From: Desulfobotulus alkaliphilus
GTDB taxonomy: Bacteria; Desulfobacterota; Desulfobacteria; Desulfobacterales; ASO4-4
Assembly: GCF_007830435.1 (NCBI RefSeq)
Contig: NZ_VLLC01000001.1
Location: forward strand, 318,174 to 358,559
Reading direction: 5' to 3'
Length of the DNA: 40,386 bases
Shown in pieces: positions 1-40,386 of the stretch; the first letter of the stretch is position 1, and every line of letters starts with the position of its first letter. A program made the position numbers and the translations under genes. The notes beneath the pieces were generated by a model. That model was not told the origin of the DNA and searched no databases. It saw only the letters and a program-made list of their open reading frames with translations.

Positions 1-174
1 ACGCTGCCTTTGTGGCGGCTCAGACAGTTTGCCGCTTCTTTCGCACAGGCCTGCAAAGCTCTGATCCGAAACGATTGCAATGTCACTTGCAAATAGCCAC
101 GGAGCCTTGCAACACTACGAAGCTGCTGTAATTACAGCATTGACAGTTCAAAATAAACTGTGCTGAACAGTTAC
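1..174. mobile_element. MITE-like element, family 1, copy A (left part cut by window)
   Basis: The sequence from base 1 matches the right-hand part of the long copy at 12949-13295 almost base for base. It ends in the terminal repeat AACTGTGCTGAACAGTTAC at 156-174. The left terminus lies outside the window, so the target duplication cannot be tested. The element ends 24 bp from the dnaA stop codon. Confidence 0.8.
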
Positions 175-198
175 CCTGCTTTATAAAAAAAATAAACC

Positions 199-1572
199 CT
201 AGAGATCGCCGGATTCAATTTTTTTCTGCAGCACCTCGCACTGCCTTCCCACGGCTGTTTTTTCCCGTATCCCCTTTTCCACGGCATTGATGGCATGGAT
301 GGCCGTGGCATGGTAGCGGTTAAAGCTGCGGCCTATGGCCTGTATGGACTGATCCGTATACTTGCGGCAAAGGTAGATACCCATCTGACGGCTGCGCACA
401 AGATTCTGTTTACGGGATTTGGAAATGATGTCTTCGGGGGAGACCCCGAACTCTTTACATACCAGAAGTTTGATGCCTTCCACGGTTATCTGGCGTTTGC
501 GGCAGACAATATTTTTAACTACACTTTCAGCCAGCTCAAGGTCAATGGGTGTCCCCAGAAGGGAATGTTTTGCCGTCACACCGATGAGACCGGACTCTAA
601 CTGGCGCACATTGTCTTCCAGCTCCCCCGCCAGAAACTCCATCACCCGCATGGGCATGTCCACGGAATTCTCACGGCACCTTGATTTTAAAATCCTGAGC
701 CTTGTCTGAAAATCCGGCTTTTCAATGGGAGAAACAAGGCCCGAAGAAAGCCTTGAGCGGAGCTGATCATTGAGCTTGGGAATATCCGCAGGCAGGGCAG
801 CACCTGAAAAGATAATTTTTTTGTCTGCCTCAAAAAGATAATCCAGGGTCATGGCCAGTTCCTGTTGGGTTCTGTCCTTGCCCGTAAGGAAATGGACATC
901 TTCCATGAGAAGAACATCGCACTGGGTTCTGTACTTTTCCTTGAAAATATCCATGCCCCCTGAACGCAGGGCCCCCACCATCTCATTGGTAAAATCCTCG
1001 GCCGTCACATAATAGATGCGCTCCCCCGGTGATTTATGCAGAATATGGTGCCCCACCGCCTGGGAAAGATGGCTTTTACCCATACCCGTATGGGATGAAA
1101 GAAACAGGGTTTTAAGGGTTCCCCCTTTTTTTGCAGCAAGGGAGAGGGCTGCGGAATAGGCAAAATCGCTGTTCTGGCCCACCACAAAACGATCAAAGGT
1201 GTAATCCTTCCTGAGCATCCGGCCACTGAGCAGGCGGGTGGCTACCTGGGGCAGCTCCATCTGTCTTTCCATGGGCGACACAGCAGGTCTTGCAGTCCTT
1301 ATCCGTGCAGCGGGGGCAGGGGTGGATTTTTTTTCTGAAACGGCAAAACGGATATCAAGGGGTCTGCCCGTCTGCTTTTCTATTTCACTGCGGATAAGGC
1401 TGCCGTAGTGTTCCTGTATCCGCTTCTGGGAAAATGCATTGGCACAGGTCAGCTCCACCTGGTTGTCCTGACAGCCACCAAGGCCGATGGGCTCTATCCA
1501 CATGCGGTAACTGTGTGCCGGCACATGGTTTTTAATACACGATTTGATGGTATCCCAGAGAGTCGCATCCAT
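199..1572 (-). CDS. dnaA: Chromosomal replication initiator DnaA, divergent
   Basis: This is a 457-residue protein, the usual DnaA length, with the expected order of an N-terminal interaction domain (about 1-85), a linker, an AAA+ ATPase and a C-terminal helix-turn-helix domain. DnaA binds origin boxes and opens the duplex to load the replicative helicase. The Walker A loop reads HTGMGKS (Lys166), so the first glycine of the usual GGxGxGKT is missing. Walker B is LLMEDVHFL, where most DnaAs have IDDIQFL. The domain IV signature reads NRYHATAIHA (Tyr420-His421), where the typical motif is GRDHTTV, so the Asp and the first Thr that contact DnaA-box bases are replaced. It has no dnaN, recF or gyrB neighbour in the window. 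The start at 1572 has a weak AGGA upstream. Family assignment is secure. Whether it is the only DnaA or a divergent one with altered box preference is open. Confidence 0.93.
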   Translation of the reverse strand: MDATLWDTIKSCIKNHVPAHSYRMWIEPIGLGGCQDNQVELTCANAFSQKRIQEHYGSLIRSEIEKQTGRPLDIRFAVSEKKSTPAPAARIRTARPAVSPMERQMELPQVATRLLSGRMLRKDYTFDRFVVGQNSDFAYSAALSLAAKKGGTLKTLFLSSHTGMGKSHLSQAVGHHILHKSPGERIYYVTAEDFTNEMVGALRSGGMDIFKEKYRTQCDVLLMEDVHFLTGKDRTQQELAMTLDYLFEADKKIIFSGAALPADIPKLNDQLRSRLSSGLVSPIEKPDFQTRLRILKSRCRENSVDMPMRVMEFLAGELEDNVRQLESGLIGVTAKHSLLGTPIDLELAESVVKNIVCRKRQITVEGIKLLVCKEFGVSPEDIISKSRKQNLVRSRQMGIYLCRKYTDQSIQAIGRSFNRYHATAIHAINAVEKGIREKTAVGRQCEVLQKKIESGDL

Positions 1573-2812
1573 AAAAAGCTATTCCTGCTTTCCCGTTTTT
1601 GAAACTAAAAACAAAATTTTTTGAACAAAGAATTCCTTGTCCGTCTCCTGCATGTTTCAGGGGACAGATGTCATAAAAACAAGAAATCCAAAGGCCTGAA
1701 TGTAAAATATGAATACAGCAGCCGACAGCCTTAAAAAAAACCTGCATTCCGAAAATTGGGCTGTGGTCCTTGAAAAGTCAGAATGTAAATAGTGCACCTG
1801 CCCTTTTCCGTCAAACCCGGCTCAGGAGTACTGCAGGCTTTTTCAGCGGATCAGAACCAAAAATATAAGACTTTTAATTTAAAGACTTTTTCTTGAGAAA
1901 CAAGCCAATCTCCTCAAAATCACAGTCTTTTCAAAAATCAGCTTCTTTTTATAAGAATTTTAAGAGGATTCCTTCTGTCCCGAAGAAATCAAAAAATTCC
2001 TTTTCTCTGATTTTCACGTTTTTACTTCGATTTTCTTTTATTTACCCTTTTATGGACAGACAAATCCTTGTTTATGCGCCCCTTTTTATCAGAAAATCAA
2101 TAAAAACAAGGGAACCCGCACCTGAAAAAAGTGACGGGCTGCACCCGTATAAAAAGATATAAAACACTGTCTATAAAAAGAATAAAACATTAAAAACAAA
2201 AGAAAAAAATAAACAACAAGCACTAAAATCCAAAATAAGCTTCCCGGCCGCCGGGGGGATACGGCCCTTAGGGCAGCCTAAAACTTTTTAATGATCTTTC
2301 GTTTTTCCATGTCTGATTATTTCCCGTTTTCAGGATTCATGCCAGAAAATCGATTTTTATCATGGCTGTCAGACCCTTAAAGGAAAACCTGCCTGCAGAG
2401 GGGAAGGTATAGCCACAGGCTCATTCTTCAGACAATATCTCCGCACCGATCAAGGGAAGCAGGCGAATTAAAACCTCTTTCATGGGGCCATCTGTGCCAT
2501 CACCCACCCATCTCCTTTTCTGATACTTCTGCCAGTTCATCCGCATGTGCTGTGTGGACATCCAGTCCCTTCCAAAAGTCCTTCCCGCTGAATGGAAAAG
2601 GTTTTTGGGACCCTTTGACAGGCTCAAGAATCATTCTGCCCCATCTTCTTTCATGTCCATTTCTGATCCCTTCCTGAGATCCGGTTGACGGCCCCGTCAT
2701 CCGGGTTGTCAATGACAGAAAATTCCTTTATCCTTAAGGAAAATCTACGCCTGAAAATCCCACTGGAAGCTCCCCTTGTTAAGAAATTTTTTCCCGGAGA
2801 AAGGAAAATCCC
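1573..2812. other. AT-rich gene-poor region behind dnaA
   Basis: No convincing gene is seen in these 1.24 kb. The part from about 1860 to 2240 is clearly AT-rich, near 30% GC by eye with one 60-base line near 18%, while the surrounding genes are around 50% or higher. That makes it a conceivable unwinding element next to dnaA. I could not find a cluster of TTATNCACA boxes, so an origin is not claimed. On the minus strand, about 2421-2712, two short overlapping frames could be a frameshifted small gene, but I recognise no family. Confidence 0.4.
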
Positions 2813-3409
2813 ATGCTTGAAGCCATTGCCATCAAACTGGTTTCCGTATTTGCAGGTTTTCTCTTTGAACAGGCCCTGATGGCAGGGGACCGCATTCAGA
2901 TTGAAGGAGCCCCTGCCTGGTATTATGAGGAAAAAAATCCCGGCTACCTTTATGCCTTTGCCTACAGGGATGGCGGCCTTGAAATGCTGGAGCCCCTGCA
3001 AGGGGATCTTTCCCTAAAGATGGAAGAACGGATTCAGGAAATTGTGGACAATGTGGTTTATAAAAACTTCAGACACTTAAGTGATCCTGCGGAAAAGGAG
3101 CTGGTTCATCAGTTCCGCCATGACAGGGATCTGCACCTTTTTGTCAAAGGCCACATCCGCATAGACCGTATCACCCAGGAAGACGAAAGGGACGCCGGAT
3201 TCCTGCGGCAGGTCCGACGGGCAAGGGTGTTCGGGGCGGCCATTCTCCCCAAAAAAGCCCTGCTGGAATATCAGACAGAAAGAATCAACCGCCTGCAGCA
3301 GAGTATTTCTAAGGAAAGGGCCAGAAAGGGCTTTGAGGCCCTGGACAGGGCCTTTGAAGAGGATGAAATGGATGAGGTGGTAAGGGAGCTTGAGGCCCTT
3401 TCTCCTTAA
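2813..3409 (+). CDS. Hypothetical protein, 198 aa
   Basis: I do not recognise this family with confidence. The start at 2813 is preceded by GGAGAAAGG at good spacing. The N-terminus (MLEAIAIKLVSVFAGFLFEQ) is a hydrophobic or amphipathic helix without a clear cleavage site. It is followed by a PAWYY...GYLYAFAYRDGG stretch, a mixed middle part, and a charged, probably helical C-terminus rich in Glu, Arg and Lys. The PAW...YLYAFA pattern and the later RARVFGAAILPKKALLEY segment distantly recall LPP20-type envelope proteins, but this is only a resemblance. The gene is convergent with the amidotransferase gene, and a MITE fills the gap between them. Confidence 0.6.
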   Translation: MLEAIAIKLVSVFAGFLFEQALMAGDRIQIEGAPAWYYEEKNPGYLYAFAYRDGGLEMLEPLQGDLSLKMEERIQEIVDNVVYKNFRHLSDPAEKELVHQFRHDRDLHLFVKGHIRIDRITQEDERDAGFLRQVRRARVFGAAILPKKALLEYQTERINRLQQSISKERARKGFEALDRAFEEDEMDEVVRELEALSP

Positions 3410-3449
3410 GAATATAAAGATATCTGCTCATCCGGACTTTGATTTTTTT

Positions 3450-3634
3450 GTAATTGTTCAGCACAATTTTATAAGTACCATACCTGTCAGGCAGATGCAC
3501 AGGCACCCAAGCTGTTTGCCCGTGACGCAAAACGATTGCAACGTCACTTGCAAACAGTCAGGGTGTCTTGCAATGGTAAGAAGCTGCTAAAATTACATAG
3601 TGGAATTTCTGAATAAATTGTGCTGAACAATTAC
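3450..3634. mobile_element. MITE-like element, family 1, copy B (185 bp)
   Basis: The ends are perfect 19-bp inverted repeats, GTAATTGTTCAGCACAATT at 3450-3468 and its complement at 3616-3634. The interior matches the short copy at 20754-20938, with matching parts around 3515-3560. The flanks ATTTTTTT and TGTTTTTT agree at six of eight bases, so a target duplication is only weakly supported here. The element sits between convergent genes and its right end supplies the stop codon of the amidotransferase gene. Confidence 0.85.
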
Positions 3635-4308
3635 TGTTTTTTTATCCTTTTACCAGCGGCATGAACAAGGGAACGGATCAAACGCTGCTGTGGGCGGTTC
3701 AAAACAAGCCATTCCGGATGCCACTGAACCCCCAGCAAAAAATCATGTTCCACGGACTCGATGGCCTGCACAAGGCCGTATCTGTCCATGGCGGTCACTC
3801 TGATACCCTTGCCTGTGTTCTTCACAGCCTGATGGTGGAGGCTGTTCACCCGGCACCAGTCAACCTTCAGCAGACGATGCAGCCTTGTATGCGGTCTGAT
3901 ATCCACATGTTTCCGGGGTAATACCGTTCTTTGATTTTTTACTGCCTTATTTTCCGTATAGATATCCTGATAAAGGGTGCCGCCAAAAAAAATATTAATC
4001 AACTGAGCCCCCCTGCAGATTCCCAGAACAGGGCAAGCCTCTGGAATAAAAGATGCCAGCAGCTTCATCTCCAGCTTATCCCTTAGGGGATCAATACGGA
4101 CATCAGGCAGCACTTCACCACCGTAAAGACAGGCTTCTATATCATCACCGCCGCCGATAATCAGACCATCCAGGTGATCAGGGAAAGGACGTTCCGGAGA
4201 CAGTCGCAGGGGAATTCCCCCATGCCGCCATACCGCAAACCAGTCAAACAACCAGGCTGTATGGCTTTTATAATCAGAAGTTGTAATACCGATCAGGGGC
4301 TTTTTCAT
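3631..4308 (-). CDS. Class I glutamine amidotransferase-like hydrolase (peptidase C26 family)
   Basis: This 225-residue protein belongs to the gamma-glutamyl hydrolase/PuuD-like branch of class I glutamine amidotransferases. These enzymes use a Cys-His-Glu triad to cleave or transfer gamma-glutamyl amides. Visible motifs are GLIIGGGDD, the nucleophile elbow GICRGAQ and the late GVQWHPE with catalytic His and Glu. I chose the ATG at 4308 because AAAGGAG lies about 11 bases before it; the upstream GTG would overlap that ribosome-binding site. It lies 78 bp downstream of the amidoligase gene on the same strand. Pairing of an amidoligase with such an amidotransferase is a known gene neighbourhood for making and breaking peptide-like amide bonds. 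The substrate is unknown. The TAA stop at 3631-3633 lies inside the terminal repeat of a MITE, so the original C-terminus may have been longer. Confidence 0.85.
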   Translation of the reverse strand: MKKPLIGITTSDYKSHTAWLFDWFAVWRHGGIPLRLSPERPFPDHLDGLIIGGGDDIEACLYGGEVLPDVRIDPLRDKLEMKLLASFIPEACPVLGICRGAQLINIFFGGTLYQDIYTENKAVKNQRTVLPRKHVDIRPHTRLHRLLKVDWCRVNSLHHQAVKNTGKGIRVTAMDRYGLVQAIESVEHDFLLGVQWHPEWLVLNRPQQRLIRSLVHAAGKRIKKQ

Positions 4309-4386
4309 GCAAACACCCACTCCTTTTCTTCATTTTCTGCCCCACAAAAAATCATCTCCGCCCCCATGAAAAAAAACCGTCTTTTT

Positions 4387-5388
4387 TTAAAGCTCCTTCA
4401 TCCACATCCTCAGATTTTCCAGCCAGTGATCGACAACAGAAGCCCTACCCTGATCCAGATACTCCTTTGCCGTTCTGCCCAGACGCTCTTTGTCCGAGGC
4501 CAGTTTTTCCACAAGCAGCCAGCGGTTCCATTCCTTGACAATGGCGGCATCCGCATTGATAAAACTGGCATTGGGAAGGCGGTAATGGAAGGTCGGCCTG
4601 GGCCGGATCAACGCATCGGAAAAAATTTCATGCGGAAACCCTGGCCTTAAAAAAGCAAACAGAGGAAATAAATCAAGCTCACGGTTCCTTGTGGGATTAT
4701 ACTCTAAATAGTCCATTATAAGTGCATCAAGATCCGGACAATACCCCGCATCTAAAATCTTAAATGCGTAGTCTTGGGGAAAGGATTGGGTATGGGGCAG
4801 AATTTCACGGGTTATATCTATCCCTATATCTTTCCGAAGCCATTTTGAAAGCAGAATATAGGCCCGTAAATGGGAAAGTATTGTGTGAACTGAAAAATCA
4901 GAAAGTTCCGGATTCAGATGGAGACCAAAGGCATAAAAAATACTCCCTTCCGTTCCTTTGGCTCCGGCTCTCTGAAGGGCCGCCATCAGGGAATCCAGAA
5001 GATTCAGCTGATCCCAGGGCAGGGGCGGGCAGACAATCTCCATGGGAACAACAGCCATTGCCATATCCCCAATGAACTCCCTGGCCTTTTTTTCAAGTTC
5101 CCAGTGGAAATATTGCAAACTCTTTTTTTCTTGTATTTTATTTTCAGGATGCAGATTTTGATCTTTGGGATGGGCATACTGGGTATCAAGTTCTATACCA
5201 AAGGTTCCCCACTGCGTATTTTGTATTTCAAATCTGTGGGGACCAAAGGCAACCTTCTCCCCGTAAAAAAGGGCTTGTACGATATCCGCAGCCTCCGGAG
5301 CGGGGAGACCTGAAAATTCTATCTCAACCCCCACGGAACGCAGATTTCCTTCACTGTTAAAGGCTTCTGGCGGCGGGAGTGGTTCCAT
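4387..5388 (-). CDS. Amidoligase family protein (COOH-NH2 ligase fold)
   Basis: This 333-residue protein carries the marks of the glutamine-synthetase-like amidoligase family: SVGVEIEFSGLP near the N-terminus, FGIELDTQY, then MEIVCPPLPW and FGLHLNPEL in the middle, where conserved acidic and His residues would bind metal and ATP. Such enzymes form amide bonds between a carboxylate and an amine; the partners here are unknown. The start at 5388 has GGAGG eight bases upstream. A longer open frame exists upstream but overlaps the preceding gene and lacks the family pattern. It follows the diguanylate cyclase gene by 46 bp with no terminator visible and precedes the amidotransferase gene, so all three may share one transcript. 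No signal peptide is seen, which fits a cytoplasmic enzyme. Confidence 0.8.
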   Translation of the reverse strand: MEPLPPPEAFNSEGNLRSVGVEIEFSGLPAPEAADIVQALFYGEKVAFGPHRFEIQNTQWGTFGIELDTQYAHPKDQNLHPENKIQEKKSLQYFHWELEKKAREFIGDMAMAVVPMEIVCPPLPWDQLNLLDSLMAALQRAGAKGTEGSIFYAFGLHLNPELSDFSVHTILSHLRAYILLSKWLRKDIGIDITREILPHTQSFPQDYAFKILDAGYCPDLDALIMDYLEYNPTRNRELDLFPLFAFLRPGFPHEIFSDALIRPRPTFHYRLPNASFINADAAIVKEWNRWLLVEKLASDKERLGRTAKEYLDQGRASVVDHWLENLRMWMKEL

Positions 5389-5434
5389 GCTGTATCCTCC
5401 TGCATGATTCTGTTTTTGATGGCAAAAGCCTTTT

Positions 5435-7096
5435 TCAGCGGATACAGATTCTGTCCCTGCCTTCTTCCTTGGCCCTGTAAAGGGCCTGATCCGCAGCCTG
5501 CAGCACCTCTTCCGGTGAACTGCCCAGAGAAGAGCAGGCAATGCCGATGCTGCAGGTTACGTTAAAAACCTCTTCCTTTGCATGGAACTCAATGGTTTTT
5601 AAATTTTTCCGAATTTCTTCCATGAGTATTTCGGCCTTTTCCGGGGTGCATCCGGGAAGAACGGCCATGAACTCTTCGCCGCCGTAACGGCCAATACTGT
5701 CACTGCGCCTCAGCCGCCGTGTAAGCAGATGGGCAAGGGCCTTGATGACCCGGTCTCCGGTAGCGTGTCCCCAGGTATCGTTTACCCTTTTAAAATGATC
5801 CAGATCCAGCATGACCACGCAGAGGGTGGAGCCGTCCCGGTTGCTGCGGCTCATTTCCACTTCCAGGGCCTCCTTGATGCGGATATGCTTTAAAAGACCT
5901 GTGAGACTGTCCTTTGCCATGAGTTCCGCAAGGCGGCGGGCACGGGACACATGGGCCGAGACCGATGCCACAAGGTAGGCATCATCCACGGGCTTGGTGA
6001 GAAAATCATCACCGCCGCTGTTTAAGGCCCGGATCTGTTCCTCCATCTTGCTTTCTGCGGAAAGATAAAGAATGGGAATCCCCACCCACTCCTCTTCCAT
6101 GCGGATGATTCCGGCAAGCTCGGTCCCGGAACAGCCTTCCATGTGCACATCCATGAGAATCAGCTCCGGCCTGAAGGTGGAAAGCATATCCAGCACCCTT
6201 GCCGCATCCTCTTCCCTTTGAACCTCCATGCCTGCCGCCTGAAGCACAAGGCAGAAATGTTCCGCCACCATGGGTTCATCATCCACAATCAGCACACGGT
6301 AGGGTGCCATTTCCCTTCTACCGATGAGCTGTTCCAGCCGGTCCACCACCTTGGGTACATCCAGAGGCCGGATGAAAAACCCCTGTCCTCCGGCTCTGGC
6401 CACGGCAAGGCGGGTGGAAAAATCCAGACTATCCGAAAGTACCATAAGGGGCGGTGGTTGTGGAAAAACCTCCCTGATTTCTTCTGCCAGTGCAGTGACC
6501 GAAAAAAAATTTTCACTGGCGGAAAGGGAAAGGAGAATGGCGTGGGGTGGCCTCTGGGGAAAAAGGGCTGCCGCTGAAGAAAGTTTTGCACAATGCTTCG
6601 GGATATATCCGAAATAACGCAGGGCGAGCACAAGCTCCCGCCCCCTTTTGTCGTCCGGATCAATGATGAGAAGCCCCGGTTCTTCCACATCCCCAGCACC
6701 GGCCTTCCCCGAAGACCTTTCAGGCAGGGGGGAAGTCAGAGGGGCCTCGGGGTCCGGCAAAGATTCCGGCACATGCAGCGCCCCGATGGCCGTCCGCAGT
6801 TCGGAAACGGGCACTTCCTGTCCCAAAGCCGCACGTTCCCGGATGCCCTTCATCTGAATTTCAAGGGTTCTGGCCTTCTTTCCCAGCTCCGGCATACCAA
6901 AAATACCGGCTCCACCTGCAATTTTATGCAGCTCATGGCCGAGGGTTTCCAGAGCTGGCAGAGGGTCCAGACTTTTTTCAAGATTTTCAAGGAGGCCCGT
7001 CATCTTATCCATCTGCTGCCCGAGCTTTTCCCGATACCCCTCCCGCAGAAGTTCCATCTGGCTTTCAAAAAGCCTTTGATCTTCATTTTCTGTCAT
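5435..7096 (-). CDS. Hpt - receiver-like - receiver - GGDEF response regulator (diguanylate cyclase)
   Basis: This 553-residue protein has four parts. First is an N-terminal Hpt-like helical domain with phosphoacceptor candidate His57 in HKIAGGAG. Second is a receiver-like domain (about 145-260) whose acceptor position reads ILLSLSA instead of an Asp. Third is a canonical receiver (about 265-385) with Asp316 in LILMDVHM and a TKPVD lysine. Last is a C-terminal GGDEF domain with an intact GGEEF active site (472-476). An RRSD inhibitory-site motif lies five residues before GGEEF, so product feedback is expected. The predicted role is phosphorylation-controlled synthesis of cyclic di-GMP in the cytoplasm. 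The start codon overlaps the stop of the upstream receiver gene as ATGA, implying translational coupling. It is likely the output of the kinases encoded upstream. Confidence 0.9.
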   Translation of the reverse strand: MTENEDQRLFESQMELLREGYREKLGQQMDKMTGLLENLEKSLDPLPALETLGHELHKIAGGAGIFGMPELGKKARTLEIQMKGIRERAALGQEVPVSELRTAIGALHVPESLPDPEAPLTSPLPERSSGKAGAGDVEEPGLLIIDPDDKRGRELVLALRYFGYIPKHCAKLSSAAALFPQRPPHAILLSLSASENFFSVTALAEEIREVFPQPPPLMVLSDSLDFSTRLAVARAGGQGFFIRPLDVPKVVDRLEQLIGRREMAPYRVLIVDDEPMVAEHFCLVLQAAGMEVQREEDAARVLDMLSTFRPELILMDVHMEGCSGTELAGIIRMEEEWVGIPILYLSAESKMEEQIRALNSGGDDFLTKPVDDAYLVASVSAHVSRARRLAELMAKDSLTGLLKHIRIKEALEVEMSRSNRDGSTLCVVMLDLDHFKRVNDTWGHATGDRVIKALAHLLTRRLRRSDSIGRYGGEEFMAVLPGCTPEKAEILMEEIRKNLKTIEFHAKEEVFNVTCSIGIACSSLGSSPEEVLQAADQALYRAKEEGRDRICIR

Positions 7097-7476
7097 GGCA
7101 GAGTCTCCCAGATTCCTTTCAACTGATCCGCAAGGGTCATGGGGTCAAAGGGCTTGGCAATAACACTGACAGCCCCCAGCTCTTTATACCGGCTCACCTC
7201 ATGGGTCTGGACCTTGGCCGTCATGAAAATGGCAGGAACATCCTTTAAACTCTCCTGCTCCCGCAAGAGCTTAAGTGTCGCAGGTCCGTCCAGACCGGGC
7301 ATCATCACATCCAGAAGAATCAGCTGGGGGGCAAAGGCCGCCATTTTTTCAACGGCCTCCTGACCCGAGGAAAAAACAGCCACGGAAAAACCGCCCACCA
7401 GCTCAAGGGCCATTTTAGCCACTTCCTGAATATCCGTTTCATCTTCCACATAGGCAATGCGTTGCAGTGTACTCAC
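7093..7476 (-). CDS. Single-domain CheY-like response regulator
   Basis: This 127-residue protein is one receiver domain with no effector. It has the acidic pocket (YVEDETD), the phosphorylation site Asp56 in LILLDVMMPG, a switch Thr in IFMTAK and the conserved Lys in VIAKPFDP. The start is a GTG at 7476 preceded by GGGGAGGATCT; it overlaps the stop of the upstream kinase gene as GTGA, and its own stop overlaps the next start as ATGA. As a free receiver between two kinases and an Hpt-GGDEF protein, it probably shuttles phosphate between kinase and Hpt or acts as a phosphate sink. That role is inferred from context. Confidence 0.9.
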   Translation of the reverse strand: MSTLQRIAYVEDETDIQEVAKMALELVGGFSVAVFSSGQEAVEKMAAFAPQLILLDVMMPGLDGPATLKLLREQESLKDVPAIFMTAKVQTHEVSRYKELGAVSVIAKPFDPMTLADQLKGIWETLP

Positions 7477-9854
7477 AGATCCTCCCCTGATTCCTTTGCC
7501 ACCGGCAGATAAAAATAAAAGGTGGCTCCCTTTCCCTCTTCGGAGAAAAAACCAATTTCGCCCCCCATATGTGCCATGATTTCACGACTGATGGCAAGGC
7601 CAAGGCCCGTCCCCCCCTTCTGCCTCTGGTCCGTTCCATCGGCCTGGGAGAATTTTTCAAAAATCTTATCCTTAAAATCTTCGGGGATACCCGGCCCCTG
7701 ATCTTCTACAGAAACACGCACCCTTTCCCCTAGCAAAGCGATGCCCACCTTTACAAAAGCCCCTTGCGGAGAAAATTTGGCCGCATTGGAAAGGAGATTG
7801 GCCAGCACCTGCTGGCAGCGAAGGGCGTCTGTCCGCACAAAAAGGCCTTCTTCCACAAGGGATTCCAGAACAAAGTCTACCCCGTAATTGTCTGCATAGG
7901 CCTGATTTTCCTCCATGGATTTCATCACAAGGGGAAGAAGGGGCTGCACCTTCATATCAAAATGCATTTCTCCGGCAATGAGCTTTTCCATGTCCAGAAG
8001 ATCATTGATGATAATTGTTAAACGATCCGTATTTCTGTAAGCAATTTTTAAAAGGTGCTGCATTTTTTCAGGCACAGGTCCCAGTGCGCCCCCTGTGACA
8101 AGGCCAAGACCGCCCCGTATGGAAGTCAGGGGGGTGCGCAGCTCATGGCTGACCGTGGATACAAAGGCATCCTTCATGTTTTCCACACGTTTTCTTTCGG
8201 TGATATCCCGCACAATGCCAATAAAAAGGGGATGACTTTCCCTTTCCAGCCGGGATACGGCAAGCTCCAGGGGAAAAACCTCCCCGTTTTTCCGCCTTCC
8301 GGAAACCTCCCGGCCAATGCCGATAACCCTTGGAATTCCCGTATCCCTGTAACGGGCAAGGTAGCCGTCATGTTCACTGTGGTAGGGTTCAGGCATGAGC
8401 ATACGGATATTTTTTCCCAGCACCTCAAAGCTTTCATAGCCAAAAATCCTGCTGGCCGCATGATTGAAAGAATCCACGGTACCCAAGGGATCTATGGTAA
8501 TAATACCGTCCATGACATTATCTAAAATGGCCTGCAGGTGGCGTGCATTCTGCTTCTGGATGCTTGCCGCCTCTTTTCTTTCCCGGGCTTCACGGCCAAG
8601 ATCCTTCATATAACGGCGAAGGGAGGTATCCATATGGAGAAAGGTCACCATGAGTTCCCGGATTTCTTTGGGTGTTCTGCGAAAGGATATGGCTTTGGGC
8701 TCCAGACCCACGGCAAGGCGCTGGGCTGCCGTATGGAGCTGAAGAATGGGGCTGGCCACCCGTTCTATGATGATAAGGGCCGAGACAAAGGCAGAAAAAA
8801 GAATTAAACAGAGGAAAAGAAGGGTCTTTTGTCTGGATTCACGGATCTCTCCCATGAAATCCTTTTCCGGAATCACCACAAAGATCAGCCAGTCGATCCC
8901 CGAAGCATCCTGAAGGGGGGTGAGGGAAACCAGATATGTTTCACTGCCCACCCGCACTTCAGCTTTTTGAAAATCGTAGCTGACATGCCCCTCTTTATTT
9001 TTTGACAGAAAAGCCTCTGCCACACTGCGGGTGATGGCACAGGAACTCTTAAAGGCGGAAGCCCTTGCAACGGCCCCGCCTCCATCCAGTATACAGTCCT
9101 TTTCATGGTGGGAGCTTGCCACCATATATCCTGTTTTTTCCATGATAAAGGCATGGCCGTTTTCGGCAATTTTCATATTTTTTAAAAATTCATGGATATG
9201 AAAAAGAAATATATCCACCGCCATCACCCCCAGCAGCTCTCCCCTCTCATCCCATACGGGCCTGCTGGCGGAAATGGCCATTTTATCCGTATTAAAAAGA
9301 AAATAGATGTCACTCCATACGGGCCTTTCCTTTTCCAGCGCCCTGATGTACCAGGGCCGCACCCGGCTGTCGAATCCGGGAAGGTGCAAAAGCTTCTTCC
9401 CCCGTTGATCCCCTTCTGTGACGGCAACCTTAGAAAAATATCCTGCCTTAAAATTATCGGTGGATATAAAATAGAGGTCATCACTTGCATGTTCCCTGCC
9501 AGCGTTGGCAAGACCACCTCTGGTATTGCCAAAATAAATGCTGCTGACCTCGGGATTTTCCCGGATCTGCCCCAGAAAATGAGTCTCCAGTGTTTGCTGA
9601 TCCTCCGGGTTCAGAATCCCCTTTGCCATGAAACGGGCATTGGCTTCATTAATTCTTTGGGGATGATCCAGCAGATGTTCCAGATGGTCTGCAATTCTTA
9701 AAGATATTTCTGTCTGGAGGCTGTTGACGGCGACCTGAATACTTTTGGATGCCGTAAAATGATACAGGGGCCAGGATCCGGCCACGGCAAGGAAGGTCAG
9801 AAAAAGAATGGGTGCCATAAAGGTTGCCCTAAGGGAAAGCCCCTCACTTTTCAT
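7473..9854 (-). CDS. dCache-PAS sensor histidine kinase with FixL-type heme-PAS signature
   Basis: This 793-residue membrane kinase starts with a transmembrane helix (about 10-30). A periplasmic double-Cache domain follows, recognisable by FDSRVRPWYIRALEKE, then a second membrane helix near 345-365, a linker and a PAS domain. The PAS reads MPEPYHSEHDGYLARY...RVIGIGREVSGRRKNG, closely matching the heme pocket of rhizobial FixL. His495 corresponds to the proximal heme ligand and Arg515, exactly 20 residues later, to the distal Arg. HisKA follows with His570 in SHELRTPL, then an HATPase domain (DQGPGIP, GTGLGLAI). It has no receiver of its own, so it probably signals through the separate receivers encoded next. 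GGGGAGG precedes the start, and the gene overlaps the upstream kinase gene by 11 bp. Oxygen or NO sensing is inferred from the motif. Confidence 0.9.
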   Translation of the reverse strand: MKSEGLSLRATFMAPILFLTFLAVAGSWPLYHFTASKSIQVAVNSLQTEISLRIADHLEHLLDHPQRINEANARFMAKGILNPEDQQTLETHFLGQIRENPEVSSIYFGNTRGGLANAGREHASDDLYFISTDNFKAGYFSKVAVTEGDQRGKKLLHLPGFDSRVRPWYIRALEKERPVWSDIYFLFNTDKMAISASRPVWDERGELLGVMAVDIFLFHIHEFLKNMKIAENGHAFIMEKTGYMVASSHHEKDCILDGGGAVARASAFKSSCAITRSVAEAFLSKNKEGHVSYDFQKAEVRVGSETYLVSLTPLQDASGIDWLIFVVIPEKDFMGEIRESRQKTLLFLCLILFSAFVSALIIIERVASPILQLHTAAQRLAVGLEPKAISFRRTPKEIRELMVTFLHMDTSLRRYMKDLGREARERKEAASIQKQNARHLQAILDNVMDGIITIDPLGTVDSFNHAASRIFGYESFEVLGKNIRMLMPEPYHSEHDGYLARYRDTGIPRVIGIGREVSGRRKNGEVFPLELAVSRLERESHPLFIGIVRDITERKRVENMKDAFVSTVSHELRTPLTSIRGGLGLVTGGALGPVPEKMQHLLKIAYRNTDRLTIIINDLLDMEKLIAGEMHFDMKVQPLLPLVMKSMEENQAYADNYGVDFVLESLVEEGLFVRTDALRCQQVLANLLSNAAKFSPQGAFVKVGIALLGERVRVSVEDQGPGIPEDFKDKIFEKFSQADGTDQRQKGGTGLGLAISREIMAHMGGEIGFFSEEGKGATFYFYLPVAKESGEDL

Positions 9855-12800
9855 GGTTCGCCTCCCCCGAAGCCAGAATATTTTTCAGGGTTTCAAGGAT
9901 CATATCATTGGCAACCTTTCCCTTGGTAAGGGCCCCATGCACCCGGGACATATCCCCATGGCTCAGCTCCGAGGAAGAAAGCACCAAAACCGGCGGAGGA
10001 GGCATCAGGCCGTGTATAACAGGCAAAAGCTCCCAGCCGGAGCCATCGGGAAGACCGATATCCAGAATCACAAGGTCATAGCGGCACGCATCCAGTTTTA
10101 AGAAAGCCTCCCCAAGACTTCCTGCACGGTCAAAACGGGCGAAATCCCCACCAATGGCAGCAAGAATTTCCCCTACATCCTCATCATCTTCCACATGGAG
10201 TATGGCGGGTTTTATATTCCCGGATTTTTTAAGCATGCGTTTGACGGCTTCCAGCAGGCGGGAAGAGGCCACAGGTTTTTCCAGCCAGTCAATGGCATTG
10301 AAGGCCCCCCGGACGGCAAGGCGTCCTTCCTCAACGGAAGCGGAAACCACAATGATGGGCAGATCCTTTGTTTCCGGACGGGAGCGGAGATTTTTTATGA
10401 GATCCACCCCGTTGCCATCGGGCAGAATCAGGTCAAGGCAAATGGCCCCATAGTTTTTACTTTCTATTTTATTTAAAGCCCCGGCAAGGTCTTCTGCCAC
10501 ATCCACTCCGTAGCCGCCGTGGATCAGCAGGGCTTGCAACATAAGTGCCGTATCCGGATCATCTTCCACCAAAAGAATCTGCGGCGCTAAAGGGCAGGCT
10601 CCCGCTGCAAACCCTTCTGAATCAGGAAAAAAGGCTTTAAGGGATGAGGGATGGGGAAAATCTGCCAGTACACAATCCATGGGAATATCTTTGCCATGGC
10701 CAAGGGGCAGATCAAAATAAAAAAAGCTTCCTTTGCCCTCTTCAGAGACAAAATCAATGCAGCCCCCCATTTTTTCCACAAGGGCTCTGGTGATGGCAAG
10801 GCCTAGGCCCGTGCCATCCTTGCTGCGCTTATCCGTTGCATCGGACTGGGTAAATTTTTCAAAGATGCGGGTTCTGAAATCCTCCGGTATCCCCGGTCCC
10901 TGATCCTGCACGCCGATGCGTACCCGTGCATCATCAAGACAATGCATACGAACATAAACCCTGCCCTCTTCCGGAGAAAACTTGGCCGCATTGGATAAAA
11001 GGTTGGTCAGCACCTGCATGAAACGCTGGGCATCCACATTGGCCTTCAGCGAAGGCAGGGGCTCCTCCAGGACATAAACCACCTTATATTTTTCCCCATA
11101 GACCTGATTTTCCTGCACGGCCCGCTTCACCAGCGGCGCGATGTCCTGAATCTGAAAATCAAAACGCATTTTATCGGTGCTGAGCTTTTCCATATCTAAA
11201 AGATCATTGATCAGCATGGAAAGCCTGCGGCAGTTGTTGCTGGCGATGGTAAGCATTCCTCTGGCCTTTTCCGGCACCTCCCCAAGGGCACCGCCGGTGA
11301 TCAGCCCCAGAGCACCGCTAATGGCCGTAAGGGGGGTTCGCAGCTCGTGGCTCACCGTGGAAACAAACTCATTTTTTATCCTTATGGTCTGCTTCAGCTC
11401 CGTAATATCCCTGACATTGGCCATGATGCAGGTATCCGGCCCCTTATGCACCAGCGTTGCGCTGACCATGGTATGAATGCTGTGGCCTTCGGCATGGATG
11501 AGGGTGTACTCCCTTGACCTGCGGTCCGGTTTTTCCGTAATACCGGAAAAGGCTGCTTTCAGCGCCTCCCCGTCCGTATCCAGAAGCGCCAGAAGGGACT
11601 GGCCTTCAAGATCCTGAAGACCGAAGCCCAGTATTTCCGAAAGCCTCGGATTGGCCTCCATGATGGTGAGATTATCCCTGTCCAGAAGCACAATGCCATC
11701 GGAAGACTGGAGAAACTGATTTTTCAGAAAATCCCTTTCTTCCCGGAGAACCTTTTCCTGATCTTCCCGCATTTCATGGAGGCGGTTGAAGGCACGGCAG
11801 ATTTTTTCGATTTCATTGACGGAAAGAGATTCTAAACGCTGGGCAGGGATTTTTCCCGTGGCCATGGCGTTGATGGTTTCGGCCAGCTCCTGAAAAGAAA
11901 AAAGCTCCCGCCGCAAAAGAAAAACAATGACAAGGGAAGTGGCTGCCATAAGGCAGACAATGAACAATGAAATTTTAATGATTAAAGGTACTCCCGCCCC
12001 CCTTACCATGGCAGCGGGCAGCACATGGATCACCTCCCAGCCCATTTTTTCAAGGACAGCGGAGCTGTATATCACCTCTTTTCCCTGAAGATCCCTTGCC
12101 CTCCCCGAAGAACTGCCGGAAAGCACCGCATCCAGCACCGTAGGAAAATCCTTTTCGGACACAGGCTGCATGGCAAGGCTGAAGTCCGAAGCCGTCACCA
12201 CCATGCCCAACAAAGGGTCAATGACAAAAACATGCCCCTGATGCCCAAGGGTTTCCTCACTGATTTCCTTAAATAGATTGTCCTCTGCCAGAAGGGTATT
12301 GCCGAAAAGAAAGCCGATGACACGGCCTGCGTTGGAAAGTACGGGAACGGTGATGGTACTTAAGGGAACCCCTGTGGCCCTGCCCATATAGGGCCTTGTG
12401 AAAACAACCTCCTTAGTTTTACTTGCCGTAATCACATGGGGCCTGTCCGGGTAGGCCGTGCCAATGCGGCCCGGCACAAAAATGGTTTCTGCTATGGCTA
12501 CGGCCCCTTCATCGGCCACCAGAATACCGCCGCTGAAATATTCCAGCAGCCGGACCCTTGTGGAAAGAAGCTTTTCAATTTTTTCAACTTCCAAAAGCTT
12601 TTCCCCGTCATGGATGAAGCGGGCAAAGCCCTGAAGGGTCTGGCTCCTGGCCTCCAGCTCATTTTCCATCCTTTTCACCAGCATATCCACCAGCTCCTGC
12701 TGATGCCCCACCACGGTGCCTTCGGCTTCCACAAAAAGCAGCCTTGAAATGAGAAGGGTAAGAAGAAGAATGCTTATAAAAAGACAGCCCGTTGTAATCA

Positions 12801-12858
12801 GTACAATCCGCCGGGTTAGCCCTCTGGTGAAATGCTGCCTGAGTATGGAAAACATCAT
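9844..12858 (-). CDS. Hybrid sensor histidine kinase (Cache-HAMP-PAS-HisKA-HATPase-REC-REC)
   Basis: This 1004-residue membrane protein has transmembrane helices near 15-35 and 285-310 flanking a periplasmic Cache-like sensor. A HAMP-type linker, a PAS domain (SSDGIVLLDRDN), HisKA with His504 in SHELRTPL, an HATPase domain (DQGPGIPEDF, DGTGLGLAI) and two tandem receivers follow. Both receivers keep their acceptor Asp (ICLDLILPD and VILDIGLPD). The kinase core closely resembles that of the neighbouring kinase, suggesting duplication. I place the start at the first of two adjacent ATGs (12858), with a CAGGGG stretch just before it. An upstream in-frame ATG at 12891 overlaps the predicted -10 box and lacks a ribosome-binding site. 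It is the first gene of the overlapping signalling operon. Confidence 0.88.
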   Translation of the reverse strand: MMFSILRQHFTRGLTRRIVLITTGCLFISILLLTLLISRLLFVEAEGTVVGHQQELVDMLVKRMENELEARSQTLQGFARFIHDGEKLLEVEKIEKLLSTRVRLLEYFSGGILVADEGAVAIAETIFVPGRIGTAYPDRPHVITASKTKEVVFTRPYMGRATGVPLSTITVPVLSNAGRVIGFLFGNTLLAEDNLFKEISEETLGHQGHVFVIDPLLGMVVTASDFSLAMQPVSEKDFPTVLDAVLSGSSSGRARDLQGKEVIYSSAVLEKMGWEVIHVLPAAMVRGAGVPLIIKISLFIVCLMAATSLVIVFLLRRELFSFQELAETINAMATGKIPAQRLESLSVNEIEKICRAFNRLHEMREDQEKVLREERDFLKNQFLQSSDGIVLLDRDNLTIMEANPRLSEILGFGLQDLEGQSLLALLDTDGEALKAAFSGITEKPDRRSREYTLIHAEGHSIHTMVSATLVHKGPDTCIMANVRDITELKQTIRIKNEFVSTVSHELRTPLTAISGALGLITGGALGEVPEKARGMLTIASNNCRRLSMLINDLLDMEKLSTDKMRFDFQIQDIAPLVKRAVQENQVYGEKYKVVYVLEEPLPSLKANVDAQRFMQVLTNLLSNAAKFSPEEGRVYVRMHCLDDARVRIGVQDQGPGIPEDFRTRIFEKFTQSDATDKRSKDGTGLGLAITRALVEKMGGCIDFVSEEGKGSFFYFDLPLGHGKDIPMDCVLADFPHPSSLKAFFPDSEGFAAGACPLAPQILLVEDDPDTALMLQALLIHGGYGVDVAEDLAGALNKIESKNYGAICLDLILPDGNGVDLIKNLRSRPETKDLPIIVVSASVEEGRLAVRGAFNAIDWLEKPVASSRLLEAVKRMLKKSGNIKPAILHVEDDEDVGEILAAIGGDFARFDRAGSLGEAFLKLDACRYDLVILDIGLPDGSGWELLPVIHGLMPPPPVLVLSSSELSHGDMSRVHGALTKGKVANDMILETLKNILASGEANHEK

Positions 12859-12889
12859 GCCCCTGCCCCGTAAAATGTAAGGTTGCACC

Positions 12890-12918
12890 ATTATATACAG
12901 ATAAAAAAGATATCATAA
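12890..12918 (-). promoter_or_regulatory. Predicted sigma-70-type promoter of the signalling operon
   Basis: On the minus strand a perfect TATAAT -10 box (12890-12895) is preceded, after 17 bases, by TTATGA (12913-12918), a weak match to the -35 consensus. The start of transcription would fall near 12882, giving a leader of about 25 bases before the ATG at 12858. Copy C of the MITE begins only 31 bases upstream of the -35 box. Confidence 0.5.
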
Positions 12919-12948
12919 ATCAGGATGCGGCGGAATGAAAGAATCTTT

Positions 12949-13295
12949 GCAACTGTTCAGCACAGTTTTCCAAGTACCTTGCATGCAAGACAGAGGCACA
13001 GGCCCCAGGCTATTTGCCTGTGACGCAATCTTATTCGGGAGCTTCTTGCCCTGTGCGGAAGCGGCAAAAACTCCCCGCCACAGGCAGGATAAGCTTTTTA
13101 ATTACCATAACAGGCCTAAGCACGCTGCCTTTGTGGCGGCTCAGACAGTTTGCCGCTTCTTTCGCACAGGCCTGCAAAGCTCTGATCCGAAACGATTGCA
13201 ATGTCACTTGCAAATAGCCACGGAGCCTTGCAGCAGTACGAAGCTGCTGCATTTACAGCATTGTGAGTTTGGAATAAACTGTGCTGAATAATTAC
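12949..13295. mobile_element. MITE-like element, family 1, copy C (347 bp, long form)
   Basis: It starts with GCAACTGTTCAGCACAGTT and ends with AACTGTGCTGAATAATTAC, slightly worn versions of the family ends. Relative to the 185-bp form it has about 160 extra bases between the GTGACGC and GAAACGATTGCAATGTCAC landmarks. The extra part is itself an imperfect inverted repeat (CCTGTGCGGAAGCGGCAAA against TTTGCCGC...GCACAGG), so the whole element can fold into one long hairpin. The flanks GAATCTTT and GTTTTTAA do not match, so no target duplication survives. It lies between two divergent genes. Confidence 0.85.
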
Positions 13296-13305
13296 GTTTT
13301 TAAGT

Positions 13306-13484
13306 AGAAGCGGCTTCCAGCCGCTTTAAATTATCTGATTACTACCCTGACTCAGCCATAGCCTGCTGGTCAGATTGTTGTCAGGCCCATGGTGAGAGCT
13401 TTCACACGGGCAGGCGCAAGACCTGCCCCTACGAATGATTTTTACAACCCCTGTTTTGTGTAGGGGCATCCTTTAGGGGTGCCC
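13306..13484. repeat. REP-like repeat mosaic, family 2, copy 1 (reverse orientation)
   Basis: A hairpin AGAAGCGGCTTCCAGCCGCT (13306-13325) is followed by about 150 bases (13333-13484) that are the reverse complement of the repeats at 22558-22704 and 28950-29092. Shared landmarks are the CTGACTCAGCC...TGCTGGTC segment, a GGGCAGG/CCTGCCC hairpin and a GGGGCA/TGCCC hairpin. It fills the gap between the MITE and the megasynthase gene. No coding capacity is seen in 13296-13603. Confidence 0.75.
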
Positions 13485-13603
13485 GACAGACAGGAAAAAA
13501 AGACTGCCTTGCCTTCAAAGAGCAAAGCATGGCAATATGGCGGGGGTTTTTTGGTGCCAGCCCCAGCCCACCCCAATCATTCAAATAAAAAAGCCCGGAA
13601 ACC

Positions 13604-16600
13604 ATGACATCCTTTATGCCCATTGCCATCATCGCCCAGACGGCCACCTTTCCCGACGCAGCCGATATTGCCACCTTCAGCCGTCATCTTATGGAAGGTC
13701 ATGTGGCCATCGGAAAAATTCCCGAAGAACGCTGGCCGGATCAGGCCCGCTTTCTTTCGGAAAGCCACCTTGCCGACCAAACCATCAGTACCATGGCAGC
13801 GCTGGCTCCCCTTCCGGACACCCTGCCCCCCTTTGCTGCAAGCAGCATCGGGAAGGAATGTTTTTTCGATCCCCTGTCCATACTCCTTGCCCACAACACC
13901 GCAAGGCTTCTGCAGGACTGCGGAGTGACAGAAGAGCTAAAAAGACGCACGGGGCTGATTACGGGCCTTCTCGGACTTCCCACGGACAGCATCACACGGC
14001 TTGCCCGCACATCCTTTGGAAAAAAATCATCCTTCAGGGATAAAGGGACAAGGGCGGGCTTCGGGGTTACGGGCAGCCCTGCCCTTCTTACGGCCCGTGC
14101 CGCAAATCTTGGCGGGCCGGTATTTACTGTGGATGCGGCCTGCGCCTCCTCCCTTGTGGCCCTCCGCCTGGCCTGCGACACTTTACGGGAAAAACGTGCG
14201 GACCTCATGCTGGCAGGGGGCATTTCCAGAGCCGAAATCTCCTTTCTCCAGATCGGTTTCACCCAGCTCAAAGCCCTTTCCCCTTCGGGCTGCTGCCGAC
14301 CCTTTGATGAAAGGGCCGATGGCCTTGTGGTGGGAGAAGGCTGCGGACTCTTTGCCTTAAAACGACTGGAAGATGCCCTCAGGCATCAGGACCCCATCAT
14401 AGGCGTCATCCGGGGTATTGGCCTGTCCAACGACATCGGCGGCAATGTGCTGGCCCCCAAATCCGAGGGACAGATCCGGGCCATGGCACAGGCCCTGTCC
14501 ATGGCGGGCATGGGGCCTCAGGATCTGGATGCCGTGGAATGCCACGGCACCGGCACACCCACGGGAGATCCCGTGGAAATCATCAGTCTTACAGAGATTT
14601 TCGGAAAAAACGGTGCCCAAAAACCCGTTCTGGCTTCGGTCAAATCCATGACCGGCCATCTGCTGACGGCCGCCGGAGCCGCAGGGCTCAGCCGCATGCT
14701 CATCTCCCTTGACCGGGATACCCTCCCCCTTACCCCGACCTTTGAAAAAGCGCCCCATGGAGGCCCCCTGGAAAAAAGCCCTTTCCGCATCCTCCGATCG
14801 CCTGAACCCTGGGAGAAAAAAGGAACAACACCCAGGGCGTTCGGAGTCAATGCCTTTGGATTCGGAGGCATCAACGCCCACATGATCGTGGAAGAAATGC
14901 CACCGGCACCGGAGCCCCGGCCCCTTATCCCCTCTTCTGGCAGGCCCCCATCCCTTGTCATCGTGGGTGCGGCACGCTACGACAAAAAAGAGGCTCCCAT
15001 TGCCCCCGGCCTCTTCCCCATCCCGCCGAAAGAAAGCGAAGCCATGCTGGCCGATCACAGGGCCCTGCTCCTCTGCGTAAAAAAAGCCCTGCGGGATCTG
15101 GACTGGGACAAAAGCACACGGGCCGCCACGGGCCTTGGGGTGCTGGTTGATTTTGATCCTGCCGCAACGGACTTCAGCCTTCGCTGGGCCTTTCCCGAAA
15201 AGCACGAAGCCCTTGCCCTCCCCCCTTTGGATGCGGACCATGTCACAGGTTCCCTCACCAGCATGGCGGCCAGTCGGGTGGCCAAGGTTTTCGGTCTGGG
15301 CGGCCCCTGCATCACCCTCTCCGGTGATGGAAAAACCACCCTTGAAACCCTGCACATGGCAGAGCGCTGTCTTGAACAGGGAGAATGCAAGGCCTTTATC
15401 CTTGCCGCCTCGGATATGCGCAGCCATTACCTGTCTCCCCTTTGCCGGGACCTTGAAGGCATGGCAGATGCGCCCTTCTCCGGTGCCATCTGCCTCATTC
15501 TCCGAAGGGAAGAAGATGCCATCCGCCGGGGTGACACCATCCTTGGCCGCATCTCTTCCGAAGATTGGGAAAAAGATATGGAAAAGGCTGCGGGAAAAAA
15601 GCTTTGGGAAACATCCGGCCATGCCCTGCTCCGCATGGCAGAAAAAAGCCTTCCTTCACCCATCACCCGGCAGGAAACAAGGCAGGCATCCCCCCCTGAT
15701 CCGAAATTTTCCGCAGCAGCCCGCCCCTCTCCTCCCGTACAGGTTTATCCTTTGTGCGCCAATTCAAAAGAAGAACTGATCCGGGCCTGCCGCCTTCTCC
15801 GTGAAGAAATAAAAAACCTTAGCCTTCTGCCCGAAGCCTGCACCCTTAGGGCCTGCCAAGCCTCGGAAGGAGAGTTCCGGGCAGCCATTCTGGCGGCGGA
15901 TATAAAACGGATTGGCTCCTGGTGTGCCATCCTTGAAGAGGCCATCGCCGCAGGCCGGACCCTCCTGCCTGCGGGCCGGGAAGGGGCCGCCTTCCTTGCG
16001 CCCTCCCTAAAAGAAGGCATCCGGGGAGAAACGGCCTTTGTCTATCCGGGCTCGGGCAATCATTTCCATGGCATGGGAGAAAGCCTTGCAAGGTTCTGGC
16101 CCCACATCATAAAGGCCGATGAAGAAAGCTTTTTTGATAAAAAAGCCATTCCTCCCCTCTCCCCGGATGATGGCCATGACCCGACCCCTGCCATTTTCGC
16201 ACAGGTACGCTATGGTCGCATCATGACCCGCATTGCCGAAGAAGAAGGCTTTGCTGCCGAGGCAATCATGGGCTACTCCCTTGGAGAAACCGCTGGCTTT
16301 TTTGCCACAGGTCTCTGGGAAAACCCGGAAATCATGCAGCAGCGTCTGCAAGGTTCAGAGCTGTTCACCAAAGAGCTTTCCGGTCCATGCAGGGCCTTAC
16401 GGAAGCAATGGGGCATCGGAGAAGAAGAGCCCTTTTACTGGGCGGCTGCCCTTCTTCCTGTGGAAATGGAAACACTGGACAGCCATCTTCCCGCCTACCC
16501 CAGACTGCGCCGCCTCATTGTGAATACCTTCAAAGAATGTGTGGTGGGCGGAGAAAAAAAGGATATTGAAACGCTGGCAGGGAATATGGGCCTTCGCCCC

Positions 16601-19498
16601 ATCTTCCTTGAAGGGGTCATTTCCGTACACTGCGATGCCCTGAAGCCCGCATACAAAGCCTATGAAAGCCTGCACACCTTTCCCGTTCATCCAAGGCCCT
16701 ACCGCTATTATTCCTGCGCCAGCGGAAAAACCTTTACTCCGGATACAAAGAGCTGCTGTACGGCCATTCTGGAACAAAACCTCCGGGGCTTTCATTTCCC
16801 CTCACTGGTTCTGAAGGCATGGGAGGACGGCGTGCGGATATTCGTGGAAATGGGACCATCGGACTCCTGCACCCGCATGATCCGCAGCATTCTTCAAGAC
16901 CGCCCCCATCTGGCCTTCAGCCTTTCGAAAAAAGATGAGGCGGAGGTCATCAGCATGGCCAGAGCCAGAGCCATCTGGCATGTGGCACCGGGTAAAAAAC
17001 AGACCATGACAGCCCCCCCTTTCTCCAGCAGGGTGCTGTACCAGTTCTCTTCCATTCAGGCAGAAAGCGCCCGTCTGCATCAAATGTACCTTGATGGCTG
17101 TGCCCAGCGCCTCCGAACCCTGAATACCCTGCTGGGCAAAGAAAAAACCGGTGCAGAAACCACTCCCCCGGCATCTTCCCTGCCTGCACCGGCACCCGCC
17201 TTTGACCGTGAAGCCTGCCTTGAATTTGCCATCGGCAAGGCAGAAACGGTTCTGGGCAAAGACTTTGCACCGGTGGACAGCTATCCTGTGCGGGTACGGC
17301 TTCCGGCCCCGCCCCTGCTGCTGGTGGACCGGATTCTCACCATTGATGCCATCAAGGGCCGCACCGGACCCGGAACCATCGTCACGGAGCATGAGGTAAA
17401 AGAAGACGCCTGGTATCTGGACGGAGGCCGCACCCCCTTTTCCATTGCCATTGAATCCGGTCAGGCCGATCTCTTCCTCTGCGCCTACATGGGCATTGAC
17501 CTTCAGGTGAAGGGTACAAGGGCCTACCGTCTTCTGGATGCCGTGGCCTCCTTCCACAGAAAACTGCCAAGGCCCGGTGAAACGGTGCGCTATGAAATCG
17601 AAATCCAGCGTTTTGTGCAGCAGGGAGAAACCCACATCTTTTTCTTCCGCTTTACGGGATTCATCGGGAAGGAAAAACTCATCACCATGGAAAAGGGCTG
17701 TGCCGGATTCTTTACCCCTGAAGAAATCCGTGATTCCGGAGGCGTGATCCCAAAGGAAAGATTCCCGGCCATTATGCCGGACAGGGGCATCGCCCCCGGT
17801 GCCATTCCCGTCCCCCGCTTTCCGGCCTCTTTTCTTTCCGAAGAAAGGATGGAAGCCCTGAGAAAGGGAGACGGGGAAAGGGCCTTTGGCCCCCTTTTCA
17901 AAGGAAAAACCATGGGAGAAAATATCCGCCTGCCCGGCGGCATGCTGGCGCTGGTTCACCGCATGAAGGAAATGGACCCCCAGGGCGGCCATTACGGCTG
18001 CGGCCTTGCCATTGGTGAGGCGGATATCCACCCGGACGACTGGTTTCTCACCTGCCACTTTTCCGATGATCCTGTCATGCCCGGCACCCTGATGTATGAA
18101 TGCTGCATGCAGACCTTACGGGTATACGTCATGGCCGCCGGATGGATACCGGAGGACAGGGCCTGCTCCTGGGAACCCCTGCCCGGTGCGGGCAGCCGCC
18201 TTAAATGCCGGGGGCCGGTAACGCCGGAAACATCAAAGGTCCGCTATGAAATCCATATCCGTAAAATGGATTTTGCTCCCCAGCCCTTTGTGCTGGCCGA
18301 TGCCCTCATGTACGCAGACGGCAAATGCATTGTCCGCTTTGAGGGCATGAGCCTCATGCTGGAGGGAACCGACAGGGAAGGTCTTGCCGCCATCTGGTCC
18401 GGATCAGGGGAAGAAAAACCCCTCTGGGACAAAGCAAGGCTCCTTGCCTTCTGCGATGGCCGTGCCGAAGATGCCCTTGGAAAGAGCTACGCCGCCTTTG
18501 ATCAGGGACGCTTTCTCGCCCGCCTTCCAAGACCTCCCTATCTCACGGTGGATGCCGTAAGCCATGCCCATCTCACGCCGGACCACATTACGGAAAAAAG
18601 CCAGATCACCGCCCTCTGGCATCCGGAAGCCACAGGCCCGGACTTCGGGCATGAAAGGAGCCCTCTCCCCTATGCCCTGCTTCTGGAAGCCGCCCTGCAA
18701 CCCTGCGGTCTCATGGCAGCCTGGATGGGGTGTTCCCTGAAAAGCGAAAGGGATCTTTTCTTCAGAAACCTCGGAGGAGAGGCAGCCATCCTTGCTCCTG
18801 TTTTCCGTGGAGAAGAAATTGAAACCCAAGCCACCCTGACCCGCTATGTGAAAAACGGCGATCTGCAGATTCTTTTTTTCGAGATTACCTGCTTTCAGAA
18901 AAAAAATCCCGTTTTACAGTGTGCCACCCACTTTGGGTTTTTCACCCGAGAAGCCCTTTCGGACCAGAAGGGAATGGCCGCGCCTGCGGGCCTTGAGCTT
19001 CCGGAAAACCTGAAAAGTATGGAGGCCATCCATGATTTCAGGATAAAGAGCCCCTTGCCCCATCCGGAAACAGACCCGGAGCAGGCCTTATGCATGGTCC
19101 ACCGCATCCTTTCCTTTGACGAAAGGGGCGGAAGCAAAGGCCTTGGGAAAACCCTTGCCGTCATGGATATTTCCGATCAGGACTGGTATTTCCACGCCCA
19201 TTTCAAGGATGACCCCGTATGCCCCGGCTCCCTTGGTCTTCAGGCGGTTTTCACCACCCTGAGATGGACAGCCTCCCGGATACTGAAAAAACCCATGGAA
19301 GATTTTTGTATTCCTCCCCAGAGCCACAGCTGGACCTACAGGGGACAGATCCGGCCCGGCAGTGCGGCCATGCACTGTGTTATCAGTGTGAAGGAAATTT
19401 GTATGGATGAAAGGGAAGGGCTGAGCTGTCAGGCTGCCGTATTCTGCGACGGTCTCTGCATCTATACGGCAGAGAATTTTCAGGTCAGCCTGACGTGA
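13604..19498 (+). CDS. PfaC/Pfa3-like polyunsaturated fatty acid or secondary-lipid synthase (KS-CLF-AT-DH-DH)
   Basis: This 1964-residue megasynthase has a ketosynthase at about 1-440 with intact Cys180 (DAACASS), His314 (CHGTGTPTGDP) and His352 (GHLLTAAG). A short KS-like segment (about 450-690) has no active Cys (SGDG at the nucleophile position), like a chain-length factor but well below full KS size. An acyltransferase (about 710-1130) has Ser892 in GYSLGE, the variant typical of PfaB-type AT domains. Two FabA-like dehydratase didomains follow (about 1200-1600 and 1605-1964), each with a degenerate first hotdog and an active second one (His1485 in HFSDDPVMPG, His1866 in HFKDDPVCPG). Such proteins extend and dehydrate acyl chains bound to the ACPs of a PfaA partner. 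AT fused into the PfaC-type protein resembles the myxobacterial Pfa3 layout. No ACP, KR, PfaA, PfaD or PPTase gene is adjacent. The product cannot be told from the sequence. The start codon is preceded only by a weak CCGGAAA. Confidence 0.88.
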   Translation: MTSFMPIAIIAQTATFPDAADIATFSRHLMEGHVAIGKIPEERWPDQARFLSESHLADQTISTMAALAPLPDTLPPFAASSIGKECFFDPLSILLAHNTARLLQDCGVTEELKRRTGLITGLLGLPTDSITRLARTSFGKKSSFRDKGTRAGFGVTGSPALLTARAANLGGPVFTVDAACASSLVALRLACDTLREKRADLMLAGGISRAEISFLQIGFTQLKALSPSGCCRPFDERADGLVVGEGCGLFALKRLEDALRHQDPIIGVIRGIGLSNDIGGNVLAPKSEGQIRAMAQALSMAGMGPQDLDAVECHGTGTPTGDPVEIISLTEIFGKNGAQKPVLASVKSMTGHLLTAAGAAGLSRMLISLDRDTLPLTPTFEKAPHGGPLEKSPFRILRSPEPWEKKGTTPRAFGVNAFGFGGINAHMIVEEMPPAPEPRPLIPSSGRPPSLVIVGAARYDKKEAPIAPGLFPIPPKESEAMLADHRALLLCVKKALRDLDWDKSTRAATGLGVLVDFDPAATDFSLRWAFPEKHEALALPPLDADHVTGSLTSMAASRVAKVFGLGGPCITLSGDGKTTLETLHMAERCLEQGECKAFILAASDMRSHYLSPLCRDLEGMADAPFSGAICLILRREEDAIRRGDTILGRISSEDWEKDMEKAAGKKLWETSGHALLRMAEKSLPSPITRQETRQASPPDPKFSAAARPSPPVQVYPLCANSKEELIRACRLLREEIKNLSLLPEACTLRACQASEGEFRAAILAADIKRIGSWCAILEEAIAAGRTLLPAGREGAAFLAPSLKEGIRGETAFVYPGSGNHFHGMGESLARFWPHIIKADEESFFDKKAIPPLSPDDGHDPTPAIFAQVRYGRIMTRIAEEEGFAAEAIMGYSLGETAGFFATGLWENPEIMQQRLQGSELFTKELSGPCRALRKQWGIGEEEPFYWAAALLPVEMETLDSHLPAYPRLRRLIVNTFKECVVGGEKKDIETLAGNMGLRPIFLEGVISVHCDALKPAYKAYESLHTFPVHPRPYRYYSCASGKTFTPDTKSCCTAILEQNLRGFHFPSLVLKAWEDGVRIFVEMGPSDSCTRMIRSILQDRPHLAFSLSKKDEAEVISMARARAIWHVAPGKKQTMTAPPFSSRVLYQFSSIQAESARLHQMYLDGCAQRLRTLNTLLGKEKTGAETTPPASSLPAPAPAFDREACLEFAIGKAETVLGKDFAPVDSYPVRVRLPAPPLLLVDRILTIDAIKGRTGPGTIVTEHEVKEDAWYLDGGRTPFSIAIESGQADLFLCAYMGIDLQVKGTRAYRLLDAVASFHRKLPRPGETVRYEIEIQRFVQQGETHIFFFRFTGFIGKEKLITMEKGCAGFFTPEEIRDSGGVIPKERFPAIMPDRGIAPGAIPVPRFPASFLSEERMEALRKGDGERAFGPLFKGKTMGENIRLPGGMLALVHRMKEMDPQGGHYGCGLAIGEADIHPDDWFLTCHFSDDPVMPGTLMYECCMQTLRVYVMAAGWIPEDRACSWEPLPGAGSRLKCRGPVTPETSKVRYEIHIRKMDFAPQPFVLADALMYADGKCIVRFEGMSLMLEGTDREGLAAIWSGSGEEKPLWDKARLLAFCDGRAEDALGKSYAAFDQGRFLARLPRPPYLTVDAVSHAHLTPDHITEKSQITALWHPEATGPDFGHERSPLPYALLLEAALQPCGLMAAWMGCSLKSERDLFFRNLGGEAAILAPVFRGEEIETQATLTRYVKNGDLQILFFEITCFQKKNPVLQCATHFGFFTREALSDQKGMAAPAGLELPENLKSMEAIHDFRIKSPLPHPETDPEQALCMVHRILSFDERGGSKGLGKTLAVMDISDQDWYFHAHFKDDPVCPGSLGLQAVFTTLRWTASRILKKPMEDFCIPPQSHSWTYRGQIRPGSAAMHCVISVKEICMDEREGLSCQAAVFCDGLCIYTAENFQVSLT

Positions 19499-19568
19499 CT
19501 GAAGAGACAAAAAAGCCTGCAACACAAAGGCCTGCAGGATTTATCGGACTCTCTTTCAATCTGTTTTT

Positions 19569-19808
19569 TTAAACTGTTTTGAGAGTTTTTACGCTACCCA
19601 TGGACCGGAGCAGCTCATCATACTCACGGGTTCTGGTCCTTAACTGCTCTGCAAGTCTGTCCCGCTCCCGCCGCAGGACAGACAGGGCGTCCCGCTCACT
19701 GGCTCCCTGATCTGACTCTCCATGCCTCTGGAGGAATGTGCCAGGAGAATCCGTAAAATGGACACTTCCAAGCTGGATCAAAATGGCTTTAACTTCTTCC
19801 CTTTTCAT
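19569..19808 (-). CDS. Small coiled-coil protein of unknown function
   Basis: This 79-residue, highly charged protein starts at the ATG at 19808, which has GGGAG seven bases upstream. The C-terminal half (RRERDRLAEQLRTRTREYDE) has clear heptad character and should form a coiled coil. No membrane segment or cysteine is present. It is convergent with the megasynthase gene, whose stop lies 70 bp away, and I see no functional link. The ribosome-binding site and sensible composition support a real gene, but the family is not recognised. Confidence 0.5.
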   Translation of the reverse strand: MKREEVKAILIQLGSVHFTDSPGTFLQRHGESDQGASERDALSVLRRERDRLAEQLRTRTREYDELLRSMGSVKTLKTV

Positions 19809-19884
19809 TTTTTTCTCCCTTTTCAATAAAAAATAAACAATAAAACAAAATAGTTAAACCTAAAAAACGAATAAAAGACCCAAG

Positions 19885-19926
19885 CACAAACAAAAACACC
19901 CGCACCAGCCCTTGGGCTGAATGCGG
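19885..19926 (-). terminator. Rho-independent terminator after the superoxide dismutase gene
   Basis: On the minus strand the stem CCGCA..CAGCCC pairs with GGGCTG..TGCGG around a tight two-base loop, and is followed by GTGTTTTTGTTTGTG. It lies about 120 bases after the dismutase stop codon in that gene's direction. Confidence 0.6.
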
Positions 19927-20043
19927 ACGTAAAAATAAGACAGAATCAAAAAAGGCGCCAACCTAAAAAACAAATTTAATATAACAAAAAAGATATTTTT
20001 GTCAACCATTATTTTAGAAAATAATTGTCCAAGCCTTCCTGCT

Positions 20044-20724
20044 CTACAGACTGGCTTCAAAAAAAGCTGCCACCGCATCCCAGTCAACCACATGCCAGAA
20101 GGCATCAATGTAGCTGCCCCTTTTGTTCTGGTAGCTCAGGTAATAGGCGTGCTCCCAGACATCCAGTGCCAGAATGGGTTTTCCCTGCTTTTCAACGGTA
20201 TCCATCAGGGGGTTGTCCTGATTGGCTGTGGATGTAATGAAAAGGGAACCGTCCTTTGCAACACAGAGCCAGACCCATCCGCTGCCAAAACGGGAAAGGG
20301 CCGCCTTCGTGAAGGCTTCTTTAAACGCATCAAAGGAGCCAAAGGATGCCTCAATTTTTTCTCCAAGCTTTCCCTCTGGCACACCACCACCATCGGGGGA
20401 CATCACCTTCCAGAAAAAGGCATGGTTATAATGGCCTCCCCCATTGTTGCGCACGGCATCGGGCAGGCGGCTGGCCTGAGCCAGCAGGACTTCCAGGGGC
20501 TGGCGTGCAAGGGGCGTGCCCTTTAGAGCTGCCACCAGATTATCAAAATAGGCTTTGTGGTGACGGCTGTAATGCAGCTCCATGGTTTCCGCATCAATAT
20601 AGGGTTCAAGGGCATCATAGGCGTAGGGCAGAGGATCAAAACGCAGATCCGATACACCGCCGTCCTGCGAGCAGGAAAGGGACAGAAGAGCAGGCAGCAC
20701 CATCAATAATATCCATTTTTTCAT
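20044..20724 (-). CDS. Exported Fe/Mn superoxide dismutase
   Basis: This 226-residue protein converts superoxide to oxygen and peroxide. The ligand pattern is complete: His in [11 protein letters not shown], His in [10 protein letters not shown], and Asp plus His in [11 protein letters not shown]. The Gly-rich GGGHYNH and the Gln in ANQDNPL are of the manganese or cambialistic type. The start is the ATG at 20724, with GGAGG eight bases before it. The first 20 residues ([18 protein letters not shown]) are a signal peptide ending in a cysteine, probably lipidated although the lipobox is imperfect. The enzyme should therefore act in the periplasm, unlike the usual cytoplasmic SodA/SodB. A MITE ends only 29 bp before the start codon, so any promoter must lie in or beyond it. 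Confidence 0.93.
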
Positions 20725-20753
20725 CACACATACCTCCATCGTTAAAAAATAAT

Positions 20754-20938
20754 GTAACTGTTCAGCACAGTTTTTCAAGTACCATACCTGCAAGACAGAT
20801 GCACAGGCCCCAGGCTATTTGCCCGTGACGCGAAACGATTGCAATGTCACTTGCAAATAGCCATGGAGCCTTACAGCAGTACGAAGCTGCTGCAATTACA
20901 GCATTGGCAGTTCAGAAAAAACTGTGCTGAACAGTTAC
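20754..20938. mobile_element. MITE-like element, family 1, copy D (185 bp) with 8-bp target duplication
   Basis: It begins GTAACTGTTCAGCACAGTT and ends AACTGTGCTGAACAGTTAC, perfect 19-bp inverted repeats. Both flanks read AAAATAAT directly at the junctions (20746-20753 and 20939-20946), an 8-bp target duplication. GTAA ends and 8-bp duplications are hallmarks of the IS66 family. No reading frame of note lies inside. It separates two genes on the same strand. Confidence 0.92.
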
Positions 20939-20955
20939 AAAATAATCAGATTATT

Positions 20956-21702
20956 TTACTCTGAATCCATGCAGGGATTTTCCGGCGGAAAGAGATTTTC
21001 AGGAATCTCCACCCACACGGCACGGGCAAGGCCCAGCAGGTCTCCGGACGCTGAAAATACGGCGGAACCCGCCATTCTTTTTCTGCCATTGACTCCCAGG
21101 GGCCAGCCCATGGCAATGCAACGGTCACCGGGCTTTACCCTTCCCACAATCCTTGCCGTGAGCTGACCCAAAACAATGGCTTTTCCCTTTTCAAGGCCTG
21201 CCACGGCGAAGGCACCGGGACAATCTAAGGCCGCCCAGATAAAAGCATCTGAAATTTTTCCATCTTCTCCGGCAAGGGAGTCATCCACAAGCCACGGAGA
21301 AGCCACAACCCCCTTATCCTTTATACCCCCCGCAAAAATTCGCAATCCATCCCCCTCCTCCCGAAGGGTGCCGCAGACAAAACAGCGGGGAAAGCTGTGG
21401 TGCCGGAAACCCGCATAATTTTTCGAAGCTTCCACAGCCTCTTCAAAGGAAATAAAATCGGGTACTTTAATATCCAACTCCGAAGGAATTCCTTCTCCAA
21501 TGAGGAGATCACCATCCATCAGCCGAACCCTGTCTTCATCCTTTTCCATACGAAGCTCTTTTTTAAGGGGCGGCGGCACCCGCAGGGAAACCGATGCCGT
21601 GCCCAAAATATGCCCTGCAATGCGTCCACAGACATAACCTCCGTTTCCGGACTGGGACGGGCCACAGAAACGCGGATCAATTGTCAGATTTTCCAGAAAC
21701 AT
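20956..21702 (-). CDS. Double-hotdog thioesterase-like protein
   Basis: This 248-residue cytoplasmic protein starts with AGGGAGG in front of its ATG. It has the layout of a double-hotdog, TesB-like family of unassigned hydrolases: an N-terminal GPSQSGNGGYVCGRIAGH motif, a Pro-rich strand (SLRVPPPLKKEL), a CFVCG...GDGLRIFAG motif in the middle, AALDCPGAFAVAG, and a last LGLARAVWVEI strand. Members are thought to bind or hydrolyse acyl-thioesters, but the substrate is unknown. No catalytic residue can be named with confidence. Proximity to a lipid megasynthase gene (1.5 kb away) invites the idea of lipid release or editing, though the genes are convergent and separated. The stop lies 17 bp from a MITE. 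Confidence 0.65.
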   Translation of the reverse strand: MFLENLTIDPRFCGPSQSGNGGYVCGRIAGHILGTASVSLRVPPPLKKELRMEKDEDRVRLMDGDLLIGEGIPSELDIKVPDFISFEEAVEASKNYAGFRHHSFPRCFVCGTLREEGDGLRIFAGGIKDKGVVASPWLVDDSLAGEDGKISDAFIWAALDCPGAFAVAGLEKGKAIVLGQLTARIVGRVKPGDRCIAMGWPLGVNGRKRMAGSAVFSASGDLLGLARAVWVEIPENLFPPENPCMDSE

Positions 21703-21921
21703 ATACCCTCCCTGAGTTTTTCACATCTTTTTCGCCTGAATCATCCACCCGTTCAGACATCCAGACATATCTGTTTCCGGCATGTATCCAATCATGAATA
21801 CCACACTCTGGCAACGGATTAAGATCCGCATGGCTAAAAAAATCCTGCAAGGCCTCCTCCCAATAAAAAAGAGCCTCCCGAAAAAAAAATCCGGAAGACT
21901 CCTGTACCCTGCACAAAATGA

Positions 21922-22230
21922 TCAGGATGCCGTATCCTGCCCTGTTTCTGAGACAGTTACAAAATCTTTGATTCTCTCTATGGTTTTAGGACCAATTCCA
22001 TTGATATTCTGCAAATCTTCTATGCTGCCAAAGGATCCGTTGGATTCACGATAGGAAACAATACGCTCGGCATAGACTTTACCAATACCCTTAATCTGCA
22101 TCAGCTCTTCCACGCTGGCTGTATTGATATTGACTTTTGCATTCTGGGCAAGACCCGCCCCTGCCATGAAAACCATTAAAAAACATGCAGCGGCCATGAG
22201 AGCAAAGGCCTTGTTTCGTAAACCGTTCAT
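21922..22230 (-). CDS. ComEA-like helix-hairpin-helix DNA-binding protein, exported
   Basis: This 102-residue protein has a signal peptide ([20 protein letters not shown]... with a likely cut after GLAQ). A ComEA-type domain with two helix-hairpin-helix motifs follows: [25 protein letters not shown] and [19 protein letters not shown]. ComEA proteins bind double-stranded DNA non-specifically in the periplasm during natural uptake. Stand-alone copies are common in this type of genome without proof of competence. The start at 22230 has AAAGGAG at good spacing. No comEC or pilus gene is adjacent. Confidence 0.88.
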
Positions 22231-22458
22231 AAAACCCACTCCTTTAAATTTTGGATAATAAAAACCGTAACCGCACCTCACGGACACGGACTGGAAAAAC
22301 AGCACAGATGCAGGAATAAAAAAAGCCCGGAAACGCAGCTGCCCATCAATTCATGTGAGACACAAAGCCATTCAGATACTGCCGAAAAATTATTGGAGGA
22401 CAAGATAGAGGATTACAGGCGGGAGATCAAGAAAAAAACAGGGCTGTCATCCATAAAG

Positions 22459-22495
22459 TTCTTAAGGTCATTAAGGTCTTTAATGACCTTAAGAA
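22459..22495. repeat. Perfect 16-bp palindromic hairpin
   Basis: TTCTTAAGGTCATTAA (22459-22474) is exactly repeated in inverted form at 22480-22495 with a five-base loop. A similar but degraded hairpin, AAGGGCTTTAATGGTCTTAAG, occurs near 36191-36211. In both places it sits next to family 2 repeats, so it is probably another module of that mosaic. The rest of 22231-22457 shows no recognisable gene. Confidence 0.65.
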
Positions 22496-22557
22496 TCGGC
22501 AGGCACAGGAAACGGCTCCTAGCGAATAGCTTTTACAAAGTTTTACGATTGTGATCA

Positions 22558-22704
22558 GGCACCCGTAAAGGGTGCCCCTACACAAAACAGGGTCGTAAAA
22601 CCATTCACAGGGGCAGGCCTTAAGCCTGCCCATATGAAAGCTCGCACCATGGGCCTGACAACAAACTCACCAGCAAGCTGGGGCTGAATCAGGGTAGTAA
22701 TCAA
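22558..22704. repeat. REP-like repeat mosaic, family 2, copy 2
   Basis: Two hairpins stand out, GGCACCCGTAAAGGGTGCC at the start and GGGCAGGCCTTAAGCCTGCCC near 22611-22631. A tail AGCTGGGGCTGAATCAGGG matches copies at 13333-13484 and 28950-29092. It ends four bases before the nrfA stop codon, so it will be at the 3' end of that transcript and may act as a terminator or stabiliser. Confidence 0.75.
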
Positions 22705-22707
22705 AAT

Positions 22708-24282
22708 TTATGGCGTTTCCGGTCCCACCCTTTTATTCAGATCCCAGACCAGATCCGCTTCCGGAAGAAGGGGCAGGTATCCCAGCCATGGGTGGGAATC
22801 CAGATGTTCCTGACTTTGCTGCAGCTTGCGGCTGTGCTCTTTGATGGGCGCTACAATGTCTTTGATATTGCCCTCAAGTTTTGGTGCCGTGGCATAACCC
22901 GTAGCCTGCATGGCATAGTTCACGGCCTCCTGACTGTACTGCTGGGAACGGGCAAGGGTTTCCAGTGCTTTGGCCGGATTATGGAAGCCCGCACTGTTTT
23001 CCGCTGATACCCAGTCCCAGAACATCTGGCCCTTACGGATGCGCTCCTGGGCGGCAATAATCAAATCCTCATAATTATCGGGCTTTGCCCCTTCAAAGGC
23101 CCGGGCAAGGCGCACGGCTTCATGGGCCTTTACGGAAAGATCCTGAGCCACCAGCAGCTGCTCCCAGGTGCGTTCCTGAGTATATACAACCCTCCCCTTC
23201 AGGAATTCCGGTGTTTTGTCGGCATGGCACTGCCCGCAGGTCCGGCCGATGCTTTCAGCGCTTTTCAATGGCGAGGTCCAGTGGTGGGAAGATATTTTCT
23301 TTTTCCCATCCATGCGACGATAGGGCATGTGACAATCGGAACAGGAAACACCGGCAGCCCCGTGGGGACCATCATACCAGGTTTCATATTCCGGATGCTG
23401 AATCTTGATCATGGGCGTATCGGATACCGCATGGGTCCAGTCCACAAAATTTCCCTCAAAGCCCTTACGCTCCGTGGAACCCTTATCTTTATAGTATTCA
23501 TAGACATTTTCTGGATTTTTCCCCAAGTCCCAGGGAAAGACAGGCTTGGCCTCAGGCCCCAGTGCCTTATCCTGAAAATAGTATTCCACATGGCACTGGG
23601 CACAGACCAGAGAACGCATTTCATTTCTGGAAGCCTCCCGCCAGTCCTGTCCCATGCGTTTCAAAGCCTCATCCAGCGGCACACTGGTAATTCTTAAATC
23701 CATACTCTGGGGATCATGGCAGGTGGCGCAGCCAATGGTGTGGTCATCCAGATCCAGCTCTTCCCTGAAGGAATGAAATTCCATGGCCCAGAAATCATCG
23801 TCATATTTCTCCACCCATTCGACCATCTTGGGCGTTTTGCAGGTATAACAGGTAGAAGGCAGCCCCGCCTCTTCGCTGTAGCGGTTGATGCGATCAATGT
23901 GCAGCAGATCATAGAGGGCATAGGTGTGGCCTCTGGCCCGGTTGTACTCAAAACTGAAGGGATAACCCATCCAGAGATTCTTCAGATAGGGCTGGCAGTA
24001 TTTATAGGCCCTTGGCAGATCACCGCAGAGATGCTTTTCATGGGGAACGGAGCCCGCATATTCGGTCATCTGTGTATCATCATTGTTTGCAAGAAAGGTT
24101 TCGTAATGCAGGGGAAACTGTTTTTTAAAGGCAGAATTGCGGATTTCATCCGCCGCCAGTTTTGTTTTGTAAGAGGGCGTTTCAGGGTCCGGTACCTGCG
24201 TGCAGCCACCCAGAACAAATCCGGCTGTCAGAAAACAGCATACCACAAACAGCCGGATCTTCCGGCCAGCAGTCCTATTCAT
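22708..24282 (-). CDS. nrfA: Cytochrome c nitrite reductase catalytic subunit NrfA
   Basis: This 524-residue protein reduces nitrite to ammonium with six electrons. Five heme-binding motifs are present in the canonical order. The first is the special CYTCK, whose Lys ligates the active-site heme; CATCH, CAQCH, CSDCH and CGQCH follow. The N-terminus is a lipoprotein signal peptide with lipobox LGGC (Cys27), so the enzyme is tethered on the outer face of the membrane. The start at 24282 is preceded by AAAGGAGGG. It overlaps the end of nrfH by eight bases, and NrfH is its quinol-oxidising partner. Upstream in the same direction is hcp, so nitrite, NO and hydroxylamine handling appear grouped. 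Confidence 0.96.
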   Translation of the reverse strand: MNRTAGRKIRLFVVCCFLTAGFVLGGCTQVPDPETPSYKTKLAADEIRNSAFKKQFPLHYETFLANNDDTQMTEYAGSVPHEKHLCGDLPRAYKYCQPYLKNLWMGYPFSFEYNRARGHTYALYDLLHIDRINRYSEEAGLPSTCYTCKTPKMVEWVEKYDDDFWAMEFHSFREELDLDDHTIGCATCHDPQSMDLRITSVPLDEALKRMGQDWREASRNEMRSLVCAQCHVEYYFQDKALGPEAKPVFPWDLGKNPENVYEYYKDKGSTERKGFEGNFVDWTHAVSDTPMIKIQHPEYETWYDGPHGAAGVSCSDCHMPYRRMDGKKKISSHHWTSPLKSAESIGRTCGQCHADKTPEFLKGRVVYTQERTWEQLLVAQDLSVKAHEAVRLARAFEGAKPDNYEDLIIAAQERIRKGQMFWDWVSAENSAGFHNPAKALETLARSQQYSQEAVNYAMQATGYATAPKLEGNIKDIVAPIKEHSRKLQQSQEHLDSHPWLGYLPLLPEADLVWDLNKRVGPETP

Positions 24283-24742
24283 TGGCGACCCTCCTTTCAG
24301 CAATGGGCGACTTGGAGAAATGGGGAACCTGCCGGTGACAATCCGTGCAGGATTCCTTGGCATCCGCCACGTTGATGTTGGTCATGGTATGGCAGGCCAT
24401 ACAGTTTTCATTCACCACATCCTTTGTGGCCTGAGTGGTATGAATCACATCCAGAACATCGCCAAAGGTGTTCTGGTACACATCCTTGGCGCCTGCCTTT
24501 GCCTTGAACATGACTTTCCGGATACCACCGGCAGGTGCATGGCAGTCATTGCAGGAAAGGGAAGCATGCACCGAATTCTGCTGGGTGCGCACCACTTCAT
24601 ACATAATATGGCAGGATCCGCAGAATGCGGGCTCATCCGTGGCTTTCATGGAAAAATCCGCTGCCCCGTAAATACCGGCACCCACAAGAAGCAGACCAAG
24701 GGCCAGAAGCAGGGTTTTCATGCCGCCGGGAGGTACTTTCAT
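24275..24742 (-). CDS. nrfH: Cytochrome c nitrite reductase membrane subunit NrfH
   Basis: This 155-residue NapC/NirT-type tetraheme cytochrome c takes electrons from menaquinol and passes them to NrfA. It has one N-terminal membrane anchor (about residues 9-27) and four heme motifs, CGSCH, CNDCH, CMACH and CTDCH. The first is followed by IM, matching the CxxCHxM arrangement where Met serves as heme ligand in NrfH. AGGAGG lies directly before the start. The stop overlaps the nrfA start by eight bases, so the two are translated together. Confidence 0.96.
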   Translation of the reverse strand: MKVPPGGMKTLLLALGLLLVGAGIYGAADFSMKATDEPAFCGSCHIMYEVVRTQQNSVHASLSCNDCHAPAGGIRKVMFKAKAGAKDVYQNTFGDVLDVIHTTQATKDVVNENCMACHTMTNINVADAKESCTDCHRQVPHFSKSPIAERRVANE

Positions 24743-24779
24743 AAAAACCTCCTGTTAAAGCAGGTCCATAAAGATATAA

Positions 24780-24806
24780 GGATGCTGAAGAAATTCTTCA
24801 GCATCC
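24780..24806. promoter_or_regulatory. Perfect 13-bp inverted repeat between hcp and nrfH
   Basis: GGATGCTGAAGAA and its exact complement are separated by a single base. The hairpin lies 9 bases after the hcp stop and 38 bases before the nrfH start. On the minus strand it is followed by CTTATATCTTTAT rather than a run of T, so it may be a leaky terminator, an RNA-stabilising hairpin or an operator. Confidence 0.5.
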
Positions 24807-24815
24807 GTTCAGACA

Positions 24816-26478
24816 TTAACGCCCCGCCATCATGGCTGCCACATCTTCTTCCACAGAAGATATGGCTTTGATATCAAACTTTTCCACCAGCACCTTTGCC
24901 ACAGCCGGAGACAGGAAAGCCGGGAGTGTTGGACCAAGGCGGATTCCCTTGACTCCAAGGGCAAGGAGAGCCAGAAGAACGGCAACGGCCTTCTGCTCAT
25001 ACCATGCAATATCATAGGATATGGGCAGCTCATTAATATCTTCTAAGCCAAATACTTCCTTAAGCTTCAGGGCAATGACGGCAAGGGAGTAGGAGTCATT
25101 GCACTGGCCTGCATCCAGAACCCTTGGAATACCGCCAATATCTCCTAAGTTCAGTTTATTGTAGCGATACTTGGCACATCCCGCCGTAAGGATGACCGTA
25201 TCGGAAGGAAGACTTTCCGCCACTTCCGTATAGTAGCTGCGGCTTTTATGCCTTCCGTCACAACCGGCCATGACCACAAAACGGCGGATGGCACCGCTCT
25301 TTACGGCCTCCACCACCTTATCTGCCAGAGCCAGCACCTGATTGTGGGCAAAACCCCCCACAATACTTCCCTCCTCAAAGCTGACCGGAGGTGCACAGCT
25401 TCGGGCCTTTTCAATGAGGGGAGAGAAGTCCCTTGTTCCACCTTCGGGCCGGTCGGCAATGTGCACAGCCCCTTCATAGCCCACAATACCTGTGGTAAAG
25501 AGACGGTCCAGATAAGTATTGTCCTTTTTTAAAGGCACAAGACAGTTGGTGGTAAGAAGTACGGGACCGTTAAAGGATTCAAACTCATCGTTCTGGTGCC
25601 ACCATGAACCACCGTAGTTCCCCACAAAATGAGGATATTTTTTAAAGGCCGGATAGTAATTGGCGGGCAGCATCTCTCCGTGGGTATAGACATCGATGCC
25701 CGTACCCTCGGTCTGACGGAGAAGCTCTTCCATATCTTTAAGATCATGGCCGGAGATCAGAATACCGGGATTTTTGCCCACGCCGATATTCACCTCACTC
25801 ACTTCAGGGTGACCATAGGTTTTCGTGTTGGCCTCATCCAGAAGGGCCATGGTGGTTGACGGCCATTTCTCCGGCCTTCATCACAAGGCCAGTCATGGCA
25901 TCCACGGACAGCTCCTTTGTGGTAGAAGCCAGAGCTTCCATCATGAACTCGCCTATTTCATCCTTATAATACCCCAGAACCGCCGCATGTTCAGCATAAG
26001 CAGCAATGCCCTTAAGACCGATGGTCAGAAGCTCCCTCAGGGAACGGACGTCTTCGTTCTCCGTCAGCAGAACGCCCACTTCCTTAGCCTTTTCCCCAAA
26101 GGCCTCAGCAGAAGCCGTCCAGATAGCTGCCTCAGGAAGAGAATCCGCACAATCCTTTCCGTTCTTTTCACGGTAAAGATCGCTGAATTTAACGGCAAGG
26201 CTTTCCCTGCGGCGCAGGCCTTCTTCGATCATGGAGCTAAAACGGGCCTTATCCCAGTTGGCATTGGTAATGGTGGCAAAAAGACCCTCCATGATAAAGG
26301 TGTCATGGCTTCGGTCCGCAGCCCCCATTTCCTTTAGTTTTTCCCCATAAACGGCCATACCCTTCAGAACAAAAATCAGAAGATCCTGAAGATTCGCCGT
26401 TTCTTCGGGTTTTCCGCAAAAACCCCTTACCGTACATCCGGTGTTTTTCATGGTTTCCTGACACTGAAAACAGAACAT
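24816..26478 (-). pseudogene. hcp: Hydroxylamine reductase / prismane protein Hcp, split by a one-base frameshift
   Basis: The protein is encoded in two overlapping frames, 25834-26478 (N-terminal 214 residues) and 24816-25850 (C-terminal 344 residues). Joined, they give a normal Hcp of about 550 residues. The N-part holds the cluster motif CFQCQ...GCTVRGFC. The C-part holds all expected hybrid-cluster ligands: His in ISGHDLKD, Glu in THGEMLP, Cys in [24 protein letters not shown] and AGQCNDSY, and Glu/Lys in WYEQKAV. The join AACCACCATGGCC should read AACACCATGGCC, so one extra C near 25851-25857 breaks the frame. Since no other damage is visible, this is either a very recent mutation or a sequencing error. 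Hcp reduces NO or hydroxylamine in nitrosative stress. GGAGGG precedes the start. Confidence 0.85.
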
Positions 26479-26571
26479 GGGAACCCTCCTTTTTTCATAT
26501 GGTTACAAAGACGCACCCCTGAAAAAACGCCAAAAAAACTTTCATTCCCCACCTTCATATATGTTCCGGCC

Positions 26572-26589
26572 TTTGTCACCGCAGACAAA
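26572..26589. promoter_or_regulatory. Candidate operator upstream of hcp
   Basis: TTTGTC and GACAAA form a six-base inverted repeat separated by six bases, about 95 bases before the hcp start. Hcp and nrf genes in related bacteria are often controlled by CRP/FNR-type regulators that bind such dyads, but the half-site is not the TTGAC reported for HcpR. The rest of 26479-26927 holds no recognisable gene. Confidence 0.3.
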
Positions 26590-26844
26590 AAAAACACCGT
26601 TCTTATTCGTGCACAAAACACAACATGTGTATAATTGTACCCCTACCCCTTACCGGCAATAAAAGCAAATAAAAAAAACGGCTCAGGAAAAGAAAACCCC
26701 GGAGGATACGGCATCTTTGCTGTTTTTAAAAAAGCCCCCTCCATGAAAGCCCTACCAAAGATCCATTCATCCCCACCAGCCAGCAGAACATTCATTGACC
26801 TGCTGGTAAACTTGAAAAAAATCCTTTGAAAAATTTTTAAGGTA

Positions 26845-26874
26845 TTGGACTTTTCCCCATGAAAAAGTTATGAT
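26845..26874 (+). promoter_or_regulatory. Predicted sigma-70-type promoter of the first chemoreceptor gene
   Basis: TTGGAC and TATGAT are separated by 18 bases, about 55 bases before the start codon at 26928. The spacing is one longer than ideal. Confidence 0.45.
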
Positions 26875-26927
26875 TCCAATCAATCAAAGGAGTTCATTCA
26901 TCCAATCTTAAAAAGGAGTTCTACCCC

Positions 26928-28931
26928 ATGGCCGTCAATGTCCGATCCATCGGTTTCAGACTGCTCAGTGTCAGTCTGCTTTCCGTTCTCATTCCCCTTC
27001 TTGCCGTGGGCTTCATTGCCATGAGCCGGTCCACCACGGCCCTGACCAACAATGCCGCTGAAAACACCTATGGTATTGCTCAGGACCTGGCCAACCTCAT
27101 GGACAATCTTCTCATTGCAGAGGTCCGTCTGGCAGATGCCTTTGCCCGGGAAGAATCCATCAGAAACCTTGTGGCAAAGGCCCATGCAGAGGGCCATGGG
27201 GCTGTCAGATCCCAGGCCCTGCATGTATTTGAAAACCTCAAGATTCAGTTCCCCGCCCTTGGGTCCAATTATCAGGGTATTTTTGTTGCCGATGCCAGAG
27301 GAGAACTGCTCACCGGAGTCATGGCCAATGGCAATGAATATGTCGGCTTTAATATTGCAAACAATGACGAATTCAGAAGGGCCGTTTCCACCAAAAAAAC
27401 CGTCATCGGCAATGTGCTGCGCTCCCAGGCCACGGGCGGCCTCGTCCTCCCCATCAATTCGCCCATCCTTTCCAGCCGGGGGGAATTCTTAGGGGTCTTT
27501 GCCACGGTCATCAATGCCAATTACCTCACGGAAATGGTAGCCAGCCGCGAGCTTGGCAACACGGGTTACGGCTATATGCTCAATGAAAAGGGGCTGGTGC
27601 TGGCCCATCCCGATGAAAGCCTCATCCTTAAAACGGATATCAATGAGGTTCCGGGAATGGAGCACATTGCAAGGGAAATGCTCCGGGGCCATTCCGGTTC
27701 CGATGAATATGTCTTCCGTGGTGTGAGAAAAATGGCGGGTTTTGCACCGGTTCCCAGCACGGGCTGGCTCATGTCCGTAACCCAGGACCATGATGAGTTT
27801 CTGGAAAGCTCCAGAGATGTGAGAAATGCCGTGGTGCTGGTGATTATCCTTTCCCTTGTGATTGTGGGTTTTATTGTAGTTTTCCTTGTGCGCTCCATTG
27901 TCAATCCCATCAATGCGGCGGTGGCCGGTTTAAAGGATATTGCAGAGGGTGAGGGGGATCTCACCATGCGCCTTAAGGTCAGCACCGAAGATGAGGTGGG
28001 AGAGCTGGCCCGCTGGTTCAATATCTTTGTGGAAAAACTTCAGGGCGTTATCCGTGAAATAGGACAAGGGGTGAATACACTGGCCTCCTCCTCCACCCAG
28101 CTTTCTGCCATTGCCGATGACATGCAGCAGGGCGTTCAGGATGTATCCGGCCGCTCTGCAACCGTGGCCGCCGCTTCCGAAGAAATATCCACGAATACGG
28201 TTCAGTCAGCTTCAGCGCTTGAGCAGTCTTCCAGCAACACCAACCTGTTGGCCACGGCATCGGAGGAAATGTCTTCCACCATCAATGAAATCGCCAATAA
28301 TGCCGGAAAAGCAAGGCGGGTTTCCGAGGATGCCGCAGGCAAGGCTGCCCGCATGTCCAAGCACATGGGAAGCCTGAAGGAAGCCGCCGATGCCATCGGA
28401 AAGGTCATTGAAACCATTACCGACATATCGGAACAGGTAAACCTTCTGGCCTTGAATGCCACCATCGAAGCAGCCAGAGCCGGTGAGGCTGGCAAGGGTT
28501 TTGCCGTTGTTGCCAATGAAATCAAGGAGCTGGCCAGACAGACCGCTGCGGCATCTCAGGATATCCGGGAAAAAATTGAAGACATTCAGGGCACCACCGC
28601 CACCACCATTCAGGAGGTGGGAGAAATCACAACGGTCATCAATGACGTCAGCGAGGTGGTGGGCAACATTGCCGCAGCCGTGGAAGAACAGTCCACCGCA
28701 GCCAGTGAGATTGCAGGAAATGTGGCTCAGGTCTCCCAGGGTATTGAACTGGTCCATGAGAATGCCAGCCAGAACGCCACCGTGGTGGCAGAAGTGACAA
28801 AGGACATTGCAGGCATCAGCCACGCCATGGGAGAAATGAAAGACAGAGGCTCTCAGGTCAATGACAGTGCAGGGGAGCTTTCAAGGCTTTCAGAGTCCCT
28901 GAAAAAAATGGTGGGACAGTTTAAAATATAA
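26928..28931 (+). CDS. Methyl-accepting chemotaxis protein with dCache sensor
   Basis: This 667-residue chemoreceptor has an N-terminal membrane helix (about 10-32), a periplasmic double-Cache ligand-binding domain (about 35-285), a second membrane helix (about 300-323), a HAMP domain ([24 protein letters not shown]) and a long cytoplasmic coiled coil. The hairpin tip reads [36 protein letters not shown] in overlapping parts, the conserved CheA/CheW contact. The C-terminus (VGQFKI) has no CheR-binding pentapeptide. AAAAGGAG precedes the start by nine bases. It is a single-gene unit with a family 2 repeat at its 3' end. The ligand is unknown, although dCache receptors commonly bind amino acids or organic acids. 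Confidence 0.94.
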
Positions 28932-28949
28932 TCTGAAAACATACCGGCG

Positions 28950-29117
28950 GGCACCCGTAAAGGGGGCCCCTACACAAAACAAGGCCGTAAAAAACATTTA
29001 CAGGGGCAGGCCTTGCACCTGCCCGTATTAAAGCCCGCACCATAGGACAACCCGACCAGCAGGCTGTGGCTGAGTCAGGGTCGTAATCAGATTAAAAAAT
29101 GCGCCAACATAGCGCAT
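28950..29117. repeat. REP-like repeat mosaic, family 2, copy 3
   Basis: It starts 18 bases after the chemoreceptor stop with GGGCACCC...GGGGGCCCC, continues with the GGGGCAGG/CCTGCCC hairpin and the CAGGCTGTGGCTGAGTCAGG tail, and ends with a third hairpin, ATGCGCCAACATAGCGCAT (29099-29117). The same last hairpin occurs at 36296-36314. Position and structure suggest a transcript 3'-end element. Confidence 0.75.
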
Positions 29118-29252
29118 CTGCAAAAAGAAACCTAATTATTCAGAACAGTTTATTCCGAACTGCCAATGCTCTAGTTACAACAGCTTTGTACTGTTGCAAG
29201 GCTCCGTGGCTATTTGCAAGTGACATTGCAATCGTTTCGGATCAGAGCTTTG

Positions 29253-29322
29253 TCCGGCACTCAAGCCATAAACCTAGAGCCTGCGATGAAAAAAATGGGC
29301 TTTTGCAAGCTTGAGTGCCGGA
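29253..29322. repeat. 70-bp inverted-repeat insert 1 nested in MITE copy E
   Basis: TCCGGCACTCAAG at 29253-29265 is perfectly inverted at 29310-29322. The segment is absent from copy C, where CAGGCCT stands in its place. It shares ends and length with the second insert, while the interiors differ. Confidence 0.75.
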
Positions 29323-29457
29323 GTGCTTATAAAAGCGGCAAACTGTCTGAGCCGCCACAAAGGCAGCGTACCAAGGCCTGCCATGGTAATCAAAAAGCTT
29401 ATCCTGCCTGTGGCGGGGAGTTTTTGCCGCTTCCGCACAGGGCAAGAAGCTCCCGAA

Positions 29458-29527
29458 TCCGGCACTCAAGATCCCTAAGCACTTTTGCTCCCGCAAAGGG
29501 CTTGAGCTTTTCAGCTTGAGTGCCGGA
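29458..29527. repeat. 70-bp inverted-repeat insert 2 nested in MITE copy E
   Basis: It has the same 13-bp perfect inverted ends (29458-29470 and 29515-29527) and the same 70-bp length as insert 1. In copy C the same position holds only the five bases TAAGA (on the matching strand). Confidence 0.75.
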
Positions 29528-29627
29528 TTGCGTCACGGGCAAATAGCCTGGGGCCTGTGCATCTGTCTTGCAGGTATGGTATTTGGAAAACGGTGCTGAA
29601 CAGTTACAAAGAAACAAAAACACAATT

Positions 29628-31025
29628 TCAAAGGCCTGACGCACCGGCCTCCAGCTTTCTGTAAAGGGTACGCCTGCCTATACCCAGTATGGTGGCCGCA
29701 CTTCGCTTGTTCCCCCCCGTCTCTTTCAATACCTGCCGGATGTAGCGCTGCTCCAGTTCAGCAAGGGAAATCAGCCGGCCAGAGGGCAGTATGTCAATGC
29801 CGGAGGTCTCCGGTAAAGCCGGCGGGGCCTGTTGATGGCTACGTATCCTCAGGGGCAGATCTTCCGGCTGGATCAGCTGCCCCCTTGCAAAGGTCACGGC
29901 CCTTTCCATGGCATTGCGAAGTTCTCGGACATTACCGGGAAAGGGATAATGCGTAATAAGATCCAGAGCAGAAGCAGAAAAGCCTCTGATCTTTTTATCC
30001 ATGGCAAGGGCAAACTGCTCCACAAAACGGGCTGCGAGAAGCTCCGTATCTTCCCCCCTTTCCCTCAGGGGAGGCACCCTCAGGGTAAAGGTTTCCAGCC
30101 TGAAAAACAGATCTTCCCTGAAACTTCCCTGCAATACATCCTGTTCCATATTCTGATGGGTTGCCGCAAGAATACGTACATCCACCTGATCCTCCCTGTT
30201 TTCTCCCACCTTGCGGACCTTGCCATCCTGAAGAATACGCAGAAGCTTGGCCTGAAGAAAAAGGGGCATTTCCGATATTTCATCCAGCAGAAGTGATCCC
30301 TGACTGGCTTCGGCAAAAAGACCCTGCCTGTTTCTGCCAGCACCCGTAAATGCACCCGCCGCATGTCCAAAGAACTCACTTTCCATGAGATGTTCCGGTA
30401 TGCCAGCGCAGTTTACCGGAAGAAAAGGCCCCTTGGATCTGTTACTTTCCCTGTGTATGGCTCTGGCAACCAGCTCTTTGCCGGAACCACTTTCCCCCAG
30501 AATGAGTACAGGCCCCTTGGCCTTGGCAACCTGCCGTATCTGTTCAAAAAGAAGTCGCATGGCAGCACTCTGCCCATGCATACCGTGAAATCCATCGGAA
30601 GATAAAAAGCCCCGCATCCGACAAAGGGTTTCCCTTAGCTGCTTTCTCTCCAGAATCCGTCTGACACTCAGAATAAAATGTTCCAGATCCAGCGGTTTGG
30701 TCAAAAAATCCTCAGCCCCTGCCTTCAGGGCTTCAACGGCCTTTGAAATGGTTCCAAATGCTGTGATAATGAGAAAGGCTGGAGGTGATACATGCTCTTT
30801 TTCTTCAAGCACCTTTCTGAGAAAATCCATCCCCCCCATACCCGGAAGGGTGAGATCGGAAATGACAAGATCCGGCATTTGCTGCCGCATTTTTTTTAAT
30901 CCTTCTTCGGCACTGGGCACCCAGTCTGAGTGAAGGCCGGATTCCCGGATTTCTTCACTGAGCATGGCACCCAGCGCCCTGTCATCTTCCACAATGAGTA
31001 TCCGTGCCATGGTTTTTTCTGTCAT
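29628..31025 (-). CDS. Sigma-54-dependent response regulator (NtrC/ZraR type)
   Basis: This 465-residue activator has a receiver (about 5-125) with its phosphorylation Asp in LVISDLTLPG. An AAA+ domain (about 150-380) follows with Walker A GESGSGKE, the sigma-54 contact loop GAFTGA and Walker B LLLDEIS. The C-terminal Fis-type helix-turn-helix ends in NKRSAATILGIGRRTLYRKL. When phosphorylated it should activate sigma-54 promoters from a distance. The start overlaps the stop of the partner kinase gene as ATGA, so the pair is one operon. A good sigma-54 promoter lies beyond the kinase gene in the divergent direction, the likely target. The gene ends 20 bp from MITE copy E. Confidence 0.94.
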   Translation of the reverse strand: MTEKTMARILIVEDDRALGAMLSEEIRESGLHSDWVPSAEEGLKKMRQQMPDLVISDLTLPGMGGMDFLRKVLEEKEHVSPPAFLIITAFGTISKAVEALKAGAEDFLTKPLDLEHFILSVRRILERKQLRETLCRMRGFLSSDGFHGMHGQSAAMRLLFEQIRQVAKAKGPVLILGESGSGKELVARAIHRESNRSKGPFLPVNCAGIPEHLMESEFFGHAAGAFTGAGRNRQGLFAEASQGSLLLDEISEMPLFLQAKLLRILQDGKVRKVGENREDQVDVRILAATHQNMEQDVLQGSFREDLFFRLETFTLRVPPLRERGEDTELLAARFVEQFALAMDKKIRGFSASALDLITHYPFPGNVRELRNAMERAVTFARGQLIQPEDLPLRIRSHQQAPPALPETSGIDILPSGRLISLAELEQRYIRQVLKETGGNKRSAATILGIGRRTLYRKLEAGASGL

Positions 31026-32509
31026 GATGCTTCGTTTTCCTTTTTCCTTGCCTGTTCCGGAATAAAAAGATGAAAGCAGGTACCGCCTCCGGGATTATCT
31101 GCAAGCGCCACAAAACCACCATGCTCCTCGGCCACCGTATGCACAACGGAAAGGCCCAGACCCGTGCCCTCTCCCGCCGGCTTCGTGGTAAAAAATGGTT
31201 CAAAAATTTCTGACCGGATTTCTGGCGCAATACCGGGCCCCTTGTCACAGACGGAAAAACGAATACCCTTTTTTTCATATTGCCAGCAAAATTCAATTTC
31301 CCCAGCATATGCACACTGAATTGCATTGCGTAAAAGATTGATCAGTGCCTGCTGTACCCGCATGGTATCCATGAAAAAAGCTTTTTTTTCCTCAGGCCCC
31401 CTGATCCGGATCTTCTTCGTGTGGAAACCGGCTTCTTCGGATACGGCAGCGATAACAGAGGCCATGAGCTGTGCCGGAACGGCCGCAGAACAGCGCAGGG
31501 GATTTCTTCTGCTGAAATCCAGAAGCTGCCGTATGATAAGATCCATCCTCACAACCTGTTTTCGAATATCTTCAAAAGCTCTTTTCTGATTTTCACCAAG
31601 ATTATTTTCACGCAGGGCACGCTGAGCTTTACCGCTGATAACACTTAAGGGAGAACCCAGCTCATGGGCCGTACCTGCGGCCAGCCTTCCCAATGCTGCT
31701 AGTTTTTCAGAGTGCCGGAGTTCCCTTTCCAAAAGCTCCTGCTTCTTCTGCTGACGCCGCAGGGTTTCTTCTGCCTCTTCAATACTGTTGAGCATATGAT
31801 TGAAGCTGATCCCAAGGGAAACCATTTCCCTTGGGCCGGTTTCCCTGAACCGGTGACTGCGTTCACCACTGGCAATGACAGACATGCTTTCCGTAAGTCT
31901 TTTCAGGTGCTTTCCCAGGGCGCGATGGTGTCCGAGCAAAACAAGGGCAGACAGGGTTATCAAAAGTGCGCCAAGAATGATTCCACCCCGGATGCGGATA
32001 AGCTGGATATGATCGCTGAACTCCTTTCCCCTCCGGGTAAGGTGGAGGAGACCAAGAATACGTCCTCCTCTGTCCGTAAGCGGCACAAAATAGGAGTATA
32101 CCTGACGTCCGGCAATTCTGCCGTATTCACCCGTGTTTTCGCCATCCGCAGCCAGCTCCGTTAGGCGCTCCGTCTTTGGTTCGGGATCCTCAAGCCCCAG
32201 CCTGAGAATCTCTGTTCCTTCCTGATCATAAACATAGGCACTGTAAATTCTCCCGATGGCCAGAGCAGATTCCAGCGCATGCTGCATACTCAGCATACTG
32301 TCCTGCTCAATGGCGTAGCTTAAGGGCAGTTGAATGGCACGGGCCACAAGCTCCAGATCCTTTTTCATCTGTTCTTCTACCCGGCTTTCCATGGATCTGA
32401 GGGCCAGCGCACCAAACAGAGCAATGGCAATCATAAGCGGGGTAACCATATATAGCAGCAGGGCTGTGCGGAGGCTGATGTTTCCGGGGAATAAAAAAAA
32501 CGGTTTCAT
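31022..32509 (-). CDS. Membrane sensor histidine kinase partnered with the sigma-54 regulator
   Basis: This 495-residue kinase has two membrane helices (about 15-38 and 170-195) enclosing a small periplasmic sensor. HAMP follows, then a coiled segment, HisKA with His282 in TAHELGSPLSVISG (the NtrB/ZraS-like HELxxPL variant) and HATPase (CDKGPGIAPE, GTGLGLSVVH). I chose the ATG at 32509 because AAAGGAGAAAG precedes it; an earlier in-frame codon lacks such a site. It will phosphorylate the regulator encoded immediately downstream. The signal is unknown; an envelope signal is plausible from the small periplasmic domain and the secreted presumed target. Confidence 0.92.
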   Translation of the reverse strand: MKPFFLFPGNISLRTALLLYMVTPLMIAIALFGALALRSMESRVEEQMKKDLELVARAIQLPLSYAIEQDSMLSMQHALESALAIGRIYSAYVYDQEGTEILRLGLEDPEPKTERLTELAADGENTGEYGRIAGRQVYSYFVPLTDRGGRILGLLHLTRRGKEFSDHIQLIRIRGGIILGALLITLSALVLLGHHRALGKHLKRLTESMSVIASGERSHRFRETGPREMVSLGISFNHMLNSIEEAEETLRRQQKKQELLERELRHSEKLAALGRLAAGTAHELGSPLSVISGKAQRALRENNLGENQKRAFEDIRKQVVRMDLIIRQLLDFSRRNPLRCSAAVPAQLMASVIAAVSEEAGFHTKKIRIRGPEEKKAFFMDTMRVQQALINLLRNAIQCAYAGEIEFCWQYEKKGIRFSVCDKGPGIAPEIRSEIFEPFFTTKPAGEGTGLGLSVVHTVAEEHGGFVALADNPGGGTCFHLFIPEQARKKENEAS

Positions 32510-32532
32510 TCTTTCTCCTTTGGACACAATCC

Positions 32533-32548
32533 ATGGCACATGTGCCAT
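32533..32548. promoter_or_regulatory. 16-bp perfect palindrome, candidate activator site
   Basis: ATGGCACATGTGCCAT is a perfect palindrome in the divergent region. It starts 24 bases from the kinase start codon and ends 110 bases before the -24 box of the sigma-54 promoter. That distance is typical of an upstream activating site for NtrC-family regulators, and it could also serve feedback on the kinase operon. Confidence 0.55.
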
Positions 32549-32658
32549 AAAGATACAACAGTCCATTCTTTAAAAACAAAGCAACCCAAACCTTTTTTCA
32601 AGAATAAATTATTGTTTTTTTAATATAAAATACCTGTTTGATTTTTTAAAAAAACAAA

Positions 32659-32674
32659 TGGCACCTGATATGCA
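32659..32674 (+). promoter_or_regulatory. Sigma-54 (-24/-12) promoter of the DUF4168 gene
   Basis: TGGCACCTGATATGCA matches the consensus TGGCAC-N5-TTGCA with one change. The invariant GG (32660-32661) and GC (32672-32673) are exactly ten bases apart. Transcription should begin near 32685, about 79 bases before the start codon. The AT-rich stretch between this box and the palindrome could be bent by IHF. Confidence 0.75.
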
Positions 32675-32763
32675 ATAGAATGCAGACAGATTGCATATTT
32701 GTTGTCGTGCAATTCTTGTTCGTTTTTTCATTATTGAAATGGATGTTTCTACAGGAGGAATCT

Positions 32764-33147
32764 ATGTACAAAAAATCATTTTACGCAATTGTGGCCTTAA
32801 GCCTCTGTTTTTTTGCTTTTATGACCGTTTCTGCCATTGCACAGGAAGCCTATCAGTCGCCGTACACGCCGGGTCAGGCCATGGATATCAGTAATTCAGA
32901 TCTAAATAAAGCAGCAGAAGCTTATATAAAAATCTCAGAAATCAATCAGGATTTTCAAAAAGCCGTTCAGGACGTAGAGTCCCCCGAAGAAAGGCAGAGT
33001 CTTCAGGTTAGTGCCAACGAAAAAATGCTGGAAGCCGTTGAAAAAACCGGACTTGATGCCCAAAGCTACAACATGATTGTTCAGCAGGTGGGAGCGAATG
33101 AAGATCTGAGGCAGCAATTTACAGCAAAACTCAGAGACCTTCAGTAA
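32764..33147 (+). CDS. Exported DUF4168 family protein
   Basis: This 127-residue protein starts after AGGAGGAATCT. An N-terminal signal peptide (MYKKSFYAIVALSLCFFAF...) has a likely cleavage in SAIAQEA. The mature part matches the DUF4168 pattern: NSDLNKAAEAYIKISEINQDFQ, a variable helix, then EAVEKTGLDAQSYNMIVQQV and a DLRQQF end. No biochemical role is established for this family. It is the only gene read from the sigma-54 promoter, since a strong terminator follows. A secreted or periplasmic stress-response role under the adjacent two-component system is inferred. Confidence 0.8.
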   Translation: MYKKSFYAIVALSLCFFAFMTVSAIAQEAYQSPYTPGQAMDISNSDLNKAAEAYIKISEINQDFQKAVQDVESPEERQSLQVSANEKMLEAVEKTGLDAQSYNMIVQQVGANEDLRQQFTAKLRDLQ

Positions 33148-33260
33148 TCTTCCCTGCAGGCAGAAAACGGCACTGCCAGAAACCATAAAGGATCAGAGGT
33201 TTTGGTAAGATATGTACCTGCCTCCCTGAGCTTTTCCAAAGAAATTTTTAAAATCTTATG

Positions 33261-33299
33261 AACCCCTGCTTTCCGGATCTCCGGGAAGCAGGGGTTTTT
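33261..33299 (+). terminator. Rho-independent terminator after the DUF4168 gene
   Basis: CCCCTGCTTTCCGG pairs with CCGGGAAGCAGGGG around an ATCT loop and is followed by TTTTT. The remainder of 33148-33514 is non-coding, with nothing else recognised. Confidence 0.85.
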
Positions 33300-33514
33300 G
33301 TGCTGCTTAAAAAAAATGAATACTCCCCAAAGAGATGCCGGGCTTCGCCTTCATCCTCCATATGGCTTTTTCAGCATAAGTGACATTACAGGCAAAAAAA
33401 ACTTGTTTTCACAGGCACGTTCATGAGAAGATTCCGGGCATACATGCATTACACATATAAATTTTCTCCCTCCTTTTATTCTTTCATCATCCTCCAGCAG
33501 CAAAGGAGCTTTCC

Positions 33515-33991
33515 ATGGACGAAACCGCCAGTGCAGGCAAGTATCTGACCTTCTCCTTAGGAGAAGAAAACTACGGCATCGGCATTCTTAAGGTAAAGGA
33601 AATCATCGGTATGATGCCCATTACCTCCGTGCCCCAGACACCGGATTTTATGAAGGGCGTCATCAATCTCCGGGGCAAGGTGATTCCCGTTGTGGATCTT
33701 CGCCTGAAATTTTCCATGCCACCCACGGATTACACGGACCGGACCTGTATCATCGTCGTTGAAGTCAGAGGCCTCTCCTCCTCCATCCAGATGGGCTGTG
33801 TGGTGGACTCGGTGTCCGAGGTACTGAACATCAAGGCCGAAGACATAGAACCTGCCCCCTCCTTTGGTACAAAGCTCCATACGGACTATATTCTCGGCAT
33901 GGCCAAGATGGACGGCAAGGTCAATATCCTCCTGGACATCGACAGCATCCTGACCACCGAGGAAGTAGACATCCTCACCCCGGAAGAATGA
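33515..33991 (+). CDS. cheW: Chemotaxis coupling protein CheW
   Basis: This 158-residue protein links chemoreceptors to the kinase CheA. It shows the CheW fold from LTFSLGEENYGIGILKVKEII through VPQTPDFMKGVINLRGKVIPVVDLRLKF, with the receptor-contact segment NLRGKVIPV well conserved. It closes with KMDGKVNILLDIDSIL. AAAGGAG lies six bases before the start. A chemoreceptor gene follows after 35 bp and probably shares its transcript, suggesting this CheW serves that receptor. No cheA is present in the window. Confidence 0.95.
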   Translation: MDETASAGKYLTFSLGEENYGIGILKVKEIIGMMPITSVPQTPDFMKGVINLRGKVIPVVDLRLKFSMPPTDYTDRTCIIVVEVRGLSSSIQMGCVVDSVSEVLNIKAEDIEPAPSFGTKLHTDYILGMAKMDGKVNILLDIDSILTTEEVDILTPEE

Positions 33992-34026
33992 ACCCCTTAT
34001 CCCAATAAACAATCAGGAGAAGAGCT

Positions 34027-36051
34027 ATGCAGGGAACATGGACCATAGGAAAAAAACTCATTGTATCCTTTATATGTGTTGCCACCATTACCCTTCTTGT
34101 GGGTATTGCAGGCTTTTACGGTGCACTTCAGGGAGAAAGATCCATTAACGAGGTCGGTGCGGTCAGGCTTCCTGCCGTGGACAGCCTTCTTCTCATGCAA
34201 ACCAACCTGCAGCTGGCGAGGGGCAACGTCCGGACCCTTGCCATTCCCGGCCTTCCCATGGAACAGCGCCAGCGCCAGTATGAAGGTTTTGCAAGGGCCA
34301 GAAACAATTACGGAGAGGCCGCAGCCATTTACGGCCCTCTGCCCAAGACTCCCGAGGGAGCAAGGCTCTGGAACGAATTCCAACCACTGATTGCCGCCCT
34401 TGCAAGGGAAAACGACCGGACCCTGGAAATGGCCAGAGCCATTGATGCCAACGGCATTGCCGATCCCATGGCCCTGTCCCGCCGCATTGAGCAGTTTGCC
34501 AAAGATCATTATATGCTCGTGGATCAGGTGAGAACCCTCATCGAAAACCCTGAAGCACGGTTTGAAGGGGGAGAAAGCCACACCGCCTGCAATGCGGGTC
34601 GTTTTTTCCCCACCTTCCAGACGGACAACCGCCAGCTTCAGGGTATTCTCAGGGAGTTTGATACCCCCCACCGCCGCTTCCATGAAGCTGTGGCACGCAT
34701 CAAGGAAGCCGTAGCCCAGGGAAGGGTAGATACGGCAAGGCAGATTTTCAGAAACGAAATGGAACCTGCCATGGATGCCGTATTCAGAAGTTTTACGGAC
34801 ATGCAGACCATCGCCGATGAGTCGGTGAATCTCTTTGAAGCCATGAAGGAACAGGCCCTTATCGTTACGGCGGCAAGGGAAAGGGCTGTCCTTGATATCC
34901 TTGCCCAGCTCGTGAACATCAACAGAGAAATTGCCCGTTCTGAAACGGAAACCGCTCTGAGTCAGGCTGTATTTATTGAGATTCTGGTTACGGTGGTATC
35001 CATCATGGGCGTGATCCTCGCCCTTGCTCTGGGTCTTCTCATTACCCGCAGCATCAACACCAACCTAAGCCGCATCATTGCGGGCCTCAATGACGGTTCA
35101 GATCAGGTGGCTTCGGCTTCGGGTCAGGTATCTTCCGCCAGCATTTCCCTTGCCGAAGGTGCCAGCGAACAGGCCGCATCCATAGAAGAAACCTCTTCTT
35201 CCATGGAAGAAATGTCTTCCATGATCAAACAGAATGCGGACAATGCAGGGGAAGCCAACGCCCTCATGGGACAGACAAGGGAGGTGGTAAACACCGCAAC
35301 CGCCTCCATGGCTGAACTGACCGGCTCAATGAATGAAATTTCCAAAGCCAGCGATGAAACCTCTAAAATCATAAAAACCATAGACGAGATTGCCTTCCAG
35401 ACCAACCTGCTGGCCCTCAATGCCGCTGTTGAGGCCGCCCGTGCCGGGGAAGCAGGTGCCGGTTTTGCCGTGGTGGCCGATGAGGTGAGAAACCTTGCCA
35501 TGCGGGCTGCGGAAGCCGCCAAAAACACGGCCTCACTCATTGATGGTACGGTGAAAAAGGTACAGCAGGGAAGCGAGCTTGTCAGCCGCACCAACAGCGC
35601 CTTCAGCGAGGTGGCTTCCAGCAACACCCAGGTGGGTCAGCTTGTGGCGGAAATTGCCGCCGCCTCCAAGGAACAGGCGCAGGGCATAGAACAGATCAAC
35701 AAAGCCGTTGCGGAAATGGACAAGGTGGTACAGCAGAATGCGGCCAATGCCGAAGAATCCGCTTCCGCATCCGAAGAAATGAATGCACAGGCCGAACAGA
35801 TGAAATCCATGGTTCAGGAACTGGTGGCCATGGTGGGGGGAGCTGCTGAAAGGGCAAGAAAAAATTCCTATAGCCAGCAGCCCCGTTACAGGGAAGAAAG
35901 CCAGCACCGTCCGGCCCCCGCAAGGGCGCAGGCTCCGGCAAGGCAGAATCAGGACAGAAGCCTGAAACGTCCCCCCCAGACCAAGGGCAAAGAAATCAGC
36001 CCCAAGCAGGTCATCCCCATGGATGACGACGATGATTTCACCCGCTTCTGA
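34027..36051 (+). CDS. Chemoreceptor with periplasmic CZB-like zinc motif and C-terminal aromatic pentapeptide
   Basis: This 674-residue receptor has a first membrane helix (about 8-32), a long helical periplasmic domain (about 35-310), a second helix near 315-340, a short HAMP-like region and a cytoplasmic signalling hairpin with tip [19 protein letters not shown]. In the periplasmic domain, KDHYML (His161), TACNAGRFF (Cys188) and HRRFH (His215, His219) reproduce the His-Cys-His-x3-His order and spacing of CZB zinc-binding domains, which are usually cytoplasmic. The C-terminal tail is a flexible Pro/Arg/Gln-rich linker ending in DFTRF. That fits the x-[HFYW]-x2-[HFYW] pentapeptide that tethers CheR or CheB. 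It is probably co-transcribed with cheW. Confidence 0.92.
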
Positions 36052-36079
36052 TAAATGAAGAGTGAGAAGTTCTTGCAGC

Positions 36080-36158
36080 GGGCACCCGTAAAGGGTGCCC
36101 CAAGCAGAAACAGGCACCGTCAAAATTAACCATCAATGGCAGGCCTTCACGCCTGCCC
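36080..36158. repeat. REP-like repeat mosaic, family 2, copy 4 (short)
   Basis: The GGGCACCCGTAAAGGGTGCCC hairpin (with one more C) and the GGCAGGCCTTCACGCCTGCC hairpin are present. The tail shared by the other copies is missing. It starts 28 bases after the chemoreceptor stop codon, as in copy 3. Confidence 0.7.
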
Positions 36159-36268
36159 TTCCTTAAAGCCTTCAGGGACTGTAAAGACCCTAAGGGCTTT
36201 AATGGTCTTAAGAACGCTCACAGCTTCTTTTATGCAAAACCTAAACAGTATTTGACCGCTGAAAAAGT

Positions 36269-36314
36269 AGAAGCGGCTTCCAGCCGCTTTCAATAATGCG
36301 CCAGGATGGCGCAT
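36269..36314. repeat. Two small hairpin modules of family 2
   Basis: AGAAGCGGCTTCCAGCCGCT (36269-36288) matches 13306-13325 exactly, and ATGCGCCAGGATGGCGCAT (36296-36314) matches the hairpin at 29099-29117 apart from three bases. Here the two modules stand side by side. Confidence 0.7.
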
Positions 36315-36343
36315 CTACACAATGAAGCAAACAAATAAAAGAT

Positions 36344-38791
36344 ATGAATATGCCTACACAAGCCCATAAACCAGAAAACATAGCCCTTCCCCAGTCGGTT
36401 ATGGATGCCCTTCCCCACCCCATTGCCATGGTGGGAAGGGATTACCGGTACCAGTACGTCAATCTCGCCTACGCCCGTTTTTTCGGGCGCAATGCCGAAG
36501 AAATAAAGGGACTGTCCGTCACGGATCTCATGGGAGAAGCGCTTTTTGAGCAAAGCATAAAACCCCATATTGACCGCTGCCTTGGGGGAGAAACCATCAG
36601 CTACGAAGTGTTTGTGCCTTTTCCGGGCAAAGGCCCCCGCTGGATGCACATGCAGTATTTCCCTTCCATGGATGACAATGGGAAAATCCATGGTATCGTT
36701 TCCCACGGCATGGACATCACAGAAGAAAAAAAACAGCAGGAAATCCTGCTTAAAAGACATGAAGAAGAGCGTCAGGAACAGGCCAACCTGAGGGCCATGT
36801 TTGATGTCTCACCCGTAGGCAAGATGATCGTCAATGAAAAGGGGCTTGTGACCCGCATCAATGCAGCCCTCATACCCATTGCAGGCAGTGAGCCTCTGGA
36901 AAAAAGAGCGTTAAAAAATCCCGGCGATATTCTCGGCTGTGAGTACGCCCTGCAGGGCTGCCGGAACCATGAAAACTGTTCCCACTGCCGCATCAGCGCC
37001 GTCCTCAACAAAGTTTTTGAAACGGGCCAGCGCATTACAGACATTGAAAGCACCCACAACTTTACCGTATCCAACAAGCTCAGCCCCGTATCCTTCATTG
37101 TGGGGGGGGCGCCCCTTGAAATCGACAACCAGCGCCATGCGTTGATTACCCTAATGGATATCACCGCCCACAGAAAGGCAGAAGAAAAGGCTGCCTATCT
37201 TTCCGCCATTCTGGAAAGCAGTGAGACCATTGCCGTGTTAAAGGACAGGGACCTGCGCTATGTCCATGTCAATCAGGCCTATTTCAGGCTCACGGGTCAT
37301 GGCAGTATGGAAGCCGTCAGGGGCAAAACGGACAGGGAACTGTTCCGAGGCATTGCCAGCCCCGAAGACATTCAAGGATTCATGGAAAACGACAAAAAAG
37401 CCCTGCACCTTTCCCATGGTGAAGAAATCACCCTTGAAGAAACCGTCCGCACGGATGAAGGAAAAATCCGTACCTTCCTCAGCCGTAAATTTCCCGTATA
37501 CGGCGGTAAGCACTGCAAAAAATTCATCGGCGTGGCTACCTTAAGCAACGAAATCACAGACAGAAAGGCAATGGAAGAAGAGCTTCGCATCCAACGCCAT
37601 CAGGCAGAAGCCGCCAGCATCGCCAAAAGCAATTTTTTAGCCAACATGAGCCATGAAATCCGAACACCCATGAACGGCATCATGGGCATGAATGCCCTTC
37701 TGCTGGGAACAAATCTGGATGAAGAGCAGCGCAGCTTTGCAGAAACTGTGGGAAGCTCCGCCAGCTCTCTCATGGGAATCATCAATGATATTCTGGATCT
37801 TTCCAGAATTGAATCCGGGCGTATGCATCTGCATCCCTCAGACTACAACCTGAACCGGCTGCTGAAGGATATTTTCTCTCCCATGGAATTCAGCGCCCGG
37901 CAAAAATCCTTAAAGCTCTCCTGTACCCTTCAGCCACAAACCCCGACAAACCTCCGGGGAGACAGCCTGCGCCTGAGGCAGATCCTCATGAATCTTCTGG
38001 ACAATGCCATCAAGTTTACGGAGAAGGGAGAAATCCGGCTACATATCCACCCCCTGATGGAAAGGGGCAAAGAGGTTTTGCTCCATTTTTCCATAGAAGA
38101 TACGGGCATTGGCATTCCTGAGGAAAAAAACGGGCTTGTTTTCCAGAAATTCAGCCAACTTGAACCCGTCAACACAAAAAAATACGGAGGCAGCGGCCTT
38201 GGCCTTGCCATATGCAAGGAGCTTGTGGAAATGATGGGGGGAGAGATCGGCTTTTCCAGCATCCTCCATCAGGGCTCCACCTTCTACTTTACGGTGTTGC
38301 AGGAAAAACAGATGCCAGAGGCTGAATACCCAGGGGATGTTGCTCCGGATACAGCCAGAACAGAAGCTGCGGCACAAAAACCACCGGCCCGCATCCTTGT
38401 GGTGGAAGACGATGCCACCAATCAGGCGGTGGCTATGGGGCTTCTCAAAAAACTTGGATTTTCTGCGGATCTGGCTGAAGATGGCGCACAGGCCCTGATC
38501 TGCCTTGAAACAGATACCTATGATCTGGTTCTCATGGATGTGCAGATGCCCGTGATGGACGGGCTGGAAGCCACAAAAAAAATCAGAAGTAAAGACACCA
38601 CCGTAAATAACAGCAAGATTCCCATCATTGCCATGACCGCCTATGCCATGGCAGGAGACCGGGAAAAATGCCTTGAAGCTGGAATGGACGACTACATAGC
38701 CAAACCCATACACGCCATGGAACTGAAGGAAACGGTGGAAAAATGGCTCCCTTTGATTCAGAAAAAAGCCCATGAAAAAAAAGACGCATAA
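36344..38791 (+). CDS. Hybrid histidine kinase with three PAS domains, one Cys-rich (PAS-PAS-PAS-HisKA-HATPase-REC)
   Basis: This 815-residue kinase has no membrane segment and should be cytoplasmic. PAS1 (about 17-125) is a typical sensor fold. PAS2 (about 145-275) contains four cysteines in the pattern GC-x6-C-x5-C-x2-C (Cys199, Cys206, Cys212, Cys215), which suggests a metal or redox site. PAS3 (about 285-400) is ordinary. HisKA has its His in [11 protein letters not shown], HATPase has DTGIGIPEE and GSGLGLAI, and the C-terminal receiver has its Asp in [13 protein letters not shown]. The ribosome-binding site is weak (AAAAGAT). No partner regulator gene is adjacent, so the output is unknown. 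Confidence 0.92.
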
Positions 38792-39040
38792 AAACCGCCC
38801 GGACAGAAAGCAACACCTCTTCCCAGGAAACAGCGGCAGCTGCTCGGAGACCGAAGACGCAGGCAAAAACACAGACATTTGCTCAAATGATCAAATGTCA
38901 CACCGTTCGAATATAAAAAACTGGATAGTCTTACCCAAAAAAATTTCAGGTGACTTGGTAGTGACTTTTGATACATAGTATTTTCAAACTCATCTTCTAC
39001 AGTTGGGAGCCCTTTTTTGTCCAAAATGCCTGTAATTACA
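38792..39040. other. Intergenic region before the insertion sequence
   Basis: No credible gene is seen. The stretch becomes AT-rich towards the insertion sequence. A minus-strand open frame across 38758-39153 has no family features and is probably chance. Confidence 0.4.
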
Positions 39041-40386
39041 GTGTCGCACTTTGTAAAAACCCAAAAAGGTGGTGCCACAGAATTAATATTTAATATTGTT
39101 TTTAAAGAAATTATAATATAAAAATAAGGTGCCCTTACTGGAGGGGGTGCCATGTTTGCCAGAATTAAAAAATCAGGTCGGTATGAGTATCTTCAAATTG
39201 TCGAAAATAAAAAGATTGAAGGTAAAACCCGACAGCGTGTCATTGCTACCATAGGCCGTATGGATGAAATTAAAGAGAAGGATCAGCTTGAACCTCTGAT
39301 TCGATCTCTTTCCAGATTTTCCGACAAGGTTCTTCTTTTGCTCTCTAAAGATTCAGTACCGGATGTGGATGCTGTAAAAATAGGCCCGGCAATGATCTTT
39401 GATCGTCTTTGGAGAGAACTTGAAATGCCACAGATTTTTTCTGAACTTTTGGCAAACAGAAAGTTTTCTTTTAATCTTGAAAGGGCTGTTTTTCTAACTG
39501 TTTTGCACAGACTTTTTGTCTCAGGATCTGATCGGAACTGCAATCTATGGCGATCAAATCATGCTGTGGAGGAAATTGAAAAAATTGACCTGCACCATTT
39601 TTACAGGGCAATGGCTTTTTTGGGAGAAGAGCTAAAAGATCAGGCTGGAGCTACTGATCTTACTCCTCTTTGCACAAAAGATCTTATCGAAGAAGAACTT
39701 TTCAGTCGTCACAGAGACCTGTTTACTGGCCTGAGCCTGGTCTTTTTTGATACCACGTCCATCTATTTTGAAGGCCAGGGCGGAAATACCCTTGGAGAAC
39801 GTGGGTTCAACAAAGACGGCAAACCGCAGTGCAAACAGATGGTCGTTGGTGCCATCCTTGATGATAAGGGAAGACCGATTTCCTGTGAAATGTGGCCCGG
39901 TAATACCACAGATGTAAAAACCCTGCTGCCTGTGGCAAAACGGTTACAGGAACGATTTCAGATTCAGAATATCTGCATTGTTGCAGACAGAGGTATGGTT
40001 AGCAGTCAAACAATTGAAGAGATGGAGAATAGAGATAGCCCTATCAACTATATTCTGGGAGCAAGAATGCGTCAGGTTAAGGAAATTCGGGATATAGTCA
40101 TGGCAGATAAAGGTGAATTTACTGAAGTTCTTCGGGAAAAGATAAAATCAAAAAACCCAGCACCTCTGGAAGTCAAAGAGGTAATGGTTGAAGACCGCCG
40201 CTACATTGTATGTCAGAATGCTACACAGACCAAAAAAGATGCTGCTACCCGAGAAAGTATTATTGCAGGCCTTGAAGCGTGCATCAAAAAGAATCCCAAA
40301 AACCTTATTGGCAATAAGGGATACGCAAGATATCTGAAGGTCTGCAAAGATGGCCTTTCTGTTGACCCTGAAAAAATCCGCAATGA
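39041..40386 (+). mobile_element. IS1634-type insertion sequence (right end outside window)
   Basis: The element is defined by its transposase. The left end cannot be fixed without the right end; GTGTCGCACTTTGTAAAAAC at 39041-39060, about 110 bases before the transposase, is my best guess. The IS has lower GC than the neighbouring chromosomal genes, which fits recent arrival. Confidence 0.6.
39152..40386 (+). CDS. IS1634-family DDE transposase (3' end outside window)
   Basis: The first 411 residues are visible and the frame is open to the window edge. GGAGGGGG precedes the ATG. The N-terminus (MFARIKKSGRYEYLQIVENK) and the early RQRVIATIGRMD are typical of the family. The catalytic core shows LVFFDTTSIYFEG with Asp200, then LGERGFNKDGKPQCKQMVVG and CEMWPGNTTD, and the second Asp in IVADRGMV (Asp279). 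The third acidic residue is expected beyond the window. No frameshift or stop is seen, so the enzyme may be active. Confidence 0.9.
   Translation, partial: MFARIKKSGRYEYLQIVENKKIEGKTRQRVIATIGRMDEIKEKDQLEPLIRSLSRFSDKVLLLLSKDSVPDVDAVKIGPAMIFDRLWRELEMPQIFSELLANRKFSFNLERAVFLTVLHRLFVSGSDRNCNLWRSNHAVEEIEKIDLHHFYRAMAFLGEELKDQAGATDLTPLCTKDLIEEELFSRHRDLFTGLSLVFFDTTSIYFEGQGGNTLGERGFNKDGKPQCKQMVVGAILDDKGRPISCEMWPGNTTDVKTLLPVAKRLQERFQIQNICIVADRGMVSSQTIEEMENRDSPINYILGARMRQVKEIRDIVMADKGEFTEVLREKIKSKNPAPLEVKEVMVEDRRYIVCQNATQTKKDAATRESIIAGLEACIKKNPKNLIGNKGYARYLKVCKDGLSVDPEKIRN

Follow-up and report, generated by a model that had tools for sequence, protein, structure and literature searches.

Within a stretch of 40,386 nucleotides from Desulfobotulus alkaliphilus (the window, that is, the whole stretch of DNA that was analysed), we have located a gene that probably encodes a working PfaC-type subunit, a pfaBC fusion, of a dispersed Pfa synthase that feeds a Pfa-Ole pathway. 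The synthase would probably make medium-chain polyenes destined for hydrocarbon. Fusions of ketosynthase (KS), chain length factor (CLF), acyltransferase (AT) and dehydratase (DH) have already been published; the halved CLF of the present PfaC is the new aspect, and no published description of such a state was found in the literature searched.

The open reading frame is real, as had been proposed from the sequence, and runs without interruption from 13604 to 19498 on the plus strand of the window, encoding 1964 amino acids plus a stop. Collinear orthologues occur in the two sister species (86% identity in G001 and 88% in G002), and the frames of the three genus species are open over 1964, 2000 and 2054 aa. 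The KS occupies residues 1-440 (13604..14923, plus strand, as are all features that follow) and is matched by PF00109 and PF02801; Pfam places its N- and C-domains at 6-380, followed by a second, partial KS N-domain and by three FabA (PF07977) stretches, whereas the same scan finds no AGPAT domain. In an alignment with 20 other PfaC, the KS triad (C180, H314 and H352) is in register with the relatives. A half CLF (residues about 446-672, 14939..15619) and a linker (residues 673-800, 15620..16003; dN/dS 0.39-0.48 over 671-800), both delimited by alignment, precede a PfaB-type AT (residues 801-1135, 16004..17008), in which the GYSLGE motif at 890, with its serine, and the VHC motif at 1008-1010 are again in register. 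Region 799-1097 scores 64.7 bits against the PfaB family model TIGR02816 (NCBIfam), under the cut-off of 144.3, and residues 796-1097 match the PfaB crystal sequence 9ry8 with an E value of 1.8e-19; both Trp residues that are fully conserved in PfaB are present by a count on that alignment. The C-terminal portion (residues 1201-1964, 17204..19495) is a tandem FabA-like DH region with pseudo-DH halves, matched three times by PF07977, with HF histidines at 1485 and 1866. The KS triad, the AT motifs, the 9ry8 match and the FabA stretches bear out the earlier assignment to a PfaC/Pfa3-like protein with a fused PfaB-type AT. Furthermore, the KS, which had been judged active in appearance, and the built-in AT with GYSLGE carry motif residues that match those of the aligned relatives.

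For the dehydratases, both of which had been judged active in appearance, the histidines of both are present. At residue 1880, the acid position of the second FabA motif, all three genus members nevertheless have Q, compared with E in relatives. In one relative, G071, it is the first dehydratase that has Q at the corresponding position. The pseudo-DH halves of PfaC are reported to be without the histidine (PMC4882568). In our alignment these halves retain the conserved E, and on both counts a working site may pair a DH histidine with a pseudo-DH acid. This picture of the active site draws on the FabA structure.

The 19 other window proteins scanned contain no ACP, KR, ER or other KS domain, in agreement with the earlier note. 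They comprise signalling and chemotaxis proteins, DnaA, a superoxide dismutase, a cytochrome c552, a split hcp, an amidotransferase, a DUF4168 protein and three proteins without a match. The gene of the Prismane family (hydroxylamine-reductase-like; 24816-26478, minus strand) is present as two overlapping ORFs that cover profile positions 1-173 and 176-512, and the split is a frameshift or an assembly error. Near pfaC, both in the window (20044-20793, minus strand) and in G002 (L061:899-1579), there is a gene for an Fe/Mn superoxide dismutase whose N-terminus resembles that of a lipoprotein.

The suspected truncation of the CLF is confirmed: residues about 446-672 represent its first half, in an identical state in 3 of 3 genus genomes. 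An alignment with 18 PfaC from other genera shows that the window protein has retained the N-terminal half of the CLF, though with a shortened start, and that the C-terminal half is absent. A profile of the N-terminal half scores 70.5 bits on the window PfaC, where it matches over positions 68-235 of its 286; one of the C-terminal half has no match beyond the KS itself in any of the three genus members. The latter profile was built from 13 outside relatives that have an AT and a KS-AT spacing of 585-689 aa, and gives 150.7-290.4 bits on these same 13 when each is left out in turn. Of the other 13 outside PfaC, eight score between 29.8 and 169 bits, and five give no more than traces (1.0 to 8.9 bits). 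The C-terminal half is therefore retained at least partly in 21 of 26 PfaC outside the genus, with weak traces only in the remaining five, which fall in two families: G090 and four f59 genomes (G105, G246, G270 and G323, all four of those examined of f59). Complete absence is confined to the window genus among the 29 PfaC examined.

Spacing and domain counts give a similar picture. From the end of the KS to the start of the AT there are 378 aa in the window PfaC and 377 in both sister species, compared with 585 to 689 aa in 13 of the 14 outside relatives that have an AT and 464 in the distant G105. PF02801 matches once in the window PfaC; of twelve relatives scanned, nine have two matches and the remaining three, G090, G105 and G128, have one. 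The half domain clusters with CLFs and not with KS domains (18 other CLFs and the two genus copies; SH-aLRT 100) in a tree made by a quick method, with long branches and no PfaB included. When the half CLF and linker were used as a query against 389 genomes, 222 matched; of the matches listed, those that span the whole query come from the three genus genomes alone. AlphaFold models of half-CLF-linker-AT and of KS-CLF, each made from a two-sequence alignment, reached mean pLDDT values of 31.5 and 29.5 and were discarded.

As the C-terminal half leaves only weak traces in G090 and the four f59 genomes, a reduction of the CLF unique to the window genus was rejected; this half has been eroded more than once in the order, most severely, among the PfaC examined, in the window genus. 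The f59 loci (L076, L115, L116 and L117) encode a more distant type of PfaC, with a KS about 35% identical, an AT, and traces only of the C-terminal half, so that, as judged from these sequences, f59 is another lineage in which the CLF is reduced.

What remains of the CLF is constrained. Pairwise dN/dS values (Nei-Gojobori counts on the three genus sequences) are 0.22-0.27 in the KS, 0.30-0.33 in the half CLF (residues 450-670), 0.15-0.21 in the AT and 0.19-0.21 in the DH, so that all four domains of the window PfaC are under purifying selection; the half CLF, which has the highest value of the four, is constrained less than its neighbours. Among the three species there are no indels within the half CLF, whereas length differences occur in the linker that leads to the AT and in the AT-DH segment. 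Columns that are otherwise conserved have changed in all three genus species at 16 of 48 positions in the half CLF, 25 of 139 in the KS, 46 of 258 in the DH and 1 of 18 in the AT. This faster change in the half CLF, its dN/dS and the values of 0.42-1.59 in the short AT-DH segment (residues 1131-1200) make partial relaxation possible. The idea that the KS has evolved specially fast to offset the lost half of the CLF was set aside: its stem branch is long, yet the rates of change in the KS and DH columns are equal.

The gene had been described as an orphan that might work with a distant PfaA/PfaD set, and only the second part of that description survives. In the window genome (G000; 4.0 Mb in 95 contigs, 98.12% complete, 0.67% contamination), pfaD and, immediately after it, pfaA stand on contig C38, both above their NCBIfam cut-offs (PfaA 1229.7 bits versus 1010.1; PfaD 576.5 versus 449.25). 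PfaA contains a KS, an AT, three ACPs, a KR and a PS-DH match. The genome has one PF01648 protein (285 aa, contig C8), a PPTase-superfamily candidate with weak family scores. The search recommended earlier, for pfaA with tandem ACPs, pfaD and an Sfp-type transferase, has thus returned the first two and one candidate for the third, and because pfaD, pfaA, this PPTase candidate and candidate oleA-D (see below) are all in the genome, the gene is no orphan. The further suggestion of a decayed duplicate finds no support: a search with the window protein recovered no second PfaC in the window genome, its six other matches being KS-type or AT regions, no full pfa cluster with its own PfaC was found elsewhere in that genome, and dN/dS in the KS, half CLF, AT and DH spans 0.15-0.33. 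Contig C7 (24877-36195, minus strand; loci L019 and L020) encodes a 3762-aa megasynthase with a nitronate-monooxygenase-like N-terminal part, three KS-type domains, an AT, an ACP match with repeated ACP-like stretches, a KR and a DH; on its predicted domains this is a second secondary-lipid or polyketide system.

Contrary to the earlier expectation that dispersed pfa genes would be unusual, dispersal of pfaC is common in the order. Among the matches listed, 18 of 23 near-closed genomes have pfaC either at a distance of more than 40 kb from pfaD or, as in G322, on a different contig. In the other five (G067, G071, G280, G292 and G302, the last at about 36 kb) it lies within 40 kb. Near-closed denotes a genome that has a match and comprises no more than 9 contigs (8 genomes come from one search and 15 from another); for 15 of the 23 the position of pfaC is that of a CLF match, and G234 and G279 were left out of the linkage count. 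Family f35, whose PfaC examined are without an AT match, contributes 15 of the 23, and outside this family pfaC is apart from pfaD in 6 of 8 near-closed genomes, again among the matches listed. All three genus genomes carry pfaC on one contig and an adjacent pfaD-pfaA pair on a different one. In G055, pfaC itself is in two distant pieces.

In the loci surveyed, pfaC usually has an ole gene beside it, which stands directly 3' of pfaC in 19 of 23 evaluable loci (oleA in 18 and oleB in one, L066), and at several of these relatives' loci the remaining ole genes also follow in order. The evaluable loci are the 26 fetched minus two of the window genus and minus L109, where the contig ends; they were taken from score lists and not at random, and in L079 pfaC is represented only by the end of its AT and by its DH part. 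Since L059 is from outside the order, the count within it is 18 of 22. In L063, oleA lies beyond the locus end, and a gap separates it from pfaC in L111 (about 0.85 kb) and L113 (about 1.6 kb); L064, L068, L076 and L078 have no ole gene directly after pfaC. The locus from outside the order (JADFZL010000015.1), from a Candidatus Riflebacteria MAG, presents pfaD, pfaA, pfaC, oleA, oleB, oleC and oleD in a row. Six loci (L072, L073, L109, L110, L112 and L113) encode PfaC-like proteins that consist of KS, CLF and the first FabA-like DH only, with no real AT match, and oleA is next in the five of these whose contig continues.

In the window genome, candidate oleA, oleB and oleC are on contig C2, about 300 kb from pfaC (oleA about 306 kb), and oleD is on C9; all four match genes that stand together after pfaC in relatives. 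They are named as candidate oleA-D partly from family labels and partly from gene order in these relatives. The NCBIfam and PDB matches of the oleA candidate are labelled '3-oxoacyl-ACP synthase III', the match of the oleB candidate is labelled 'haloalkane dehalogenase' and lies below its cut-off, and the oleC candidate, with scores of 589 and 582, falls short of the 850 and 900 that the two olefin beta-lactone synthetase models require. Between candidate oleA and oleB, in the region L093:6349-17201 (C2:24349-35201), there is a gene for a 602-aa curlin-repeat protein. An oleA match is present in all three genus genomes, and that of G001 (C4:37230-38276, L107) contains one in-frame TAG, which could represent decay, error or recoding. 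No ole match lies beside pfaC in either of the window-genus loci L060 and L061, so that in this genus the Ole link rests on orthology. The proposal that the gene might serve a different secondary lipid is made plausible by the candidate ole genes and by the usual place of an ole gene directly after pfaC in relatives.

Several known systems share features with this arrangement. A pfaBC fusion with the layout KS-CLF-AT-DH2 belongs to secondary lipid synthase Types C and I, and Type K resembles I; these types are reported mainly from Deltaproteobacteria, and such fusions were described as early as 2011 (Shulse and Allen 2011, PMC3098273). The window gene has in common with Types C and I, as described there, the domain order, the fused AT and the PfaA and PfaD partners, and differs in its halved CLF and in a position outside the pfaA-pfaD cluster (PMC3098273). 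Pfa3 of terrestrial myxobacteria, as reported, likewise combines the KS-CLF-AT-DH order with a fused AT, with a separate PPTase locus in some; unlike it, the window protein has no AGPAT match and only half a CLF, and pfa1, pfa2 and pfa3 are consecutive in the myxobacteria (PMC8436480). PfaB of Shewanella baltica (PDB 9RY8) has a related AT, with GYSxGE and both Trp residues, preceded by a short KS-like domain; it is described as KS'(1-255)-linker-AT, with a flexible and probably non-catalytic KS' (PMC12895367). PfaB is a separate protein, however, and the window search matched its AT and not KS', so the likeness is one of layout only; the grouping of our half domain with CLFs comes from a tree without PfaB. 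The proposed pathway also has a parallel in Geobacter bemidjiensis, in which Pfa and Ole genes occur in one genome, as in the window genome, but are described as standing in tandem and making hentriacontanonaene, whereas the window genome has them scattered (PMC4882568).

In the pathway that we favour, the PPTase would prime the ACPs of PfaA, which would carry the growing chain, while the KS and FabA-type DHs of the window PfaC would act on these ACPs in trans. PfaD would perform the reduction and the PfaB-type AT a late acyl transfer. OleA would then draw off a medium-chain polyenoyl-ACP, and OleB, OleC and OleD would convert two polyenoyl chains into a long polyunsaturated hydrocarbon. In Shewanella, OleA is reported to take 16:4 from the Pfa ACPs (PMC6463001). 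By analogy with the short KS' of PfaB, the half CLF may have been retained as a non-catalytic scaffold beside the KS and the AT, a role to which we give about even odds.

A Pfa synthase so dispersed might instead supply long-chain PUFA for phospholipids, with the ole genes using ordinary fatty acids or fading. PfaA, PfaD and PfaC are all encoded in the genome, the AT is of the PfaB type, which is reported to determine the final PUFA in gamma-proteobacteria (PMC12895367), and oleA is unlinked to pfaC in the window genus, with the in-frame TAG in the G001 match. We nonetheless think this unlikely, given the ole gene directly after pfaC in 19 of 23 evaluable loci and given that what is halved here is the KS-CLF unit, to which the last elongations are attributed (PMC12895367). 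It is highly improbable that the window PfaC serves the 3762-aa megasynthase of C7 and not PfaA: although that protein is encoded in the same genome, with its three KS-type domains, AT, ACP match, KR and DH, it brings its own domain set, and the same type of pfaC adjoins pfaA and pfaD in several relatives' loci. Nor is it at all likely that the gene is decaying and the lipid no longer made, for the frames are open in three species, dN/dS is 0.15-0.33, the KS and AT motifs are intact and pfaA and pfaD have been retained; the truncated CLF, the E-to-Q change in the second DH and the long stem branches in the tree are what would speak for it.

A further alternative, compatible with the Pfa-Ole reading, concerns the half CLF itself, which could be a mere leftover linker beside a KS that is homodimeric, as ordinary KS enzymes are. 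In favour of this, the C-terminal half is absent here and reduced to weak traces in G090 and 4 of 4 f59 genomes examined, and changes at conserved columns are almost twice as frequent in the half CLF as in the KS or DH. Against it stand a dN/dS of 0.30-0.33 and the lack of indels among three species in which the linker and the AT-DH segment do vary, and we consider the idea possible but doubtful. The N-terminal half of type II CLFs contains the gate residues and a large share of the dimer face. A bolder proposal, which we advance as a speculation and hold to be rather unlikely, is that the half CLF is a natural minimal chain length factor, in which the N-terminal half alone would provide the KS-pairing face and the chain-length gate, and loss of the C-terminal half would tune the synthase to release medium-chain polyenes for OleA.

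The survey suggests that, in this order, pfaC is found beside an ole gene more often than together with pfaA and pfaD, a pattern that should aid the annotation of 'orphan' pfaC genes. A conserved half CLF in an otherwise complete system makes the requirement for the CLF testable by domain swaps with full-length relatives, and so addresses the question of whether product length is set by the CLF or by the PfaB-type AT.
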